Assembly (NCBI GenBank): GCA_003149065.1
Contig: QGFZ01000002.1
Location: forward strand, 784,899-848,898
Length of the DNA: 64,000 nucleotides
Source: Ruminococcaceae bacterium R-25
GTDB lineage: Bacteria; Bacillota; Clostridia; Saccharofermentanales; Saccharofermentanaceae
Direction of reading: 5' to 3'
The notes beneath the pieces are model-generated. The model did no database searches. It saw only the letters and a program-made list of their open reading frames with translations, and was not told the DNA's origin. Positions 1 to 64,000 of this stretch are shown here, in pieces. Made by a program: the position numbers and the translations under genes. The first letter of the stretch is position 1. The number at the start of each line of letters is the position of its first letter.

Positions 1-390
1 AGTGATCAGAAAGAATTCACAAAAGAAGAACTCGAGAGATTATTTCTCTCTGTTGACTGGTCATCCGGACATTTCCCGGATAAGCTCGTTATTGCAATGA
101 GAAACTACAATGCTGTTTATTCTGCATGGGACGGAGATAAGCTCGTCGGCCTTATCTCTGTAATGGACGACGGGATAATGAATGCTTATGTTCATTATCT
201 TTTAGTAGATCCGGAATATCAGGGCCTTTCGATCGGCAAAGAACTGGTAAACAGAGTAAAGGAATATTACAAGGATTATATGCGCATCTGCGTTATTGCA
301 TACGATAAGGCTTTAGAGTTTTATAAGCGCTTAGGATTCGAGGAAAGTGAAGACTGCTCTCCTATGTGCATTACTACGCTTTGGACATAA
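1..390 (+). CDS. GNAT family N-acetyltransferase (5' end outside window)
   Basis: The frame is open from base 1 through the TAA at 388-390, so the gene begins upstream of the window; the ATG at 97 is internal. The visible 129 residues hold the acetyl-CoA binding region of a GNAT fold: a strand ending in LLVDPEYQ followed by the pyrophosphate-binding loop QGLSIGKEL, and a C-terminal EFYKRLGFEES, the usual GNAT motif B ending. The acceptor substrate cannot be told from sequence. The next gene starts 15 bases downstream, so the two probably form one transcript. Confidence 0.8.
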   Translation, partial: SDQKEFTKEELERLFLSVDWSSGHFPDKLVIAMRNYNAVYSAWDGDKLVGLISVMDDGIMNAYVHYLLVDPEYQGLSIGKELVNRVKEYYKDYMRICVIAYDKALEFYKRLGFEESEDCSPMCITTLWT

Positions 391-405
391 GCGGAGGAAC
401 ATTAT

Positions 406-2172
406 TTGGAAATCGTTTTTGACATCATCGGTGAGATATTAGAACTCTTAAGTCTGGTCGATATACAGACCAAATACTTAATGGCATTTACTGCCATTTG
501 GTTTTATGTGCTGATAATTGCCACAGTGGTGATCAAAAAGAATAAGAAGAAAATATTCAGAATATTAGCATTTATTCCGCTAATTAATTTCGCGGTCTTT
601 TATCTTTTTAACTTTACCAGAGGCGCTCAGCTCACGGGCTTTCTAAGATACGGTCCACATTTGGCAGTTGCGCTTGTTTATATGGCTGCCTCACTCTGGA
701 TCTCAAGAGGCAAAAGAAAAGTCTTGCCGCACATTATCAGCGCGGTCCTGACGGGTGTTATCCTGGCGTGGTCAGTATTTTTTGTGCTGGCAATAGGTTC
801 CGCATATCATTTCGGAAATTTCAGCCATCCCGGGTATAAGAAATCAATGGCAGGACTTATAAATGAACTCGAAAAGAATTATGTCTTAAGAGATTATAAG
901 GAGATCGATTTCGATCATCTGCGCGAAGTTTATATCCCCATGGCTGCTGAAGCAGAGAAGAATAAGGATGAAGAAGCTTTTGCGGAAGCTGTTGCGAATC
1001 TCTGCTATGAGTTCCATGACGGGCACCTCTCGCTCAGGATCACAAATGAGGAACTGAGTTGGAAAGTTGCAGAAAAGATGGCAGGCAACGATTACGGATT
1101 TTCGATGATCAGGACCGACGACGGAAAGACTGTTGTGATCCTTGCTGATGAGAATACTGATGCATATGCTAAGGGCATTAGAAACGGCGTAGTCGTTACG
1201 GCATGGGACGGGGTTCCGATCGATGAAGCACTAGCAGAAGTCCGTTGCGTTCAGTTTTCGATATATACTATTGCTTATCCTATTGCTGAGAATGAGGATG
1301 TGGTAAAGCCGATCTTCCTTGCGGGAAAGGGCGGCGATACGTTAAAGGTAAGATTCATTGACGAATCGGGAGCTGAAAAGGAAGTTTCGGTAAATAAGAC
1401 CGGAAGCTACTTAGGCAGGTTCAATACGGCAATCTATCCTCTTACGGAAAAATGGTCAAGCGAATTTGCAAATGCCTTTATGTTGGATGATCATTGCGGA
1501 TATATCTGCATTCCAAGAGAATCTTTTGACGATGCGAAAGATATCCCTGCAGCACTTGCTGATGAGTATCCTGAAGTAAAAGAACTTCTGGTATCAAGGA
1601 TCGAAGGGCTAAAAGCCCAGGGCATGGACAGGCTCATCCTGGATATCAGAGGCAACGATGGCGGCATTGATGTTGTCTATGAAGAAATCGTATCGCTTTT
1701 TGCAAACGAGCAGCAGATCTCATATGGTGCTTTCTATGACGGAAAGAATTACAAAAAGAGTGAGCACTGGTCGTGGACTATTGTGCCTGACGGAAGATAT
1801 TCTGATATCCCTGTAGTTGTTCTCGTAAATGCAGGGTGCGCGAGTTCGGGCGATATGCTGGCATACCGCCTGTCGCAGTGTCCCAATATCACCATGATGG
1901 GGATCACGACCACATGGGGTTCAGCGCAGAGCCTGGGCGGCGAGTGCCTTTTAAGCGGCGGAAGCATAGTAGTGAGATATCCTCTGATCGCCACTCTCGA
2001 TGTTAACGGTCAGATCATCGTTGATGCCGGTAAGGACAGAAAGAGTTCCATCAAATTGGATGAGAAGATCCCTCTTGATTCAAAAGCTGTCAAGGTAATG
2101 TATGAGATGGGCGCAGACTACGATCTGGCATATACAAGACTCTATCTCAACAAGAGAATGGAAGAACAGTAA
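406..2172 (+). CDS. Membrane-anchored S41 family (C-terminal processing) peptidase
   Basis: Predicted 588 residues, starting at a TTG placed 7 bases after GCGGAGGA. Four hydrophobic segments (about residues 22-44, 50-70, 82-100, 110-131) anchor the protein; the rest should lie outside the membrane. The C-terminal half has the S41 signatures LILDIRGNDGG (about residue 410) and VNAGCASSGD (about 475-485), where the nucleophile serine is expected. The catalytic lysine usual in CtpA (GKGS context) is not apparent; the matching stretch reads TTWGSAQ, so it may use the tricorn-like arrangement or be inactive. A PDZ-like segment is plausible at residues 230-300. Substrate unknown. Unusual in having a multi-pass N-terminus rather than one anchor. 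Confidence 0.75.
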   Translation: MEIVFDIIGEILELLSLVDIQTKYLMAFTAIWFYVLIIATVVIKKNKKKIFRILAFIPLINFAVFYLFNFTRGAQLTGFLRYGPHLAVALVYMAASLWISRGKRKVLPHIISAVLTGVILAWSVFFVLAIGSAYHFGNFSHPGYKKSMAGLINELEKNYVLRDYKEIDFDHLREVYIPMAAEAEKNKDEEAFAEAVANLCYEFHDGHLSLRITNEELSWKVAEKMAGNDYGFSMIRTDDGKTVVILADENTDAYAKGIRNGVVVTAWDGVPIDEALAEVRCVQFSIYTIAYPIAENEDVVKPIFLAGKGGDTLKVRFIDESGAEKEVSVNKTGSYLGRFNTAIYPLTEKWSSEFANAFMLDDHCGYICIPRESFDDAKDIPAALADEYPEVKELLVSRIEGLKAQGMDRLILDIRGNDGGIDVVYEEIVSLFANEQQISYGAFYDGKNYKKSEHWSWTIVPDGRYSDIPVVVLVNAGCASSGDMLAYRLSQCPNITMMGITTTWGSAQSLGGECLLSGGSIVVRYPLIATLDVNGQIIVDAGKDRKSSIKLDEKIPLDSKAVKVMYEMGADYDLAYTRLYLNKRMEEQ

Positions 2173-2279
2173 TTCCGGGGAAATATAGGCATTTTTCAGG
2201 CAGTAATGTTTTTGATGCTGTTTGTATGTATCACGCTGTTAGAATGACCCGGTTAAATCAGATCAAAGAGGATTAATAT

Positions 2280-3335
2280 ATGAAAAACAGGATCGTATGT
2301 GCTTTGCTGGCAACTGTGCTTTTCTTCACGGGATGCAGCGTAAACAGGCCCGTCAGCGGAGTTTCGGAAGAAACGTCTGTAAGTGAGACAACTGTAGAGA
2401 CGACAGAAACGGAAACAACCGTAACAGAAACGACCGCTGAAGCTGAAAAGTTCGTTTTCCAAAGGCATGTCCATACAAACCTCCTTTCGCAATATGTAAC
2501 AGAAGAAATGTGGCAGTCGCTCTATAACCTGATGGATGCGATCTATGAAGGCGCGGATACTTTCGAGTGCACTGATAAGAAAGCTTACGACTGGTGTATA
2601 AATGAAGCGGTCATAGGAAATTTCCTGCCGCCTGTATGTACCTTTGTAGCAGGCGAAGGCTTTGAAAACGGTACGGGCAGGATCAAATACAAGATGGATA
2701 AGGATAAGCTCAAAGAGAGGATCGCTGCCTTCGAAAAAGAGATCGAGAGAATGCTCAATGAAGCCATCCGTTCTGATTATTCCGATTTTGAAAAAGTCAT
2801 GGGCTTATATGATTATATGTGTAAGAATTTCGTCTACGATTTCAATCCGTTAGACGGACAGGGGATAGATGATTTCAGCGATTACGCCTGCCTCATGAAG
2901 AAGAACGGGATCTGCTGTGAGATCGCAGGCGCTTATTCTTATCTTCTGATGCAGTGCGGGGTCGAAGCCACTTCGATGGGAGGCGACGGAACTGCGGGTT
3001 TTCACTCGTGGACATATGTTTTTATTAACGGACAGGGTTATCATGTCGATGCCACCTGGGGGCTTTACGGAGATTATCCCGACGGCATGCTCAATCTCCA
3101 GTATTTCATGCTGACCGAAGCAGAACGTGCAAAGGATTTTGAAAAAGAGATCAAGCCTGATTATCTTTGGCCCTGGGTTGACGAGTGTGACATGAAAAAG
3201 TTCCCGGCAACAGATGAGAGGTTCAAAGATATGCACTATGGCACCGCTTTTTTCAAGAGTATGGATACGGTAAAGAATACCATCACATACATTTACAATG
3301 GTTCTGAGACGACGTTCAGCTACGGCGATATGTAA
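2280..3335 (+). CDS. Transglutaminase-like domain lipoprotein
   Basis: 351 residues. The N-terminus is a lipoprotein signal with lipobox FFTGC (Cys about 19), followed by a Thr/Glu/Val-rich linker (about residues 28-58) that probably spans the cell wall. The C-terminal part has the transglutaminase/papain-like triad order: Cys in NGICCEIAGAY (about 211), His in GFHSW (about 242) and Asp in HVDATW (about 256). Bacterial members of this fold act as cysteine proteases or peptidoglycan-linked enzymes; which applies here is unknown. The start ATG follows AGAGGATTAATAT. The Thr-rich linker style recurs in the lipoproteins at 48931 and 49598, suggesting a common surface-anchoring architecture in this organism. 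Confidence 0.75.
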   Translation: MKNRIVCALLATVLFFTGCSVNRPVSGVSEETSVSETTVETTETETTVTETTAEAEKFVFQRHVHTNLLSQYVTEEMWQSLYNLMDAIYEGADTFECTDKKAYDWCINEAVIGNFLPPVCTFVAGEGFENGTGRIKYKMDKDKLKERIAAFEKEIERMLNEAIRSDYSDFEKVMGLYDYMCKNFVYDFNPLDGQGIDDFSDYACLMKKNGICCEIAGAYSYLLMQCGVEATSMGGDGTAGFHSWTYVFINGQGYHVDATWGLYGDYPDGMLNLQYFMLTEAERAKDFEKEIKPDYLWPWVDECDMKKFPATDERFKDMHYGTAFFKSMDTVKNTITYIYNGSETTFSYGDM

Positions 3336-3389
3336 AACAATAGAATCTGTGTGCTAATATAGCTTTGTGGATCAAGGGAGGATACTGCT

Positions 3390-3839
3390 ATGAACATACT
3401 CAAGGCTGAAGCATCAGATCTGAAGGAAATATTGGATCTCCAGTATCTCGCATACCAGAGCGAGGCGGCACTATTCGGCAACAAGGATATTCCGCCTCTA
3501 AAAGAAACTCTGGAAGAACTGACAGAAGAATTTAATAAAGGCATCATCTTAAAGTTGGTGGATAACGGTACTATCGTAGGTTCTGTCAGAGCGTTCGAAA
3601 AGAGGGGCACTGCTTATATCGGCAAGCTGATGGTGCATCCGGATTACAGGCGCCAGGGAAACGGCAGCATGCTGCTTAGAGCCATAGAGAAGTTTTATCC
3701 CGAATCAAGATATGAGCTTTTTACGAGCACCAGGAGCGCAGACAATATAAAGCTCTATGAATCATTAGGATACAAGATCTTCAAAGAACAGAAGATCGAT
3801 GATGAACTGACATTCGTTTATCTGCAGAGAAACGCTTAA
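3390..3839 (+). CDS. GNAT family N-acetyltransferase
   Basis: 149 residues starting at the ATG after AGGGAGGATACTGCT. It shows the complete small GNAT fold: N-terminal strand-helix, IGKLMVHPDYRRQGNGSML with the acetyl-CoA pyrophosphate loop RRQGNGS (about residues 85-92), and C-terminal KLYESLGYKIFKEQ. The general reaction is acetyl transfer from acetyl-CoA to an amine; the substrate is not identifiable. The gene ends 4 bases into the convergent ferritin-like gene. It probably has its own transcript, since it lies 54 bases after the transglutaminase-like gene. Confidence 0.85.
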   Translation: MNILKAEASDLKEILDLQYLAYQSEAALFGNKDIPPLKETLEELTEEFNKGIILKLVDNGTIVGSVRAFEKRGTAYIGKLMVHPDYRRQGNGSMLLRAIEKFYPESRYELFTSTRSADNIKLYESLGYKIFKEQKIDDELTFVYLQRNA

Positions 3840-4573
3840 GCAGAAGCTCTCATTTTATCGATCATTTCAAACGACTGCTTTAAGTAGGCGAAGTTATCTC
3901 CGCGGAACTTTTTGTAGTTATAACCGCCTGCTTTAAGGAGCTTTCCGTACATCAGATAAACTGCAGTAGTAGTGCATCCCATAACAAAACGCCTGAATGC
4001 TTTCCTGTTGCCGAAATGAGAGAGCGTATATGTCTGGAATACTATGTGCGGGAGCTCGTCATGAAGCATCTGGTTGCAGATAACTCTGAGGTCTTTTGAA
4101 CCTATCTGATCAGCAACATTTCCTAACGCCGAATAGTAAGACAGGGCAATGGTTTCTGCTGTAACCAGGACTGCGATCTCTGTAAATAATTTCCCGTCAT
4201 GGCGGAGATTTCTGAAGGTCTTGTCGAGCTTGTTTTTCTTTGCCTTAGGCTCATCGTGATGCTTCAGATACCATGCAAGATATGCAGAGTGGAAATTCTC
4301 TTCCTTGATGAAAAGATTCATGGTCTCTGCATAGTATGGTTCGTTGTATTCTTTTTCGAACTTTTGGGCGAGCTCAGCAAGATAGACACCGTCACTGTGT
4401 TCGCCCATCTGGAAAGCCTTGATGGATTTGAAGATCAGCTTGCGCTGTTCAGGTGTAAGGACCGGTTCTTCAGAAAAATCAAGCTGCAGTCTCTCTTTGT
4501 CATTTTCTCTGAAATGAGTGAGCCATTTTTCGTAATCGTAATTAACCCAGACTTCTTTTGTCAGATCGTGCAT
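3836..4573 (-). CDS. Ferritin-like diiron-fold protein
   Basis: 245 residues from the ATG at 4571-4573, chosen because AAAGGAGATGACACC lies directly upstream; the longer frame to 4639 would overlap the preceding gene. The helical protein has repeated Glu and ExxH motifs typical of ferritin-like or ribonucleotide-reductase-R2-like diiron sites: ENFH (about 95), TAETIALSY (about 135) and HDELPHIVFQTY (about 170). The C-terminus is basic. Families of this type include oxygen-using diiron enzymes and ferritin-like oxygen or peroxide scavengers; no specific reaction can be assigned. It shares a transcript direction and a 20-base gap with the membrane protein upstream. The 5-helix layout is seen directly; the function is inferred. 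Confidence 0.6.
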   Translation of the reverse strand: MHDLTKEVWVNYDYEKWLTHFRENDKERLQLDFSEEPVLTPEQRKLIFKSIKAFQMGEHSDGVYLAELAQKFEKEYNEPYYAETMNLFIKEENFHSAYLAWYLKHHDEPKAKKNKLDKTFRNLRHDGKLFTEIAVLVTAETIALSYYSALGNVADQIGSKDLRVICNQMLHDELPHIVFQTYTLSHFGNRKAFRRFVMGCTTTAVYLMYGKLLKAGGYNYKKFRGDNFAYLKQSFEMIDKMRASA

Positions 4574-4593
4574 GGTGTCATCTCCTTTCAGAT

Positions 4594-4917
4594 TTATGAA
4601 GTTTGGTTTCTTCTGCGCTCGTATTCCGCTCTTTCCCATACTTCTCTATCATATGCTTCTTTTCTTTTTCTGGCGACTTTGCCGCCTATGAAATGAACGA
4701 TGGAGAACATCGCGAGTAAGACCAGGATCAGATAAAGAAATGCCAGGGCTGCACTGTATCCTGCGGTTTCGGATTTTTCGAGAAATGCCGCGATATATAC
4801 CATGAGGAGACCGGGAACCGTAATGATCGCACCCAGGATAAGAGAGGCTTTAAGATAGCCTTGAAAGAAATCGAATGCCTTATACTCTCTTATGCTGTGA
4901 TACTGATCTCCGTTCAT
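4594..4917 (-). CDS. Small two-TM membrane protein
   Basis: 107 residues with two hydrophobic segments (about 27-48 and 58-80) and a very basic C-terminal tail full of Arg, Lys and Glu. No family recognised. The start ATG at 4915-4917 follows GGTTAAGACA, a weak ribosome site. It is followed 20 bases later by the ferritin-like gene and preceded 16 bases earlier by the lipoprotein gene, so all three are probably cotranscribed from the promoter near 5780-5808. Confidence 0.6.
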   Translation of the reverse strand: MNGDQYHSIREYKAFDFFQGYLKASLILGAIITVPGLLMVYIAAFLEKSETAGYSAALAFLYLILVLLAMFSIVHFIGGKVARKRKEAYDREVWERAEYERRRNQTS

Positions 4918-4933
4918 TGTCTTAACCTCGTTT

Positions 4934-5740
4934 TCAGATGCAGTTGTTCAGGTAATATGTAACTTCCTTGTTTATCTCCAGGTAATAGAGATAAGAACCG
5001 AACATCATATCGTGCGTAAAAGATCCGTATACATCCTGTTCATCGCCGTTCGCATCAACAACTTTAAATGTTACTTCAATACTGAACGGCTCGTCTTCAG
5101 GGATCTTGCCGCTGAGCTGCTCTTCTTTGATCTCCATATAGACGAAATCGCCTTTCCTGATGAGCTTTCCTGAGGGAAGTTTTGCAGTAGGACCCAGGGC
5201 GACCTTATGATTTACCATCACATAACAGTTAACGCATTTTATGTCATCGCAATTTATCTTCAGAGCGATCTTTGCCGGCTCTTTTTTATCTGAACTGTGG
5301 CAGCCTGAAGAGCCCCAGATTCCAAAGCCGTTTGACTCGATGAAATCAGGTGTAAAGATGTCTTTTCCCACGGTATTCTGCGCTCTGTAAAAACACCAGT
5401 CGCCTCTGATGCTGTTTAAGTTAGATACCATAAGATAGTTGTGGTCCGGGTCATCCGACAGGAGGTAGATACGCCTGTCTTCGTTGTGATCAACGTAGCC
5501 GATGCATTCTGAAATCGATTCCTCCGGCACCGTCTCACTTCTCCAGCCGAACAGTGTATAGGGTCTTCCATTCCAGTCTATGGTCATCTCACCGAAATCA
5601 CTGTCATAGTAGCTATCGTACATGGGAGCTTCTTCAGGGAGCTGGTATTTTCCCTGCTTTTTAAGATCCCTCTTATTGGCGCAGCCTGATAAGAGGATCG
5701 CTCCACATAATAAAACTGCTGCCATTCTCGTTTTCTTCAT
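4934..5740 (-). CDS. Lipoprotein of unknown function
   Basis: 268 residues with a lipoprotein signal (lipobox LLSGC, Cys about 20) preceded by AAAGGAGATAATAAATA at the start. After the signal the protein is mostly beta-like with many Tyr, Asp and Cys residues (for example IWGSSGCHSSDKK and CDDIKCVNCYVM), and no recognisable domain. It is the first gene of a three-gene minus-strand operon with the small membrane protein and the ferritin-like protein. A solute-binding or cell-surface sensing role is possible but nothing in the sequence settles it. Confidence 0.6.
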   Translation of the reverse strand: MKKTRMAAVLLCGAILLSGCANKRDLKKQGKYQLPEEAPMYDSYYDSDFGEMTIDWNGRPYTLFGWRSETVPEESISECIGYVDHNEDRRIYLLSDDPDHNYLMVSNLNSIRGDWCFYRAQNTVGKDIFTPDFIESNGFGIWGSSGCHSSDKKEPAKIALKINCDDIKCVNCYVMVNHKVALGPTAKLPSGKLIRKGDFVYMEIKEEQLSGKIPEDEPFSIEVTFKVVDANGDEQDVYGSFTHDMMFGSYLYYLEINKEVTYYLNNCI

Positions 5741-5779
5741 TATTTATTATCTCCTTTTAACCCTTGCGAGGTTGAGGAT

Positions 5780-5808
5780 ATAATACACCAGCTGAGATTG
5801 TATTGCAA
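5780..5808 (-). promoter_or_regulatory. Promoter of the lipoprotein operon
   Basis: On the minus strand TTGCAA (5803-5808) and TATTAT (5780-5785) are separated by exactly 17 bases, a good sigma-A type promoter about 40 bases before the start of the lipoprotein gene. Confidence 0.6.
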
Positions 5809-5980
5809 CATATTTTTATCGAAATACAATAAATATTTACCGAATGCCTTAATATTGCCGAGATGCCGTTTTCAGAAAATTTACAAAATGCAGTAGGGCT
5901 TATGGACATAAATGCCTTAGATATTACAAGGCTTGACCCACCTTTAAGTATATAATTCAGAAAAAAGGGAGATGATTCAT

Positions 5981-7162
5981 ATGCAGCAACGAAACGGTAT
6001 ATCGATCTTAGGTTACGGATGCATGAGATTTACCAGAAACGGCAATTCGCTGGACTTTGAAAAATCCGAGCGTGAATTTATGCGCGCATATGAACTCGGT
6101 GTCAATTATTTTGATACAGCCTACATCTATCCCGGCAGCGAAGATCTCGTCGGCCGCATCATCGAAAAAAACGGCATAAGGGATAAGATCAATCTTGCTA
6201 CAAAGCTCCCTCAATATCTCATAAAGAACAGGGCTGGCCTGGACAAGTATTTCGATGAGGAGCTTAAGCGCCTCAGGACCGACTATGTCGACTATTATCT
6301 GATGCATCACATGACAGACTATGCCCAGTGGGAAAAATTAAAAGAACTGGGCATCTTAGAGTGGATCGAAGAGAAAAAAAAGAGCGGCCAGATAAGACAC
6401 ATCGGTTTTTCTTTCCACGGCGATACCAAGACATATTTAAGCATCCTTAACGATTACGACTGGGAGCTGAGCCTCGTTCAGTACAATTACCTGGATGAGC
6501 ACACACAGGCAGGACGTGCCGGCATTGAAGCCGCAGCAAAAAAGGGCGTTAAGGTGTGCATCATGGAGCCTTTAAGAGGCGGTAAGTTAGTAGACCTCCT
6601 GCCTGAAAAAGCGAAGAAAGAGATCGCTAATGAGCGCCATGGCAGATCTCCTGCCGAGTGGGCTTTCAGGTGGCTCTGGAACCAGCCTGAAATTACTTGT
6701 GTTTTATCGGGCATGAATTCCATCGAAATGATCGAAGAAAACTGCCGCATCGCATCAGAAGTAAAGGCAGGAGAGTTCGGCGACGAGGAAAAGGCTTTCA
6801 TCGCCAAGATCAGGAATTACATCATTGAGAGCACCAAGGTCAACTGCACAGGCTGCAGATACTGCATGCCTTGCCCCAAAGGCGTTGATATCCCGGCCAT
6901 ATTCTCATGCTACAACCATATGTATTCGGAGAATAAGAGTTCCGGACGTTTGGAGTATTTCCAGACTGTCGCTCTGCGCATGACTCCCGCCGATGCTTCT
7001 TTGTGCGTTAAGTGCGGAAAGTGCGAGCAGCACTGCCCCCAGAGCATCCCGATCAGGGAAAAGCTCGTTGAAGCCGACAAGCATTTAAGACCCTGGTGGC
7101 AGAAGATCTATCTTAAGCTCGCCAAGCGGGTTATGGTCGGCAAGAAGAAATCTGTTTCTTAA
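5981..7162 (+). CDS. Aldo/keto reductase with C-terminal 4Fe-4S ferredoxin domain
   Basis: 393 residues from the ATG at 5981; an upstream in-frame ATG at 5972 sits inside the ribosome site AAAAGGGAG and is less likely. Residues about 1-270 are an aldo/keto reductase TIM barrel: YFDTAYIYPGSE with the catalytic Asp and Tyr, ATKLPQ with the Lys, and YLMHHM with the His. The C-terminal 100 residues contain two cysteine clusters, CTGCRYCMPCPKG and CVKCGKCEQHCPQ, expected to bind two [4Fe-4S] centres. This fusion is common in anaerobes and presumably links NAD(P)H or ferredoxin to carbonyl reduction; the substrate is unknown. It is monocistronic here. Confidence 0.9.
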   Translation: MQQRNGISILGYGCMRFTRNGNSLDFEKSEREFMRAYELGVNYFDTAYIYPGSEDLVGRIIEKNGIRDKINLATKLPQYLIKNRAGLDKYFDEELKRLRTDYVDYYLMHHMTDYAQWEKLKELGILEWIEEKKKSGQIRHIGFSFHGDTKTYLSILNDYDWELSLVQYNYLDEHTQAGRAGIEAAAKKGVKVCIMEPLRGGKLVDLLPEKAKKEIANERHGRSPAEWAFRWLWNQPEITCVLSGMNSIEMIEENCRIASEVKAGEFGDEEKAFIAKIRNYIIESTKVNCTGCRYCMPCPKGVDIPAIFSCYNHMYSENKSSGRLEYFQTVALRMTPADASLCVKCGKCEQHCPQSIPIREKLVEADKHLRPWWQKIYLKLAKRVMVGKKKSVS

Positions 7163-7250
7163 GTTGTATTTTATAATCCAGGCAAAATTTCGGGCAGCGC
7201 CTGGTTTTTAACCTGGATTTTAAACCATGTTGAATTCGAGCGGCAAAATG

Positions 7251-7418
7251 AACGGCTATAGCCGCCCAAACCGCCGCCCAAACGGCCCAAAACAGCAAAA
7301 ATGACGGCAAAATAAACGGCTATAGCCGCCCAAACTACCGCCCAAACATCCCAAAACAGCAAAAATGACGGCTATATGAACGGCTATAGCCGTCAAAACC
7401 GCCGCCCAAACGGGCCTT
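7251..7418. repeat. 64-bp tandem repeat with palindromic core, about 2.6 copies
   Basis: The motif AACGGCTATAGCCG occurs at 7251, 7315 and 7379, an exact 64-base period. The rest of the unit (a run of GCCCAAAC-type words, then CAGCAAAAATGACGGC) is kept with few changes between the first two copies; the third is cut short near 7418 and the tail of an earlier unit is visible at 7238-7250. Each copy carries the perfect 12-bp palindrome CGGCTATAGCCG. It lies between a plus-strand gene end and the hydrogenase operon leader. Reading frames across it on the minus strand are repetitive Gly/Val/Leu translations and are not genes. Confidence 0.9.
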
Positions 7419-7484
7419 ATGTGCCAAAAGCAGTTACCAGTCATTCATCCCAGCTACAGGAAACAATCCATAATTCTTATGAAA

Positions 7485-7640
7485 CGTGACTTATTTTTGA
7501 ATAACAGGTCACGCTGATTGCTTTTGCTTTCGCGAGGTGTTACCTTATCCTTAACAGTTCTGAATGTGGAAGGTTCGTCCTGACACGGAAGGCTTTAAGT
7601 AAATCTACATACTTATTTGCTTCAGAACCTTGTTTGCTCG
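7485..7640 (+). promoter_or_regulatory. Candidate structured leader of the hyd operon
   Basis: Two nested elements precede the first hyd gene. CGTGAC (7485-7490) pairs with GTCACG (7508-7513), with an inner TTATT/AATAA stem. Further on AAGGTTC (7570-7576) pairs with GAACCTT (7625-7631) and encloses TCC/GGA and a longer TAAGTA/TACTTA hairpin flanked by GAAG/CTTC, giving a three-way-junction shape that ends about 20 bases before the ribosome site. It matches no riboswitch class I can recognise by eye. No clear sigma-A promoter was found in this stretch. Confidence 0.35.
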
Positions 7641-7660
7641 AATGAGTGAAAGGAGGTCAA

Positions 7661-7918
7661 ATGGAGACGAGAGTTGCTATTATCGGCATTATTGTCGAAA
7701 ATCCCGATTCAGTTGCACAGATTAATGACATACTCCACGAAGTCAGGGATTATGTCGTCGGAAGGATGGGTATTCCTTACAAAGAGAGGAATATCTCCAT
7801 TATCAGTGTCGTCGTTGACGCACCCGAAAATTTGATCAGTTCGGTATCCGGCAAGCTCGGCATGCTCGACGGCGTATCGGCAAAGATAACGTATTCGAGA
7901 CTTGCTAAAAATGACTGA
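7661..7918 (+). CDS. TM1266 family hydrogenase-associated putative regulator
   Basis: 85 residues from the ATG at 7661, which follows GAAAGGAGGTCAA; a GTG at 7646 inside that site is less likely. The protein is a short ACT/NikR-C-like alpha-beta domain (TRVAIIGIIVEN, NISIISVVVDAP, GKLGMLDGVSAKITYS) matching the TM1266 family, which is regularly encoded with [FeFe]-hydrogenase maturases and is annotated as a putative regulator. No DNA-binding domain is present. Its 3' end overlaps the hydE start by 8 bases, so the two should be translationally coupled. Confidence 0.85.
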   Translation: METRVAIIGIIVENPDSVAQINDILHEVRDYVVGRMGIPYKERNISIISVVVDAPENLISSVSGKLGMLDGVSAKITYSRLAKND

Positions 7919-8981
7919 AATCCAGGACATAATCCAAAAACTTTGTGACACAGGCGATCTGACCCGTGATGAGATCATCACGCTTCTCGAAAACCGTAAC
8001 TCTGAGATACAGTCCTATCTCGCGAAAAGAGCTTCCGAAACTGCACAAAAGCACTACGGAAACAAAGTCTACGTAAGAGGCCTTATCGAGTTTACGAACT
8101 ACTGCAGGAACGATTGTTACTACTGCGGTATCAGGTGCGGAAACAAGAATGCCGAGCGATACAGATTATCCAAAGAAGAGATAGTCGAATGCGCTTCCTA
8201 CGGATACGGCTTAGGCTTCAGGACTATAGTCCTGCAGGGCGGCGAGGATATGTTCTACACGGACGACATGATGGTGGACATCATAAAGTCGATCAAGAAG
8301 GAACACCCTGACTGCGCAGTGACGCTTTCGATTGGTGAGAAGAGTTATGAATCTTACAAAGCCTTTTTCGATGCAGGTGCAGACAGATATCTTCTAAGGC
8401 ATGAGACAGCAGACTTTGATCACTACAGAAAGCTCCATCCGGAAAACCTTTCTGCAGAAAACAGACAGCAGTGTCTTTATAACCTGAAGAAGATCGGTTT
8501 CCAGACAGGTGCGGGATTTATGGTAGGTTCACCTTACCAGACCGTTGATAACATCGCTGATGATCTGTTGTTCCTTAAGAAACTTGATCCGGAGATGATC
8601 GGCATCGGTCCCTTCATACCGCACAAGGATACGGTTTTCGCAGACGAGAAAGCAGGAGATCTGAATCTCACATTGTTCCTGTTAAGCGTTATAAGACTGA
8701 TGCTTCCGACAGTTCTTTTGCCTGCGACAACAGCACTTGGAACGATAAATCCGAGGGGAAGAGAACTTGGAATTTTGGCGGGCGCGAATGTAGTTATGCC
8801 GAACTTATCACCCGTTGGTGTCAGAAAGAAATATGCTCTGTACGATAACAAGATATGCACCGGTGAGGAAGCCGCGGAATGCATGAATTGCTTGAAGAAC
8901 AGAATAAGCAGTATAGGCTACGAGATCGTCACTGACAGAGGTGACAACATCAAATATTTAGACATGAAACAAGCTAAATAA
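7911..8981 (+). CDS. hydE: [FeFe] hydrogenase H-cluster radical SAM maturase HydE
   Basis: 356 residues from the ATG at 7911 (an upstream TTG at 7902 is in frame). The radical SAM motif CRNDCYYCGIR (CX3CX2C) is at about residues 66-76, followed by LQGGED and the biotin-synthase-like TIM barrel with GFMVGSPYQT and GIGPFIPHKDT. HydE builds the organometallic precursor of the dithiolate/diiron subcluster of [FeFe] hydrogenase. It is the second gene of the TM1266-hydE-hydF operon. No hydrogenase structural gene and no hydG lie in this window. Confidence 0.92.
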   Translation: MTEIQDIIQKLCDTGDLTRDEIITLLENRNSEIQSYLAKRASETAQKHYGNKVYVRGLIEFTNYCRNDCYYCGIRCGNKNAERYRLSKEEIVECASYGYGLGFRTIVLQGGEDMFYTDDMMVDIIKSIKKEHPDCAVTLSIGEKSYESYKAFFDAGADRYLLRHETADFDHYRKLHPENLSAENRQQCLYNLKKIGFQTGAGFMVGSPYQTVDNIADDLLFLKKLDPEMIGIGPFIPHKDTVFADEKAGDLNLTLFLLSVIRLMLPTVLLPATTALGTINPRGRELGILAGANVVMPNLSPVGVRKKYALYDNKICTGEEAAECMNCLKNRISSIGYEIVTDRGDNIKYLDMKQAK

Positions 8982-9014
8982 AATGTACGATCCTAAATCA
9001 ATGAGAGGTATACA

Positions 9015-10157
9015 ATGGAACGCACACACATTGCATTTTTTGGGCGCCGAAATGCAGGCAAATCAAGCCTCGTAAACAGGTTTACATCTCAGGAGCTTTC
9101 CATAGTTTCTGATGTGGCAGGCACAACTACGGACCCTGTCAGAAAGACGATGGAACTGCTGCCTTTAGGTCCTGTAATCATAATCGACACTCCCGGCATC
9201 GACGATGAGGGAGCGCTCGGAAACCAGCGTATCGAGAGAAGTATCAGAGTTCTTGACGAGACCGATATCGCGATCCTTGTTGTTGACGGCAGCATCGGAA
9301 TGGCAGATGACGAGAAGCAGCTTATTGATGAATTTAAAAAGCGCAGGATACCGTATCTTGTTGTAATCAACAAGAGCGATCTCGGCGCGTCTGAAGTGCC
9401 TGAAGGTGCAATGGTGGTTAGCGCTCTTAAGGGCGAAGGCATAGAGGAATTAAAGGAGAAGGTAGCTGTCATTATCAGCCAGCGCAAATCCCGTCCTCTG
9501 GTATCTGACCTTGTTGAAGAAGGCGACCTTGTCGTCCTCGTAGTACCGATTGACAAGTCCGCTCCTAAGGACCGCCTTATCCTGCCTCAGCAGATGGTCA
9601 TAAGAGACCTCTTAGGCAAGGGCGCCATTCCTGTTGTAGTTAAGGATACTGAGCTTGCCATAGCGCTCGAAAAAGTCGGCAAGGTAAGAATGGTAATTAC
9701 CGACAGTCAGGCTTTCGCAAAGGTATCGAAGATCGTTCCGAAGGAAATTCCGCTGACGTCTTTTTCAATCCTGATGGCTAGATTCAAGGGTATTCTTGAC
9801 CAGTCGATCGAAGGTGCTAATATGCTCGACAAGTTACAGGACGGAGCAAAGATCCTGATCAGCGAAGGCTGCACCCATCACCGCCAGTGTGAAGACATCG
9901 GAACGGTAAAGCTCCCTGGATGGATTAGGGAATATACGGGCGTTGATTTTGAATTCAAGTTCACGTCTGGCCTTGAGTTCCCCAAAGACCTTTCAGAGTA
10001 CGATCTTATAATCCATTGCGGTGCATGCATGTTAGGCGAGACCGAAGTTAACAGCCGTTACCGGAAGGCAAAAGACCAGGGCATACCAATGACTAACTAT
10101 GGTATTGCGATCGGTAAGATGAAAGGTATTTTAGACAGGGTAATTACTTTCTATTGA
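9015..10157 (+). CDS. hydF: [FeFe] hydrogenase H-cluster maturation GTPase HydF
   Basis: 380 residues. The N-terminal GTPase has the P-loop GRRNAGKSS (about 10-18), DTPG (about 58) and NKSD (about 121). A middle dimerisation domain follows, and the C-terminal cluster domain has CTHHRQC (about residues 292-298) and CGACM (about 336-340), the CxHx(n)CxxC ligands of the HydF [4Fe-4S] cluster. HydF is the scaffold that carries the 2Fe precursor and delivers it to the hydrogenase. The start ATG follows ATGAGAGGTATACA. Its 3' end overlaps the convergent membrane-protein gene by 14 bases. Confidence 0.93.
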   Translation: MERTHIAFFGRRNAGKSSLVNRFTSQELSIVSDVAGTTTDPVRKTMELLPLGPVIIIDTPGIDDEGALGNQRIERSIRVLDETDIAILVVDGSIGMADDEKQLIDEFKKRRIPYLVVINKSDLGASEVPEGAMVVSALKGEGIEELKEKVAVIISQRKSRPLVSDLVEEGDLVVLVVPIDKSAPKDRLILPQQMVIRDLLGKGAIPVVVKDTELAIALEKVGKVRMVITDSQAFAKVSKIVPKEIPLTSFSILMARFKGILDQSIEGANMLDKLQDGAKILISEGCTHHRQCEDIGTVKLPGWIREYTGVDFEFKFTSGLEFPKDLSEYDLIIHCGACMLGETEVNSRYRKAKDQGIPMTNYGIAIGKMKGILDRVITFY

Positions 10158-10848
10158 TCAGATTTAAGAGAGAGTAGATTCCATATTCCAACACAAGTAT
10201 CAATAAGATACAAACTGCAAGGCCGGCGATATAGTATGTATCGCCGGTCAAATTATGTATCCACTCAAGAGGAGAGCTTTCCGGTGGATACATGAGATAC
10301 ATGTAATTCTCTCCAGTGTTCTGATTAAGGACATAGATGGGAGGGGTAACAAGTGCCAGAAACATACATGGGTACCAGATGTGCTTGAAAGATACCCTTA
10401 CGGTTTTCCTGACAAGGAAAAACAAGGGGATAAACACTAAAAGCGTGTGCGTGAAAAAGCAGAGCATCGGAAGGTAAGACCAGAAGGGCTTATATGTCCA
10501 GTCTGGGAAAAGTAGAGCGCCGACGGCCCCCGGCATTATGAGGACCAGGGAGATCTCGGAAAAGAAAGACTGGAGCCTGCCCTTAGTTAATGAGGCCAAA
10601 AGATTTACGAAGATTCCGATATTGCAGAGATGAAGGGGCAGGAGGTCTAAATAGTTCCTTCCTTCGCTCAAAAGGAAGAGATCCTGGAGAGCTTCGCCTA
10701 AGAACAGGGCAACGGAGAGGATAATGGCGGCTTTCCGGGCATGATCTTCAGAACTCCTTCTTAAGACCAGAAGTCCTATGGTTACCGCTATTGCGATGAC
10801 TATGAGCATCCCTATGTGCTCCGGACAGAAATGCGAGAATGTCGTCAT
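10144..10848 (-). CDS. YwaF/TIGR02206 family integral membrane protein
   Basis: 234 residues from the ATG at 10846-10848, chosen over a GTG at 10887 because CGGAGTT lies 9 bases upstream and the longer form has no ribosome site. It has six to seven membrane segments, an early SHFCPEHIGML motif, LPLHLCNIGIF and a conserved C-terminal NQNTGENYMYLMYPP stretch, all matching the YwaF-like TIGR02206 family. The function of the family is unknown. It overlaps the 3' end of hydF and is divergent from the sensor kinase, whose likely start is 134 bases away. Confidence 0.75.
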   Translation of the reverse strand: MTTFSHFCPEHIGMLIVIAIAVTIGLLVLRRSSEDHARKAAIILSVALFLGEALQDLFLLSEGRNYLDLLPLHLCNIGIFVNLLASLTKGRLQSFFSEISLVLIMPGAVGALLFPDWTYKPFWSYLPMLCFFTHTLLVFIPLFFLVRKTVRVSFKHIWYPCMFLALVTPPIYVLNQNTGENYMYLMYPPESSPLEWIHNLTGDTYYIAGLAVCILLILVLEYGIYSLLNLINRK

Positions 10849-10982
10849 CTTTGATAAAACTCCGTTTGAATAATTTAATTGTATCACGGCCTGATTTCCG
10901 TGACTGTTTTGTGCAGTCGTTCAGATTGCGGTTGCCCATTTTCTTATTTATTATGAATCCATCAGTATCAGTTGAGGTTTTT

Positions 10983-13538
10983 ATGCGCAATAACCGCACG
11001 ACACTTGTAACGACACTTACAGCGACCTTCGTCCTTATGGCATTGCTGGTCGCTTATACTACAATGCTTATGTACAAGTCGTCTTATTCTCATACCTATG
11101 AGCTAGGAAATGATAAGGCGGCAGCCATAACAGCTGATATTGAGAATTATCTTGAGACCGCGAGATCAGTCCTCTGGGTGGCAGCAGATACCGTAGACCA
11201 CATGGTCGCAAAGGGCGCCACAAACGAGGAGATCGTTGAATATATCACCCGTGAGTCAACAAATACAGCTTCCCAGTTCGATGAGAGCTACACTGGCCTT
11301 TACGGCTATATCAATGGCAAGTACGTCGACGGTGTCGGCTGGGTACCGCCGGCAGATTACGATCCTACCGTAAGAGACTGGTACAAGGATGCTGTTGCTG
11401 CAGGCGGAGAACCTCTGGTAGTAAATCCCTATGTAGATGCTCAGACGGGAAATGTGATCATATCAGTATGCAAAGCGCTCACTAATAACAATGACGTATT
11501 GGGCCTTGACCTTACACTTTCAGGCGTTCAGGAAACAGTCGAGGGCATTCAGATCGATGGCAAAGGATATGGATTTATCCTAAATTACGACGGTACGGTA
11601 ATAGCCCATAAGAACGGAAATGAGAAGGGCAAGAACTATAGCGAAGATCCCGAGAAGAAAGATCTCTATGAGAAGATCATGAGCGTCGGCAAGGGAAATT
11701 TCGAGATGGACATTGACGGCAAGACGTGCACGGTCTTTGTCGATGAGATCCATAACCAGTGGCACTTAGCTATCGTTGTTCAGAAAAACACGCTTCTGAC
11801 GAATACCTTTACGGTCCTTTTTGTAAGCATTCTTACCGGCCTTTTAGTTTACTCATTGATCTCGTTTTTCATCATCATCGGTTACAGACATGAGAGCAAG
11901 AACAACAAGCGAATGGAAGAAATGAAGGCCAATGAGCAGAAGAGGGAATATGAAGCTAAGCTCCTCGTGCTCGAAAAGAAGGCGGCTGACTCTGCAAACA
12001 AAGCCAAGAGTGACTTTTTGGCTGACATGTCCCACGAGATAAGAACACCTATCAATGCCGTGCTCGGAATGAATGAGATGATTTTAAGAGAGTCAAAAGA
12101 CGAACAGATCCTTGAGTATTCTTCCAACATCAAGAGCGCCGGAAACACGCTTTTGTCGATCATAAATAACATTCTGGATTTCTCGAAGATCGAAGATGGC
12201 AAGATGAATCTTGTTCCTGTTGAATTTGATATCGCAGAGCTTATCAATAATCTCGTAAATGCGATCAGCGAACGTGCGCGTTCCAAGGGATTGGAATACC
12301 ACGTCGAAGTTGATGAGACTATTCCTTCTAAGATTTACGGAGACGACGTAAGGATCAGCCAGATCGTATTAAACCTCCTTACCAATGCAGTCAAATACAC
12401 TGAGACGGGAAGCGTCACTTTGCGCGTTAAGAATATCGGAACAACTGACGGCAATGTCAAACTCCGCTTCGAAGTTGCCGATACGGGAATCGGAATCAAG
12501 GAAGAAGATCTGGGCAAGCTTTTCGAATCTTTCAAGCGTATCGAAGAAAAGCGCAACCGTCATATCGAAGGAACGGGCCTTGGTATCTCCATTGTCTGCA
12601 AGCTCCTTGCCATGATGAACAGCAAGCTCGATGTCGAGAGTAAGTATGCGATTGGTTCTACATTCGGTTTTGATCTGAACCTTAAAGTCGTTGATGATAC
12701 TCCTGTCGGCAAATACGACGAGAAGAGGAAGAGCGCGCTTGCTGCACAGAGCGAGGAAACACATATCTTTGCACCTGATGCAAAGGTGCTCGTAACTGAC
12801 GACAACGGCATGAACCTCAAGGTTGCTGCCAACTTCATGAAGATCTTCGGAATAAATCCTGTTACCTGTTCTTCAGGTAAGGAGACTATTGAACTGATGA
12901 AGAAGAACAAGTTCGATGTCGTTTTCTTGGATCACATGATGCCCAACATGGACGGCATGGAAACACTTAAGATCCTTAAGGATGAAAACCTCCTTAACGG
13001 AGCTTCTGTTATCGCGCTTACCGCCAATGCGATCGCAGGTGCTGAAGACCAGTATCTGAAGGCAGGCTTTGACGGCTATCTTTCAAAGCCGATCATGATA
13101 AATGATATTGAAAAAGCATTAAAGAGATTCCTTCCTGCTGATGTGATCTCAGATAATCAGGACACAGTTTCTGAAAAGAAGACTAACTCTCTGTCACTTG
13201 ATAAAGCGCGTTCATTAGGCCTCAATGTTGACGCAGGTCTCATGTATACATGCAATGAAGAAGATTTCTATATGGATCTTTTGCAGGAGTATGCGGAAAG
13301 CGCTTCCGGCAAGTGTTCTGAATTGTCTTCCTATCTCGAAAACGATGACCTCAAAAACTATGAGATATTAGTCCATTCCCTAAAGAGCGCATCGAAGACT
13401 GTTGGCGCTGATGAACTGTCCGAAAAGGCTAAGGCTTTGGAGCAGGCTTCAAGAGAATTGGATAAGGATTTCGTTAAGGCTAACCACGAAGAATTTGTAC
13501 AGCTTTTCGAAGAACTCGCACAGAAGATCCTCGGATAA
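10983..13538 (+). CDS. Hybrid sensor histidine kinase (dCache-HisKA-HATPase-REC-HPt)
   Basis: 851 residues from the ATG at 10983, preceded by TTGAGGTTTTT. The frame is open further upstream to 10839 but that would overlap the divergent gene. Order: TM1 (about 8-30); extracellular dCache-type sensor (about 35-290) with the WVPPADYDPTVRDWYKDA signature; TM2 (about 297-320); coiled coil; HisKA with MSHEIRTP (His about 350); HATPase with NLLTNAVKYTETG, DTGIGI and GTGLGI; REC with DDNG and phospho-acceptor Asp in FLDHMMP (about 649); HPt with His in LVHSLKS (about 797). This is a full phosphorelay in one protein; its output regulator is not adjacent. The c-di-GMP gene 90 bases downstream is a likely functional partner. 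Confidence 0.9.
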   Translation: MRNNRTTLVTTLTATFVLMALLVAYTTMLMYKSSYSHTYELGNDKAAAITADIENYLETARSVLWVAADTVDHMVAKGATNEEIVEYITRESTNTASQFDESYTGLYGYINGKYVDGVGWVPPADYDPTVRDWYKDAVAAGGEPLVVNPYVDAQTGNVIISVCKALTNNNDVLGLDLTLSGVQETVEGIQIDGKGYGFILNYDGTVIAHKNGNEKGKNYSEDPEKKDLYEKIMSVGKGNFEMDIDGKTCTVFVDEIHNQWHLAIVVQKNTLLTNTFTVLFVSILTGLLVYSLISFFIIIGYRHESKNNKRMEEMKANEQKREYEAKLLVLEKKAADSANKAKSDFLADMSHEIRTPINAVLGMNEMILRESKDEQILEYSSNIKSAGNTLLSIINNILDFSKIEDGKMNLVPVEFDIAELINNLVNAISERARSKGLEYHVEVDETIPSKIYGDDVRISQIVLNLLTNAVKYTETGSVTLRVKNIGTTDGNVKLRFEVADTGIGIKEEDLGKLFESFKRIEEKRNRHIEGTGLGISIVCKLLAMMNSKLDVESKYAIGSTFGFDLNLKVVDDTPVGKYDEKRKSALAAQSEETHIFAPDAKVLVTDDNGMNLKVAANFMKIFGINPVTCSSGKETIELMKKNKFDVVFLDHMMPNMDGMETLKILKDENLLNGASVIALTANAIAGAEDQYLKAGFDGYLSKPIMINDIEKALKRFLPADVISDNQDTVSEKKTNSLSLDKARSLGLNVDAGLMYTCNEEDFYMDLLQEYAESASGKCSELSSYLENDDLKNYEILVHSLKSASKTVGADELSEKAKALEQASRELDKDFVKANHEEFVQLFEELAQKILG

Positions 13539-13628
13539 CCGAAATATCAAGCAACATCTAGAATTCTAGCGTTTCCCTATGTTATATTAAAAGGGTAGTA
13601 ATCCTTTTAGGGATAGGGGGGATTTATT

Positions 13629-15431
13629 ATGTTCGTAAACAAACTCAATCAGCTGTACAAGCCTTACAGACGTTTGTATTATTCTGATGCAACGTCAGAG
13701 CAGATCGAAGCTTTCCGCAAAGGAACGCCTTTTGAAGCTGTCAGTAAGTTCGAAGGTGCTTTCGGAACTTACGATCACGTTGGCGTTTTCTATGTAAAGC
13801 AGCTCGGCAGATTCGTAATCGGAATCGAATACAGAGTAGGCGATGAACGCGTCCGTTATCCGGATGACCTTAAGTACATTGAGCTTGAGGGCACATTTTT
13901 CTACTCTGTTGAAGTCGACGACGGCGTTCCGACAGACAAGGATGCAATAAGGGAGATCTTCGAAAAGATCGCTCTGGATGACGATGCCCACAGATCTTAT
14001 TCCGACCTCTCGATCAAGGAAGAGACGGAAGTCATTGGAATTTTCGAGAGCGAGAGAAAAGAGAGGATCCTCTACGAATGGAAGGTCGATATCGACCGTG
14101 CTGCTGCCATCATCAATGATGACATGGATGCACTGAAAAAGAAGACTCTTTATAGGCAGTCGTTTTTCGATCCGATCACAAAACATTACAACTGGAACCA
14201 CCTCCAGGCCTTCCTTGAGATGCCGATGGACTATGGAATCAACGATTATGCGTTTGTCCATTTCGACATCAAGGAATTCAGGGTCATTAATGAGGTGTAT
14301 GGCCATATTGCCGCTAACAGAGTGCTTTGTAACATTGTTAAAGCGATGAACGAGGCTGAATTTGTCTATGCAAGTGCCAGATGCCACAACGATAATTTCG
14401 CCATGATGATCGAAGACATGCCTGAGGATGAGATGATCGAATGCCTACAGGATTTCTTCGAAAAACTCTCTTATTTCGATGGTGATCCTAACTATAAGAT
14501 CTACTACAGAGTCGGCGTTGTTCCAATGCAGAGAACGATCCTTAACGGCAACCGTGTAGCAGATGCGGCAAAGCTCGCCCAGTCTTTGGGTCAGAACATG
14601 AATAAGACGGAGATCACCATCTTCACGGATAAGATGCATGATGACATCTCCTGGGGTAATTACATCAAGGCGTCCATGGATAATGCCGTTTCAAATGACG
14701 AGTTCATGGTCTTCTTCCAGCCGAAGTTCGATATTACAGGTGATGAAACAGTTCTGAAGGGCATTGAAGCACTCGTAAGATGGAATTACAGACAGGAGGA
14801 CATCTTGTCTCCGGTTAAGTTCGTTCCTTTCTTCGAGAGGGACGGATCTATCGGAAAGATCGATGATGTTGTCTTGAAAAAGTCCTGCGAGACTCTGGCA
14901 AGATGGAAGAGAGAAGGCAAGAACCTCTATACGGTTTCTGTTAACCTTTCAAGGAGCAGGTTCTATTTTGAGAACCTCATTGATCACCTGGTATCGATCG
15001 TTGACAGCTATCATGTTGACCATCACTACATTGAATTCGAGCTTACTGAGAGCGCTACTTACGAAGACATGGACCACATGATGGGTATCCTCGAAGAACT
15101 CCGTGATAAAGGTTTCCAGATCTCAATGGATGACTTCGGTACCGGTTATTCTTCTTTGTCTCTTTTGACCGAGATGCCTCTTGATACGCTTAAGATCGAC
15201 AAGAGCTTTGTTGACAAGCTCGGTCTGGAGCATGAGAAGAAGAGCGATGTCGCAGTAATAAGCCACATCATTTCTCTTGCAAAAGAACTCGGCTTCACGA
15301 CTCTGGCAGAAGGCGCCGAAAACGAGGCCCAGGTAAGAAGGCTCAAGGAATTGGGCTGCGAGACCATACAGGGATACTATTTCAGCAAGCCGGTTACGAT
15401 CGAAGAGTTTGAGAAAAAGTATATTAAATAA
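13629..15431 (+). CDS. Degenerate GGDEF plus EAL domain c-di-GMP phosphodiesterase
   Basis: 600 residues. The N-terminal 170 residues are an unclassified sensor-like region. The GGDEF-like domain (about 180-315) keeps FDPITKHYNWNHLQAFL and the FDIKEFRVINEVYGH strand, but the active-site motif reads RCHNDNF, so cyclase activity is not expected. The EAL domain (about 340-600) has EAL in GIEALVRW (about 380), NLSRS, ELTES, DDFGTGYSS, LKIDKSF and AEGAENEAQ, the full set of metal and catalytic residues. It should hydrolyse c-di-GMP to pGpG. A TATATT -10-like element (13583) and a perfect 12-bp palindrome CTAGAATTCTAG (13558-13569) lie upstream. The start follows ATAGGGGGGATTTATT. Confidence 0.88.
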   Translation: MFVNKLNQLYKPYRRLYYSDATSEQIEAFRKGTPFEAVSKFEGAFGTYDHVGVFYVKQLGRFVIGIEYRVGDERVRYPDDLKYIELEGTFFYSVEVDDGVPTDKDAIREIFEKIALDDDAHRSYSDLSIKEETEVIGIFESERKERILYEWKVDIDRAAAIINDDMDALKKKTLYRQSFFDPITKHYNWNHLQAFLEMPMDYGINDYAFVHFDIKEFRVINEVYGHIAANRVLCNIVKAMNEAEFVYASARCHNDNFAMMIEDMPEDEMIECLQDFFEKLSYFDGDPNYKIYYRVGVVPMQRTILNGNRVADAAKLAQSLGQNMNKTEITIFTDKMHDDISWGNYIKASMDNAVSNDEFMVFFQPKFDITGDETVLKGIEALVRWNYRQEDILSPVKFVPFFERDGSIGKIDDVVLKKSCETLARWKREGKNLYTVSVNLSRSRFYFENLIDHLVSIVDSYHVDHHYIEFELTESATYEDMDHMMGILEELRDKGFQISMDDFGTGYSSLSLLTEMPLDTLKIDKSFVDKLGLEHEKKSDVAVISHIISLAKELGFTTLAEGAENEAQVRRLKELGCETIQGYYFSKPVTIEEFEKKYIK

Positions 15432-15454
15432 TTCAAATATAACCTGTTAAATAA

Positions 15455-15487
15455 AAAGACCCGTAAACATTGAGTTTGCGGGTCTTT
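15455..15487 (+). terminator. Intrinsic terminator after the EAL gene
   Basis: AAAGACCCGTAAAC pairs with GTTTGCGGGTCTTT around a 5-base loop, with one G-T wobble. The stem ends in a T run. It separates the signalling gene from the transporter. Confidence 0.8.
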
Positions 15488-15554
15488 AGTCTTAATGACG
15501 CTCTTGAATTATTGTATTGTTGATTTTGTTTTACGGGTGTACAATCGTGTCGCT

Positions 15555-16667
15555 ATGTTGGAACGAATCAAGAAAGACCCTGTATTTTTCATCTCCGGGA
15601 TACTTGCGATAGTATCCTGTTTCTTTGTCATACCTGACGCGAAGTATTTAGAATATATTGATTTCAGGGTCTTAGCTATCCTGTTCTGCATGATGCTCGT
15701 CGTATCTGAACTCGTTATTCTCGGAGTTTTCGATAAGCTCACAAATAAGCTCTTGTCCAAAGTAAATTCATCAAGGCTCGTATCCCTGATCCTCGTCTGG
15801 CTTGCATTCTTCATGGGCATGCTCCTCACAAATGACGTTACGCTCGTAACGCTCGTGCCTTTCGCAATCGCGCTCATGAAGTCATTCGACGACAGGAGAA
15901 CACTGACATTCACCTTGATCTTAATGACTGTCGCAACCAATCTGGGAAGCATGCAGACACCGATTGGAAACCCTCAGAATATCTATCTTTACACGTACTA
16001 CAACATGGAGATAGGGCACTTCCTGGCATTGGTCCTGCCGTATTCTTTATGTTCTCTAGTGCTCGTTACCATTGCGGTATTTATCCTCTGCAAGGATATG
16101 AAGATCCGGCACGAAGAGAAGACCGAAGAAAAGAAGATATCCGTATTAAAACTTGCAATCTGCGCAGTGCTCTTTGTGTTGAGCCTCCTGGTCGTCTTAA
16201 GGGTAATCCACTTCCTGATCGCATTTGCAGTGCTCGCTGTGGTAATGCTCATTATGGACAGAAAAGCATTTAAGGGTGTCGATTATACGCTCCTTATCAC
16301 ATTCGTATTCTTCTTTGTTTTCGTAGGCAACATGGGAAGGATCGATGCAGTTTACGAAGCAATATCGAAGATCGTCGAAAAGTCACCCGCGCTTACCGCG
16401 ATCATTTCCTCACAGGTAATAAGCAACGTTCCGGCAGCTATCCTCCTGTCTGTATTTACAAACAACGCAGATGCCCTTGTGATCGGCTCGAACTTAGGCG
16501 GCCTCGGAACTCTCATCGCGAGCATGGCAAGCCTTATTACATATAAGTTCCATGCAGCGCTCCCGAAAGCAAAAGAAAAGACAGTAAGCTACGTAGGTGC
16601 TTTTTCTATTGTAAATATCGTGTTCCTTGCTGTGCTTTTAGCGCTTTATTTCTTAATTCGGAAATAA
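15555..16667 (+). CDS. SLC13/ArsB-type anion or carboxylate transporter
   Basis: 370 residues from the ATG at 15555 (20 extra residues are possible from the ATG at 15495; neither has a clear ribosome site). It has about ten to eleven membrane segments. The two family signatures are present: LLTNDVTLVTLVPFAIAL in the first half with NLGSMQTPIGNPQN, and ISNVPAAILLSVFTNNADALVIGSNLGGLGTLIASMA in the second. These are the re-entrant substrate-binding loops of the ion-transporter superfamily (citrate, arsenite, dicarboxylates). The substrate is not identifiable. It stands alone between a terminator and a convergent pair of small genes. Confidence 0.75.
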   Translation: MLERIKKDPVFFISGILAIVSCFFVIPDAKYLEYIDFRVLAILFCMMLVVSELVILGVFDKLTNKLLSKVNSSRLVSLILVWLAFFMGMLLTNDVTLVTLVPFAIALMKSFDDRRTLTFTLILMTVATNLGSMQTPIGNPQNIYLYTYYNMEIGHFLALVLPYSLCSLVLVTIAVFILCKDMKIRHEEKTEEKKISVLKLAICAVLFVLSLLVVLRVIHFLIAFAVLAVVMLIMDRKAFKGVDYTLLITFVFFFVFVGNMGRIDAVYEAISKIVEKSPALTAIISSQVISNVPAAILLSVFTNNADALVIGSNLGGLGTLIASMASLITYKFHAALPKAKEKTVSYVGAFSIVNIVFLAVLLALYFLIRK

Positions 16668-16711
16668 AGACTTTTGCTTAAGAAGTGAATGAGTCATCTT
16701 ATAAATCCCTG

Positions 16712-17119
16712 TCAGCGGGCCATGTCGATAACGGCGTCAAGATTTTTTACGTCTACGGTTATTCCGTAATACCCGGGATCGACTATTGCGCCGATCTTTA
16801 CCGGTGTCTTTCCTTCGTTTACTTCTCTGTTGGTCTTAAGCACTTCGCAAAATTCGGAATGTATCAGAAGATATCCCGCGCGTCCTGTCTTTTCGAAGAA
16901 TTCTACCGCACGCTCCTGAGTGGAAAATAACGGCAGATATCCGGTGTCGTCAGGGCCGGGAATAAGGAATAGTCTGGTACCGCCGTCTTTGTGGTCACCG
17001 AATGGGGTTGAAAACCAAACTTTTATCTTCCCGAATTCACGAAGGAATTCCACATCGTTGATCTGTTTCTTCTCGTGCTGCTCTAACAGTTTTAGAGCCT
17101 GTTCTTCATGGTTATCCAT
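16712..17119 (-). CDS. SseB-like N-terminal domain protein
   Basis: 135 residues. The central part has a short alpha-beta fold with TRLFLIPGPDDTGYLPLFSTQERAVEFFEKT, the pattern of the SseB protein N-terminal domain found in many small cytosolic Gram-positive proteins of unknown role. The start ATG overlaps the 3' end of the upstream gene by 8 bases, so the pair is translationally coupled. Function unknown. Confidence 0.6.
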   Translation of the reverse strand: MDNHEEQALKLLEQHEKKQINDVEFLREFGKIKVWFSTPFGDHKDGGTRLFLIPGPDDTGYLPLFSTQERAVEFFEKTGRAGYLLIHSEFCEVLKTNREVNEGKTPVKIGAIVDPGYYGITVDVKNLDAVIDMAR

Positions 17120-17522
17120 ATTCTGCCTCCTGTTCTGTAAGGTTAGGATGCGCCTGTGCCTGGTTTTCGAGTTCCTGTTTTAAGCTGTTGTAATCCTGCA
17201 GGAAGATAACGTTGATCAGTATATCTAAAGCTTCTGCAAAATAAGCTATACCTTTTTCCATTCCGCTGGCAGTGTATTCATAAAGGGCGCTGTTGTAGGA
17301 GAGCCCCAGATCTCTGAACAGCTTCATTACATCAACCTGTCTGCCGTGAACGTAAATGTCCAGTTCCAATGCGGACTCAAAGTTCGTATGATCTATTGAG
17401 ATGATTACATCGCGGTTCTTCCAGGCGATCCTCTCGTAGTTAATGCTGCTTAATTCGAGCCATATGCTGTAACCGCAATCTATAAGGAAGGCCATCTTGT
17501 TTTCGCATAATGTTTTAAACAT
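17112..17522 (-). CDS. Uncharacterised small protein
   Basis: 136 residues, start ATG after GGAAAGGAGGACCTGTAAC, a strong ribosome site. No signal peptide. It looks like a mixed alpha-beta cytosolic protein with Trp/Tyr-rich beta strands (YSIWLELSSINYERIAW) and a helical C-terminal half. No family recognised. It is the first gene of a two-gene unit with the SseB-like protein, 41 bases after the end of pnuC in the same direction, so read-through from the NAD operon is possible. Confidence 0.55.
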   Translation of the reverse strand: MFKTLCENKMAFLIDCGYSIWLELSSINYERIAWKNRDVIISIDHTNFESALELDIYVHGRQVDVMKLFRDLGLSYNSALYEYTASGMEKGIAYFAEALDILINVIFLQDYNSLKQELENQAQAHPNLTEQEAEYG

Positions 17523-17563
17523 GTTACAGGTCCTCCTTTCCGGGAATTGAACCGGTGATCAAA

Positions 17564-18352
17564 CTATTCGTTCTTGATGTTCTTCTTGGCGAGCTTGCCC
17601 CAGTTCCTGATACCGACGAAAGCTTCGATGAGATATATCGTTTTCTTTGTGACGTAGACCGGATCGCCCTTTAAGACATACTGTGCTACTGCGATAATGT
17701 CTGTTACGATCCACCAGCCATACTGGGCTTTGTATCTGAATGCTTCAAGAAGACTTGCTACAATGCCGATCGCAAAGATCGCTGCATCGATCCACTTCAT
17801 GGCTGTTACATTCCAGCCGTACTGAGTAGCGAACTTCATCCATGTGTTGCCTGCCCAGAAGCTGAGTGCGTAGTAGACCAGTACTGTCAGTGCAATGATC
17901 GCTCCCGCAACGATCAGGTGCTGCCACCACTTAAGGACTTTGGACTTGGCAAGGAGCTTATCGTCTTCGTCCTTGTGCTTGTACCAGTTGACCCAGCTGT
18001 AGATGTTTAATGGTGTATAAACGATCACTTCGAGCCAGAATGTTGCCCATATTCCGAAGTATCCCAGGTAGATCGCGAAAACGATCGTGTTGATCATCGC
18101 GAAAGGAAAGTTCATTCTGTTTGCCTTGGCGCAGAAGAAGATGCACATGATGCCGCACAAACCGGAAATGAAATTGATTATCGCAAGCCACTGCGGTGTG
18201 CCTTCCTGAGGCTCTATCGCGTAGTAGATGGAGATGCCGAGCATGATGACACACATCAGTATCTCGTACCACTTAAGGCTCTTAAAAGCCCTGCCGATCT
18301 TAACGAATATATTCGCTTCTTTTTCTTTTATGTTTGCTGTTATACCATCCAT
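17564..18352 (-). CDS. pnuC: Nicotinamide mononucleotide/riboside transporter PnuC
   Basis: 262 residues with seven to eight membrane segments and the PnuC signatures NFISGLCGIMCIFFCAKA, TFWLEVIVYTPLNIYSWVNWYKH and YGWWIVTDIIAVAQY. PnuC imports a pyridine nucleoside, usually nicotinamide riboside, by facilitated diffusion driven by intracellular trapping. The start ATG follows TTTTGGAGGAACGGAAAAA and overlaps the 3' end of the adenylyltransferase gene by 13 bases. The operon nrtR-type regulator, NMN adenylyltransferase, PnuC makes a complete uptake-and-control unit for NAD salvage, although the kinase step is not evident. Confidence 0.9.
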   Translation of the reverse strand: MDGITANIKEKEANIFVKIGRAFKSLKWYEILMCVIMLGISIYYAIEPQEGTPQWLAIINFISGLCGIMCIFFCAKANRMNFPFAMINTIVFAIYLGYFGIWATFWLEVIVYTPLNIYSWVNWYKHKDEDDKLLAKSKVLKWWQHLIVAGAIIALTVLVYYALSFWAGNTWMKFATQYGWNVTAMKWIDAAIFAIGIVASLLEAFRYKAQYGWWIVTDIIAVAQYVLKGDPVYVTKKTIYLIEAFVGIRNWGKLAKKNIKNE

Positions 18353-18828
18353 TTTTTCCGTTCCTCCAAAATTTCCATTGCCCTTATCATTGTTCCGCTT
18401 ATAGGGTAGGTCTTGCGTTCTGCATCGACGATGATGTGAGTTGCTTCCGGATATGCCCTTGAGAAGTATTCTCCGTACTGCGGTTCGCTCGAGTAAACAT
18501 AATCCATATGCGGTACATACTGCCTTACGAGCGGTGTTTCTTTGTCCCAGTCTTCCTCGCCGTCAGGTCCTCTTAACGGGTTGTCGTCAATTATCTGAAA
18601 CTCAACGTTAGGGTAGAGGGCGCACACTTTTTTAAGCTGTTCTATGCGTGATCCGACTGTGAGCATCTCATCGTGATTGGTCTTAAGGATCCTGAGTTCG
18701 TCATCGCCGTTGATGAACATTATGACTACAACGTGGTCACACATCCTTGCTGCGGTATCGATGCAGTAAAGGTGACCCTTATGCATCGGCATGAACTTTC
18801 CGCCGTAAAAACCCTGTATCTTACCCAT
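18340..18828 (-). CDS. NadR-type nicotinamide-nucleotide adenylyltransferase
   Basis: 162 residues, a single nucleotidyltransferase domain. It has GFYGGKFMPMHKGH near the N-terminus (the GxFxPxHxGH ATP-binding motif) and ISGTMIR near the C-terminus (ISxTxxR), as in the NMNAT domain of NadR. It lacks the DNA-binding and ribosylnicotinamide kinase domains of enterobacterial NadR. It should convert NMN and ATP to NAD. It lies 3 bases after the regulator and overlaps pnuC. The absence of a fused RN kinase leaves the phosphorylation step of imported nicotinamide riboside unexplained in this operon. Confidence 0.85.
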   Translation of the reverse strand: MGKIQGFYGGKFMPMHKGHLYCIDTAARMCDHVVVIMFINGDDELRILKTNHDEMLTVGSRIEQLKKVCALYPNVEFQIIDDNPLRGPDGEEDWDKETPLVRQYVPHMDYVYSSEPQYGEYFSRAYPEATHIIVDAERKTYPISGTMIRAMEILEERKKWMV

Positions 18829-18831
18829 CTT

Positions 18832-19593
18832 TTATTCCTCGTTAAGTTTGTATAGCCTTGCCGGCTTTCCTTTCGATATGACGGTCTTTTCGAGATCTGT
18901 TGCCTTGCCTGATGAGACATAATCTCTTAAGAAGGTCTTCCTGAAATTCGGCAGATCCAATGACTTGTTCTTGATCGTCTCGTAGATCCTCTTGAGCTCT
19001 GAAATGGTGAATTCATTCTTGTTCTTTAAAAGATTGAATGCATCATCTTCGTAATCTATTCTGTTTCTTAATCTGGTTATCGCCATCTTGATTATCTCGT
19101 TGTGATCGAAAGCCAGATCGCTTTCTGTTATGGTCAATCCTTCATTGGTGAAGACGATTCCGTTCACGTCATACTTTATCTTAAAAAGCCTTGCATCCTG
19201 GGCATCGTCACCTGCCTTGATGTCTAGCATATGCTTTGGAACAAGCGCAGTGTAAGCGACTGATATGACGGTGGTCCTGGGGTCTCTTCCCAAATTGCCG
19301 AAAGTGTAGAGCTGCTTTAGATAGACGTTGTCTATGTTGGTCTCTGTCTTTAATTCTCTGGCAGCAGCTTCATCGATCGATTCTTTGCCTGCCTGGAGAA
19401 AACCTCCCGGGATAGCCCAACAGCCTTTATACGGATATTCGCCTCGCTTGATCAGAAGTATTGAGAGATCATCGGAGGAATCCAATGTGAGTACCACAAT
19501 ATCTGCCGTGACTGAAGGACGCTCGAATTCTGAAGCATCGTACTTCTTAAGGAACTCGATCTCTTCTTTTGTTGAACGCTTATTGTTTTTCAT
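18832..19593 (-). CDS. NrtR-like Nudix-domain transcriptional regulator
   Basis: 253 residues. Residues about 28-160 are a Nudix fold with GGFLQAGKES and AAARELKTETNI; the canonical REUXEE core is altered (a Thr replaces the first Glu of the EE pair and Asn replaces the Gly), so hydrolase activity is doubtful. The C-terminal 90 residues form a winged-helix-like domain (FTISELKRIYETI, NFRKTFLRDY, YKLNEE). This architecture is that of NrtR, the ADP-ribose-responsive repressor of NAD genes. Its place as first gene of an NMNAT-PnuC operon and the palindrome in its promoter support that role. The start follows AAGGAGGAGCAGCC. Confidence 0.85.
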   Translation of the reverse strand: MKNNKRSTKEEIEFLKKYDASEFERPSVTADIVVLTLDSSDDLSILLIKRGEYPYKGCWAIPGGFLQAGKESIDEAAARELKTETNIDNVYLKQLYTFGNLGRDPRTTVISVAYTALVPKHMLDIKAGDDAQDARLFKIKYDVNGIVFTNEGLTITESDLAFDHNEIIKMAITRLRNRIDYEDDAFNLLKNKNEFTISELKRIYETIKNKSLDLPNFRKTFLRDYVSSGKATDLEKTVISKGKPARLYKLNEE

Positions 19594-19628
19594 GGCTGCT
19601 CCTCCTTATGGTTATCTTAACCACTTGT

Positions 19629-19657
19629 ATTATGGTACATTTTACCATAAGTGTCAA
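19629..19657 (-). promoter_or_regulatory. NAD-salvage promoter with operator palindrome
   Basis: On the minus strand TTGACA (19652-19657) and CATAAT (19629-19634) are 17 bases apart. The spacer and the -10 are occupied by a 21-base inverted repeat (19630-19650) with arms TTATGGTA and TACCATAA and a 5-base centre. A bound protein would block polymerase. The obvious candidate is the NrtR-like product encoded 37 bases downstream. Confidence 0.75.
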
Positions 19658-19694
19658 TATGCAATTTGGAAAGGCGGGGGGACGGGGGCATAAA

Positions 19695-19736
19695 AATACC
19701 GTCCTGGCCTGCTTTTTCAGCGGCCGGGACGGTATT
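19695..19736 (-). terminator. Intrinsic terminator of the solute-binding protein gene
   Basis: On the minus strand AATACCGTCCCGGCC pairs with GGCCAGGACGGTATT around a 12-base loop and runs into TTTT. It lies 25 bases after the stop of the 800-residue lipoprotein gene. Confidence 0.85.
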
Positions 19737-19760
19737 AAAAAACAAAGTTATAAACAAGAC

Positions 19761-22163
19761 TTATCCGCGCTCATCCAGGACTTTCTGAGCTCTGTCCTGG
19801 GCGATCTTTACAACAGAAGCCAGATCCTTCTGGCCGGAAAAATAAGAAGGCATCTCTTCGATCAGGATCATGCTGATGGGTCCGTCGATTGAGTCGATGC
19901 CGGAGCACGTCATGATTATCTTTTCGAGATCATCGATGTTATTCGGCGAGAAAACAACGCGGTGATCGGGAGCGCTGCCTCCACCGAAGTATACGTCGTA
20001 ACCTGCGCCGTTAAAATAATCGAGGGCGGCTTCAGAGCCTTTGCGGAAAGCTTTTCGGTTTAATACAAAACTGTTGCTCATGGCGATGGAAGTCTGTATG
20101 TCATCAGACAACAGGATCTTAACGAATTCTCCGCAGGCATTTACATCTGCTGCCTGAGCTGAGACAGATACGGAGATGTAGGGTGAGAGCAAAGGGCCGC
20201 GGCCATCTGCTGAAGGGTAGCCGAGAATAGCTGTAGCACCCCAGTATTGTGCAATGGCAGGTAAATATCCACCCGCGCCGAAACACTGTGTTGTTATAGC
20301 AACAGCCTCAGTTTCGGAACTGTTTTGGTAGCTTGAAGTGAAATCACCCCAGGATACTGCGCGCTCGCGGACGTTTTCTTTGACGAATCTTGCGAGTTCG
20401 GCAAATTCAGGACCTGAAAAATCCGCTTTGCCGTTCTTGATGAACTTATCCGACATCCCATTGAAGACCTTTGCGAAATAGTAGGCCTGGCCGTAGGTGA
20501 TGATGTCTTCGCCGTTTAACTTGCTCTTTAAGAATTTCTCATATTCTGCTGTCGTAAATCCGACGCCTGAAGCACCGGCATTATCAGGAGAAGTCTGGAT
20601 TCCGTTAATGGTGAAACAGATGGGAAGATTATATAGCTTGCCGTCCTTTTTAGAGATGTCGATAACGTTAGTATAGTATTTGGAAGAATCAAGATTGCCG
20701 ACGAAAGGCGTAAGATCAGCAAGATAACTGCTGTTGCAAAGCTGCCCGAATGAACCTACGTTAAGAAGTATATCCGGACCTTCGCCGTTCATGATATCAA
20801 TTGCGAGCTTGTCACTCAATTTCGAATTGCTGTTAAGTTCAGCTACGAAATAATCGTCGTTGCTGGTTGCAGACATCATTTCGGTATAATCCGTTGGATC
20901 ATAACGGTTGGTTACTACGATATAGTAACTGCCGTTGGTCTCATTAAACTTGAGGATAGCCTGGCCGATCTCGCCGGTCGAATATTCTGTTGCGGAATAG
21001 AGCTCAAGAATGGTTTTTCCTGCATGCGGGTTCTTTGCTGCTTTTGTAAGTTCGATCGCGGTAAATCTGACTTTCGAAGGGCTTTCCGCATAAGAGAATA
21101 TAGAAGAGTCACTGCCCGAAAGCATGATCGAATCTCCGTTAACATCACTGATTCCAAGGGCTTCAAGCGTATTTCTATTGATTCCGCAATAACTGAAATT
21201 GAAGTATTCTTCCATCATCTTCTTTTCGAAGTTGAGCTTTAAGATACCATCTGAAGTTTTTGCATAGACGAAGCCGTCAGAACCATTGACCGCTAATGAG
21301 GATTTTGACAGGTCGAGCCATTCATATTCTTTGGCATCTGCTTTTGTGATATTCATTGTTGTAAGGTCTAACTCGTAGAATACATCGACATCAGTCTTTG
21401 CCGGAATAACGACAGTCTTGTCATCCTTTTCGGCGAAGAAATAAATGAAACTCAGTCCGGGGTTATTTTCTGTAAGATCGACATCATTTGTCTTGCCGTC
21501 CGGTGAAGTTATATGAAGAATATAGCCGCCTTCATTGGCGTCGGCATTCCAGACAGACTCGGCATCGATACTGTATCCGTTAACAACGACCGAATGGATA
21601 AAATCAGGCTGGTAAGGGTTATAGCTGTGCGTGTCTGTAACTGTGCCCGTAAGAGGATCGTACTCATTCTCGTAATACTCGTATGTGCCGGTTACATCAT
21701 CAACGACCTTGATGAATTGCGCATATATCTTTCCTTTGGAGTACTTGGCGCTGTTGACGTTATCTTTGGGATCTAAACCGTCGAGCATATTGATGCTCCT
21801 GATCGTCTTACCGGAATTTCTGTCAACAACAGTAACATTGAAAATATTATAATCACGCATGTTGATGCTGTTCCAGTCAACGGATTCAGGCAGACTATAT
21901 GTTCCGGTCGTTAGGATGATGATCTTTTCATCATCACAACCGAGCATACTCTGATCTAAAACATCAATGGATCTGTCCGGGTCGGTTACCGGGTCGATCT
22001 TCAATACTCTGCTGTCAAACCAGGGCGTATCAGCTTCAATCTTTTTGCCGCTGCTGCTCTCGCCGGTTCCGCCCTTGGATTCATTCTTTTTGCACGATGC
22101 CAAAGGCAGTGCCATGGACGCAACCAGGATACAGGCTGCGATCTTAGTAAAGCAATTTTTCAT
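19761..22163 (-). CDS. Large extracellular solute-binding-type lipoprotein
   Basis: 800 residues from the ATG at 22161-22163, preceded by AAAAAGGAGAACCGTT; the longer frame to 22193 lacks a ribosome site. Lipobox PLASC (Cys about 24). Residues about 50-400 are an all-beta region that may form a propeller. Residues about 400-800 are a family-1 solute-binding domain (EIGQAILKFNETNGSYYIVV, LAIDIMNGEGPDILLNV, GKLYNLPICFTINGI). It is twice the size of a normal binding protein. It has no adjacent permease or ATPase. The protein encoded at 60580 is a paralogue over its whole length, including the identical last residues KVLDERG. A sugar-sensing role is as likely as transport. Confidence 0.75.
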   Translation of the reverse strand: MKNCFTKIAACILVASMALPLASCKKNESKGGTGESSSGKKIEADTPWFDSRVLKIDPVTDPDRSIDVLDQSMLGCDDEKIIILTTGTYSLPESVDWNSINMRDYNIFNVTVVDRNSGKTIRSINMLDGLDPKDNVNSAKYSKGKIYAQFIKVVDDVTGTYEYYENEYDPLTGTVTDTHSYNPYQPDFIHSVVVNGYSIDAESVWNADANEGGYILHITSPDGKTNDVDLTENNPGLSFIYFFAEKDDKTVVIPAKTDVDVFYELDLTTMNITKADAKEYEWLDLSKSSLAVNGSDGFVYAKTSDGILKLNFEKKMMEEYFNFSYCGINRNTLEALGISDVNGDSIMLSGSDSSIFSYAESPSKVRFTAIELTKAAKNPHAGKTILELYSATEYSTGEIGQAILKFNETNGSYYIVVTNRYDPTDYTEMMSATSNDDYFVAELNSNSKLSDKLAIDIMNGEGPDILLNVGSFGQLCNSSYLADLTPFVGNLDSSKYYTNVIDISKKDGKLYNLPICFTINGIQTSPDNAGASGVGFTTAEYEKFLKSKLNGEDIITYGQAYYFAKVFNGMSDKFIKNGKADFSGPEFAELARFVKENVRERAVSWGDFTSSYQNSSETEAVAITTQCFGAGGYLPAIAQYWGATAILGYPSADGRGPLLSPYISVSVSAQAADVNACGEFVKILLSDDIQTSIAMSNSFVLNRKAFRKGSEAALDYFNGAGYDVYFGGGSAPDHRVVFSPNNIDDLEKIIMTCSGIDSIDGPISMILIEEMPSYFSGQKDLASVVKIAQDRAQKVLDERG

Positions 22164-22247
22164 AACGGTTCTCCTTTTTATCCCTTGAACCATTATAGGC
22201 GTGATTTAACAATATAAAAGGCGGCTTGCCTCATTGCCACAGAATTA

Positions 22248-23798
22248 TTACTTATCAGTCATCTGCTCGTAAGTTATGCCGTACTTGAGAGCAATATCTC
22301 TCGCATAAGAGCAGCAGTCGGGTTCGGCGCGCTTTAGCATGAACGTATTCTTATCGTCTTTGCGTTCCATTATGATGCTGATGATGTCTCCCTGACCGTT
22401 CCAGTTGTTCATCTCGGGAATCTCCTTTGCGAGATCGTGAAGATGTGTATTGAAGATGACGTATGAGCCCTTTTCTTTAAGGACTCTTATGAGGTCTCTG
22501 GCAAGGTAAACACCATCTGAGGATGATGTAGTTGAATAAGTCTCATTAAAGAGAATGAGAGTGTTGTCATCTGACTGACTTACGATATCCTTGACTCTTA
22601 CTGCTTCTTCACCCAGACGGCCGTAATTGATCGTGAGGTTCTCATCAATAGGGAAGTGCGTAAGGATATTCGTAAAAGGCATTCCGGTAAAGGAGTCCGC
22701 AGCAACGAACAGTCCGTGTGAAGCCATAACGGAAGCGATTCCTATAGCCTGTTCGATTATCGTCTTACCGCCTCTGTTAGGACCTGTGAGGATAAATATG
22801 CGCTCATCTTCTTTGAAGGCAAAATCATTCTTTACGATGTCCTGCACACCTTCGACCGCAAGCCTTAAATTGTATAATCCCTTGATGTCGAACCTTACAT
22901 TCTCATCGATAACAGGGAAGCAGATGTCATAACCCTTGTCTTTAAGACTTCTGCCGAATCTTGCCATTGCAAGATAGAACGTCAGACCCTCGTACATACC
23001 GGTGAGCTCTTTGGTATCGCAATCGGCATATTTGGTAAATGTTTTCTGTATATCGCTGAAGTGCTTCTTTAAGTGCTTCTGGAGCTTTGGAGCTATAGCC
23101 TGGAGAAGCGGATCGGGAACTCTTCCGAGCTTGGTTCCGGTTTCAAAAGGTGCGATCAGATTCATCGCAGTGAGCCTTTCGACAACACCGTATTTAGAGA
23201 CAAGTTTATGAGGAACGAATTCTATTGCTGCAACGTTTTCAATATTGAAATCAGTCGTGAAGTTAACAGCAACATAAGCTGCCTGTACGCCGCCCAGATC
23301 GTTCTTCATGTCTTCAAGATCCTTCTTCAATGCGGAGAAGTCTTCAGAGTTTACGGTCTTATCGAGTTCTTCGCGAAGTCTTATTAGTCCTTCGGATTTG
23401 ATCTCATGTTCATGGAGGCAGGCTGCGAGCTTTTCGGTTACGTTAGTAAAGACCATCAGTTCTCTGATGTCTTCCAAAAGATTATAGAGATTGGTCTCAT
23501 TTCTCCTCATCTGCTTATAGCTTCCGCCATAGTATTTGAGTGCCATGATGTCGTGGGAGCAATTGCTTATCTTATCGCACAGTTCTTTGTTACCGATCAG
23601 GTCCTGAACGATGCTGCTCCTGAATCTTATGTCATCAGGTTCGGAAGGTATCTGTGAGAATATCTTCATTACGATCTCACGGTCTTCCTTCATGGAACAC
23701 GCGTATGCTGCAATATCTTCCAATGCCAGATCTTTAATTGTTTCCTTCGGTAATGCTATTGTCTTCTTTGAAGAACCCTGCGAAAAGAGTATGTCCAT
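22248..23798 (-). CDS. MutS-like ATPase (no mismatch-recognition domain)
   Basis: 516 residues. It has helical core/clamp-like regions (about 1-310) and a C-terminal MutS ATPase: Walker A GPNRGGKT (about 338-345), HFPIDE, a signature region YGRLGEEAVRVKDIV and NTHLHDL. The Walker B position reads LILFNETYSTTSS where MutS has VDELGRGTS, so the Mg-coordinating Asp is Asn and the signature loop is changed. It is far shorter than MutS (about 850) and lacks domain I. It is a paralogue of the protein encoded at 38354. The role is unknown and need not be mismatch repair. Confidence 0.75.
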   Translation of the reverse strand: MDILFSQGSSKKTIALPKETIKDLALEDIAAYACSMKEDREIVMKIFSQIPSEPDDIRFRSSIVQDLIGNKELCDKISNCSHDIMALKYYGGSYKQMRRNETNLYNLLEDIRELMVFTNVTEKLAACLHEHEIKSEGLIRLREELDKTVNSEDFSALKKDLEDMKNDLGGVQAAYVAVNFTTDFNIENVAAIEFVPHKLVSKYGVVERLTAMNLIAPFETGTKLGRVPDPLLQAIAPKLQKHLKKHFSDIQKTFTKYADCDTKELTGMYEGLTFYLAMARFGRSLKDKGYDICFPVIDENVRFDIKGLYNLRLAVEGVQDIVKNDFAFKEDERIFILTGPNRGGKTIIEQAIGIASVMASHGLFVAADSFTGMPFTNILTHFPIDENLTINYGRLGEEAVRVKDIVSQSDDNTLILFNETYSTTSSSDGVYLARDLIRVLKEKGSYVIFNTHLHDLAKEIPEMNNWNGQGDIISIIMERKDDKNTFMLKRAEPDCCSYARDIALKYGITYEQMTDK

Positions 23799-23951
23799 GA
23801 TTCTGTTTTCCCCGTAAGTGCCGACGTGCCTTAAAACAACTTTTATATTCTATCATTTTCACCTGATGATTTGTGAAAGTGATAACGGTTTAAATGTTAT
23901 AATCGTATCGGTGAATTGGCTTAGCTTACGCATTTAGTATGGGGAGGAATT

Positions 23952-24428
23952 ATGGATACTTATACTTTGCTTAAATACGCATTTGCAGGTGCGGCGGTTG
24001 TCATGATAATCATTGGTATTGCCTGCAGTGGCGGAAGAAAGAGAAGCGCCGAAAAGTTCGTAGAGCAGTTCAAAAGAGAGCACAAGTATGTTGACGGTGC
24101 AGCCGGAGTAATGGTTACGGAAGCCGGGGAAGTTATCGTTAACAGAGACACCACTTTCAAGATGTGGAATGTAAAAGATATTGCTTACGTGAATTACGAT
24201 ACTACCAAAAACAGTTTTAATAATCCGAGAAGATATGTTGTTTTCCTTGATGCTGACAAAAACATCTTAGCCGGACAGTTATTCGCACCCAAAGGCAAAG
24301 TAGAGGCATACCAGAGCAGTGATTACATCTGCGTTGTAGGCGATAACCAGATCCGTGATATCCACGGATTATTATCCAGACACAATACTTATATCAAGCT
24401 CTTAAAGGACGGCGCAGAACAGTTTTGA
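23952..24428 (+). CDS. Membrane-anchored protein of unknown function
   Basis: 158 residues, start ATG after GGGGAGGAATT. One membrane segment at about residues 8-27, then a basic linker and a soluble domain of beta character (GVMVTEAGEVIVNRDTTFKMWNVKDIAYVNYD) that resembles a PH-like fold but is not recognised with confidence. Its stop overlaps the TTG start of the next gene (TTGA), so the two are coupled. Confidence 0.55.
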   Translation: MDTYTLLKYAFAGAAVVMIIIGIACSGGRKRSAEKFVEQFKREHKYVDGAAGVMVTEAGEVIVNRDTTFKMWNVKDIAYVNYDTTKNSFNNPRRYVVFLDADKNILAGQLFAPKGKVEAYQSSDYICVVGDNQIRDIHGLLSRHNTYIKLLKDGAEQF

Positions 24429-25051
24429 TCATTGCAGTTATACAGGCCGGTTCACAGTCCGGAAAGAATGAACTGATCTACAGCACAGTTAAGAAGTATG
24501 CTCCTGACGCTGAAGTAATTAACTTCGGCTGTACTGAGGATGAAAAAAACAAATTCAGCTATATAGAGATATCCATTCTGGTCGGACTTTTGTTATCAAG
24601 CAAAGCGGTTGATTTTGTCGTTACAGGCTGTTCTTCAGGTCAGGGCATGATGCTTGCGTGCAATAGCATGCCGGGTGTCTTATGCGGATATATTCCGACA
24701 CCACAGGATGCCTATCTTTTCGCGCAGATAAATGATGGTAATGCAGTGTCGCTCCCGTTGGGTGAAGAGTACACCTGGGCAGGTGAGGAGAATCTCGATA
24801 AGACTATTGCGAAGCTCTTCTCAGAGCCATTCGGACAGGGTTATCCGAAGAGTGAAGCAAAGCGGAAACTGGAAGATACAAAGCTCTTAAAGAGGATCAG
24901 ATATAATTCTCAGGTAAGCATGATCAAGCTGCTAAATACCTTAGAAAAACCGCTTTTAGATAAAGTTTTAAGGAAAAAAGAAGTAGTAGAATACATAATC
25001 GAAAATGGAAAAGACGGAGAAATAAAGTCTTTTCTAAAAGGAATAAGGTGA
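24425..25051 (+). CDS. RpiB/LacA/LacB family sugar-phosphate isomerase-like protein
   Basis: 208 residues from a TTG overlapping the preceding stop. The first 150 residues have the RpiB/LacAB fold: an N-terminal IIAVIQAGSQSGKNELI, the VDFVVTGCSSGQGMMLACNSMPGVLCG strand-loop with the family Cys-containing active-site region, and a C-terminal helical extension. The family interconverts aldose and ketose phosphates. The substrate here is not clear, and the fusion to a basic C-terminal helix (about 160-208) is unusual. The next gene begins at an overlapping GTGA, so the three genes at 23952, 24425 and 25048 form one operon. Confidence 0.7.
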   Translation: MIIAVIQAGSQSGKNELIYSTVKKYAPDAEVINFGCTEDEKNKFSYIEISILVGLLLSSKAVDFVVTGCSSGQGMMLACNSMPGVLCGYIPTPQDAYLFAQINDGNAVSLPLGEEYTWAGEENLDKTIAKLFSEPFGQGYPKSEAKRKLEDTKLLKRIRYNSQVSMIKLLNTLEKPLLDKVLRKKEVVEYIIENGKDGEIKSFLKGIR

Positions 25052-25710
25052 CAGGAATGGAAGTTCATACAGGAAAGATAATCAGTGCGCAGAAGAAACC
25101 TACGCACTTTATGTTGGCGGCAAAGATCGTGATCTTAGTTGCAACAGTTGTTCTCTATGTTATGCAGATGCTGATAGCAGTACCGCTCTTCGGAGCATTC
25201 GTCCTGGAAGAGAACTGGGGTGAACTCGACAATACACGCCTCTCGGCTGTAGGCATCCTGCTGGTTGTGGCGTTAGTATTGGATCTCGTTTCATTCATAC
25301 TCGCGATCATCGGATCAGCGAAGCAGGAAGACCCTAAGACTAAGATGACGATAATAATCAAGGCACTCTTTATTCCGTTCTTCCTGATCAACATTACACT
25401 TTATATTTTGGCTTTCATGGGAATGTTTAACCCGTTCCTTATGTGGGCGATCCCGCTCGTTATGGTTATCGGTGTCTGCCTGACATATGCTTATATGTTC
25501 ATGTCGAGCTGGCCTGACATAATCTACATGCTCATCTACACGATCAAAAGTAAAAGACGCCCAAAACTCGGAATGGTCTTGGGGCTAGTCTTTGAATTTT
25601 TCTTTGTAATCGATATCGTAGGCGCTATCCTTATAAACAAGGCATATAAGGAGAGCCTCGCCGTCCTTATCAACAAGGCATATAAAGAGAGCCTCGAAGA
25701 GACAGTCTGA
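25048..25710 (+). CDS. Multi-pass membrane protein with a tandem C-terminal duplication
   Basis: 220 residues from a GTG that overlaps the preceding stop; an ATG at 25057 is the alternative start. Five membrane segments (about 21-45, 60-82, 95-120, 128-150, 175-198). No family recognised. Near the C-terminus the 12-residue unit LINKAYKESLAV is followed by an almost exact second copy, encoded by a 36-base tandem duplication starting at 25629 and 25665. It ends at the base before the convergent Rrf2 gene. Confidence 0.55.
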   Translation: MTGMEVHTGKIISAQKKPTHFMLAAKIVILVATVVLYVMQMLIAVPLFGAFVLEENWGELDNTRLSAVGILLVVALVLDLVSFILAIIGSAKQEDPKTKMTIIIKALFIPFFLINITLYILAFMGMFNPFLMWAIPLVMVIGVCLTYAYMFMSSWPDIIYMLIYTIKSKRRPKLGMVLGLVFEFFFVIDIVGAILINKAYKESLAVLINKAYKESLEETV

Positions 25711-26106
25711 TCAGAGAAGATCGCTTAGTTTCTTACCATACAGATAATCGTGAACGATTCCGTCGAACTCTTTCCACATGGGAAGAGTTTCGCATTTTTT
25801 GCGCCTTGTACAGTCGTAATTCTTGTCTGCAAGGCAAGCGACGGAACAGATAGTTCCTTCCATAAGAGTCAGTATTTCACCGACAGTATACTTCTCCGGC
25901 TTCTTAACGAGCTTATAGCCGCCGCCTTTGCCGCTTAAGCCCTTGATGAGTCCGCCTTCGACCATCTGCTTTACGATTATCTCCAGATATTTCTTGGAAA
26001 TCTCCTGTCTCTCAGCTATATCCTTGAGCGGAATATAGTTGCCGTCATTGTGCTGTGCCAGGTCGATCATTACGCGCAGGCCGTATCTTCCTCTAGTCGA
26101 GATCAT
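25711..26106 (-). CDS. Rrf2 family transcriptional regulator (CymR/IscR type)
   Basis: 131 residues from the ATG at 26104-26106, which follows GGGGGATATAG; an ATG at 26121 would add five residues. MISTRGRYGLRVMIDLA and the helix-turn-helix QEISKKYLEIIVKQM are classic Rrf2. The cysteine region is CSVACLADKNYDCTRRKKC, which could bind an Fe-S cluster as in IscR. It is divergent from iscS-iscU. Palindromes containing TTGACA occur at the iscS promoter and at two further sulfur promoters, so this is the likely regulator of the whole block, in the role of CymR in Bacillus. A half-site in its own promoter suggests autoregulation. Confidence 0.88.
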   Translation of the reverse strand: MISTRGRYGLRVMIDLAQHNDGNYIPLKDIAERQEISKKYLEIIVKQMVEGGLIKGLSGKGGGYKLVKKPEKYTVGEILTLMEGTICSVACLADKNYDCTRRKKCETLPMWKEFDGIVHDYLYGKKLSDLL

Positions 26107-26138
26107 ATCTATATCCCCCATAAGTTTTCATTTCACCC

Positions 26139-26168
26139 ATTATAACAGTAGGTAAAAGGGTAAATCAA
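26139..26168 (-). promoter_or_regulatory. Promoter of the Rrf2 gene with a half-operator
   Basis: On the minus strand TTGATT (26163-26168) and TATAAT (26139-26144) are 18 bases apart. Between them TTACCTACTG (26147-26156) resembles one arm of the palindrome found at 26178, 27831 and 34033. Confidence 0.55.
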
Positions 26169-26176
26169 TACCATAA

Positions 26177-26210
26177 ACCTATTGACATAGTAGGAAATAG
26201 GTATTACCAT
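26177..26210 (+). promoter_or_regulatory. iscS promoter with Rrf2-type operator
   Basis: TTGACA (26182-26187) and TACCAT (26205-26210) are 17 bases apart. The -35 is embedded in the imperfect palindrome CCTATTGACATAGTAGG (26178-26194). A further AATAGGT follows on the right, giving a second inverted pair with ACCTATT. Confidence 0.75.
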
Positions 26211-26243
26211 ATCGCCAGACATGTACAAGAGAGGAGAATTACC

Positions 26244-27428
26244 TTGATATACGCAGATAATGCTGCCACCACGAAAATGAGTGACGCAGCCATTGAAACA
26301 CTTACAACTCTTTTAAAAGACACTTACGGAAACCCTTCTAGCCTTTATGAATTCGGCCAGAAGGCCAAGGAAGTCTTAGAGCAGGCGAGAAGAGATGTTG
26401 CTGAAGCAATCGGCGCCCAGCCCAATGAGATCATATTCACATCCGGCGGAAGCGAAGCTGACAACCAGGCTATTCTTTCAGCCGCTAAGATGGGAGCTCT
26501 TAAGGGCAAGAAGCATATCATCTCGACAGCTTTCGAGCACCATGCTGTTCTTCACACATTAAGAAAGCTCGAAAAGGAAGGCTTCGAAGTAACCCTTCTC
26601 GATGTTCATGAGAACGGACTTGTAACTGCCGAGCAGGTTGCAGACGCTATCCGTGAGGATACATGCCTTGTAACCATCATGTATGCAAATAATGAGATCG
26701 GAACCATCCAGCCGATCAGAGAGATCGGTGAAGTCTGCAGAAGCAAGAATGTTACATTCCATACTGATGCAGTTCAGGCAGTAGGCCACATCAAGGTAAA
26801 TGTAGTTGACGATAATATCGATATGCTCTCAGCTTCAGGCCACAAGTTCCACGGACCTAAGGGTGTAGGTTTCCTTTATGTAAAGAAAGGAATTAAAGTA
26901 TTTAACCTTATAGAGGGCGGTGCCCAGGAGAGAAACAGAAGAGCAGGTACCGAGAATGTACCTGGTATCGCTGCAATGGCTACGGCGCTTAAGGAGTCTG
27001 TCGCAAATCTTGATTCATACAAGGCAAAGCTTACTCCCATTAGAGATAAGATTATCAAGGGAATAGGTGAGATCCCTCACTCTGCACTTAACGGTGATGC
27101 AGCAAGCAGAGTTCCTTCCAATATCAACTATTGTTTTGAAGGTATCGAAGGCGAATCATTATTGCTTCTCCTTGACGATAAGGGTATCGCAGCATCTTCA
27201 GGCAGCGCATGCACATCCGGTTCATTGGATCCGAGCCATGTGCTCCTTGCTATCGGAAGGATCCACGATGTTGCACACGGCTCGCTCCGTTTGAGCCTTG
27301 GTGAGGACATTACAGAAGAAGACGCTGATTACATCATCAAGTCAGTCAAGGAAGTTGTTGAGTACTTAAGAGGCTTCTCGCCCGTATGGCGTGACCTTGT
27401 CGCAGGCAAAAAAGAATTCATTCTTTAA
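26244..27428 (+). CDS. iscS: Cysteine desulfurase IscS/NifS
   Basis: 394 residues starting at a TTG after AGAGGAGAATTACC. It is a class V PLP aminotransferase: IYADNAATTKM, GGSEADNQAI, HTDAVQAVGH, the PLP lysine in SGHKFHGPKG (about 206), and the sulfur-carrying Cys in SSGSACTSGSLDPSHVL (about 326), typical of group I desulfurases. It supplies persulfide sulfur to IscU for Fe-S assembly. It is followed 13 bases later by iscU, is driven by the Rrf2-box promoter, and has a short leader (about 30 bases) without any attenuator. Confidence 0.93.
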   Translation: MIYADNAATTKMSDAAIETLTTLLKDTYGNPSSLYEFGQKAKEVLEQARRDVAEAIGAQPNEIIFTSGGSEADNQAILSAAKMGALKGKKHIISTAFEHHAVLHTLRKLEKEGFEVTLLDVHENGLVTAEQVADAIREDTCLVTIMYANNEIGTIQPIREIGEVCRSKNVTFHTDAVQAVGHIKVNVVDDNIDMLSASGHKFHGPKGVGFLYVKKGIKVFNLIEGGAQERNRRAGTENVPGIAAMATALKESVANLDSYKAKLTPIRDKIIKGIGEIPHSALNGDAASRVPSNINYCFEGIEGESLLLLLDDKGIAASSGSACTSGSLDPSHVLLAIGRIHDVAHGSLRLSLGEDITEEDADYIIKSVKEVVEYLRGFSPVWRDLVAGKKEFIL

Positions 27429-27441
27429 GGGAGGTTTTAAT

Positions 27442-27822
27442 ATGGCTTTATATAGTGAGAAAGTAATGGATCATTTCAGGAATCCGAGAAATGTTGGCGT
27501 ACTTGAGGACGCTAACGGAATAGGTGAAGTAGGCAACGCAAAGTGCGGCGATATCATGAAGATGTACTTGAAGATCGAAGACGATATCGTAAAAGACGTT
27601 AAGTTCGAGACATTCGGTTGCGGCAGTGCTATCGCATCGAGCTCAATGGCGACAGAACTCATCAAGGGAAAGCCTGTATCAGAGGCCAGACAGCTTACAA
27701 ATAAAGCAGTTGCAGAGGCTTTGGACGGACTTCCGGATTACAAGATGCACTGCTCCGTATTGGCTCAGGAAGCCATTGAATCAGCGCTTAAGGACTACGA
27801 GAGCAGACAGGAAAAGAAGTAA
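27442..27822 (+). CDS. iscU: Fe-S cluster assembly scaffold IscU/NifU
   Basis: 126 residues from the ATG at 27442, which follows AAGGGAGGTTTTAA. It has all IscU ligands: NAKCGD (Cys about 35, Asp), FGCGSAIASSS (Cys about 61) and KMHCSVLA (Cys about 104). The LPPVK chaperone motif region of enterobacterial IscU is replaced by LPDYKMHC. It receives sulfur from IscS and passes clusters to apoproteins. This minimal iscR-like/iscS/iscU arrangement is common in Clostridia. Confidence 0.92.
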   Translation: MALYSEKVMDHFRNPRNVGVLEDANGIGEVGNAKCGDIMKMYLKIEDDIVKDVKFETFGCGSAIASSSMATELIKGKPVSEARQLTNKAVAEALDGLPDYKMHCSVLAQEAIESALKDYESRQEKK

Positions 27823-27830
27823 ATTTATAA

Positions 27831-27864
27831 ACCTATTGACATAATAGGTAAATAGGCGTAAAAT
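27831..27864 (+). promoter_or_regulatory. Promoter and Rrf2-type operator of the transsulfuration operon
   Basis: ACCTATTGACATAATAGGT (27831-27849) is a perfect inverted repeat with 7-base arms around GACAT. It contains the -35 TTGACA (27836-27841). TAAAAT (27859-27864) is the -10 at a 17-base spacing. Transcription should start near 27871, just ahead of the leader peptide. Confidence 0.82.
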
Positions 27865-27903
27865 CACTGCCATAATCAAAATCTATAACAGAAGGAGACA
27901 GTA

Positions 27904-27981
27904 ATGATGAAGTGCATGTGTTGTTGTATGTCATATACCCGGGCAATGAACAGTTGCTGTCTCAATTTGATTCGATGTTGA
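27904..27981 (+). CDS. Cys-rich leader peptide (25 codons)
   Basis: Too short for usual gene calling. The ATG at 27904 follows AGAAGGAGACAGTA, a strong ribosome site, about 33 bases after the predicted transcription start. The 25-residue product begins MMKCMCCCM and ends NLIRC; it contains seven Cys and five Met, an extreme composition. Four of the Cys codons, including three UGU in a row (27919-27927), come directly before a GC-rich segment CCCGGGCA (27938-27945) that can pair with the left arm of the terminator downstream. The peptide itself probably has no function; its translation would sense Cys-tRNA supply. It shares its RC-stop ending (CGATGTTGA) with the leader at 34099. Confidence 0.8.
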   Translation: MMKCMCCCMSYTRAMNSCCLNLIRC

Positions 27982-28011
27982 ATGGATCATACTGGCAATC
28001 GCGTTCTTAAA

Positions 28012-28047
28012 TGCCCGGAGCTTTATCAATAGCGCCGGGCTTTTTTT
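28012..28047 (+). terminator. Attenuator terminator of the transsulfuration operon
   Basis: GCCCGG, one mismatch, GC (28013-28021) pairs with GC, mismatch, CCGGGC (28032-28040) around a 10-base loop, followed by TTTTTTT. It lies 39 bases before the first structural gene, inside the leader. TGCCCGG (28012-28018) can instead pair with CCGGGCA of the leader reading frame. Confidence 0.85.
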
Positions 28048-28085
28048 ATAACAAAATCTACTAATTCGAAAAGAGGAAAAACAAA

Positions 28086-29249
28086 ATGAGCAATATAAAT
28101 GATCTTAAACTTAATTCAGTTCTTATCCACGGCGGTATCGATGGCGACGAGATAACGGGTGCCGTAAACGTACCGGTCTACCAGACATCCACATATAAGC
28201 AGGACGGTCTTGGAAAGAACAGAGGCTGGGAATATTCCAGAACAGGCAATCCTACAAGAGCTGCATTGGAAAAGCTTATCGCAGACTTAGAGCAGGGAAA
28301 GCACGGACTTGCATTTGCATCAGGTCTTGCTGCGATCAATACGGTCTTATCACTTTTTAAGAGCGGCGATAAGCTCGTTGTATCAGACAATATCTACGGC
28401 GGAACTTTCCGTATACTTGATAACGTTTTCAAGAACTTCAATATTACATACAAGATCGTAAATACCTCTGATCTTGAAGCAGTTGAAAGTGCTATCGACG
28501 ATGACGTAAAAGCTATTTACATTGAGACTCCCGCAAATCCGCTTCTCACGATCACCGACATCGAAGCAGTATCCAAGATCGCAAAGAAGCACAATAAACT
28601 CGTCATCGTCGACAACACTTTCCTTACACCTTATTTGCAGCGTCCTCTTACATTAGGCGCAGATATCGTTATCCACAGCGGTACTAAATATTTAGGCGGC
28701 CACTCTGATACGATCTCAGGATTTGTAGTAGTTAATGATGATGCTCTGGCTGACCGTCTCTACTATCTCCAGAATGCGATCGGCGGCGTTCTCGCACCTT
28801 GGGACAGCTTCCTTATCATCAGGGGAATCAAGACTCTCGGCGTACGTATGGACAGACATGTTGCGAATGCCGAGAAGATCGCAAGATGGCTTGTCGAAAG
28901 CGGCTTTGTAAGCAAGGTTTACTATCCCGGTCTTGAGAGCGATCCGGGCTATGAAGTGCAGAAGAAGCAGGCTGACGGCGCAGGCGCAATGATCTCATTT
29001 GTACTTAACGATAAATACGACTATAAGAAATTTTTCGAAAACTTAAACCTCATCACTTTGGCAGAGAGTTTGGGCGGTGTTGAATCGCTCGTATGCCATC
29101 CCGCAACAATGACTCACGCTGCGATCCCGGCTGATATCCGTAAGGAAGTAGGCATTGTAGATGAACTCATCAGATTCTCGGTAGGCATTGAAGATGTTGA
29201 TGATCTTATCGCAGATCTCAAGCAGGCAATCGAAAACTCAGCAAAGTAA
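28086..29249 (+). CDS. Cystathionine gamma-lyase/synthase family PLP enzyme
   Basis: 387 residues, the full length for the Cys/Met metabolism PLP family. Signatures include YSRTGNPTRAALE, the PLP-binding SGTKYLGGHSD lysine (about 202) and the C-terminal ESLGGVESLVCHPATMTHA substrate-binding region. The family covers cystathionine gamma-synthase, gamma-lyase, beta-lyase and O-acetylhomoserine sulfhydrylase, which are hard to separate by eye. The next gene encodes a cystathionine beta-synthase-like enzyme, as in the Bacillus mccA-mccB pair, so a gamma-lyase releasing Cys from cystathionine is the best reading. It is the first gene after the Cys-codon leader and terminator. Confidence 0.88.
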   Translation: MSNINDLKLNSVLIHGGIDGDEITGAVNVPVYQTSTYKQDGLGKNRGWEYSRTGNPTRAALEKLIADLEQGKHGLAFASGLAAINTVLSLFKSGDKLVVSDNIYGGTFRILDNVFKNFNITYKIVNTSDLEAVESAIDDDVKAIYIETPANPLLTITDIEAVSKIAKKHNKLVIVDNTFLTPYLQRPLTLGADIVIHSGTKYLGGHSDTISGFVVVNDDALADRLYYLQNAIGGVLAPWDSFLIIRGIKTLGVRMDRHVANAEKIARWLVESGFVSKVYYPGLESDPGYEVQKKQADGAGAMISFVLNDKYDYKKFFENLNLITLAESLGGVESLVCHPATMTHAAIPADIRKEVGIVDELIRFSVGIEDVDDLIADLKQAIENSAK

Positions 29250-29264
29250 TAAGAGGTAATTACC

Positions 29265-30182
29265 ATGAATAACATATATGAAGATATCAGAAGCATGATC
29301 GGCAACACACCGATCTTAAAGATCAACCATATGGGCGTTAAGCCCGGTGTAAATATCTATGCAAAACTTGAATTGATGAACCCTGCAGGAAGCGTAAAGG
29401 ACCGTGTAGGCGTCTACATGATCGACGATGCAAAGAAGCGTGGAATCCTCAAAGAAGGCGGCACGATCATTGATGCCACAGCAGGCAACACAGGAATCGG
29501 AATTGCAGTTGCAGCGCTTAATCAGGGTATCAGAGTAATCTTTACGGTTCCGGAGAAATTCTCTATCGAGAAGCAGCAGGTTATGCGCGCTCTGGGCGCG
29601 GAGATAATTCACACATCAAGAGAAGAAGGAATGCTGGGTGCCGAGAGAAAAGCAGAAGAACTCTTAAAGCAGATCGAAGGCTCAGTTTCCTTAAGGCAGT
29701 TCAGAAATCCTGCAAATCCTCTGGCTCACTATGAGACAACAGGTCCTGAGATCTATTCACAGTTAGACGGAAATATCGATTATTTCGTCGCAGGTGCAGG
29801 TAGCGGCGGAACATTTTCGGGAGTTGTTAAGTACCTGAAAGAGCAGAACCCCGATATCACGGGAGTTCTCGCAGATCCTTACGGATCAACTATCGGAGGC
29901 GGAGAGCACTTCGATTACAACATTGAAGGAATAGGCAATGATTTCATCGCGGACACAATGGATATCACACTGGTGGATAAAGTCATCAAAGTAACTGATG
30001 ATGAAGCATTCGAGATGAGCAGACGCTTAGCAAAGGAAGAAGGCATCCTTGCCGGATCTTCTTCAGGCGCAGCGCTTGCAGCTGCATTTAAACTCGCATC
30101 TGAAATAGAGAGCGGAAACATAGTAACTGTCTTCCCTGACAGGGGCGACAGGTATCTTAGCAAAGGATTATTCGATCAATGA
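29265..30182 (+). CDS. Cysteine synthase/cystathionine beta-synthase family enzyme (MccA/CysK type)
   Basis: 305 residues, fold-type II PLP enzyme. The PLP lysine is in NPAGSVKDRVG (about 45), the substrate loop is TAGNTGIGIA, and the phosphate-binding loop is GAGSGGTFSG; GSSSGAAL lies near the C-terminus. It resembles MccA/YrhA, which makes cystathionine from O-acetylserine and homocysteine, though ordinary O-acetylserine sulfhydrylase activity cannot be excluded. It follows the gamma-lyase gene by 15 bases and overlaps metN by ATGA, so methionine uptake and its conversion to cysteine are in one operon. Confidence 0.88.
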   Translation: MNNIYEDIRSMIGNTPILKINHMGVKPGVNIYAKLELMNPAGSVKDRVGVYMIDDAKKRGILKEGGTIIDATAGNTGIGIAVAALNQGIRVIFTVPEKFSIEKQQVMRALGAEIIHTSREEGMLGAERKAEELLKQIEGSVSLRQFRNPANPLAHYETTGPEIYSQLDGNIDYFVAGAGSGGTFSGVVKYLKEQNPDITGVLADPYGSTIGGGEHFDYNIEGIGNDFIADTMDITLVDKVIKVTDDEAFEMSRRLAKEEGILAGSSSGAALAAAFKLASEIESGNIVTVFPDRGDRYLSKGLFDQ

Positions 30183-31186
30183 GCAACGTCTTTGAACTGA
30201 CAAACGTATATAAGACATATAAGAACGACGGCAAGGAATTTGAGGCGTTAAAGGACGTAAGCCTTGAAGTGCGCGAAGGCGAGATCTTCGGCATCATAGG
30301 CATGAGCGGCGCAGGAAAATCAACGCTGGTAAGAACGCTTAACCGTCTTGAGGAAGTAACTTCAGGCACTGTTAAGTTCTACGATAAAGATCTTGCTTCA
30401 TTAAAAGCTAAACAGCTTCGAGAAGTAAGACACTCCATCTCAATGATCTTCCAGGGGTTTAACCTCGTTAACCAGAGAAATGTTTTGTCTAATGTCGAGC
30501 AACCCCTGAAGATCGCGGGTGTACCCAGGAAAGAGCGTAAGGAGAAAGCCCTTCAGATGCTTGAAATCGTAGGACTCTCCGATAAAAAGGATGTTTTCCC
30601 GGCAAGGCTTTCGGGCGGTCAGAAACAAAGAGTTGCTATCGCAAGAGCACTTTCGGCAGATCCTAAGGTATTACTCTGCGATGAGGCAACGAGCGCATTA
30701 GATCCCAAGATAACAGGAGAGATATTAGACCTCCTTAAGAAGATCAATCTCGAGAGAAAACTTACGATAGTCATTATCACACATGAGATGTCGGTAGTAG
30801 AGAAGATCTGCGACCGCGTTGCGATCATCGATAGCGGTAATCTCGCAGAAGTTGGCGATGTAAAGGATGTATTCTCTAATCCTCAGTCGAATGCAGCGAA
30901 AAAACTCGTCTTCCCGAGCAATCCATTCGATCCTTCTGATCCTTCGGGAAAGATCGTCCGTCTTGTTTTCGACGGCACTCATTCGAGCGAGCCGTTTATC
31001 GCAAATCTCGTAAAAGAGACAGGCCTTACAGTCAATATTTTAAGCGCAAATACCAAGAGTGTCGGTGGTATCGGTTTTGGTCAGATGATAGTTGAACTTC
31101 CTTCATCTGATAAGGACCAGAAAACGGTCATCGACTTCTTTACAAAAGGCGGTCTTACTGTAACGGAGGTGGAAAAGCATGAGTGA
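30179..31186 (+). CDS. metN: Methionine ABC transporter ATP-binding protein MetN
   Basis: 335 residues. The ABC ATPase has Walker A GMSGAGKST (about 40), the Q-loop FQGFNL, the signature LSGGQKQRVAIARAL, and Walker B LLCDEATSALD with ITHEMSVV. The C-terminal 80 residues form the NIL domain typical of MetN (SSEPFIANLVKETGLTVNIL), which binds methionine and inhibits transport when the cell is replete. It overlaps cysK/mccA by 4 bases and metI by 8. The substrate-binding protein MetQ is encoded separately at 34349. Confidence 0.92.
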   Translation: MSNVFELTNVYKTYKNDGKEFEALKDVSLEVREGEIFGIIGMSGAGKSTLVRTLNRLEEVTSGTVKFYDKDLASLKAKQLREVRHSISMIFQGFNLVNQRNVLSNVEQPLKIAGVPRKERKEKALQMLEIVGLSDKKDVFPARLSGGQKQRVAIARALSADPKVLLCDEATSALDPKITGEILDLLKKINLERKLTIVIITHEMSVVEKICDRVAIIDSGNLAEVGDVKDVFSNPQSNAAKKLVFPSNPFDPSDPSGKIVRLVFDGTHSSEPFIANLVKETGLTVNILSANTKSVGGIGFGQMIVELPSSDKDQKTVIDFFTKGGLTVTEVEKHE

Positions 31187-31832
31187 ATATATAAGACAGG
31201 CAATAATATCAGGTATATTCGAAACATTTGAGATGACGTTATTTGCGTCTTTGTTCTCTTATCTCATCGGAATGCCTCTGGGTGTCATCCTTTATGCTAC
31301 ATCAAAGGGACGCCTTCTTGAGAACAAAATAGTCAATGCTGTTATAGGATTTATCGTAAATGTAACACGTTCACTGCCGTTTTTGATCTTACTGGTTTTG
31401 CTCATTCCGTTTACGCGTTTTGTGGTCGGATCTTCGATCGGTACCGTAGCATCGATCGTACCTCTTACAGTAGGTGCAATTCCGATCGTCGCAAGAATGG
31501 TCGAGTCATCACTTAACGAAGTAAATCCGGGAATCATTGAAGCTGCAACCTCCATGGGCGCTTCGCCCATATACACAATACTTCACTTCATTATTCCTGA
31601 GGCGACACCTTCTCTTCTTCAGGGTGGCGCGATCAATGTAGCTACAGTATTGGGATACTCCGCGATGGCAGGCGTAATCGGTGGAGGCGGACTCGGAGCA
31701 ATTGCTCTCCAATACGGCTACTACCGTTACCAGAAAGACGTTTTATGGACCACGGTCACACTTCTCATCATCATGGTAATGCTCATTCAGGAGATAGGAA
31801 TCAGATTGTCGAAGAAAACCAGAAAAGTATAG
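31179..31832 (+). CDS. metI: Methionine ABC transporter permease MetI
   Basis: 217 residues with five membrane segments and the MetI permease EAA-like region EVNPGIIEAATSMGASPIYTILHFIIPEATPSLL. NVTRSLPFLILLVLLIPFTR is the conserved early motif. Two copies should form the membrane channel with two MetN. It overlaps metN (ATGAGTGA) and is followed 11 bases later by the glutamate-cysteine ligase gene. Confidence 0.92.
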   Translation: MSEYIRQAIISGIFETFEMTLFASLFSYLIGMPLGVILYATSKGRLLENKIVNAVIGFIVNVTRSLPFLILLVLLIPFTRFVVGSSIGTVASIVPLTVGAIPIVARMVESSLNEVNPGIIEAATSMGASPIYTILHFIIPEATPSLLQGGAINVATVLGYSAMAGVIGGGGLGAIALQYGYYRYQKDVLWTTVTLLIIMVMLIQEIGIRLSKKTRKV

Positions 31833-31843
31833 GAGGTTAACAT

Positions 31844-33064
31844 ATGTCATTACATGAAGATATCGTTGAATACATCCGTTCAGGCGAGACGGACGGGCAG
31901 GCATTGGGACTTGAAGTGGAACACTTCGTCGTGAATGACGAAGGCGTCCAGATAGGGTTCGACGAGGTGACGTCGCTTATTAAGCAGGTTGCCGAGAATC
32001 TTCAGGCAAAGATAATATACATGGACGGATATCCTGTCGGTTACGTAACCGGCGGGTATTCTGTTACTTTGGAGCCCGCATGCCAGTTTGAGATAAGCAT
32101 CGACCCGAAGTCAGACATCGAATCGATAAAGCAGATCTATAAAGAGTTCCTTTTGCTGTGGATCCCTGTTTTCGCGAACTGCGGATATCACATCATAACC
32201 AAAGGCAATCTCCCTCTCGTGGAGTCAGGCGAGATCGATCCTGATGATATACCTCTGTCACACAAGAAACGTTATCAGTACATGGACGCTTACTTCAGAA
32301 ACAGCGGCAAATACGGCAAATACATGATGAGAGCATCTTCATCCGTCCAGATATCCGTCGATTACAGTTCGGAGGACGATCTCGTGCGTAAGCTCCTTAT
32401 CCTGCAAAAGATTTCTCCGATCCTCATGATCGCGCTCGAAAACAAGAGCTTTGAGGATTCCGTCATCGTGAAGGGTTCCAATAAAACACACCTTTTGAGG
32501 ATTCAGGAATGGAACGATCTGGATCCTTCCAGAACAGGTTTCTATCCGCATTCATTCGATGATGACTTCGGATACGACAAGATCGCAGATGTAATATCTG
32601 AGACCCCTCTGATACTGCTTACCGATGGCGGCGATACATCCTATGTCGGAAGCTCATCGGCACAAGATCTTATCCGTGACGGAATAGTGGATGAGAATCC
32701 CGCAAGTCCCAGGAAAGAGAAGCTTATTGAGCATTTTATATCGATGGGATTCTTCCATTTCCGCATCAAGAAATATATCGAGATCAGAGTGGCTGACAGC
32801 GTGCCTCTCGGCCGTGCGCTCAGTTATGTTGCACTCATTAAAGGATTGATCTATTCTGAGGAGAATCTTACAAGACTGGAAACGGATCTTGCTGATATTA
32901 CTTCCGTTGAACAGATCGAGGATGCTGTAGACAGCATTATCGTCTCCGGTCTGGATGCAAAAATATATGGTGACCAAACGGTTAGGGAGTGGTATAAATA
33001 TCTGCTGGAATTGGCAGATAATGCTCTTCCTGAAAATGAACGGGAGTATCTGAAGAATGTGTGA
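31844..33064 (+). CDS. Glutamate-cysteine ligase family protein (GCS2/EgtA type)
   Basis: 406 residues, start ATG after AGGAGGTTAACAT. It has the carboxylate-amine ligase fold: LGLEVEHFVVNDEG (metal-binding Glu residues), GGYSVTLEPACQFEISIDP, YMMRASSSVQISVDY, and HFRIKKYIEIRVADSVP. This matches GCS2 enzymes such as EgtA, which form gamma-glutamylcysteine from Glu, Cys and ATP. It overlaps the EgtC-like amidohydrolase by 8 bases and sits in a cysteine/methionine supply operon. Ergothioneine genes egtB and egtD are absent here. The likely product is gamma-Glu-Cys or a related low-molecular-weight thiol. Confidence 0.82.
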   Translation: MSLHEDIVEYIRSGETDGQALGLEVEHFVVNDEGVQIGFDEVTSLIKQVAENLQAKIIYMDGYPVGYVTGGYSVTLEPACQFEISIDPKSDIESIKQIYKEFLLLWIPVFANCGYHIITKGNLPLVESGEIDPDDIPLSHKKRYQYMDAYFRNSGKYGKYMMRASSSVQISVDYSSEDDLVRKLLILQKISPILMIALENKSFEDSVIVKGSNKTHLLRIQEWNDLDPSRTGFYPHSFDDDFGYDKIADVISETPLILLTDGGDTSYVGSSSAQDLIRDGIVDENPASPRKEKLIEHFISMGFFHFRIKKYIEIRVADSVPLGRALSYVALIKGLIYSEENLTRLETDLADITSVEQIEDAVDSIIVSGLDAKIYGDQTVREWYKYLLELADNALPENEREYLKNV

Positions 33065-33812
33065 ATTGTTCGGCGTATCATCCGACAGGACAATAGATGT
33101 AACCGCTGAGCTTAAAGAGTTCTTTAAGCACGGCGAGTTCAATCCCCATGGCTGGGGAATCGCATCATGGAATGATGCAGGAAAGATCACTATTGATAAA
33201 GAGCCTGTCGATTCTACGAAGAGCACATTGATAGAATACTATCTTTCTTCAGGCGTCAAATGCCGCGGGATCATTGCACATATCAGAAGAGCTACGATCG
33301 GATATGTCGATTATAAGAATACTCATCCGTTTATAGCGCACGATCCCAACTGGCGCGAGTGGGCATTTGCCCATAACGGTACGATATTTGAATCTGATGA
33401 ACTTCTTCCATATGCGGATATCCAGTGCGGAGCAACGGACAGCGAGAGGATCTTGCTTTATATTCTTGATCAGAATAAAAGAGCTGTTGATGAAGCATCA
33501 CGCTTCAAGATAATTGATTCTGTTGCAGTGAAGCTCTCAGATAAGAATAAGCTCAACTTCGTCGCATTCGACGGACAGGATCTCTATGTTCATAAGAATG
33601 AAGAAGGCACTATGTTCCGTAAGAATCACGACGGTTATGTTTATATCGCTACCAAGCCTCTGGATGACGGTGAATGGGAGGAGGTCCCTCTTAACAGGCT
33701 CCTGGTCTACAGGGATGGAAAACTGGTCTATGAAGGTAAGCCTCATGACCATACTTATATCCACGATGAAGAGCAGATGAACATGCTTTATCTGGGATAT
33801 TCTGAACTCTGA
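33057..33812 (+). CDS. Class II glutamine amidotransferase/EgtC-like hydrolase
   Basis: 251 residues. The N-terminal nucleophile Cys follows the initiator Met directly (MCELFGVSSD), as in class II (Ntn) amidotransferases, and NPHGWGIASW, IAHIRRATIG and FAHNGTI are the glutamine/gamma-glutamyl binding motifs. There is no synthase domain, so the enzyme probably hydrolyses a gamma-glutamyl bond on its own, like EgtC. Overlap with the ligase gene (8 bases) suggests that one makes and the other removes a gamma-glutamyl group on the same thiol. It is the last gene of the operon begun at 28086. Confidence 0.85.
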   Translation: MCELFGVSSDRTIDVTAELKEFFKHGEFNPHGWGIASWNDAGKITIDKEPVDSTKSTLIEYYLSSGVKCRGIIAHIRRATIGYVDYKNTHPFIAHDPNWREWAFAHNGTIFESDELLPYADIQCGATDSERILLYILDQNKRAVDEASRFKIIDSVAVKLSDKNKLNFVAFDGQDLYVHKNEEGTMFRKNHDGYVYIATKPLDDGEWEEVPLNRLLVYRDGKLVYEGKPHDHTYIHDEEQMNMLYLGYSEL

Positions 33813-33843
33813 TCCTTCGATACCGGCTGCCCTTTTGAAAAGG

Positions 33844-33934
33844 TTTTACACCATTTTTATTTATTTTCGCTTTTGGTGTAAAAAACAGGCCATTTTTTAC
33901 ACCATTTTGAAATAATATAAATCTGGTGTAAAAA
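33844..33934. repeat. Two adjacent inverted repeats of TTTTACACC/GGTGTAAAA
   Basis: TTTTACACC (33844-33852) pairs with GGTGTAAAA (33875-33883), and TTTTTACACC (33894-33903) pairs with GGTGTAAAA plus A (33925-33934). The same 9-10 base word thus occurs four times in alternating orientation. They lie after the amidohydrolase stop and before the metQ promoter. They could act as weak terminators in either direction, as mRNA 3' end stabilisers, or as protein sites. Confidence 0.7.
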
Positions 33935-34032
33935 CGAGCTGTTTTTCAAAAATATCCCGCTGCTTCATATAATAAATTCCTTTCTAACCCAATAAAATAA
34001 GGCATTTGAAGCAATATTAAAAATTTTCAAAT

Positions 34033-34067
34033 TACCTATTGACATAGTAGGTAAGTACCGATATACT
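34033..34067 (+). promoter_or_regulatory. metQ operon promoter with Rrf2-type operator
   Basis: TACCTATTGACATAGTAGGT is the first 20 bases of a 21-base near-perfect palindrome (34033-34053) that contains the -35 TTGACA (34039-34044). TATACT (34062-34067) is the -10 at 17 bases. The arrangement is the same as at 26178 and 27831. Confidence 0.82.
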
Positions 34068-34098
34068 TACACCATCAACTCGAAAGGAGGCGTGAAAA

Positions 34099-34218
34099 AT
34101 GTATAAGACCACTAACACAGTAAACAGCATGATGTGTTGTCGAATGCTTAGCTCCCGGGCACGCAAGATGGCCACGGCGATGAGCAATGATGCTTCACGC
34201 CTTGCAAAACGATGTTGA
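34099..34218 (+). CDS. Cys/Met-codon leader peptide (39 codons)
   Basis: The ATG at 34099 follows CGAAAGGAGGCGTGAAAA, a very strong ribosome site, soon after the predicted transcription start near 34074. The 39-residue product contains six Met and three Cys; the run NSMMCCRM is encoded at 34123-34146 by adjacent ATG ATG TGT TGT. Eleven bases after the second TGT, the frame runs through CTCCCGGGCAC (34152-34162), whose exact complement GTGCCCGGGAG is at 34246-34256 and forms the left arm of the terminator. It ends RC-stop (CGATGTTGA), like the leader at 27904. No match to a functional protein; a sensing role through translation is the likely purpose. Confidence 0.78.
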   Translation: MYKTTNTVNSMMCCRMLSSRARKMATAMSNDASRLAKRC

Positions 34219-34245
34219 TGCTTTGATACGCAGATAACATGCCAT

Positions 34246-34280
34246 GTGCCCGGGAGTTAAATATAACACCCGGGCTTTTT
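34246..34280 (+). terminator. Attenuator terminator of the metQ operon
   Basis: GCCCGGG, mismatch, GTTA (34248-34259) pairs with TAAC, mismatch, CCCGGGC (34264-34275) around an AATA loop, then TTTTTC. It sits 69 bases before the metQ start. Its left arm plus flanking bases (34246-34256) is an exact 11-base complement of the leader segment at 34152-34162. Confidence 0.85.
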
Positions 34281-34348
34281 CTTGGCCCTGAACAAGAAAG
34301 CAATAATCAAAGCAAAAAATAAATCATATCCAAAAGGAGATAAAAACC

Positions 34349-35233
34349 ATGAAAGCCAACATTCTTAAAAGAGTAATCGCATCTGCACTTTTACTTACAG
34401 TTACAGCATCTTTTGCAGCATGCGGCAAGACAGAGAGCACAACAGCAACTACTGCTGCAGCAGGAAGCAACACACAGTCCGAAGCTCAGGCTGATGTTCA
34501 GGCTAACGTAGTTCTCAAGGTAGGCGCAAACATCACACCTCACTCTGAGATCCTCGAAGTAGCAAAGCCGATCCTCGCAGAGCAGGGAATCACACTTGAG
34601 ATCGTAAAGCTCGAAGATTCCATTACACCTAACACAGGCGTTATCGAAGGAAGCCTTGATGCAAACTATTTCCAGCACGTTCCTTACCTCGAGCAGTTCA
34701 ACAAAGAGAATAATTCATCACTCGTTTCAGTTGGCGCAGTTCACTATGAACCCTTCGGCATCTATGCAGGTAAGACAAAAGATCTTAAGGATCTTCCGGA
34801 CGGCGCAATCGTAGCAGTTCCTAATAACGTAACTAACGAAGCAAGAGCACTTCTGCTCCTCGCACAGGAAGGCATCATCAAGCTTAAGGATGACGCAGGA
34901 ATCAACGCAACAGTAGAAGACATCGTAGAGAACCCTAAGAACATCAAGTTCAAGGAACTTGCACCCGAGCAGCTCGTAGCAGCACTTCCTGATGTAGACG
35001 TAGCAGTCATCAACGGTAACTATGCAATCGAAGGCGGCCTCCATGTAAGCCAGGCACTCGCAGTAGAAGCAAATGACGGACTTGCAGCTCAGACATACGG
35101 AAACATCATCGCAACATCTGCAGAGAAGGCAAATGATCCTGCAATCAAGAAGCTCGTTGAAGTTCTCCAGGGACCTGAAGTATCCAAGTACATCAAGGAA
35201 ACATACGACGGCGCAGTCGTTCCCCTCTTCTGA
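34349..35233 (+). CDS. metQ: Methionine-binding lipoprotein MetQ
   Basis: 294 residues. Lipoprotein signal with lipobox SFAAC (Cys about 25), then an Ala/Thr-rich linker and the NlpA/MetQ domain: VLKVGANITPHSEILEVAKP, DANYFQHVPYLEQFN, AVHYEPFGIYAGKTKDLKDL and AVPNNVTNEARALLLLAQEG. It binds D- or L-methionine for MetNI (30179-31832). It is the first gene of its own operon, behind the second leader peptide and terminator, so the transporter is expressed from two promoters under the same control. The start follows AAAAGGAGATAAAAACC. Confidence 0.93.
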   Translation: MKANILKRVIASALLLTVTASFAACGKTESTTATTAAAGSNTQSEAQADVQANVVLKVGANITPHSEILEVAKPILAEQGITLEIVKLEDSITPNTGVIEGSLDANYFQHVPYLEQFNKENNSSLVSVGAVHYEPFGIYAGKTKDLKDLPDGAIVAVPNNVTNEARALLLLAQEGIIKLKDDAGINATVEDIVENPKNIKFKELAPEQLVAALPDVDVAVINGNYAIEGGLHVSQALAVEANDGLAAQTYGNIIATSAEKANDPAIKKLVEVLQGPEVSKYIKETYDGAVVPLF

Positions 35234-35248
35234 TAAGGAGCAATAACC

Positions 35249-36409
35249 ATGATCGGATTTGAGTACTATAACCCCGCGAAGATCGTCTTCGGTGAAGGGT
35301 CTGAAAAGAGTCTTGCAAAGCTCCTTAAGCAGAACAACGTAAAGTCACTCCTATTAGTAACCAGCGGAGATTTTGTTGAGACACTCGGTATTTACGAAGT
35401 TATCAGGGACGCCGTAAAGGAATTGAACATCAAGTTTTCCGAGAGCAGGGAAGTGGTACCAAATCCGAGCATTGAGCTCGTAAGAAAACTTGTAGAACAA
35501 GGTAAGACCGACGAAGTAGATTTTGTTTTGGCTGTCGGTGGAGGAAGCTCCATCGACACCGCCAAAGCAATCGCTATCGGAATCCCCTATGACGGAGATG
35601 TCTGGGACTTCTTCTCAAAAGGCGCAGTCCCGGAGAAGGTATTGGGAATCGGCGTAATCGCTACAACAGCTTCTTCAGGATCTGAGACATCCAATGCAGC
35701 TATCCTCTCATACGGTGAGTGGAAGAAGGGCTTTGAAGATGACAGGATCATTCCGAAGTTCGCGATAATGAACCCGAGATATACCGTTAATCTTCCCGAA
35801 TACCAGACGTATGTAGGCATCGCAGATGTTCTTTCACATTTGCTCGAAAGATATTTCTCCGATGCGAAGAATTCAGATACAACGGACTATCTGATCGAAG
35901 GCGCGATAAGAGCTCTTCTGGTAAATGCAAAGAGGCTTATCGAAGATCCCAAGGATATCAATGCCAGAGCTGAGATTCAGTGGCTCGCATCAGTGTCACA
36001 CAACAATTTCCTTGATGCAGGAAGAATAGCTGACTGGGGATCACACCGCATCGAACATGAACTGTCCGCACAATACAACATCACACACGGTGAAGGAATG
36101 GCAATTGTTTTCGTCGCATGGACGAAGTACATTGCGCAGATCAAGCCCTGGAGACTGGCATTGCTCGCTTCAAGGGTTTACGGCAAAGATCCGTACGATT
36201 TCGATGAGAAGGAGAGAGCACTTCTTTTGTCAGAAGAACTCGAGAGATTTTTCAAGAACTTAGGACTTAAGACAAGACTTTCCGAACTCGGAATCACAGA
36301 TAAAGACTTTGAGACAATGGCTGCACGTGCAACGGCCGGAGGCAACGTAGGACACTATGTTCCCTTAGATGCACAGAAGATCACAGACATACTTAAACTT
36401 GCACTTTAA
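35249..36409 (+). CDS. Iron-containing alcohol dehydrogenase (group III)
   Basis: 386 residues, full length. It has the nucleotide-binding loop LAVGGGSSIDTAKAI (about 92-106), TTASSGSETSNAA, and the metal-binding His residues of family III dehydrogenases in ADVLSHLLE, SHRIEHELS and HGEGMAIVF. It resembles NADPH-dependent butanol dehydrogenases (BdhA/YugJ). It lies 15 bases after metQ in the Rrf2/attenuator-controlled operon, which is unexpected; removal of an aldehyde or 2-keto product from amino-acid breakdown is one possible explanation. The start follows AAGGAGCAATAACC. Confidence 0.88.
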   Translation: MIGFEYYNPAKIVFGEGSEKSLAKLLKQNNVKSLLLVTSGDFVETLGIYEVIRDAVKELNIKFSESREVVPNPSIELVRKLVEQGKTDEVDFVLAVGGGSSIDTAKAIAIGIPYDGDVWDFFSKGAVPEKVLGIGVIATTASSGSETSNAAILSYGEWKKGFEDDRIIPKFAIMNPRYTVNLPEYQTYVGIADVLSHLLERYFSDAKNSDTTDYLIEGAIRALLVNAKRLIEDPKDINARAEIQWLASVSHNNFLDAGRIADWGSHRIEHELSAQYNITHGEGMAIVFVAWTKYIAQIKPWRLALLASRVYGKDPYDFDEKERALLLSEELERFFKNLGLKTRLSELGITDKDFETMAARATAGGNVGHYVPLDAQKITDILKLAL

Positions 36410-36454
36410 TGGAATCACCATATAAAGAATCACTATCAAAAGGAGAAACATAAA

Positions 36455-37009
36455 ATGGCTAGAATTAAATTGGTTGAACAGAATGAGGCAACAGGCGCAG
36501 AGAAGGAGCGCTATGACGAACTCGCAGGAAGAAACGCAGTAACGAACATGAAGAAGGGTCTTCTCAATGACGCTGCAACATACGACGCATATATGGCTTG
36601 GTACACATCTTGGAACAGACTTGTTGAAGTTATCGGCGAAAAGGACGCTATCCTCTATGCACACAAGATCTCAACAACGAACTCCTGCCAGCTCTGCTCT
36701 CTCTTCTTCATCAGCGACGTTAAGGGCTTGGGCTTAGATCCCGCAAACCTCGTTTACGATGAGAAGGAAACAGTGCTTGCTGAACTCGCTGAACAATATG
36801 TAAAGAATCCTACAGCGGTATCAGACGAACTTTTCGATAAATTAAGAAAATTCTTCAACGATCAGGAACTCGTTGTTATCGTTGGCTTCGCAGGTCAGAT
36901 GATCGCAACCAACAATTTCAACGCAGTATTTAAGATCGACGTAGATAAGCGACTCCTGCCTTTGCTTGGCGAATTCAAGCCTGCTACATGGAGAGCTGAT
37001 ATTAAGTAA
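36455..37009 (+). CDS. Carboxymuconolactone decarboxylase/AhpD-like protein
   Basis: 184 residues, all helical. The CxxC motif is in STTNSCQLCSLFF (about residues 73-76 for the two Cys), the position of the thiol pair in AhpD and related CMD-fold proteins. Such proteins often have peroxidase-linked or disulfide reductase activity, but the fold also covers decarboxylases and unknown enzymes. It is the third gene of the metQ operon, which fits a thiol or redox role under sulfur control. The start follows AAAAGGAGAAACATAAA. Confidence 0.7.
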   Translation: MARIKLVEQNEATGAEKERYDELAGRNAVTNMKKGLLNDAATYDAYMAWYTSWNRLVEVIGEKDAILYAHKISTTNSCQLCSLFFISDVKGLGLDPANLVYDEKETVLAELAEQYVKNPTAVSDELFDKLRKFFNDQELVVIVGFAGQMIATNNFNAVFKIDVDKRLLPLLGEFKPATWRADIK

Positions 37010-37017
37010 CCGATATA

Positions 37018-37127
37018 AGTTCCTGCCAGCTTTTGGTGATTCGAATAGCAGGAACTATACGGACACAGGATATTCCTGTGATACGAAAAGGACGGGCATT
37101 CTCTCATCTGAGGTGCCCGTCCTTCTT
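37018..37127 (+). terminator. Three consecutive hairpins ending in an intrinsic terminator
   Basis: AGTTCCTGC (37018-37026) pairs with GCAGGAACT (37048-37056). CACAGGA-TAT-TCCTGTG (37064-37080) is a perfect small hairpin. AAGGACGGGCA (37088-37098) pairs with TGCCCGTCCTT (37114-37124), followed by CTTT. The last is the terminator for the metQ operon and may serve the convergent gene as well; the first two could protect the mRNA end. Confidence 0.8.
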
Positions 37128-37147
37128 TATGCAATTTATTATTTGAA

Positions 37148-37594
37148 TCAGAATTTATACTGCATGAAGTTTCCGTTCTTAACGAATCCGAAATCCGTAT
37201 AAAGGAGAACGCCCATATCGGATGCTGTGATCTGGACACTTCCGCATCCATAGGCACGGGCTTCTTCAACAACTCTGGAGAGCAGTTCTTTGGCAATGCC
37301 TCTGCGCCTATGATCCGGGTCTGTATACATGCTCGAAAGGATACCTGTCTTGCCGCTCGGACAGCTGAAATAAGGCGGCCTTTCCACAAACGACATTCCG
37401 CTCGTTCCGATGATCTTACCGTCTTCAACTGCAAGCCACGACACGAATGTGCCGTCAGCCATATGCCTGTTGTAGTAATCCTTCAATGCAGGAACAAGAT
37501 CGATGTCTTCCTTAGCGCCTTCTTCGCGCAGTTGGTTGATCCTGAGCCTGATGAATTCGTCTATTCTGTCTTCTGTAAGTTTTACGTATTCCAT
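37148..37594 (-). CDS. GNAT family N-acetyltransferase
   Basis: 148 residues from the ATG at 37592-37594, which follows TTGGGGGAAATAAAA. The frame extends further upstream but without a ribosome site and into the next promoter. It shows the GNAT motifs DGKIIGTSGMSFVERPP, LSSMYTDPDHRRRGIAKELL with the acetyl-CoA loop RRRGIA (about 86-91), and a C-terminal LYTDFGFVKN. The acceptor is unknown. It is convergent with the metQ operon. Confidence 0.85.
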   Translation of the reverse strand: MEYVKLTEDRIDEFIRLRINQLREEGAKEDIDLVPALKDYYNRHMADGTFVSWLAVEDGKIIGTSGMSFVERPPYFSCPSGKTGILSSMYTDPDHRRRGIAKELLSRVVEEARAYGCGSVQITASDMGVLLYTDFGFVKNGNFMQYKF

Positions 37595-37664
37595 TTTTAT
37601 TTCCCCCAATGAAATTTCAATAATTATATCAGTGGCAGGCGGATAGAAAAGGGTAATTATTACA

Positions 37665-37705
37665 TTGACAATTATCACGAATGACACTATTATCGAAAGC
37701 GATAA
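37665..37705 (+). promoter_or_regulatory. Promoter and candidate operator of the HTH gene
   Basis: TTGACA (37665-37670) and TATTAT (37688-37693) are 17 bases apart. The inverted repeat TTATCG-AAAG-CGATAA (37690-37705) overlaps the -10 and could be the site at which the encoded regulator represses itself. Confidence 0.6.
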
Positions 37706-37743
37706 CGGTTACGGATCTTTTAGTTTTTATGAAAGGACTAAAA

Positions 37744-38286
37744 ATGGATTACTCAAAGGTTTTGTCAAACTCGATTCGTTTAAGAATATGGGCATATGTT
37801 TTAAATGCGGAACAAGCCACAACAAAGGATATCGCTGAACATATGCCGGATGTGCCAGTGCCGACGCTTTACAGACACATTAATTTCCTGATAGAGCAGG
37901 AAGCCATTATTGTTAAAGAGGAACGTAAAGTAAGAGGCAGCAGGGAACGTATTCTCACAGGCAATATGGACTTTTTTAAAAAGGCAACTATGTATGAATA
38001 CTTCTCTCCGTATTTAATGAATCTTAATGAACGTTTCTATAAATACGGGAAGTCAGTTAGTTGCATGGACACATTGGAAAAACTGGAAAGTGATCTTTTG
38101 TGTTTTTATACTAAACTGTTAATGCTTACAGACGAAGACATGCAAAAATACTTGGATGAACTTTGGGAACTGAGCGAGAAATACAGGAAGATTTCAGACC
38201 AGAAAAAGAAGAACGCAAAGTTCAGAGAAGTAACCATTATATCCGCACCGACAGAAATGCATCTTCGTGATCAGTTTGATCTTTGA
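37744..38286 (+). CDS. Winged-helix (ArsR-like) transcriptional regulator
   Basis: 180 residues from the ATG at 37744, with AAAGGA 6 bases upstream. The N-terminal 70 residues are a winged helix-turn-helix (LSNSIRLRIWAYVL, ATTKDIAEHMPDVPVPTLYRHINFLIEQEAI and a basic wing KVRGSRERI). The C-terminal part is helical and may bind a ligand or form a dimer; it resembles the YdfM/PF12840-type regulators. Target genes are not evident; the neighbouring MutS-like gene 67 bases downstream is the nearest candidate. Confidence 0.72.
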   Translation: MDYSKVLSNSIRLRIWAYVLNAEQATTKDIAEHMPDVPVPTLYRHINFLIEQEAIIVKEERKVRGSRERILTGNMDFFKKATMYEYFSPYLMNLNERFYKYGKSVSCMDTLEKLESDLLCFYTKLLMLTDEDMQKYLDELWELSEKYRKISDQKKKNAKFREVTIISAPTEMHLRDQFDL

Positions 38287-38353
38287 CACGGATATCTTTT
38301 CGTATCGGTTTTGTTAAAATATTAGCATCCGCAATCTAGCAGGAGGTAACTCT

Positions 38354-40066
38354 ATGATTGGCAATAAGAAATTCAGTCTTCTCTATCCGAGAGGAAAAAC
38401 GATTGAGTTTAAAAAGCTTGAAGATTCAGCTTTTCACGATCTCGGTCTTGATGTCATCAGCAAGGAAGTAACTTCAGAACCCAGGGAACAGATTATTGTT
38501 GCCGAGATCTTATCTCATCTGTCTGATGATCCCGATGTAACAAATTACAGACAGGATGTTTTCGAAGATTTGAAGAATCTTCCTGATATCAGGGCGAAGA
38601 TCTCCGAGTTATTTGAAAAGATCGAATTCAACAAACAGTATGGCGTCATCAGAAAATCCAAGGATGAGGTTGAAGGCCTGTGGTTTTTGATGCACCGCTT
38701 AAACCAGTACCGCGATTACATTACATGCGTTGATGCGCTTAAAGAGTGCCTTGGCGACGACAGGATCAAGTCCCAGGGACTTAAGGACTACAGATCTTAC
38801 ATCGATGAGGTCTATGCAGACGCGCATTTCAACGAGCTCAAAAAGGACTTGGAGAAGCTCACAAAAGAGACCTCTGAGATCCAGAGCGTTACCATCGGAA
38901 TGAACCTGAACAGCAGACTCGAAGCGGTCAGCATGGGTATCGTTTCCGTCAATAACAAGCCGTTCAAAAAGTCCGGTATCGTAAGCAATTTTGCTGACGG
39001 AATCGGTGGCGACAAGATCAAGGAAGGCAACGAGTGGAACGGCGACATGCATTACCGCCTTGTCGAGAAGACTCAAGGACAGAGCTTTTCCGGCTTCATG
39101 GGTGAAGTTGTTAAGGCAACAAATCCTCTTGTGCGTTCTGCTTCCGCGAGCACGACAACTTCAATAGCAAGCGGCGACGCTCTTGCCAACAGTCCTGCTC
39201 AGTTCGACACAGTCCTTAACAGGATGCTCGACGTCATGGCAAAGAACTTAAGAAGAACGCTCGACAAGTATTCTGAGATGGCACTTACAGAAGTAGCCGA
39301 TGTAATTCCTGAATTCGTTTACTACATCAGATTCATTGACTTCCTTTCCAATATCGAAGCAAAGGGTTTTAAGCTCACAAAGGCAAAAGCAGTTCCGAAG
39401 AACGAAGTCTCCATGGAAGCTAAGGGTTTCTATAACTTCAAACTCGCATTGAATCTCCTGAATCCAAAGGATCTCGTCGTCAATGACCTTGACTTCGATT
39501 ACGATCACACGATCTACATCCTCACTGGTGCAAACAGAGGCGGTAAGACAACTGCTACACAGGGTATTGGTCTTTTGTATGCGCTCGCACAGGGCGGCGT
39601 TTATGTTCCTGCTGATTCCTTTGAATTTGCACCTGCCGACTGCATCTATACTCATTTCCCTGCAGACGAAGACCAGACAATGGATCTGGGGCGTCTTGGT
39701 GAAGAGTGCATCCGATTCAAGGAGATCTTTACCGAAGCAACGGATAAGAGCCTCATACTCATGAACGAGACGTTCTCAACAACGTCATTTGAGGAAGGCT
39801 ATTACATCGCATGCGATTCCATCAAGGCTCTCCTTACAAAGGGTGCCAGAACCATCTATAACACACACATGCATAAGCTCGGACTTGATGCTGAGGAGTT
39901 CTCGAAAGACTTCAAGCAGAAGGCAGCATCTCTCATCGTTAAGAGTGACGGCGGCAAGCGTTCTTTCAAGCTCGCGATCGCACCTCCGGAAGGTTCATCT
40001 TACGCTGCAGACATCGCCAAGAAGTACGGCGTAACATACGAAATGCTCACAGGAAATAAGGAGTAA
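38354..40066 (+). CDS. MutS-like ATPase (second paralogue)
   Basis: 570 residues, start ATG after AGGAGGTAACTCT. Helical core and clamp-like regions come first, then the MutS ATPase with Walker A GANRGGKTT (about 391-399), HFPADEDQTMDLGRLGEECIRFKEI and NTHMHKLG. Walker B reads LILMNETFSTTSF, with Asn in the place of the usual Asp, exactly as in the paralogue at 22248. The mismatch-recognition domain is absent. A middle insertion rich in Ser and Ala (about 255-285) is not in the shorter paralogue. The DUF4026-type gene begins 5 bases later, so the two form an operon. Confidence 0.75.
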   Translation: MIGNKKFSLLYPRGKTIEFKKLEDSAFHDLGLDVISKEVTSEPREQIIVAEILSHLSDDPDVTNYRQDVFEDLKNLPDIRAKISELFEKIEFNKQYGVIRKSKDEVEGLWFLMHRLNQYRDYITCVDALKECLGDDRIKSQGLKDYRSYIDEVYADAHFNELKKDLEKLTKETSEIQSVTIGMNLNSRLEAVSMGIVSVNNKPFKKSGIVSNFADGIGGDKIKEGNEWNGDMHYRLVEKTQGQSFSGFMGEVVKATNPLVRSASASTTTSIASGDALANSPAQFDTVLNRMLDVMAKNLRRTLDKYSEMALTEVADVIPEFVYYIRFIDFLSNIEAKGFKLTKAKAVPKNEVSMEAKGFYNFKLALNLLNPKDLVVNDLDFDYDHTIYILTGANRGGKTTATQGIGLLYALAQGGVYVPADSFEFAPADCIYTHFPADEDQTMDLGRLGEECIRFKEIFTEATDKSLILMNETFSTTSFEEGYYIACDSIKALLTKGARTIYNTHMHKLGLDAEEFSKDFKQKAASLIVKSDGGKRSFKLAIAPPEGSSYAADIAKKYGVTYEMLTGNKE

Positions 40067-40071
40067 AGCTC

Positions 40072-41307
40072 ATGAAAGAACCCTCATACATGATAGTAAT
40101 TCCCATGAAGGAATCAGATCTTGCTGATCCCGGGAATTTCATGAATAACCTGACGCAGAACGGAATCGTTAAGGTCAACAACATGCAGTTCGAAGATGAC
40201 CGTGGAATGGTAGTAGATCTTGAGGTCGAAGGCTTCGGCTATCAGGTCATATTAAATCCTGTAGATGTTGAGATTCCCGGTTTTGTCCGTCCTGAGCATG
40301 CTTTTTCTGAAGAAGAGATCAAGATGCTTGATGAAGCACGTGTGGGATTGAGTGTCTGTATGGATTTTGAAGGCGACAGCAACCGTTGCTTCTATGACCA
40401 GCTCCGCATAATAGACATCCTGTTTCCGAAGCTTCTTGCAGTCCTTGATTGTCCTTCTGAAAAGCTCTTGTCAGGCAAGTGGGTTTCTCTGGCTGCCAGA
40501 TCAGCCATCCTTCCTGCGCCGAGATATCTTTTCACTGTTCAGGCAATTTCTGACGGTGGCGAAGAAGTCTGGCTTCATACTCACGGCCTTAAGCGCTGCG
40601 GTCTTTATGAACTTGAGATCCTTTGCTCGAAAAAGGATACTTTCAACGACCACTACAAGATGATCGAAACATTCGCTTTAAGAATGCTCGAGAGTGATGA
40701 GCCTATTGAACCCGGCGACGGCGTTTTTGTCGGACAGGCAGCAGGAAAGGTCCTGACACTGACGGCTGTTGACTGGCGCGAAGCACTTGAATTCTATCCT
40801 GATGCGACGATCGGAACCGAAGAAGACAGAGATGATGATGTACATAACGATGACACATATGTCCTCATGATCTACAGGAACGAGCGTGACGAAGAAGCTA
40901 AGCGTTACACTCCCGTTCAGGATTTCGACCAGTTCCTGGACCAGAATCCTATGTATATGTTCTCCTCATCAGAGACTAAGAGAATGAGCGCTCTGGCGAT
41001 CGAGAGGATCCCTTATATGCTAAAAGCCTTTGAAAATAAGGATAATACGATAATCGTAAAGGTAGGTCTCATCACGGATAAGGAACACTGGGACGGCGAT
41101 ACCCCTCAAAAAGAACATATCTGGTTTGAATTAAAGGATGTTAAGGATGGTTCCATCGTAGCGGAACTTACACAGGAACCGTATTATGTTTCCGGCATCA
41201 AGGCAGGAGATACCGGCACATATCCGTTCTCGGATATCACCGACTGGCTGATCTTTACAAAGGAAAACCGCATCACGCCTGATGACGCTTATCTTTTGGA
41301 GATGTAA
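40072..41307 (+). CDS. DUF4026/DUF2314-type protein
   Basis: 411 residues with no signal or membrane segment. The N-terminal three quarters match the pattern of DUF4026 proteins, and the last 70 residues (EHIWFELKDVKDGSIVAELTQEPYYVSGIKAGD and the following GTYPFSDITDW) are a DUF2314 domain. Function unknown. It starts 5 bases after the MutS-like gene and is very acidic in the middle. Co-transcription with the MutS-like ATPase is the only functional hint. Confidence 0.65.
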   Translation: MKEPSYMIVIPMKESDLADPGNFMNNLTQNGIVKVNNMQFEDDRGMVVDLEVEGFGYQVILNPVDVEIPGFVRPEHAFSEEEIKMLDEARVGLSVCMDFEGDSNRCFYDQLRIIDILFPKLLAVLDCPSEKLLSGKWVSLAARSAILPAPRYLFTVQAISDGGEEVWLHTHGLKRCGLYELEILCSKKDTFNDHYKMIETFALRMLESDEPIEPGDGVFVGQAAGKVLTLTAVDWREALEFYPDATIGTEEDRDDDVHNDDTYVLMIYRNERDEEAKRYTPVQDFDQFLDQNPMYMFSSSETKRMSALAIERIPYMLKAFENKDNTIIVKVGLITDKEHWDGDTPQKEHIWFELKDVKDGSIVAELTQEPYYVSGIKAGDTGTYPFSDITDWLIFTKENRITPDDAYLLEM

Positions 41308-41407
41308 GCGGTTTCCCGACACCAAAAAGAACCTTAAAAACAGTCCCATTATTGTCATAGCCTATGGAGTATTATTAGGCTGATAAGACTTTAATGGGGT
41401 GTTTTTT

Positions 41408-41890
41408 ATGTTTGGATTTGAAGATATTTCAAAAGGAATCGGCGGCGATCTGCCTGTCCTGATCCTGGCGGTGCTTCTTGCCGTTACGCTTCTTATTCTG
41501 ATAATCGTGACTGCCCGCTATAAGATGCAGCAGTATTACATGTACCGCCGCGATCTGATGGAACATGAAGTTGCCGGCAGGAGAAGGATAAGGGTAGCCG
41601 ATAAGCGCGCGGTATTTGAGCGTGATAACTATACCTGCCAGATATGCGGGATCTCAAAAGGACTTTTGGACAGTTACTGTGAAGGCTTAGGGGATTATCT
41701 TCTCCTGGAGGCAGACCATATAAGGTCCGTATCACAGGGCGGAACAGGCAGGGATATCGATAATCTTCAGTGCCTGTGCTGGCGGTGCAACCGCAAGAAA
41801 GGCGGATATAAGACCAATGCACAGGTGAGGGCGATGATCGACTATGGAGTGGAATTCACGGACATGGACCAGCCGTACATAGATTACTGA
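41408..41890 (+). CDS. Membrane-anchored HNH nuclease
   Basis: 160 residues from the ATG at 41408 (GTG at 41399 is in frame). A single membrane segment (about 18-40) is followed by a basic linker and an HNH domain: RDNYTCQICG (zinc Cys pair), LEADHIRSVSQGGTGRDIDNLQCLCWRCNRKKGG with DHI as the first catalytic His, N and the final HxxC-type Cys. Anchoring an HNH nuclease to the membrane with the domain inside is unusual. It could act on incoming DNA or be a structural remnant. No toxin or phage context is seen. Confidence 0.8.
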   Translation: MFGFEDISKGIGGDLPVLILAVLLAVTLLILIIVTARYKMQQYYMYRRDLMEHEVAGRRRIRVADKRAVFERDNYTCQICGISKGLLDSYCEGLGDYLLLEADHIRSVSQGGTGRDIDNLQCLCWRCNRKKGGYKTNAQVRAMIDYGVEFTDMDQPYIDY

Positions 41891-41935
41891 ATGGTATAAT
41901 CCTTATAAGACTATATGTGATCTTGGGAGGTGTGC

Positions 41936-42154
41936 ATGAGAAAGGTGTTGCTGATCGCAGGAATAATCGTTTTCGTAGCCTGTGCAATAGCGTTTCTGGC
42001 GGCCATATTCTTTAATTACGCATACATGCACGTGCTTGACGGCTCCACAGAGCTATACGCGAGACTCCATAGCAGGGCGGTAATATCCCTTGTTGCAGGC
42101 ATAGTACTGGCTGTGATCGGAATAGTCTGCTTTATTGTCCGTTCGAAAATATAA
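41936..42154 (+). CDS. Small two-TM membrane protein
   Basis: 72 residues from the ATG at 41936, following TTGGGAGGTGTGC. Two hydrophobic segments (about 3-27 and 47-68) separated by a short charged loop. No family recognised. A TATAAT (41894-41899) upstream may be its own promoter -10. Confidence 0.55.
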   Translation: MRKVLLIAGIIVFVACAIAFLAAIFFNYAYMHVLDGSTELYARLHSRAVISLVAGIVLAVIGIVCFIVRSKI

Positions 42155-42163
42155 GAATGACCT

Positions 42164-42628
42164 TTAGACAAGTCCTGCTTTGCGCTTTTCGCATTCAGGG
42201 CAGTTGGTCATAGGAGTGAACGAGAACATCGATTCCTTCTTATAACCGCATTTGGAGCAGATAAAAACATATTTTGAGAAGACACTGCCCATGGAGGTAC
42301 TTACTACCCATGTGCCTTCGGAATTATCATCATCAACTGACTGATGTGTAAAGAACGAAGGAGACTCTTTCTGCGGAGCAGGCGAGGGCTGTGCAGGAGC
42401 TTCTTCCTTTTCTGCCTTTTCTTCCGGCAAAATGACCGTAGGAGCGGGTCTGACCTCAGGAGCAGCCTTGATCTCTATGCTCTCTTCATCAAACCATGTG
42501 CTGGGCTTGGGCTCGCCGAATGTGCACTTTGTGATAAAGAACGGACAATTGCTGCAATCGTCCCTGTTTACGCACATCCTGTAAACGCCTCTTAATAACT
42601 GGTCTACCTGTTGCTCTTTAGTGTTCAT
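42164..42628 (-). CDS. Zinc-ribbon-like cytosolic protein
   Basis: 154 residues. It has an N-terminal Cys cluster CVNRDDCSNCPFFITKC (about residues 19-35), a long Pro/Glu/Ala-rich linker (about 55-95), and a C-terminal CSKCGYKKESMFSFTPMTNCPEC zinc ribbon. Two metal-binding regions joined by a flexible linker are evident; function unknown. The ATG at 42626-42628 lacks a strong ribosome site. It is divergent from the polyamine operon. Confidence 0.55.
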   Translation of the reverse strand: MNTKEQQVDQLLRGVYRMCVNRDDCSNCPFFITKCTFGEPKPSTWFDEESIEIKAAPEVRPAPTVILPEEKAEKEEAPAQPSPAPQKESPSFFTHQSVDDDNSEGTWVVSTSMGSVFSKYVFICSKCGYKKESMFSFTPMTNCPECEKRKAGLV

Positions 42629-42764
42629 ACTAATGCTTTGCTCCTTATAGAAAGGTCAATCAGTTTAGATTGTAAAATCACCCAGATGTAGATATTATAG
42701 CACGTTTGGAGATATAGACCATTCCAAGCGGCCTGCAAGCATATAAATAATTAACTATCTTTTA

Positions 42765-42793
42765 TTGACGAGTGATACTTCATTAAGTATAAT
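42765..42793 (+). promoter_or_regulatory. Promoter of the polyamine operon
   Basis: TTGACG (42765-42770) and TATAAT (42788-42793) are 17 bases apart. It is followed by about 370 bases of untranslated leader before the arginine decarboxylase gene. Confidence 0.78.
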
Positions 42794-42799
42794 ACCGTC

Positions 42800-43157
42800 G
42801 TTTTAACAACAAAATATATCAAGTATAGACGATGTTTATCAGAGTCTTAGGTGATTTTACGGACCACTCCATCAGGAGTCGAGGCCATACGGACAGCCGG
42901 GTCCACTGCCGATGATCGGTATTTCCGATCTATTGATTGAGTTAAAAGCTCAGTTTTATAAGTTGGTTACTTTATAACCGAAATGCGTAATTTGCGCAGA
43001 CTTGTGAAATGGTCAATAAGAGTAGTAAAAGTAGTATTGCTATATAGACTCTATATACTGGATATTCTCCATACTGGTGTTTTCTACACCTATATGGGAA
43101 CATCATAAGACCAAGAGAACTAAGCGCAAGTTGTGTAATTACAGCTTGCGCTTTTTG
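42800..43157 (+). promoter_or_regulatory. Structured leader RNA with terminator before the polyamine operon
   Basis: The leader contains several clear hairpins. GGACC (42861-42865) pairs with GGTCC (42900-42904) around ACTCC-ATCA-GGAGT and GGC/GCC. Others are GATCGG/CCGATC (42914-42930), GGTTA/TAACC (42965-42979), TGCG/CGCA (42984-42998) and GGTGT/ACACC. It ends with AAGCGCAAG (43122-43130) pairing with CTTGCGCTT (43145-43153) and a T-rich tail, 18 bases before the start codon. TTTGCGC (42991-42997) can pair with GCGCAAG of the terminator, giving an alternative antiterminator. No known riboswitch class is recognised. Confidence 0.65.
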
Positions 43158-43171
43158 TATAGAGGTGGAAG

Positions 43172-44626
43172 ATGGACAGAACAGATCTGGATCAGACAAG
43201 AGCTCCGATTTACGAAGCCCTGGAGAGATTCCGCGAGATGAGAGTCGTTCCTTTTGACGTGCCGGGACATAAGCACGGCAAGGGAAACCCTGAACTCACA
43301 GCGTTTTTGGGTGAGAAGTGCGTAGGCGTCGACGTTAACAGCATGAAGCCTTTGGATAACCTTTGTCATCCTATTTCGGTTATCCGCGAAGCAGAGCTCC
43401 TTGCCGCAGATGCTTTTGGCGCAAAGCACGCATTCCTTATGGTCGGCGGAACTACAAGTTCGGTACAGAGCATGGTGCTTTCCTGCTGCAAGCATGGAGA
43501 TAAGATCATCCTTCCAAGAAACGTGCACAGGAGCGTTATCAATGCTTTGGTCCTCTGCGGCGCCATCCCGGTTTATGTAAATCCTGACGTTGACAACCGT
43601 TTGGGTATCTCTCTCGGTATGAGCCGCGACAAGGTCAAGGCTGCGATCGATGAGAATCCTGATGCAGTTGCTGTTCTCGTCAATAACCCGACTTATTACG
43701 GAATCTGCAGCGACCTTCGTGCCATTGTTAAGATGGCTCACGAAGCAGGAATGCTCTGCCTTGCCGATGAAGCACACGGTACGCATTTCTATTTCGGTGA
43801 GAACATGCCTGTATCTGCTATGGCAGCAGGTGCTGACATGGCAGCTGTTTCAATGCACAAGTCAGGCGGAAGCCTTACACAGTCGAGCCTTCTTCTCATT
43901 GGCGAAAATGTAAGTGAGAGGCATGTCAGACAGATCATTAACCTCACACAGACCACATCAGGCAGTTATCTTTTGATGTCGAGCCTTGATATCAGCCGCA
44001 GAAATCTTGCTTTAAGAGGCAAAGATGTGTTCCGCAAAGTTGTCCAGATGGCTGAATATGCCAGAGAAGAGATCAATGCGGTCGGCGGTTACTATGCTTA
44101 CGGAAGAGAGCTTATAAACGGCGATTCCATTTTCGATTTCGACCCTACAAAGCTCAGTGTACATACAAGAGATATCGGCCTTGCAGGAATCGAAGTCTAC
44201 GACATCTTAAGGGACGAATACGACATCCAGATCGAGTTCGGCGATATCGGAAATATCTTAGCTTACCTCTCGATCGGCGACAGAATGCAGGAATTGGAAA
44301 GACTCGTTAGTGCATTAGCTGAGATCAAGAGAAGATACAAGAAAGATCCTGACGGCCTTTTGAGCCAGGAATATATCGATCCTGAAGTCGTATGCAGTCC
44401 TCAGGAGGCTTTCTATTCGAACAAGAAGAGCGTTCCGATCGAAGACAGCGTAGGCCAGGTCTGCAGCGAATTCGTTATGTGCTATCCGCCGGGAATCCCG
44501 ATCCTGGCACCCGGTGAGAGGATAACCAAGAGCATTCTGGACTATATCCTTTATGCAAAAGAAAAAGGCTGCTCCATGACCGGTTCGGAAGATCCGGATA
44601 TCAATAATCTTAACGTTCTGATTTAA
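43172..44626 (+). CDS. speA: Arginine decarboxylase (Orn/Lys/Arg decarboxylase family)
   Basis: 484 residues, start ATG after AGAGGTGGAAG. It is a fold-type I PLP enzyme: VPFDVPGHKHGKGN, MVGGTTSSVQSMVLSC, LADEAHGTHFYF (PLP-contacting Asp/His) and the PLP lysine in SMHKSGGSLTQSS (about 230). The C-terminal domain has YPPGIPILAPGE, characteristic of the short Gram-positive decarboxylases. It makes agmatine from arginine, consistent with the agmatinase two genes downstream. It follows a terminator-bearing leader, so its expression is probably controlled by premature termination. Confidence 0.88.
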   Translation: MDRTDLDQTRAPIYEALERFREMRVVPFDVPGHKHGKGNPELTAFLGEKCVGVDVNSMKPLDNLCHPISVIREAELLAADAFGAKHAFLMVGGTTSSVQSMVLSCCKHGDKIILPRNVHRSVINALVLCGAIPVYVNPDVDNRLGISLGMSRDKVKAAIDENPDAVAVLVNNPTYYGICSDLRAIVKMAHEAGMLCLADEAHGTHFYFGENMPVSAMAAGADMAAVSMHKSGGSLTQSSLLLIGENVSERHVRQIINLTQTTSGSYLLMSSLDISRRNLALRGKDVFRKVVQMAEYAREEINAVGGYYAYGRELINGDSIFDFDPTKLSVHTRDIGLAGIEVYDILRDEYDIQIEFGDIGNILAYLSIGDRMQELERLVSALAEIKRRYKKDPDGLLSQEYIDPEVVCSPQEAFYSNKKSVPIEDSVGQVCSEFVMCYPPGIPILAPGERITKSILDYILYAKEKGCSMTGSEDPDINNLNVLI

Positions 44627-44640
44627 GGAGGGCTTGAAGG

Positions 44641-45495
44641 ATGAATTTATGGTTCAGTGAATATCATGCGCCTGACGTAAGGCACAGCCTCAGGGTTACA
44701 AGGCATCTTTATTCATGCAAGAGCGATTACCAGCAGATCGATATTTTCGATACGCCTGAGTTCGGCAAGGTCCTTGCTTTGGACGGAGACGTAATGCTCA
44801 CCGAGCGTGATGAATTCATTTACAATGAGATGATCACGCATATCCCTATGTCCGTTCATCCCAATGTCCAGGACGTTCTGGTAATAGGCGCAGGAGACGG
44901 CGGCGTTGTAAAAGAACTCACAAGATATGAGAGCGTAAAGCGTATTGATCTCGTTGAGATGGATCCACAGGTTATCGAAGCATGCCGCACTTATCTTCCC
45001 GAGAATGCCTGCAAGCTTGACGATTCACGCGTACACATCTATTTCGACAACGCGCTGAGATTTATCAGACGTTCAAGCGATGAATACGATCTCATAATCG
45101 TTGACTCCAACGACCCGTTCGGACCTTCCGAAGGATACTTTACGAGAGAGTTTTACGGTATCTGCTATAACGCTTTAAGAAGCGACGGCATTATGGTAAA
45201 CCAGCAGGGAAGCCCGTTTTATAAGCACGACGCTGAAGCGATGCAGAGAAGCCACAAGAGGATCGTTAATACATTCCCGATAAGCCGCGTTTACCAGGCT
45301 CATATCCCTACATATGCAGCAGGCTACTGGCTTTTCGGCTTTGCGAGCAAGAAGTATCACCCGATCAACGATTTCAATGAGGAGAGGTGGAAGAGCCTTC
45401 ACCTCAGCACAAAATACTATACGACAAAGCTTCATGTAGGATCTTTCTACTTGCCGGCTTATCTTGAGAAAATGCTGATGGAGGTGGAAGCGTGA
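44641..45495 (+). CDS. speE: Spermidine synthase family aminopropyltransferase
   Basis: 284 residues. It has the Rossmann methyltransferase-like motif VIGAGDGGVVKEL (about 81-93), LVEMDPQVIEACR, the catalytic Asp in LIIVDSNDPFGPSEGYFT and the N-terminal DEFIYNEMITHIPM. The enzyme transfers an aminopropyl group from decarboxylated SAM to putrescine or a related amine. No speD is in this window, while a complete carboxyspermidine route follows, so the substrate may differ. It overlaps speB by 4 bases. Confidence 0.88.
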   Translation: MNLWFSEYHAPDVRHSLRVTRHLYSCKSDYQQIDIFDTPEFGKVLALDGDVMLTERDEFIYNEMITHIPMSVHPNVQDVLVIGAGDGGVVKELTRYESVKRIDLVEMDPQVIEACRTYLPENACKLDDSRVHIYFDNALRFIRRSSDEYDLIIVDSNDPFGPSEGYFTREFYGICYNALRSDGIMVNQQGSPFYKHDAEAMQRSHKRIVNTFPISRVYQAHIPTYAAGYWLFGFASKKYHPINDFNEERWKSLHLSTKYYTTKLHVGSFYLPAYLEKMLMEVEA

Positions 45496-46346
45496 ATAAA
45501 AATGTAGAGACATTTATCGGTTGTGACAGCGGATACGAAGAATCAGGATTAGTCCTCTTCGGCGCGCCTTTTGATTCCACGACAAGCTTTCGCCCCGGCG
45601 CAAGATTCGGAAGCGCAGCTATCCGTCACGAGAGCTTTGGCCTTGAGACATACAGTCCTTACCAGGATAAGGACCTTTTGGATAAGAAAGTCTTTGACGC
45701 AGGCGATCTGGAGCTCTGCTTCGGTTCTTCTGAAGCAGCACTTAAAGATATCGAAGATAAGAGCCGTGAGATCTTAAACGACAACAAGCTCCCGATCCTT
45801 ATCGGCGGAGAGCACCTGGTTACATTAGGCTCGGTAAGAGCTGTTTTCGAAAAGTATCCGGACCTTCAGATAATCCATTTCGACGCGCACTGCGATCTTA
45901 GAGATGACTATCTCGGCGCAAAGCTCAGCCATGCATGTGTCTTGAGAAGATGCTTTGAGCTTGTAGGTAAAGGTAAGATTCACCAGTTCTGCATCAGGAG
46001 CGGCGACAGAGAGGAATTTGAATTTGCAAAAGAAAATACGGACATGCACAAGTTCAATTTCGACGGCTTAAAGGAAGTGTGCGAAGAACTTAAGAAGAAC
46101 AACATTCCCGTATATTTCACGATCGATCTCGACTGCATGGATCCTTCCGTATTCTGCGGAACGGGTACGCCTGAAGCAGGCGGCGTAAGCTTTACGGAGC
46201 TCCTTAACGCGATCCTCACAGTTTCAGAGACAAATATCGTGGCTGCTGATATCAACGAGCTCGCACCGATGTTGGATAACAGCGGTGCTTCAACAGCAAC
46301 AGCCTGCAAAGTATTAAGAGAATTGATTCTTTCAATAAATTCATAA
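45492..46346 (+). CDS. speB: Agmatinase (ureohydrolase family)
   Basis: 284 residues. It has the two-manganese ureohydrolase ligands: GGEHLVTLG (His), IIHFDAHCDLRDDY (Asp, His, Asp) and TIDLDCMDPS (two Asp), with the FGAPFDSTTSFRPGARFG N-terminus of the agmatinase branch. It releases urea and putrescine from agmatine. Between speE and the carboxyspermidine genes it completes a path arginine, agmatine, putrescine. N1-aminopropylagmatine is another possible substrate if SpeE acts on agmatine. Confidence 0.9.
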   Translation: MNKNVETFIGCDSGYEESGLVLFGAPFDSTTSFRPGARFGSAAIRHESFGLETYSPYQDKDLLDKKVFDAGDLELCFGSSEAALKDIEDKSREILNDNKLPILIGGEHLVTLGSVRAVFEKYPDLQIIHFDAHCDLRDDYLGAKLSHACVLRRCFELVGKGKIHQFCIRSGDREEFEFAKENTDMHKFNFDGLKEVCEELKKNNIPVYFTIDLDCMDPSVFCGTGTPEAGGVSFTELLNAILTVSETNIVAADINELAPMLDNSGASTATACKVLRELILSINS

Positions 46347-46363
46347 AGTAAGGAGATTAAGAA

Positions 46364-47623
46364 ATGAGCAGAGTATTAGTTATCGGATGTGGCGGAGTTG
46401 CCAATGTAGCTATCAGAAAATGCTGTCAGGCAGATGACGTTTTTACTGAACTTTGTATCGCTAGCCGTACAAAGTCCAAGTGCGATGCACTTGCAGAAGC
46501 ACTCAAGGGCAAGACGAAGACTGTCGTTACAACAGCACAGGTCGACGCTGACAAGGTTGATGAGCTTGTCGAACTGATCAAGTCTTATAAGCCTGATCTC
46601 GTAATGAACATTGCGCTTCCTTATCAGGACCTTACTATCATGGACGCATGCCTTATCTGCGGCGTCAACTATATGGATACGGCAAATTACGAGCCTGAAG
46701 ATACTGACGATCCCGAGTGGAGAGCTATCTATGAGAAGAGATGCAAGGAGCAGGGCTTCTCAGCTTACTTCGACTACAGCTGGCAGTGGGCATACAGAGA
46801 AAAGTTCGAAAAGGCAGGCCTTACAGCGCTTTTGGGCTGCGGCTTCGATCCCGGTGTAACCCAGGCTTACTGCGCTTATGCCAAGAAGCATGAATTCGAT
46901 ACGATTGACACGATCGATATTTTAGACTGCAACGGCGGCGACCACGGCTATGCATTTGCAACCAACTTCAACCCTGAAGTTAACCTCCGTGAGGTTTCCG
47001 CACCCGGAAGCTACATCGAGAACGGCAAGTGGGTCGAGATCCCTGCCATGAGCATCAAGAGAGAATACGATTTCGATAAAGTCGGCCAGAAGGATATGTA
47101 CCTTCTCCACCACGAAGAGCTTGAGTCTCTTGCACTCAACATTCCTGAAGTTAAGAGGATCCGTTTCTTCATGACTTTCGGACAGAGCTATCTTACACAC
47201 ATGAAGTGTCTCGAAAACGTAGGCATGCTCTCAACAACACCTATTAACTTCGAGGGCCACGAGATCGTTCCTATCAAGTTCCTTAAGGCTTTGCTGCCTG
47301 ATCCTGCAAGCCTCGGTCCCCGCACACACGGCAAGACAAACATCGGCTGCATCTTCACAGGCAAGAAGGACGGCAAGGACAAGACATATTACATCTACAA
47401 TGTCTGTGATCACCAGGAATGCTATAAGGAAGTGGAGAGCCAGGCTATAAGCTACACAACAGGCGTTCCCGCTATGTGCGGCGCAATGATGCTCCTTACG
47501 GGCAAGTGGACAGAAAAGGGTGTTCACACAGTTGAAGAATTCGATCCGGATCCGTTCCTCGATGCTCTCGATAAGTACGGCCTTCCCAGAAGCGAGAACT
47601 TCGCACCTGTATTAGTGGATTAA
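46364..47623 (+). CDS. Carboxynorspermidine/carboxyspermidine dehydrogenase
   Basis: 419 residues, saccharopine-dehydrogenase-like fold. Rossmann motif VIGCGGVANVAIRKCC at the N-terminus, MNIALPYQDLTIMDACL, GVNYMDTANYE and LLGCGFDPGVTQAYCAYA are typical of the Lys9-like carboxyspermidine synthase. It condenses aspartate semialdehyde with putrescine using NADPH. It is followed by the decarboxylase, as in gut Clostridia and Vibrio. The start follows GTAAGGAGATTAAGAA. Confidence 0.9.
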   Translation: MSRVLVIGCGGVANVAIRKCCQADDVFTELCIASRTKSKCDALAEALKGKTKTVVTTAQVDADKVDELVELIKSYKPDLVMNIALPYQDLTIMDACLICGVNYMDTANYEPEDTDDPEWRAIYEKRCKEQGFSAYFDYSWQWAYREKFEKAGLTALLGCGFDPGVTQAYCAYAKKHEFDTIDTIDILDCNGGDHGYAFATNFNPEVNLREVSAPGSYIENGKWVEIPAMSIKREYDFDKVGQKDMYLLHHEELESLALNIPEVKRIRFFMTFGQSYLTHMKCLENVGMLSTTPINFEGHEIVPIKFLKALLPDPASLGPRTHGKTNIGCIFTGKKDGKDKTYYIYNVCDHQECYKEVESQAISYTTGVPAMCGAMMLLTGKWTEKGVHTVEEFDPDPFLDALDKYGLPRSENFAPVLVD

Positions 47624-48819
47624 TGAACATGAGCAGGATCTTTGACGGACTGACGTCTAATATGGATAACATCAGGGAATTAAAAACTCCCTGTTATGTT
47701 ATCGATGAGAAAAAGCTTATCAAAAATGCCGAAGTATTATCTTCGGTCATGTCTCACACGGGCTGCAAGATCCTGCTCGCCCAAAAGGCTTTTTCCAATT
47801 ACGATTTCTATCCCTTGATCTCCGGTTTCCTTTCCGGAACTGAAGCGAGCGGCCTTTTCGAGGCAAGACTCGGCAAAGAGGAGATGCCAGAAGGCGAGGT
47901 GCACGTTTTTTGTGCTGCTTACCGTGACGATGAGTTCGATGAGCTCTTAAAATATGCTGATCACATCGTGTTTAACACTGTTACACAGTTTAAAAAGTTC
48001 GGCAAAACCGCAAAACAGAAGGGCAAGAGCGTAGGCCTGCGCATCAATCCCGAATGTTCGACTCAGGAAGGCCACGAGATCTACGATCCCTGTGCAAAGG
48101 GCAGCCGTCTGGGCGTTACCAGAAGCGTTTGGGATAAGGAAATGACTCCCGAAGCATATGAACTTCTGGACGGCATCCATTTCCACACCCTGTGCGAACA
48201 GAACTCCGATGCTCTTGAGATCACTTTGAAGGCAGTCGAGGAAAAATTCGGCGATATCCTTCCTGACATGAAGTGGCTCAACATGGGCGGCGGCCATCAC
48301 ATCACAAAAGAAGATTACGATATTGAGAAGTTAGAACGCCTTCTCGTATATGCAAAAGATAAGTGGGATGTTGAAGTCTATCTCGAACCCGGCGAAGCAG
48401 TTGCATTAAATGCAGGTTATCTTTTGACCCGCGTGCTTGATATCGCAGAGAATTCCGGTGAGAAGATCGCGATTCTGGATTCGAGCGCTGCCTGCCATAT
48501 GCCGGACGTTATTGAGATGCCTTATACTCCGCCACTCTTAAATGCCGAGAGTGATATCTCAAAGCCATACCGTTACAGGCTCGGAGGACCTACGTGCCTT
48601 TCAGGAGATGTAATAGGCGATTACAGCTTTGACAGTGAGCTTCAGACAGGAGATCTGCTTGTCTTCGGTGACATGGCGATCTATACGACGGTAAAGAATA
48701 ACACATTCAACGGAATGCCTCTGCCTGATATCTACAGCCTTAAGACTGACGGTACGACAGAGAGATTAACGGATTTCGGTTATTCTGATTTTAAGTGCAG
48801 GCTTGGCCGTAAGAAATAA
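47623..48819 (+). CDS. nspC: Carboxynorspermidine/carboxyspermidine decarboxylase
   Basis: 398 residues, fold-type III PLP decarboxylase (alanine racemase-like barrel). ELKTPCYVIDEKKL begins the barrel, LLAQKAFSNYDFYP has the PLP lysine (about 50), and HFHTLCEQNSDALE, NMGGGHHITK and EPGEAV are the PLP-phosphate and substrate motifs; YRYRLGGPTCLSGDVIGDY lies near the dimer active site. It yields spermidine from carboxyspermidine. Its ATG shares an A with the stop TAA of the dehydrogenase gene (TAATG), so translation is coupled; a second ATG is at 47629. Confidence 0.92.
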   Translation: MNMSRIFDGLTSNMDNIRELKTPCYVIDEKKLIKNAEVLSSVMSHTGCKILLAQKAFSNYDFYPLISGFLSGTEASGLFEARLGKEEMPEGEVHVFCAAYRDDEFDELLKYADHIVFNTVTQFKKFGKTAKQKGKSVGLRINPECSTQEGHEIYDPCAKGSRLGVTRSVWDKEMTPEAYELLDGIHFHTLCEQNSDALEITLKAVEEKFGDILPDMKWLNMGGGHHITKEDYDIEKLERLLVYAKDKWDVEVYLEPGEAVALNAGYLLTRVLDIAENSGEKIAILDSSAACHMPDVIEMPYTPPLLNAESDISKPYRYRLGGPTCLSGDVIGDYSFDSELQTGDLLVFGDMAIYTTVKNNTFNGMPLPDIYSLKTDGTTERLTDFGYSDFKCRLGRKK

Positions 48820-48930
48820 GCAGCTAAATTTACTCAACCACATTCAGTATTAATTCAGTTTTCATTAATTTGCTGAGAAGCACTTATATATAATTGAGTA
48901 TGAATTCTTTGATGAACGGGGTTAGGAAAA

Positions 48931-49569
48931 ATGTGTAAGCACTTAAAGCATTTATGTTATTTCATGTTGTTGGGAACCATAACGGCTTTTCTTGTATGTT
49001 CATGCTCTCAGACTGAGAAAGAAACAACAGTCAGCGAGTCTGTAACAGCAGTTGAAAGTACAACGGAAGAGACAACAACTGCAGATGAAGCTGAAACTGA
49101 AAAAGAAATATCCAAAAGAGTTGAGCTGGGTTCTGTTCTTGGCTTTGAGAATTGTTATGCCGTGATTGAGTCAGGTGCCCCCGATTTCTATTATTGGTAT
49201 GTTTTCAATTCAGAAGGCAAGGAGATTGCCTGCCAATTCTCTTACGGGTGCGACAGCAAGCCTGATATCGTAATTGCTGACATTGATGGTGACGGCAGCG
49301 ACGAACTGATAAGCAACTGCTGTTATGGCGCAGACGGAGCTGAGCGCGCCTATGTTTTCCGTAACAGGAACGGAGTAATCGAAGCAGGCATGGTCGATCT
49401 GGAAAAGATCCAAAAAGAACTTGGCACAGCTTTTGGTGCCAATAAATATAAGGTCTGTTACTCAGCAGATAAAAACCAGTTAGTATTTATTAATAGTCAG
49501 GATAATCAAGAGCGTGTTCTTTCGATGGATGATATGATATTTAAAGAATACACGCGTGATATGTTCTGA
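48931..49569 (+). CDS. Lipoprotein with FG-GAP/EF-like motif
   Basis: 212 residues with a lipoprotein signal (lipobox LVCSC, Cys about 25), a Thr/Glu/Ser-rich linker (about 32-62) and a soluble part with ADIDGDGSDELISNC, a calcium-binding DxDGDG loop seen in FG-GAP repeats. No repeats beyond one copy. Function unknown. It heads an island of small uncharacterised genes running to 57601. The start follows GGGGTTAGGAAAA. Confidence 0.6.
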   Translation: MCKHLKHLCYFMLLGTITAFLVCSCSQTEKETTVSESVTAVESTTEETTTADEAETEKEISKRVELGSVLGFENCYAVIESGAPDFYYWYVFNSEGKEIACQFSYGCDSKPDIVIADIDGDGSDELISNCCYGADGAERAYVFRNRNGVIEAGMVDLEKIQKELGTAFGANKYKVCYSADKNQLVFINSQDNQERVLSMDDMIFKEYTRDMF

Positions 49570-49597
49570 TTTGCCTTAAGAATAACAGGAGTCTGCC

Positions 49598-50827
49598 GTG
49601 AAGAAAGTATTTGCGACATTATTAACAGCAACATTTTTATTGACTTCTTGCACTGCGGTGAATGAATCAACTGTCAGCAGTGTTTCTGAAACGGAAATAT
49701 CTTCTTCTGAGACGACGACAACTGTTGAATCAACGGCTTTGTTTGAGAAGGCAGACCAATATCCGGTTTTCAAGGTGGTAATTAAGGGCTCATTTTTACG
49801 AAGCGAAAAGGAATACGGTGAGAATATTATTGCCGGTCTTCAGGAAGGTTCAGAAGTTATCGTCCTAGAAGAATACGGCCTTTTCTCGCTTATTTATACA
49901 CAAGACGGGCTGATCGGTTATGTTGATTGCAATAATATACAGCCGACTGGCGAATACAAGGATCCGGACATTGATCCGTCTTCTGCAAAGATTTCCAGTC
50001 GTGATGATGCTGCTAAAGCTTTAGAGATGGATTCAAATGTGGTTTTGCCTGATGATAACGTTTTGAATCAGTCCTACCCTGTAACGCTGATCAGAAGCAC
50101 AGACAGTGATTACCAGCAGGAACTATTGCCTGTGCTTTTAGGGAAGGACTATAAAAAGACCGCAGATTCTGACGATCAGATACAGTATGAGAGTACAGAT
50201 CCTTCAATGCCTAATAGATATGTTTGGATCACCAAATCCAACGGCAGTTTATGGTTTTACGATTCCATGGTAACAGGAGAACGCGGAGGGGAATATAAAG
50301 CTCCCTCTATGAATATGACTCCTGAAGAAAGCCTGCCTGTTGCCCAAAAGAAAGCTGCTGAAATACTTGGTGAAGAGCGAGTTGCTGTTCCAAGCCAAAG
50401 TTATCTTAAGCATCTTCATATAAGTTATGGTGACGAAGCTACATATAAAAGGGCCACCCGGGAAGATTACGTTCATATGCATATTTTTGAGCGCCAAACA
50501 GAAAAAGGAATCAACATACTTGATGGTGGTACAAAGGTCAGGATCGGTGTTAATGGAATATCCGATCTGGATATTGATTGTTCCAAATATGAGATCAAGG
50601 GTTCAGTTTCTGCAAAACCGATCTCATTGGATGAAGCTCTCAAAGCCGCCGGCAAGATCTGCTATAACAACTCTACAAAAGTGTTTTATGCTGAATTGGT
50701 ATACAGCAACCGTGTAAGCGGCAATGATGACTTCAACCTGTCGTGGTATCTGGTTACCAACAAAGGTAATTATGTGGTAGATTGTGTTTTAAAGACCGCT
50801 GTATGCGATGCGGATACATATGGATAA
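49598..50827 (+). CDS. Lipoprotein with SH3-like segment
   Basis: 409 residues from a GTG after AGGAGTCTGCC. Lipobox LLTSC (Cys about 18), then a Ser/Thr-rich linker (about 23-50). Residues about 58-105 form an SH3-like strand set (FLRSEKEYGENIIAGLQEGSEVIVLEEYGLFSLIYTQDGLIGYVDCNNI), a usual cell-wall-binding or ligand module. The remainder (about 110-409) is not recognised. It lies 28 bases after the preceding lipoprotein gene and is probably cotranscribed with it. Confidence 0.6.
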   Translation: MKKVFATLLTATFLLTSCTAVNESTVSSVSETEISSSETTTTVESTALFEKADQYPVFKVVIKGSFLRSEKEYGENIIAGLQEGSEVIVLEEYGLFSLIYTQDGLIGYVDCNNIQPTGEYKDPDIDPSSAKISSRDDAAKALEMDSNVVLPDDNVLNQSYPVTLIRSTDSDYQQELLPVLLGKDYKKTADSDDQIQYESTDPSMPNRYVWITKSNGSLWFYDSMVTGERGGEYKAPSMNMTPEESLPVAQKKAAEILGEERVAVPSQSYLKHLHISYGDEATYKRATREDYVHMHIFERQTEKGINILDGGTKVRIGVNGISDLDIDCSKYEIKGSVSAKPISLDEALKAAGKICYNNSTKVFYAELVYSNRVSGNDDFNLSWYLVTNKGNYVVDCVLKTAVCDADTYG

Positions 50828-50848
50828 GAAATCTTTTTGGGGAATCTT

Positions 50849-51250
50849 ATGGACGAAAAGTATATTGTCCCATGCATAATTGCCGGACGCACAACTGATG
50901 CTGTTATCAAAATTGAAGATAAAGAATACTGTAAGATCTTATTAACGATCGAAGATATGACGCTGTCTTCTGAGGACGAGAATTACTTTTACGCATTGGC
51001 CAAATTGAGGAAAACTCTTGAGACGAACGATATTAAGCTCCTCTGTCAGGGGTGCGCCGGAAATGTATATCCGTCTCCGATGATACTCGATATGGGAGAT
51101 GCGATAAGGGCTTACAAAATGACGCTAGGGAAGCAGGCAAAGATGTCTGATTTGGTCTGCATTTTCGAGCCGTGCAAACCTGAAGATTATGCTACTATTG
51201 AAGAACAGAAATCGTTTTATGAAGCTTGGGTTAAAAGCGAAAAGAGGTAG
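50849..51250 (+). CDS. Uncharacterised small cytosolic protein
   Basis: 133 residues from the ATG at 50849 after TTGGGGAATCTT. No signal peptide. The middle has CQGCAGNVYPSPMILDMGDAIRAYKMTLGKQA, a pattern that resembles small Imm-like or DUF proteins of Firmicutes but is not assigned. It is 21 bases after the SH3-like lipoprotein gene and 10 bases before the NADAR gene, suggesting one transcript. Confidence 0.5.
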   Translation: MDEKYIVPCIIAGRTTDAVIKIEDKEYCKILLTIEDMTLSSEDENYFYALAKLRKTLETNDIKLLCQGCAGNVYPSPMILDMGDAIRAYKMTLGKQAKMSDLVCIFEPCKPEDYATIEEQKSFYEAWVKSEKR

Positions 51251-51260
51251 AGGTTAACTT

Positions 51261-51749
51261 ATGAGCGTTATCGGTTTTCACAATCCTGATGAGTCTTATG
51301 GCTTTTTAAGCAATTGGTATTTGTCTGACTTCACTGTTGATGGGATCAAATTCTCATCGATGGAACAGTACATGATGTATCAAAAAGCCGTTGTGTTCAA
51401 AGATAAGGACATAGCTTCGCAGATCTTGAAAACTAATGATGTCGCCCGCATAAAAGACTTTGGCCGCCAGGTTTCAAACTATAACGATTCCGTATGGAAC
51501 GGCATGAGACAAATTGTTATCTATAAGGGTCTTTTAGAGAAATTCAGACAGAATGAAAAACTCAAAAAGGCTTTGCTCGATACCGGTGATGATATTCTTG
51601 CCGAGTGTGCTGTAAGCGATAAGATCTGGGGAATCGGATTATCCATGAAAGACAGCAACAAAAATGATATTAAACGCTGGAAAGGCCAGAATCTTTTAGG
51701 ATTCGCATTAATGCTGGTAAGGAATGAACTGCGCGAGAGTGCGAAGTAA
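51261..51749 (+). CDS. NADAR (YbiA-like) family protein
   Basis: 162 residues, one NADAR domain: GFLSNWYLSDFTVDGIKFSSMEQYMMYQKAVVFKD at the N-terminus, the RQIVIYKGLLEKFRQNEKL middle, and KIWGIGLSMKD. The family hydrolyses N-glycosidic bonds in riboflavin intermediates (YbiA-like) or acts on ADP-ribosyl groups in NAD-linked conflict systems. The catalytic Glu of SSMEQYMMYQKA is present. Context with unknown small genes gives no further hint. The start follows AGAGGTTAACTT. Confidence 0.85.
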   Translation: MSVIGFHNPDESYGFLSNWYLSDFTVDGIKFSSMEQYMMYQKAVVFKDKDIASQILKTNDVARIKDFGRQVSNYNDSVWNGMRQIVIYKGLLEKFRQNEKLKKALLDTGDDILAECAVSDKIWGIGLSMKDSNKNDIKRWKGQNLLGFALMLVRNELRESAK

Positions 51750-51792
51750 AACATAGTATAATTAAGTTATTTAAATTGCGAGGTAATTTCAG

Positions 51793-52296
51793 ATGGCAAA
51801 TTTCGAAGTGAAGGTAAGTCCTGCAGAGCCTTGTAAGATCGATTACAGCATGTCAATTGATGAGCTCACGAAGTATTACGATGACCTTGCAAAGAAGATC
51901 TCGGGCGGCCAGCCTGAGCTTGCTAACGGCGAATTTATGCAGCTCGGATATGCTCTCGATTTTCTTGGTCTGGTAAAAAAGATTTTCAACATCGATCTTG
52001 ATTTCGAAGAGAAATCGATCCCTACATTAGACCAGATAATAGCTGCGCTCAGCCAGGCAATCCTTACGAAGAAGATCCCGCCTGAAGCAGGAAGCGACAT
52101 AATGAAGAAAGCAACCGGTTATTTGAGCGTTGTCATCTGGAAGAATATCGGAGGCGGCTTTATTAGCTCTAACATCGGTTACGGCGTTAACATCAAAGGC
52201 ACTAATGCATTCGTATACAACAGGATCGGCAGAAGACTCCAGGGTGATGCATCCTGCGATGTCACCAGCTTTTACGAAGAACTTAAGAAACTGTAA
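51793..52296 (+). CDS. Uncharacterised cytosolic protein
   Basis: 167 residues. The N-terminal half is helical, the C-terminal half contains GYLSVVIWKNIGGGFISSNIGYGVNIKG and a basic NRIGRRLQGDASCDVTSFYEELKKL end. No family recognised. A weak TATAAT-like sequence (51754-51759) lies 35 bases upstream. Confidence 0.5.
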   Translation: MANFEVKVSPAEPCKIDYSMSIDELTKYYDDLAKKISGGQPELANGEFMQLGYALDFLGLVKKIFNIDLDFEEKSIPTLDQIIAALSQAILTKKIPPEAGSDIMKKATGYLSVVIWKNIGGGFISSNIGYGVNIKGTNAFVYNRIGRRLQGDASCDVTSFYEELKKL

Positions 52297-52332
52297 TAGC
52301 TTCATTAAATTAACTTACGCAACAATATCTTC

Positions 52333-52366
52333 CTTTTATCTGTATTAAAGGTAACAGAGATAAAAG
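52333..52366 (+). other. Hairpin before the lipoprotein gene
   Basis: CTTTTATC-TGT (52333-52343) can pair with ACA-GA-GATAAAAG (52354-52366), leaving a two-base bulge, directly upstream of the GAGGAGGAGA ribosome site. It has no T-run and could be a 5' mRNA structure or a weak end-of-transcript hairpin. Confidence 0.4.
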
Positions 52367-52382
52367 AGAGGAGGAGACAAGT

Positions 52383-52874
52383 ATGAGACGGATAATTACT
52401 CTTATAGCTGCTTTGTTTGCGGTTAGTTTTGTGCTCTGTTCATGCGGAAAAGTTAACGGGTATATAAAGAAGGATCTTGTATCTGTAAACGAGATGCCCG
52501 GGAATAAGAACGTGCAGGTTTTCGTTGTCGACTATAACGAAGGCAAAGACATTACCGTAAAGATAAAGAATCTTACTGACGAGGTCTTTGCTTATGGTGA
52601 ATACTATTCGATACAGGTTTTTATCGATGGTAGTTGGTACTATGTTCCGATGACATCAGAAAATGCCGTTCATGACTTAGGACACGAATTAGATCCGGGA
52701 ATGAGCTATTGCATGACATACAGCCTTGAGCCTTACGGCGGCAAGCTTTATCCCGGTCATTACAGGATCGCATGCTGTGACATTGGCAATAAGGAAAACA
52801 TCTACTATGCGGAATTCAATGTAATGGCTGACGGTCAGTACAAGTGGGAGATAGTTGAACCTACTGGAACATAA
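52383..52874 (+). CDS. Lipoprotein with Ig-like domain
   Basis: 163 residues. Lipobox LCSC (Cys about 20) preceded by a typical signal, start after GAGGAGGAGACAAGT. The rest is a beta-sandwich resembling bacterial Ig-like domains (VKIKNLTDEVFAYGEYYSIQVFIDGSWYYVPM, ELDPGMSYCMTYSLEPYGGKLYPGHYRIAC). Such small lipoproteins are common in Lachnospiraceae and Oscillospiraceae. Function unknown. Confidence 0.65.
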   Translation: MRRIITLIAALFAVSFVLCSCGKVNGYIKKDLVSVNEMPGNKNVQVFVVDYNEGKDITVKIKNLTDEVFAYGEYYSIQVFIDGSWYYVPMTSENAVHDLGHELDPGMSYCMTYSLEPYGGKLYPGHYRIACCDIGNKENIYYAEFNVMADGQYKWEIVEPTGT

Positions 52875-52925
52875 ACGATATATGTAATATGCTCTGAAGA
52901 AGAATATCGCAGGAGGACAAAGACA

Positions 52926-53315
52926 TTGAGTTTTATTGATGAATCATTACAAAACAGCACTTCAGGAGAAGACTTTGTCCAGGCAATGGCAGATATTTAT
53001 TCGCATCCGGAAGTTAAAGAACAATTAACGGATTATCCGGAATGGATAAGAAACATCATCACGATCATTGATTACGATACTGCTCTTCAGATGGACGGGC
53101 TGGATTTCAAATCTTACGATGAAGAGATCAAAGCTCTCAGGAGCGCCGGGCTGGATAAGGAAGCAGATCTGCTGGCTCTGTTAAATGAAGAGACTTCTGA
53201 TGAGGAAGCATCTGAGGTATATTCGCAGCTGGCTTTGAATAACGATTACGATGCATTCTGGGATGCAGTGTTTAACTATGCCGGAAGCAATCTCCCCAAG
53301 GACTTATCAATATGA
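52926..53315 (+). CDS. Small acidic helical protein, possibly DMP19/DUF4375-like
   Basis: 129 residues from a TTG after GCAGGAGGACAAAGACA. Strongly acidic and helical. The stretch IIDYDTALQMDGLDFKSYDEEIKALRSAGLDKEADLLALL resembles the DMP19/DUF4375 pattern, in which a D.. QxxNGG core is followed by an AL..xGA..xA helix, but the match is weak. It overlaps the next gene by 4 bases. Confidence 0.45.
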   Translation: MSFIDESLQNSTSGEDFVQAMADIYSHPEVKEQLTDYPEWIRNIITIIDYDTALQMDGLDFKSYDEEIKALRSAGLDKEADLLALLNEETSDEEASEVYSQLALNNDYDAFWDAVFNYAGSNLPKDLSI

Positions 53316-53650
53316 GTAAAGAATACGTACAACTATATCTCGATGGAATGCGCAAATCAGGATATGACGTTGGCGAGTATACAGAGCGCCTGTTTGAGTC
53401 AATTTTCGAAGAGTGTCTGGAAGATGCCGGTTACAAAGAGATAACTGCAAAAGCTTCCTTTGACCACGAACTGTTCTGTGCCGCTGTTGCGCAGCTAAAG
53501 GCAAGTAGGCGATTAGGGTGCTCAAATCACGGACCATATAATATTAAAGTGTTCTGGGGCCTTTCAGATGAACAGGTCGATTTTGTCCTCAGTAACATTC
53601 CTGCACATTTGGTCGGGTTTGCCAAGGGCGCCATCCTTGCTGAAGAATAA
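53312..53650 (+). CDS. Uncharacterised small protein
   Basis: 112 residues, ATG overlapping the preceding stop (ATGA). Mixed helices, with a Cys/His-containing SRRLGCSNHGPYNIKVFWGLSDEQVDFVLSNIP region. No family recognised. Coupled translation suggests it works together with the preceding acidic protein. Confidence 0.5.
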   Translation: MSKEYVQLYLDGMRKSGYDVGEYTERLFESIFEECLEDAGYKEITAKASFDHELFCAAVAQLKASRRLGCSNHGPYNIKVFWGLSDEQVDFVLSNIPAHLVGFAKGAILAEE

Positions 53651-53687
53651 TAGAGTTTAATCGTTTGTTATAATGTTAGCGTTGGAG

Positions 53688-53715
53688 CTGCCTCTCTTAT
53701 AGGGAGGCAGTTTTT
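53688..53715 (+). terminator. Intrinsic terminator
   Basis: CTGCCTC (53688-53694) pairs with GAGGCAG (53704-53710) around a 9-base loop, followed by TTTTT. It ends the transcript of the two small genes at 52926-53650. Confidence 0.85.
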
Positions 53716-53775
53716 GTGTATAATGAAAATGTTGGATAATAGCATTTGTTTTGTTCGTTCCGTAAGGGGGCACTC

Positions 53776-54402
53776 ATGAAAGTTACTGATGTCAATATTG
53801 ACCAGTTATTGTATACACAGCCTGTCAGGACTACTGATTATGATGAAGCAGAAGAATCCGGCGGATTGTTCAAAAAGCTTTTCCAAAAGAAAGATAAGCA
53901 TAACCCGTCTTATTTTGAAACCAGAATAGAAGAGTTCGGCAAGGACGATCTGTACGATGACATTAAGGATGGATACGATGCATATCAGATAAAAGGCGCG
54001 CCGTTTGAGACTATGGTGCTCCTTTCGTGCAGTTATCTGATCCTTCCGGAGAAGGAGATCTTTCCTCTTTATAAGCTTTCCAGGTTTGCTCTCATGAACG
54101 AGGTTGAATGGGAAAGACCATACGAGCAGTATGCCATAGACAGGATCAATGAACCGTACGATCCGTCTTACGTGAGTGAATTCGAAAACGAGGAATCCTT
54201 TGAACTGGACAGATTCAATATTCTGCTGCATCTATACGATAACAACAATGTGCTCTTCGAATATGTTATCAAGATGGAGATAGCTGACAGAAAAGATTTC
54301 AGAGCGAAGTTAAATGAACGTATGGAACAGGTCGGTGTTATTGACACTTCTGAGGAAGAAGTCATGGAAGGGCGGTTCCCTGACCAGCAAGGCAATTGGT
54401 GA
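53776..54402 (+). CDS. Uncharacterised acidic protein
   Basis: 208 residues from the ATG at 53776 after AAGGGGGCACTC; the frame could be extended upstream to 53746. No signal. The sequence is very rich in Asp, Glu, Tyr and Phe, with alternating helices and DDLYDDIKDGYDAYQIKGAPFETMVLL. No family recognised. It precedes the DUF1266-like gene by 40 bases and is probably cotranscribed with it. Confidence 0.5.
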   Translation: MKVTDVNIDQLLYTQPVRTTDYDEAEESGGLFKKLFQKKDKHNPSYFETRIEEFGKDDLYDDIKDGYDAYQIKGAPFETMVLLSCSYLILPEKEIFPLYKLSRFALMNEVEWERPYEQYAIDRINEPYDPSYVSEFENEESFELDRFNILLHLYDNNNVLFEYVIKMEIADRKDFRAKLNERMEQVGVIDTSEEEVMEGRFPDQQGNW

Positions 54403-54442
54403 GAAATTTAATAATTCTAAAAAAGGAGCAGAGGTATTTTCT

Positions 54443-55537
54443 ATGGCACAGATCAGTGATAATGACGCAATCTTTAACCAGCTCGACCAGTTGAATAATG
54501 AGGGTAAGTACGAGCAGATCCTGGAAACGATAGCAGCGGTTCCTGAAGATAAAGTAAGCAACAAACTGTGGTTCAAAAAGATCCAGGCACTTAACAGTCT
54601 CGGACTTTTCAAGGAAGCCAGAAAAGAGATCGGTCTTGTTTCCAAGCGCTGTTCTGAACCAGGCGAAGATGCCATGCTTTTTTATCTTATGGGTTATACT
54701 TTCGAGCATTCCGGACATGAACATAAGGCAGTTGAGTGCTATAGCCGAACCAGGGAGTTTGATCCTGACTTTGAGAATATCCAGAGCCTGATCGATAACT
54801 GTAAGGCTGCTGTTAAGAAGGATATGGAAACTTCAAAAGAGACTTTGGAAAAACTCATTGCTGAAGTCGACAATGCCATCATAGAAGCTAAGGGACAGCA
54901 GAAACTCGAATATCCTGACGCGCTGACATATGCTTCACTGATCAGTTCTTCGTTTATCCCTACAGGATTAGGTTTTGAACTTCCTGTCGATGATCCTTTC
55001 TTCAAATTGAAGGACAACGATCTGAAAGAAAAGGTTAAGTTTTATCTGGACAGAAAGTATGGCGTAACTGATGTTAAGAGCCTTCAGCAGTGGTATGGAA
55101 ATAACCGCCTCGCACCAACGATCCAGGGCGTAAGAAATGCGCTTGCTAAAAACATTCCGATGCCTGTTGAGAAAATGAGCGCCAAAGAAATCACGTATTT
55201 TGAATCTATCATGTTCTCTCTTAACAGCCTGGAAGAGTTCCTGCCTGAAGCAGGTGTTGCTGCATGGGATTACAATGAAGTAATCGCGCTCTCCCGTATT
55301 GCATTCGTTGCAGACATTATCAGCAATTCTGAGTTCTGTGAGGCTACATTGTTCTTTACTGATGAATGCACGAGAAACTTCTCGTCCTGGACGGAGTATG
55401 CACATTCTCTTATCATCGGAGGCTACTTCAACTGCCTGTTTGAGACGCAGTACGACATAAAGAACGCGACAATGTTCGGTACCGTTTCATGCAGACACTG
55501 CAAGGAAAACTATCCTAAGGTTAAGTGGATAAAGTAA
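54443..55537 (+). CDS. TPR protein with C-terminal DUF1266-like domain
   Basis: 364 residues from the ATG at 54443, following AAAAGGAGCAGAGGTATTTTCT; the longer frame from 54314 overlaps the previous gene. Residues about 5-125 are tetratricopeptide-like repeats (KYEQILETIAAVPEDKVSNKLW, GYTFEHSGHEHKAVECYSRTREFDPDF). Residues about 165-350 resemble DUF1266 (AWDYNEVIALSRIAFVADIISNSEF, FSSWTEYAHSLIIGGYF), ending in SCRHCKENYPKVKW. DUF1266 proteins occur in polymorphic toxin and immunity settings, but no toxin is present here. Confidence 0.65.
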   Translation: MAQISDNDAIFNQLDQLNNEGKYEQILETIAAVPEDKVSNKLWFKKIQALNSLGLFKEARKEIGLVSKRCSEPGEDAMLFYLMGYTFEHSGHEHKAVECYSRTREFDPDFENIQSLIDNCKAAVKKDMETSKETLEKLIAEVDNAIIEAKGQQKLEYPDALTYASLISSSFIPTGLGFELPVDDPFFKLKDNDLKEKVKFYLDRKYGVTDVKSLQQWYGNNRLAPTIQGVRNALAKNIPMPVEKMSAKEITYFESIMFSLNSLEEFLPEAGVAAWDYNEVIALSRIAFVADIISNSEFCEATLFFTDECTRNFSSWTEYAHSLIIGGYFNCLFETQYDIKNATMFGTVSCRHCKENYPKVKWIK

Positions 55538-55564
55538 GATTACAATCAAAAGAAAATATTAAGG

Positions 55565-56449
55565 ATGAAAAATATGGAATTAATAAGTGATTACATGCGG
55601 GATGACAGTTCCCGCAAACTGCTTAATGAGCTGACGACGAAAACCTTCGGATTTGATTTTGAAGGCTGGGTAAAAGACGGCTATTTCGAAGGCGACTACA
55701 TACCGTATTCATTGGTGGAAGGTGGGAAGATGCTCTCGAATGTATCAGCGAATAAGATGCATTTTATGCAGAAAGGCATTGAAAAGAATTATATCCAGAT
55801 AGGCACCGTCATGACCGATGAAGAGCACCGGAAACAGGGCCTTGCGAAAAAGCTCTTAGATCATGTCATTAAGACTTATGAGAATGACTGTGACGGCATA
55901 TACCTGTTCGGTAATCTTGGTGCTGTTGATTTCTACCTGAAGTGCGGATTCAAGATCATGAACCAGTACAGGTATTTCGTAAAAGAAGAATACTGCAGTA
56001 AGAAGATCTCAGGAAGCGGATTCGTGCCGGTTAAAGATATGGGTGAAGATATTAAGAGAAAGTATCTGGAACTGGTGCGCGAAAGTTCTTTCTCCTCATC
56101 TTTTGAGCAGATAAATAAGTATGGTCTGCAGATGTTCTACACGGCATGGCTGGATACGGTTTTCTACGCTGAAGATATCGATTGTTTTATCGTAATGGAT
56201 GATGACGACGGAACTGTGCTCCAGTCAGTTTTATGTAAAGAGAAGATATCATTGGCTGATGTCATCGGACGTCTTGAGCTGGACGATAACAAGCTGAGAC
56301 TGGGATTTACGCCTCTTGATGAAGACATGTATCTCTGCAATTCTGAAGTTTACGACGGCGCAGATGACTACAGGCTCTTCTACAGAGGAGAACAGCTGGA
56401 ATCGATAGAAAAAGATAAGCTCTATTTCCCGGATCTTTCGCATGCCTGA
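55565..56449 (+). CDS. Two-domain GNAT-like acetyltransferase
   Basis: 294 residues. The N-terminal half is a GNAT domain (IQIGTVMTDEEHRKQGLAKKLLDHVI with the acetyl-CoA loop RKQGLAKK, about 88-97, and FYLKCGFKIMNQYR). The C-terminal 130 residues are a second, degenerate domain without visible motifs (a DUF4081/FR47-like arrangement is possible). Substrate unknown. It starts 27 bases after the DUF1266-like gene. Confidence 0.75.
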   Translation: MKNMELISDYMRDDSSRKLLNELTTKTFGFDFEGWVKDGYFEGDYIPYSLVEGGKMLSNVSANKMHFMQKGIEKNYIQIGTVMTDEEHRKQGLAKKLLDHVIKTYENDCDGIYLFGNLGAVDFYLKCGFKIMNQYRYFVKEEYCSKKISGSGFVPVKDMGEDIKRKYLELVRESSFSSSFEQINKYGLQMFYTAWLDTVFYAEDIDCFIVMDDDDGTVLQSVLCKEKISLADVIGRLELDDNKLRLGFTPLDEDMYLCNSEVYDGADDYRLFYRGEQLESIEKDKLYFPDLSHA

Positions 56450-56499
56450 TCTGATGTGAGAAAAATGACGTTTTAAGAAAGGATATAAACAGAAAAGTT

Positions 56500-56907
56500 A
56501 TGGAATTAAGTGACGAATTATATGCTGAGATCACCAAACACAGCGACATCGGAGAGCACTATTTTGAAGACGGCAAGTACAGAAAGGCACTTGAAGAATA
56601 TAAGAAAGCTTTTGAACTGATACCTGAGCCCAAGACCGACTGGGAGGCTTCCGTTTGGACCCTTGCAGCTATTGGTGATTCGCATTACATGTTAAGGGAG
56701 TTTGTATCTGCGCTTAAGATTTTCGAGCAGCTCATGAACGAGTATCACGAAGAGAGCAATCCTTTTGCAAGAGTCAGATACGGCGAATGCCTCTATGAGA
56801 CCGGAAATACCGAAGCAGCCAGAGAACACCTCCAGGCAGCTTTTGATATGGAAGGCGAAGAGATCTTCGATAACGATAAGTATCTGAAGTTTATTTCCGG
56901 AGATTGA
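56500..56907 (+). CDS. Small tetratricopeptide repeat protein
   Basis: 135 residues. The motif pattern GEHYFEDGKYRKALEEYKKAFELIP, GDSHYMLREFVSALKIFEQLMNEY and GECLYETGNTEAAREHLQAAFDMEG makes three TPR units, a protein-interaction solenoid. Similar single-module TPR proteins often act as immunity or adaptor proteins. It lies 50 bases after the acetyltransferase gene and 25 bases before the nitroreductase gene. Confidence 0.72.
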   Translation: MELSDELYAEITKHSDIGEHYFEDGKYRKALEEYKKAFELIPEPKTDWEASVWTLAAIGDSHYMLREFVSALKIFEQLMNEYHEESNPFARVRYGECLYETGNTEAAREHLQAAFDMEGEEIFDNDKYLKFISGD

Positions 56908-56932
56908 TATTAACCCCTTTGGAGAGAATAAG

Positions 56933-57601
56933 ATGACTGAACAAATGAAGCAGGCAATGACCACAAGGCACACCGTCAGACAGTTTGACGGAACACCTTT
57001 ATCTGAATCTGAAAAAAGCATTCTGAGATCAAGAGTTGATGAACTGGACAAACAATATGATCTGTCGATTGCATTGATCGAGAGTGAGAAGACACCTGTC
57101 AATTTTATGGGCAAAGCTCTGCTGGGCGGAAAGGGCGTTAATTCCTATTTCGTACTTGCAGCTGATGACAGGGATGACATCGATGAAATGCTCGGATATG
57201 CAGGATCAAACCTGTGCCTTTATGCCCAGATTAATGGTCTTAATACCTGGTGGATAGCAGGAACATTTAACAGGAAATATGTTGAAGGATTTGTTGTCGG
57301 GAAAAAGATCGTAAGCATTATCGCTGTAGGTCACGGCAAGACGCAGGGCGTGCCGCATAAGAGCAAGTCAAAAGATCAGGTAAGCAGTTACGAGGGCGAA
57401 GCTCCGGAGTGGTTTAATAATGGCGTTGAGGCAGCTCTTCTTGCACCAACCGCTATTAATATGCAGGCATTTACTATCACAGGTAATGGCAATAAGGTTC
57501 ACTTAACATACAAGAGCGGACCTATGTCCGGAATAGACAAAGGAATCGTTAAGCATCATTTCGAACTCGGTGCAGGAAAAGAGAATTTTGAGTGGGCTTA
57601 A
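56933..57601 (+). CDS. Nitroreductase family protein
   Basis: 222 residues. It has the N-terminal RHTVRQFDGTPLSESE FMN-contact region, a shortened middle, LGYAGSNLCLYAQINGLNTWWIAGTFNRK, and the C-terminal APTAINMQAFTITG typical of the nitroreductase fold that binds FMN. It should reduce nitro or quinone compounds with NAD(P)H, but the physiological substrate is unclear. The start follows TTTGGAGAGAATAAG. Confidence 0.8.
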   Translation: MTEQMKQAMTTRHTVRQFDGTPLSESEKSILRSRVDELDKQYDLSIALIESEKTPVNFMGKALLGGKGVNSYFVLAADDRDDIDEMLGYAGSNLCLYAQINGLNTWWIAGTFNRKYVEGFVVGKKIVSIIAVGHGKTQGVPHKSKSKDQVSSYEGEAPEWFNNGVEAALLAPTAINMQAFTITGNGNKVHLTYKSGPMSGIDKGIVKHHFELGAGKENFEWA

Positions 57602-57629
57602 TCGGATTACGATCTGAATGCAGCGCTGC

Positions 57630-58559
57630 TTAATCCTTAACCCCTCTTATTGTAAGTCCCGACACGAAGTATTTCTGAAGGAACGGATAGATTATGAGAA
57701 GCGGCAGCATCGAGACGACCGCTAAGGCCGAACGGATCGTTCTGGGGCTGATTGGTAATTCTTGAGGCCCGTGTATTGAGTTGACGTCGGTCCTGGCGGA
57801 AAGGACGTAAGTATAATACTTCAGCATTTCATATTGCAGGGTTGTGTACTTGGGCGAGAATCTGTTGTAGATCATTGCATCGAACCATGAGTTCCACTGG
57901 GTCGTGGCAATGAAAAGTGCTATCGCGGCATAAACAGGCATGCATATAGGCGATATGATCCGCCAGAAGATGCTGATATATCCGGCACCGTCAAGCTTCG
58001 CTGCTTCTTCAAGCGAGTCCGGAATACTCTTCATATACGTCCTCATAACGAGCACATAAATACCACTTATAATGCCCGGGACAATGTAGACCCAGAAAGA
58101 CTGCGTGAGGTGGAGCTTTCTGTACAGGTAGAATACCGGGACAAAGCCGGCCTGCGCATATATCGTGATTATCCAGAACAGCGAAAGAGCGGATCTTAAC
58201 ATGAATTTCTTACGGCTTAAGATAAATGCTAGAAAAGCGTTTGCAACAACTCCGATGCCCGCTCCGATCAAGGTTCTTGCTATGGTAACTATAGCACCGT
58301 ACCTGATGCTTTCCCTGTTAAAGAGAAGCTCTTTATAACTTTCTAAAGACCATACGTGCGGCCACAGGTGGATTTTGCCGTATAACGAATCCATTCCGTC
58401 ACTTAAGGAATATGCCAGCATGTTGATTATCGGATAAAGAACAACTACTGCAAATAAGGTGAGGACGGCATAGACGATCACATCGATGACGGTGTCTGAC
58501 TTTGCTTTCTTTTTCCTGATCCTGATCTTTTCGTGTGAAACATTTTCGAGACTTGCCAT
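57630..58559 (-). CDS. Carbohydrate ABC transporter permease (MalG/LplC type)
   Basis: 309 residues from the ATG at 58557-58559, preceded by TTTGGGAGGAAGATACC. Six membrane segments and the EAA loop EEAAKLDGAGYISIFWRIISPICMPVYAAIALF place it in the MalG-like permease family, closest in pattern to the LplC/YtcP branch that handles oligosaccharides. It ends SGLTIRGVKD, the usual C-terminus. No partner permease, ATPase or binding protein lies on this strand within 5 kb, so it is an orphan component. The two large binding lipoproteins of this window are candidates, without evidence. Confidence 0.82.
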   Translation of the reverse strand: MASLENVSHEKIRIRKKKAKSDTVIDVIVYAVLTLFAVVVLYPIINMLAYSLSDGMDSLYGKIHLWPHVWSLESYKELLFNRESIRYGAIVTIARTLIGAGIGVVANAFLAFILSRKKFMLRSALSLFWIITIYAQAGFVPVFYLYRKLHLTQSFWVYIVPGIISGIYVLVMRTYMKSIPDSLEEAAKLDGAGYISIFWRIISPICMPVYAAIALFIATTQWNSWFDAMIYNRFSPKYTTLQYEMLKYYTYVLSARTDVNSIHGPQELPISPRTIRSALAVVSMLPLLIIYPFLQKYFVSGLTIRGVKD

Positions 58560-58743
58560 GGTATCTTCCTCCCAAAGCACCGCCTAATAGATCCCTGTTT
58601 ACCAACTATAGGTTAGCACCTGAAAACATTTCGCAACAACGGACAAACTCTGACATTAATACCGTATAATTACAGGCTTTGGCAGATTGAGATGTTATAA
58701 TCTGTTTATATATGATTTTTATTGATATTAAGGAGGAACGGGT

Positions 58744-59313
58744 GTGGAAAAGGCAAAGACTTATACGATCCATATCGCCGGACTTACAAGAGAACTCCCT
58801 CTTTGCAAAGTGACTGACGATATTTATATTGCAGCCTTTATATGCTTCGGTGATGCGGAGCTTACCGAGGCTTGTGCGAGAGAAATGCTAAAGCTCGTTC
58901 CGCGCGAAGATTACGACTATATCCTTACGGCAGAGGCCAAGGGCATTCCGTTTGGCCACGAGATGGCAAGGCAGGCCGGCATGAGAAAGCATTTCGTTGC
59001 GCGCAAGGGCATCAAGAATTACATGCCTGACCCGATATCGGTCGATGACGAATCAATAACCACAAAAGGTCTTCAGAAGCTTTATCTCGGAAGTGATGAC
59101 GCAGCACTTATTAAGGGAAAGCGCATTCTTCTGGTAGATGATGTCATCTCCACAGGAGGTTCACTGCGTGCGATGGAGGCACTGGTTAATATTGCCGGCG
59201 GAACTGTCGCCGGTAAGATTGCAGCTCTTGCCGAAGGCGATGCAAGCAAGAGGGACGACATCAAGTTCCTTGACAGCCTCCCGTTATTTGACGCTGACGG
59301 AAATCCTAAATAA
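58744..59313 (+). CDS. Purine phosphoribosyltransferase family protein
   Basis: 189 residues from a GTG after AGGAGGAACGGGT. The PRPP-binding motif ILLVDDVISTGGSLRAMEAL is at about 121-140, and EAKGIPFGHEMARQAG in the first half is typical of the APT/XPT branch that salvages adenine or xanthine/guanine. The hood region is too divergent to fix the base. It is monocistronic and sits upstream of the sigma factor operon by 107 bases. Confidence 0.8.
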   Translation: MEKAKTYTIHIAGLTRELPLCKVTDDIYIAAFICFGDAELTEACAREMLKLVPREDYDYILTAEAKGIPFGHEMARQAGMRKHFVARKGIKNYMPDPISVDDESITTKGLQKLYLGSDDAALIKGKRILLVDDVISTGGSLRAMEALVNIAGGTVAGKIAALAEGDASKRDDIKFLDSLPLFDADGNPK

Positions 59314-59420
59314 GTTATCAATTAACAATACTCAAAATAAATCTTCATTTTCCCCTTTTATGTGAGAAAACGTATAGTAGAGCCGTAGTATAAGTGAGCT
59401 CTCGATAAAACGGAGGAAAT

Positions 59421-59894
59421 GTGAGAAACGACGAAGTCGTCAGATTGTTTGATCTGTATGCTAACGATCTTTATCGTTTTGCTCTCTCGTATCTTGGGTC
59501 AAAACAGGATGCTGAAGATACAGTTCAGGATATATATCTTAAACTGCTCAGCAAATCACTGCTTTTGCGAAAAGATCGAGAGAAAGCTTATTTGATGAAG
59601 ATGACGGCAAATGCCTGCAAAGATCTTCTTGACTCACCTGTTAGAAAAACGGGTGTGGATCTTGAATCGACTTCTGAGGAAATCTATTGTTCCTATGATT
59701 TTACTGATGATGACAAAGTGGTTTTCGAAGCTTTAATGAAGCTTGAGCCGACTCTTAGGTTACCGATACACCTTTTTTATTTTGGTGACTACTCTTACAA
59801 GGAAATAGCTAAGATCCTGAGCCTTTCAGAATCAGCAGTTGCCATGAGGATCAAGAGAGGCAAAGAGCAGTTAAGAGGATTATTGGAGAACTGA
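59421..59894 (+). CDS. Sigma-70 family (ECF) RNA polymerase sigma factor
   Basis: 157 residues from a GTG after GGAGGAAAT. Region 2 is RLFDLYANDLYRFALSYLGSKQDAEDTVQDIYLKLL (about 8-43). Region 4 is HLFYFGDYSYKEIAKILSLSESAVAMRIKRGKEQLR (about 116-152), a good helix-turn-helix for the -35 element. There is no region 1 or 3, as expected for ECF factors. It lies 1 base before its presumed anti-sigma gene. Such factors usually direct their own operon, but no recognisable ECF promoter was found. Confidence 0.88.
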   Translation: MRNDEVVRLFDLYANDLYRFALSYLGSKQDAEDTVQDIYLKLLSKSLLLRKDREKAYLMKMTANACKDLLDSPVRKTGVDLESTSEEIYCSYDFTDDDKVVFEALMKLEPTLRLPIHLFYFGDYSYKEIAKILSLSESAVAMRIKRGKEQLRGLLEN

Positions 59895-59895
59895 T

Positions 59896-60564
59896 ATGAA
59901 GGATATTAAACCGACGATCAACAAAATAAGACTTGATGATGCCAAGTCAAACGAGATCAGGTCAAAACTCATTCAGAAAAAAGGTGTCACTCACATGTGG
60001 ATGATTCCTGTAGCTGCAGTACTGACCACAATTGTTGTGTTAATGGTAATTCCTTATACAAGAAACGCGGTTGTTAATGCTGCAGAAAAGTTATTCAAAA
60101 ATTATGAAGTCAGGTTATTAAGTGGTGAAGAGGTAGGCTGGGGAACAGACCCTGATACAGGGAAAGAATACTCATGGATGCATGGAAACGCGCAAGATCA
60201 AATAGCTCTTGCTGAGGCTAAAGACGGCCGTTTATACATGGTCCTGGATGATGAATGGACTGATATTACTGATAAATGCAGCGGAACGGAATATTACCGG
60301 TATGAAGTGGTTCACGAAGACGGAGTTAAGGAAGTCATAATGATTGGCGGAAAGCCTGAAGGTCACAGATATGGCTGGATACTTGTTGTATATGATCCTG
60401 ATGGTACAAGAATAGCCGAAATATGTAATATTCCATACAGTTCACCAAGAATGTATGTGGATTGTGACGCTGAAGACTTTGAATGGGTAACAACGGCTCG
60501 TCATGATGAGGGTATACCTTGTAACAATCGTAATTGCGAGATCTGTTATGGTTCAGGCCGCTAA
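59896..60564 (+). CDS. Putative anti-sigma factor (single-TM protein)
   Basis: 222 residues. A short cytosolic N-terminus (about 1-33) is followed by one membrane segment (about 36-55) and an extracellular domain of about 165 residues that ends in a Cys-rich tail CNNRNCEICYGSG. Its place one base after the sigma gene suggests it holds the sigma factor at the membrane and releases it on a signal. The cytosolic part is shorter than the usual zinc-binding anti-sigma domain and has no HxxxCxxC motif, so the mode of binding is unclear. The Cys tail outside could sense redox. Confidence 0.65.
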   Translation: MKDIKPTINKIRLDDAKSNEIRSKLIQKKGVTHMWMIPVAAVLTTIVVLMVIPYTRNAVVNAAEKLFKNYEVRLLSGEEVGWGTDPDTGKEYSWMHGNAQDQIALAEAKDGRLYMVLDDEWTDITDKCSGTEYYRYEVVHEDGVKEVIMIGGKPEGHRYGWILVVYDPDGTRIAEICNIPYSSPRMYVDCDAEDFEWVTTARHDEGIPCNNRNCEICYGSGR

Positions 60565-60579
60565 TATGGGGAAAATAAA

Positions 60580-62946
60580 ATGGAAAATCTGGCTGTTAAG
60601 TTTTCGGCTGTAACTCTTGTGTTGTCGATGATGATATCAGTTGCATCATGCGGCAAGAATCCGGGCAAGAATGTAAGAAAGGTCTCTGAAGATTCACCGT
60701 GGTTTGATGCAAACATTATTGAATTCGAAACCGGTGCCGATAAAGAAAAGAGTATTAATTATGGAAACAATAGTTTCGCCGGTTCTGATGAAAAGTATTA
60801 TGTGGTCAGTACTAGCGGCGAATACGAGAATCTGGGCGAATTTGATTATGATAAACAATATGATAACAACCTCTATTTTGTTTCCGTTGTTGACCGTAAG
60901 ACTAATGAGACAGTCAGGGTCATAGATCTGAAGAAAGATTTTTCTAAATTTGAGCATTTTATTGATACTGTTTATTATTCTGATGAGATCATAACTGCCA
61001 GAACCGGAATGTACGAGAGGAATTATGATCCGAATACAGGTTTGCTTTTAGCTGAAAGAAAACGTGGTGAAAAGACCAATGCCGGAAATGCAGGTGACGA
61101 AGAACCGTCTTTTTCCAAGTTCTATAAAGTCGGTGATTACAATATCGAGCTGATATCGTTTCAGATGAACGACAACCGTTTTTATTACAATATCAAGATC
61201 AAAGCGCCTGATGGGAAAGTTAATACTGTTGAAGTCAAGAGAATAGATAAAAGTATTAATATACCTGCTGTTTTGGCTGTTGATGATACAAAGGCACTTG
61301 TTCCGGTAAGGATTAAAAATGATACCGAGTATTATGAACTGGATTTGACTTCCGGTGAGATGATCCTGTCAGATTCAAAAGATTATGAATGGATGGATTC
61401 ATCTGCGTTTTTTACTGCAGTTCCCGGTCCCGATGGAATGATGTATTACAAGGCATCACACGGAATCTCCAGATTAAATGCCAAGACAAAGGCGATAGAA
61501 GAAGTCTTCAAATATAGTTGGTGCGATCTTAATGAGGGATTGATCAGTAATTTTGAATTGATCGAATGCTCGGAAGACAGGATCCTTCTTTGCGGTCTCT
61601 ATGATAGTTCAAGCACATATGAAGGTCAGAAAATTGATAAGGGACATCTTATAGAGTTTACCAGAGCGGAAAAGAATCCTAATGCCGGAAAAATAATCCT
61701 GGAGCTATATACTCCCAGAGGCATCAATGAAATAACCGGAGAGGCCATCTCGATTTTTAATGAGAATAATGCCCAATGCTTTATTGAGATCTCTAGCAGG
61801 TATGATCGCAGCGATTACTATGATAGTTATGCCTATGACGATAAAAACTACGATGTTGAGGAACTGGCAAGGATCCGGGGAAGTGCAGGCCTTAGCAACA
61901 GGTTGGCCATAGATATCATGAACGGAGAAGGTCCTGACATATTGATGGATGTGAGCAGTTACGGACAACTCAACAATCAAAATTGTCTTGTTGATCTTTC
62001 ACCGTATCTGAAGGATCTTAAGTCTGATAAGTATTTTACCAACATCATTGAAGGTTCTAAAACTGAAGGAAAGCTTTATCAATTGCCGGTCAGCTTCTAT
62101 ATCGAAGGAATAATGACCAAAACGAAAAATGTCGGCAGTTCCGGTAAGGGCTTTACGTTCGATGAGTATACGAAGTTCATATATGATACAGGGAACGGAA
62201 AAGATCCTATTTACTTTGGACAATCTGTTTATTTTGCAATGCTGTTTAATTATATGAAGGATGAGTTTATTGCAAATGGTAAAGTCTATCTGTCGAACGA
62301 AAAGTTCGCTCAAATCGCTGATTTCGTCAGAGATAATGTCCGTGAAGAAGGCGGTTCGTCCAATGAACAAGATCCTAACTCTATCCCGCAAGCTGTCTAT
62401 AAAGATTATTGCGGAGGCATTGGCGGTTATTTCGCTGAAGGAATGAGCGTGGCTTCCTGGGGCCTGGGTGTGACAATAGCAGGACTTCCTTCATTTGACG
62501 GAAGGGGACCGAGATTTATACCAACCTGCTCTGTTGCGGTTTCAGCCCAGGCTTCTGACATAAAGGCGTGTGCAGAATTTGTTAATGTTCTTTTGTCAGA
62601 TGAAATACAAACAAAGATTGCTATGAACGATTCTTTTGTGACGAGCAGAGAGGCATTTAAAAAGGCAGGGGAATCAGCAATTCAGTATTACAGCAATGGT
62701 GGAAACCTCACTAACGGAGGTAATGGATATAGTTCTTCCGGATTTGGACGAGAATTCACCTCTGAGGATGTAGCCTTTGTTGAAAAGATTATATTGAGCT
62801 GTTCTCAAATAAAGACTGAAGATTCTGATATCAGCATAATTCTCATTGAGGAGATGCCGGCCTACTTCTTAGGACAGAAAGATCTGGATGCAGTTATCAA
62901 GATCGCTCAGAACAGGATCCAGAAAGTGTTGGATGAGCGTGGATAA
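60580..62946 (+). CDS. Large extracellular solute-binding-type lipoprotein (paralogue)
   Basis: 788 residues. Lipobox SVASC (Cys about 24), an N-terminal beta-rich domain (about 45-380) and a C-terminal solute-binding domain (EAISIFNENNAQCFIEIS, LAIDIMNGEGPDILMDV, EGKLYQLPVSFYIEG), with the final QKVLDERG. It matches the protein at 19761-22163 over its length. It starts 15 bases after the anti-sigma gene, so the sigma/anti-sigma/binding-lipoprotein genes form one operon. A plausible reading is a ligand sensor that controls the sigma factor, rather than an ABC transport component. Confidence 0.75.
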   Translation: MENLAVKFSAVTLVLSMMISVASCGKNPGKNVRKVSEDSPWFDANIIEFETGADKEKSINYGNNSFAGSDEKYYVVSTSGEYENLGEFDYDKQYDNNLYFVSVVDRKTNETVRVIDLKKDFSKFEHFIDTVYYSDEIITARTGMYERNYDPNTGLLLAERKRGEKTNAGNAGDEEPSFSKFYKVGDYNIELISFQMNDNRFYYNIKIKAPDGKVNTVEVKRIDKSINIPAVLAVDDTKALVPVRIKNDTEYYELDLTSGEMILSDSKDYEWMDSSAFFTAVPGPDGMMYYKASHGISRLNAKTKAIEEVFKYSWCDLNEGLISNFELIECSEDRILLCGLYDSSSTYEGQKIDKGHLIEFTRAEKNPNAGKIILELYTPRGINEITGEAISIFNENNAQCFIEISSRYDRSDYYDSYAYDDKNYDVEELARIRGSAGLSNRLAIDIMNGEGPDILMDVSSYGQLNNQNCLVDLSPYLKDLKSDKYFTNIIEGSKTEGKLYQLPVSFYIEGIMTKTKNVGSSGKGFTFDEYTKFIYDTGNGKDPIYFGQSVYFAMLFNYMKDEFIANGKVYLSNEKFAQIADFVRDNVREEGGSSNEQDPNSIPQAVYKDYCGGIGGYFAEGMSVASWGLGVTIAGLPSFDGRGPRFIPTCSVAVSAQASDIKACAEFVNVLLSDEIQTKIAMNDSFVTSREAFKKAGESAIQYYSNGGNLTNGGNGYSSSGFGREFTSEDVAFVEKIILSCSQIKTEDSDISIILIEEMPAYFLGQKDLDAVIKIAQNRIQKVLDERG

Positions 62947-62951
62947 GGGCG

Positions 62952-62967
62952 AAGTGGAAAGCCACTT
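62952..62967 (+). other. Small hairpin after the binding-lipoprotein gene
   Basis: AAGTGG-AAAG-CCACTT is a perfect 6-bp hairpin 6 bases after the stop. It has no T-run, so it is not a convincing intrinsic terminator, but may mark the transcript end. Confidence 0.4.
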
Positions 62968-63066
62968 AAGAAGTTGAGAAGCGATTGGGTTTATGATGCG
63001 TATTGTTTTCTCGCCTGAAGCGTTATAACTATTGCAAATAGTAGTAAGTTTAGTCGTAAGCAAATG

Positions 63067-63101
63067 AAAAACCTCTCAAACAATGCGTTTGAGAGGTTTT
63101 T
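63067..63101 (-). terminator. Terminator downstream of tRNA-Ser
   Basis: AAAAACCTCTCAAAC and GTTTGAGAGGTTTTT form a 15-bp stem with a 5-base loop, immediately after the CCA end on the minus strand; the T-rich side provides the tail. Confidence 0.85.
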
Positions 63102-63191
63102 GGCGGAGAAGGGGGGATTCGAACCCCCGCGCCAGTTGCCCGACCTAAAGCTTTAGCAAAGCCTCCCCTTCGGCCTCTTGGGTACTTCTCC
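63101..63191 (-). tRNA. tRNA-Ser (anticodon GCU), CCA encoded
   Basis: On the minus strand the sequence starts GGAGAAG and closes with CTTCTCC-G-CCA, a 7-bp acceptor stem. The T arm is GGGGG-TTCGAAT-CCCCC and the D arm is CCC/GGG with AGGCCG between. The anticodon loop is TTGCTAA with anticodon GCT, reading AGC/AGU. A long variable arm of serine class (TAGGTCGGGCAACTGGC) is present. It is antisense to the rRNA transcription direction. Confidence 0.95.
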
Positions 63192-63362
63192 GTGCCTGCG
63201 AAAAGAATAATAACATAAAGGCATTTTATTTGCCACTCTAAAAGCAAATGTAATGGAATAAGTCTTTTCAAGCAGGCTTTGAGGTTGTAAAATGGCGTCC
63301 TGTTAAAGTGGTATTAATTTTAAATATAAAGAAAAAAAGTCTTAAAAACACAAAAAAAGCCC

Positions 63363-63391
63363 TTGACAGAATGGGTCTGCCGAATTACAAT
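63363..63391 (+). promoter_or_regulatory. rRNA operon promoter
   Basis: TTGACA (63363-63368) and TACAAT (63386-63391) are 17 bases apart, about 165 bases before the mature 16S start. The leader between contains a hairpin of ATTGAGCC with GGCTCTCAAT (63533-63555) that could pair with the 3' flank as a processing stem. Confidence 0.75.
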
Positions 63392-63556
63392 TATCGAGCA
63401 CTTTGACGACGGCACACACAAAATGAGCCACGAAATCAAAGGAATGCGCGGATCTTGAAAATTGAATAGAATGCAAAACTTGAAGTAAAACGGACCTTTT
63501 TCAATTCTATGAATTGAGTTTTTAAATAAGTAATTGAGCCAAACATGGCTCTCAAT

Positions 63557-64000
<444 letters not shown>

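What the first reader, a model, noticed from the sequence alone, without database searches (positions are those of the whole stretch)
27871..28047. Cys-codon leader peptide and attenuator controlling a cysteine-synthesis operon
A 25-codon frame with strong ribosome site has seven Cys codons, three UGU in a row. Ten bases after that run, CCCGGGCA lies in the frame and can pair with TGCCCGG, the left arm of an intrinsic terminator 39 bases before the transsulfuration genes. A ribosome stalled for Cys-tRNA would leave the segment free to pair and prevent termination. In Firmicutes this job is normally done by T-box or repressor, so classical leader-peptide attenuation for cysteine would be unusual. 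A similar principle is described for actinobacterial Cys-rich leaders.
Basis: partly seen in the sequence, partly recalled or inferred. Interest (0 to 1): 0.93.

Follow-up and report, generated by a model that had tools for sequence, protein, structure and literature searches.

The report
Cysteine leader-peptide switch in rumen Clostridia
In front of cysteine and methionine genes in this clostridial genome and related gut bacteria sits a conserved unit of a short cysteine-rich reading frame, RNA segments that can pair in alternative ways and a likely transcription terminator, which is predicted to let the genes be read only when cysteine-loaded tRNA runs short.

Summary
Relatives support it: the leader stands before 54 of 56 usable close orthologs of the first gene, and the antiterminator covaries. 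The core AUG UGU UGU CGA AUG...CGGGC also heads other Met/Cys genes: three copies in this genome, two in this window, and more in other Clostridia including Butyrivibrio.
(1) The leader's ribosome-binding site can pair with the end of its own frame (P1), also supported across relatives; it encloses the antiterminator strand and may be the protector. (2) The -35 lies in an Rrf2/CymR-like palindrome found four times in the genome: at the three leaders and before iscS.
Best reading: Cys-tRNA-sensing, ribosome-mediated attenuation combined with an Rrf2-type repressor. The kind is known; I found no report of a Cys version in Firmicutes. Stalling, readthrough and repressor binding are inferred, and equilibrium folding does not reproduce the switch in most leaders.

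The parts
27831..27849 (+). Palindrome ACCTATTGACATAATAGGT overlapping the -35; likely Rrf2-family (CymR/IscR-like) repressor box
   Evidence: 3 in window, 0.46 expected, 0 of 100 shuffles reach 3; 4 in the whole genome; 49 of 51 CGS-type leaders, 76 of 100 others
27836..27864 (+). sigma-70-type promoter TTGACA-17-TAAAAT
   Evidence: 11 of 12 matches
27904..27981 (+). Cys leader frame MMKCMCCCMSYTRAMNSCCLNLIRC* (start probably the second ATG, 27907)
   Evidence: frame intact in 53 of 54 orthologous leaders
27919..27927 (+). UGU UGU UGU run (presumed stall site)
   Evidence: a UGU UGU leader in 54 of 56 usable orthologous loci, although the window's long frames use UGC 147, UGU 68
27895..27905 (+). 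P1 5' strand: SD and start region
   Evidence: pairs with 27953-27963
27953..27963 (+). P1 3' strand inside the leader frame
27938..27945 (+). antiterminator 5' strand CCCGGGCA
28012..28018 (+). antiterminator 3' strand UGCCCGG, shared with the terminator's left arm
27948..28006 (+). inner antiterminator helices 27948-27951/28003-28006 and 27953-27958/27994-27999 (the latter would compete with P1); predicted, weak support
   Evidence: structure; swap test 54 of 2000 in CGS-type and 2 of 2000 in other leaders
27967..27986 (+). P2, small hairpin over the stop codon (possible pause hairpin)
   Evidence: swap test 0 of 2000 in both sets
28013..28047 (+). intrinsic terminator and T-run
   Evidence: not listed by the simple scanner
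28086..33812 (+). presumed operon: cystathionine gamma-synthase/lyase-type gene, cysK-type gene, metN, metI, GCS2-type glutamate-cysteine ligase, class II glutamine amidotransferase
   Evidence: one transcript is assumed from spacing
34034..34052 (+). same palindrome on the promoter of the second unit
34099..34218 (+). second leader frame MYKTTNTVNSMMCCRMLSSRARKMATAMSNDASRLAKRC*
34088..34202 (+). P1 of the second unit: AGGCGTGA 34088-34095 with TCACGCCT 34195-34202
   Evidence: sequence
34152..34256 (+). antiterminator of the second unit: CTCCCGGGCAC 34152-34162 with GTGCCCGGGAG 34246-34256, extended by ATGGC 34168-34172 with GCCAT 34241-34245
   Evidence: sequence
34248..34280 (+). terminator of the second unit, GCCCGGG/CCCGGGC and T-run
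34349..35233 (+). MetQ/NlpA lipoprotein gene behind the second unit
25711..26121 (-). Rrf2-family regulator gene (CymR and IscR models match below their cut-offs), divergent from iscS; candidate repressor
26178..26194 (+). fourth copy of the palindrome, between the Rrf2 gene and iscS

Best explanation
This is most likely a transcription attenuator that senses charged tRNA-Cys through the position of a ribosome on its UGU-rich leader frame. Proposed working: when Cys-tRNA is short, the ribosome would stall on the UGU run. From there it would keep the leader's ribosome-binding site from folding onto the end of the frame (P1) and leave CCCGGGCA just outside its footprint. CCCGGGCA would pair with UGCCCGG as soon as that is made, and RNA polymerase would read on into the cysteine operon. 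When Cys-tRNA is ample, the ribosome would run through CCCGGGCA and leave; P1 would then close, trapping CCCGGGCA in its loop and shutting the leader's own initiation, and the terminator would form. A Rrf2-type repressor probably acts on the promoter before this step. Shown by sequence and comparison: the frame, the capacity for both pairings and their support across relatives, the terminator-like hairpin, the box, the genes. Inferred: translation, stalling, readthrough, the protector role of P1, and the repressor's identity and signal.
For: UGU UGU leader before 54 of 56 usable close orthologs of the first gene; frame intact in 53 of those 54. Antiterminator on alignment A1 (46 leaders, non-redundant set of 59): 74.6% of cells paired against 67.9 shuffled, 32 cells changed on both sides against 19.8, covariation 0.174 against 0.077 (sd 0.010), each 0 of 500 shuffles; 5 of 9 pairs changed on both sides (2 of 500 shuffles reach it); further pair types less clear (40 of 500). 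Two of the covarying pairs lie outside the terminator stem. Swap test, 46 leaders: antiterminator own -12.39 against -10.73 swapped (0 of 2000), P1 -13.84 against -10.37 (0 of 2000); controls SD x post-stop 512 of 2000, Arg-Ala segment x frame tail 101 of 2000. In 87 non-CGS leaders P1 -13.21 against -10.97 and antiterminator -17.53 against -17.14, both 0 of 2000; controls 277 and 3 of 2000. GGGC lies 16 bases after the Cys run in 31 of 46 and 87 of 90 leaders, just past the footprint recalled for a stalled ribosome. In L034, L060, L105 and L177 the CGGGC motif is kept in a shifted reading frame, so RNA and not peptide is conserved there. Genes behind 153 retained leaders: 51 CGS, 46 MetY type, 16 MetQ type by start motif, further sulfur genes. 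For this leader the terminator is favoured by 7.3 kcal/mol without a ribosome, 1.5 with a ribosome on the Cys run and the RNA upstream of it blocked.
Against: The energies shift less if only the ribosome's footprint is masked: terminator favoured by 3.2 or 5.9 kcal/mol with it at the first or second Cys, and 2.2 with it at the stop codon, so stalled and finished states are not well separated; in the second leader the same figures are -0.2 (none), -0.3, +2.9, -4.7 (upstream blocked) and -2.2 (stop). Equilibrium folding of transcripts cut before the terminator's right arm predicts the antiterminator at 0.99 for this leader without a ribosome and a median of 1.00 in the none, stalled and stop states for 90 non-CGS leaders; stalling raises it in only 25 of 46 and 12 of 90, so the switch must be kinetic or topological, or the model is incomplete. 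P1 exceeds 0.5 before the antiterminator strand emerges in 37 of 46 and 58 of 90 only. In non-CGS leaders the antiterminator hardly varies (helix in 90 of 90, swapped mean 89.4), and one control there is not clean (3 of 2000). Swap tests do not remove shared ancestry. L064 has no leader, L075 has lost the Cys frame, and of three genes at 65-70% identity two (L065, L067) show no Cys frame. No expression data.
Confidence: 0.75

Rival explanations
1. The Rrf2-type repressor alone controls these promoters; the leader is a constitutive or minor element, or the terminator simply tunes expression.
For: The palindrome sits upstream of 49 of 51 and 76 of 100 leaders and occurs only four times in the genome.
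Against: The pairings are kept across relatives. Of the 26 leaders that fail the box pattern, 24 are non-CGS; by eye about ten of those 24 still show a near version, and about 14 show none, so the leader also stands under other promoters. Repression explains neither the UGU run nor the antiterminator.
Confidence: 0.09
2. A nascent-peptide arrest system: the peptide MCCRM...RA itself stalls the ribosome in response to cysteine, a thiol or another signal, rather than lack of Cys-tRNA.
For: M-C-C-R-M and R-A are invariant in 18 aligned leader peptides, which were however found by that motif; 92 of the 120 listed database relatives carry MCCRM, 23 have no Cys-Cys pair in the form sought.
Against: Codons are constrained too: CGA follows the run in 37 of 46 leaders and precedes the terminal Cys in 45 of 50 positions, while CGA is 13 of 578 Arg codons in the window's long frames. 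R-A lies in the antiterminator strand and is given up where the motif shifts frame. The residues before MCC are not conserved. This window's leader itself has CCCM, not CCRM.
Confidence: 0.11
3. P1 is the main switch: it regulates initiation of the leader (ribosome loading), so the unit reads general translation or start-site access rather than Cys specifically.
For: P1 has the stronger swap statistic in both sets (z -8.1 and -9.2 against -6.7 and -4.2).
Against: The Cys run at nearly fixed spacing from the antiterminator and mostly Cys/Met genes behind it point to Cys.
Confidence: 0.05

Closest known systems
Classical ribosome-mediated attenuators (E. coli trp, his; recalled)
   Same: Leader frame with a run of regulated codons, terminator, competing antiterminator whose 5' strand lies just past the stall site, a third pairing that can act as protector
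   Different: Here the candidate protector strand is the leader's own SD and start region, so closing it would also shut leader initiation; the stop codon does not lie over the antiterminator strand; amino acid is Cys; an Rrf2-type box sits on the promoter
Cys leader peptides of Actinobacteria (PMC1262725, passages seen)
   Same: Short frames with Cys runs before cys genes
   Different: There the run is near the stop codon and no conserved terminator hairpin was found; here the run is upstream, followed by antiterminator and intrinsic terminator
Polycysteine leaderless short ORFs of mycobacteria (Canestrari 2020; seen only as a reference in PMC13236596; paper not held)
   Same: Cys-responsive attenuation by a poly-Cys short frame, by its title
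   Different: Those are leaderless by title; here there is a strong SD that may be part of the mechanism. Details not read
uORFC-8-2 motif before cysS in Rhodobacterales (PMC8632094, passages seen)
   Same: Predicted ribosome-mediated Cys attenuator with U-run terminator; two tandem Cys codons, usually at codons 14 and 15. In the non-CGS leaders here the first Cys of the pair is codon 14 in 50 of 102
   Different: Alphaproteobacteria, one gene (cysS), UGC dominates, Cys codons lie in a stem; shared sequence was not tested
Cys-specific T-box (Clostridium perfringens cysK, cysP1, cysP2; PMC2940859, passages seen)
   Same: Same signal (Cys-tRNA), same kind of genes, premature termination
   Different: tRNA binds the RNA directly (recalled), no leader peptide; no T-box match at these leaders
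His leader peptides before hisS/hisZ in bacilli (PMC2965389, passages seen)
   Same: Leader-peptide attenuation in Firmicutes
   Different: Histidine and other genes; no Cys case in the passages seen
CymR (Rrf2) control of Cys metabolism in B. subtilis and S. aureus (PMC2940859, background passages)
   Same: Rrf2 protein and Cys genes; Rrf2 - cysteine desulfurase - scaffold order as in C. perfringens cpe1786-1784
   Different: Here the likely box is coupled to an attenuator; the window's regulator scores below the CymR and IscR cut-offs

Membership tests
Ribosome-mediated transcription attenuator (trp/his type) | Short frame with SD and a run of one amino acid's codons | tested here: met
   frame intact in 53 of 54 leaders; translation itself not shown
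Ribosome-mediated transcription attenuator (trp/his type) | Intrinsic terminator between leader and first gene | tested here: met
   sequence, covariation; 150 of 162 candidates, some chance rows included, have a predicted hairpin below -7 kcal/mol before a T-run; the consensus scanner lists none
Ribosome-mediated transcription attenuator (trp/his type) | Antiterminator that competes with the terminator and starts just past the stall site | tested here: met
Ribosome-mediated transcription attenuator (trp/his type) | Protector pairing that prevents the antiterminator when the ribosome is absent or gone | tested here: inconclusive
   P1 supported; energies partly favour the role in this leader, equilibrium folding does not in most others
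Ribosome-mediated transcription attenuator (trp/his type) | Genes controlled belong to the amino acid of the codon run | tested here: met
Ribosome-mediated transcription attenuator (trp/his type) | Ribosome stalls at the run on starvation and transcription reads through | not testable with these tools
   needs reporters, ribosome profiling, 3'-end mapping
T-box riboswitch | T-box fold and T-box sequence in the leader | tested here: not met
   no Rfam T-box match in the window or at the two leaders at E up to 10; five T-box matches in the genome, one over the cut-off, before trpE, pheS, trpD, aspS and an XRE/cupin-like gene (genes named from sequence by recall)
Actinobacterial Cys leader peptides | Cys run near the stop codon, no conserved terminator | tested here: not met
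   run is at codons 6-8 of 25 (a lone Cys is the last codon), terminator present; definition from PMC1262725 passages
uORFC-8-2 | Consensus sequence and structure of that motif | not tested
   its alignment was not at hand; no Rfam match at the leaders, whether or not Rfam holds that motif
CymR/IscR regulon | Regulator passes the CymR or IscR equivalog cut-off | tested here: not met
   Rrf2 superfamily passed (112.9, cut-off 73.3); CymR 94.4 (195), IscR 91.3 (207.55)
CymR/IscR regulon | Regulator binds the palindrome | not testable with these tools
   box found in the Rrf2/iscS gap and at the three leaders only (exact pattern)

The most novel reading that the evidence does not exclude
An undescribed, compound control module runs much of sulfur metabolism in a set of rumen Clostridia. 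It joins an Rrf2-type box on the -35 to a Cys-tRNA-sensing leader with a fixed core (AUG UGU UGU CGA AUG - 3 codons - CGGGC), in which the leader's own ribosome-binding site is the protector strand: completing the peptide both terminates transcription and locks out the next ribosome. The module stands before synthases, MetQ-type lipoproteins, symporters and a LysR-type regulator, takes the place of Cys T-boxes, and may move between lineages (one copy in a Succinivibrio MAG).
Probability: 0.53. Interest if true: 0.85.

Novelty: new variant of a known kind. Interest (0 to 1): 0.74.

Why it matters
[quoted passage not shown] It brings classical leader-peptide attenuation for Cys to Firmicutes and gives a searchable signature for sulfur-regulon genes in unannotated genomes. 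The SD-as-protector design, in which one helix would control both termination and leader initiation, is directly testable and would be instructive for attenuators in general. Isolates, not only MAGs, are among the hits by record title: Butyrivibrio sp. WCD3002 and YAB3001, Lachnospiraceae bacterium AC2029, Ruminococcaceae bacterium KHP2 and AB4001.

Tried and rejected
T-box or other known RNA family: the three gathering-level Rfam matches of the window lie elsewhere; at E up to 10 the two leaders gave only matches far below the families' cut-offs. Known peptide family: no NCBIfam match to four leader peptides at E up to 10; of 157 database relatives the 120 listed bear no Pfam domain and no name but 'hypothetical protein' (three of them; the rest none).

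Cys-rich metal-binding miniprotein: thought unlikely because little but MCCRM and RA is fixed in 18 aligned peptides and RA is given up where the CGGGC motif shifts frame (L034, L060, L105, L177).

A pairing partner for the core UGUUGUCGAAUG: none found in the post-stop region or the frame tail (swap tests; the core barely varies, so the test is weak). RNAalifold on A1 found only 3 pairs, all of the antiterminator, probably because P1 and antiterminator cross and the SD columns are misaligned. A fixed-register count of P1 was spoiled by SDs with an extra AG, so the register-free swap test is used.

Equilibrium modelling of the switch mostly fails. Class-wide survey: the exact pattern is in 6 of 291 genomes, five of them among the eight of the own genus in that sample and one of another genus, so the unit is patchy and not general to Clostridia. 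The box count returned 0 of 54 through a wrong regular expression of mine; one search is used.

Weak points of scripts: leaders were located by TGTTGT, so 'UGU UGU in every row' holds by construction within the sets; the free test is 54 of 56 loci. In L041 and L045 the script took GAAC for the motif and set the antiterminator window four bases early; in L031 and L054 one base early. In one search the post-stop stretch was cut at a fixed length and lost part of the antiterminator strand in some rows (for example L017, L018, L033). Terminators were found by a simple RNAfold rule. Rows dropped: of 162 candidates I judged L124, L133, L143, L150, L196, L200, L218 and L225 chance by eye and dropped L127 (run of N); the 87 non-CGS leaders (90) also exclude duplicates and rows without a found terminator or motif. 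From the orthologs I left out L056, L058 and L063 (contig ends) and the more distant genes L065-L074, told in the full report.

Full report
Observation. The frame is far outside chance for the window. The start is probably the second ATG (27907), since relatives keep that one.

Relatives. The window lies in a 3.07-Mb genome held as G000. Contig lengths shared between genus genomes and records (393527 for Ruminococcaceae bacterium KHP2, 157747 for Saccharofermentans sp. RUI264) indicate a Saccharofermentans-like rumen lineage; this is an inference. The first downstream gene has matches in 85 of 85 genomes of the genus at E below 0.001; 61 listed places reach E 1e-160 and one partial gene adds a 62nd. 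Three of the 62 are cut off by contig ends (L056, L058, L063) and three are only 65-70% identical (L065-L067). Of the remaining 56, 54 have a leader with UGU UGU. L064 has none. In L061 the gene stands behind another PLP gene, and leader-like remains (CCCGGGCA, CGATGTTGA, terminator) lie before that one. The frame runs from an SD-linked start through the Cys codons to a stop in 53 of the 54; L075 has a frame-breaking deletion. Of the three at 65-70%, L066 has a Cys-rich frame (MCCCM) and L065 and L067 show none; of seven genes at 40-48% (L068-L074) three (L068, L069, L071) carry the MCCRM leader.

Antiterminator. On an alignment of 46 leaders, the non-redundant part of 59, the helix columns 95-103/204-212 give a covariation score of 0.174 against 0.077 in shuffles (0 of 500); slid versions score 0.015-0.086; 5 of 9 pairs changed on both sides (2 of 500); further pair types 14 against 12.1 (40 of 500). 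The tool warns that related sequences can beat shuffles without structure. The variable pairs next to the terminator stem (columns 102-205 and 103-204) change as A-U, U-A, G-C: CGGGCA with UGCCCG, CGGGCUG with CAGCCCG, CGGGCG with CGCCCG. L051 and L062 have changed the segment on both sides (CCGGACAGA with UUUGUUCGG; CCGAACAGAU with AUUUGUUCGG). In four leaders of 136 (L034, L060, L105, L177) the motif is kept though its reading frame has shifted (the other five rows on that list are same-frame substitutions, mis-set windows or a changed motif). The terminator is supported likewise (90.6% of cells paired, 5 pairs changed on both sides).

P1. The minimum-energy fold of the ribosome-free leader pairs the SD and start (27895-27905) with 27953-27963 inside the frame. 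Across 46 leaders the SD region pairs better with its own frame tail than with tails of relatives (-13.84 against -10.37, 0 of 2000), while two control pairings stand out less or not (512 and 101 of 2000). In 87 leaders before other genes it is -13.21 against -10.97, 0 of 2000; controls 277 and 3 of 2000, so one control there is not clean. Helices of at least 7 uninterrupted pairs: 35 of 46 (swapped mean 19.3, most 28) and 53 of 90 (swapped mean 31.0, most 44). Examples: GGAGACAGUAA with UUGCUGUCUC; AGGCGUA with UAUGCGCCU; AGGCGUGA with UCACGCCU; AGACGUGAG with CUCACGUCU. P1 encloses CCCGGGCA in its loop, so P1 and the antiterminator cross; they would be exclusive or strained.

A family. The core pattern is present in 49 of 85 genomes of the genus, with no hit for the reversed pattern in any: three copies in this genome, two of them in this window and one at C1:1063558. 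In named genomes at least 120 stretches hold a slightly narrower pattern, the scan stopping at its limit; the 80 titles seen are mostly MAGs called Lachnospiraceae, Ruminococcaceae, Clostridia or Saccharofermentans, with Butyrivibrio and some hits that I judge chance. In an even sample of the class only 6 of 291 genomes match, 5 of the own genus: the unit is patchy. The first genes behind 153 retained candidates were scored by short motifs in their starts: 51 CGS, 46 MetY/OAHS-like, 16 MetQ/NlpA-like, 6 of a second synthase type, 3 of a third, 2 each of cysK, LysR, symporter and iron alcohol dehydrogenase, 23 other or none; of the 23, six had no gene in reach and about eleven begin like the same lipoproteins by eye. 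In the window the genes are CGS-type, cysK-type, metN, metI, a GCS2-type glutamate-cysteine ligase and a glutamine amidotransferase; MetQ, presumably the partner of metNI, has its own copy of the leader at 34099.

Two control levels. The palindrome CCTA-N9-TAGG (near variants allowed) lies upstream of 49 of 51 CGS-type and 76 of 100 other leaders; about ten of the 24 misses show a weaker version by eye. CCTATTGACNNNNTAGG occurs four times in the genome: before the three leaders and between the Rrf2 gene and iscS. The window's Rrf2 protein passes the superfamily cut-off, with CymR and IscR models next but below theirs. That it binds the box is inferred. In C. perfringens four genes of such a group, the Rrf2 gene, desulfurase and scaffold among them, are induced on Cys limitation (PMC2940859, passages).

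Mechanism. The Cys run ends 16 bases before GGGC in 31 of 46 CGS-type leaders (13 in 9, this leader's type) and in 87 of 90 others. With the footprint usually given for a ribosome (about 15-16 bases past the first P-site base; recalled), a ribosome waiting at one of the last two Cys codons leaves CGGGC free, and one about two codons on begins to cover it. In this leader, antiterminator instead of terminator costs 7.3 kcal/mol without a ribosome; 3.2 and 5.9 with a ribosome at the first and second Cys; 1.5 if the RNA upstream is blocked too; 2.2 with a ribosome at the stop codon. In the second leader these are -0.2, -0.3, +2.9, -4.7 and -2.2. So a stalled ribosome that also keeps the SD from pairing shifts the balance the right way, but masking the footprint alone does so less or not, and the stop-codon state is not well separated. 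Transcripts cut before the terminator's right arm prefer the antiterminator in most leaders even without a ribosome (medians 0.84 and 1.00). The switch would then rest on order of events: P1 can close before the distal strand is made (over 0.5 in 37 of 46 and 58 of 90). A small hairpin over the stop codon is also supported (0 of 2000 in both sets) and might be a pause hairpin; this is a guess.

Codons. Leaders were located by TGTTGT, but 54 of 56 usable loci had it, where the window's long frames use UGC twice as often as UGU (147 to 68). CGA follows the run in 37 of 46 (not in this leader, which has AUG) and precedes the terminal Cys in 45 of 50 counted positions, although it makes up 13 of 578 Arg codons. 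I found no pairing partner. Slow decoding is one possible reason; it is unexplained.

Known or new. Searches of an open-access library led, in the passages I saw, to Cys leaders without terminators in Actinobacteria (PMC1262725), a predicted Cys attenuator before cysS in Rhodobacterales (PMC8632094) and His leaders in bacilli (PMC2965389); none of the listings showed one for Cys in Firmicutes. One search was swamped by surnames and decides nothing. Most subscription papers are not in that library. The kind is known; the Firmicutes Cys version, the SD-as-protector design and the Rrf2 coupling appear new within these limits.

Noticed in passing
window 34034-34280: Complete second copy of the unit before a MetQ/NlpA lipoprotein gene, with a longer antiterminator (extra ATGGC/GCCAT helix).
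   Followed up: yes
window 26178-26194: Fourth genome copy of the palindrome, between the Rrf2 gene and iscS, with no core-pattern leader there: Fe-S assembly may share the repressor.
   Followed up: partly
L079 (G000:C1:1063558): Third copy in the genome, between a LysR-type gene and a second PLP sulfhydrylase-like gene (named by eye).
   Followed up: partly
L184 about 3742-3770 (minus strand): A MAG titled Succinivibrio carries a MCCRM leader before a MetY-like gene, near metQ- and metNI-like genes: transfer or binning error.
   Followed up: partly
L127 1047-1202 (G034:C98): Two leader cores 127 bases apart in tandem; the stretch holds a run of N.
   Followed up: no
L130, L152, L188, L209, L212: Leaders without the CCTA-TAGG box share by eye another upstream motif like TTATCNCNNNCGATAA, perhaps a LysR-type site: the leader seems portable between promoters.
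   Followed up: no
leader cores, e.g. window 34135-34146 and 34210-34218: Favoured codons UGU UGU CGA AUG and terminal CGA UGU UGA with rare CGA; reason unknown.
   Followed up: partly
non-CGS leaders: First Cys of the pair at codon 14 in 50 of 102, as reported for uORFC-8-2 (codons 14 and 15): possibly a shared spacing rule, such as room for one initiating ribosome behind the stalled one.
   Followed up: no
window 35249-36409; L185, L202: An iron-type alcohol dehydrogenase gene (named by eye) follows metQ here and stands directly behind a Cys leader in L185 and L202; link to Cys unclear.
   Followed up: no
window 42861-42912: Rfam match to SpF59 sRNA (RF02440, 69.5 bits), a streptococcal family, in this clostridial window.
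   Followed up: no
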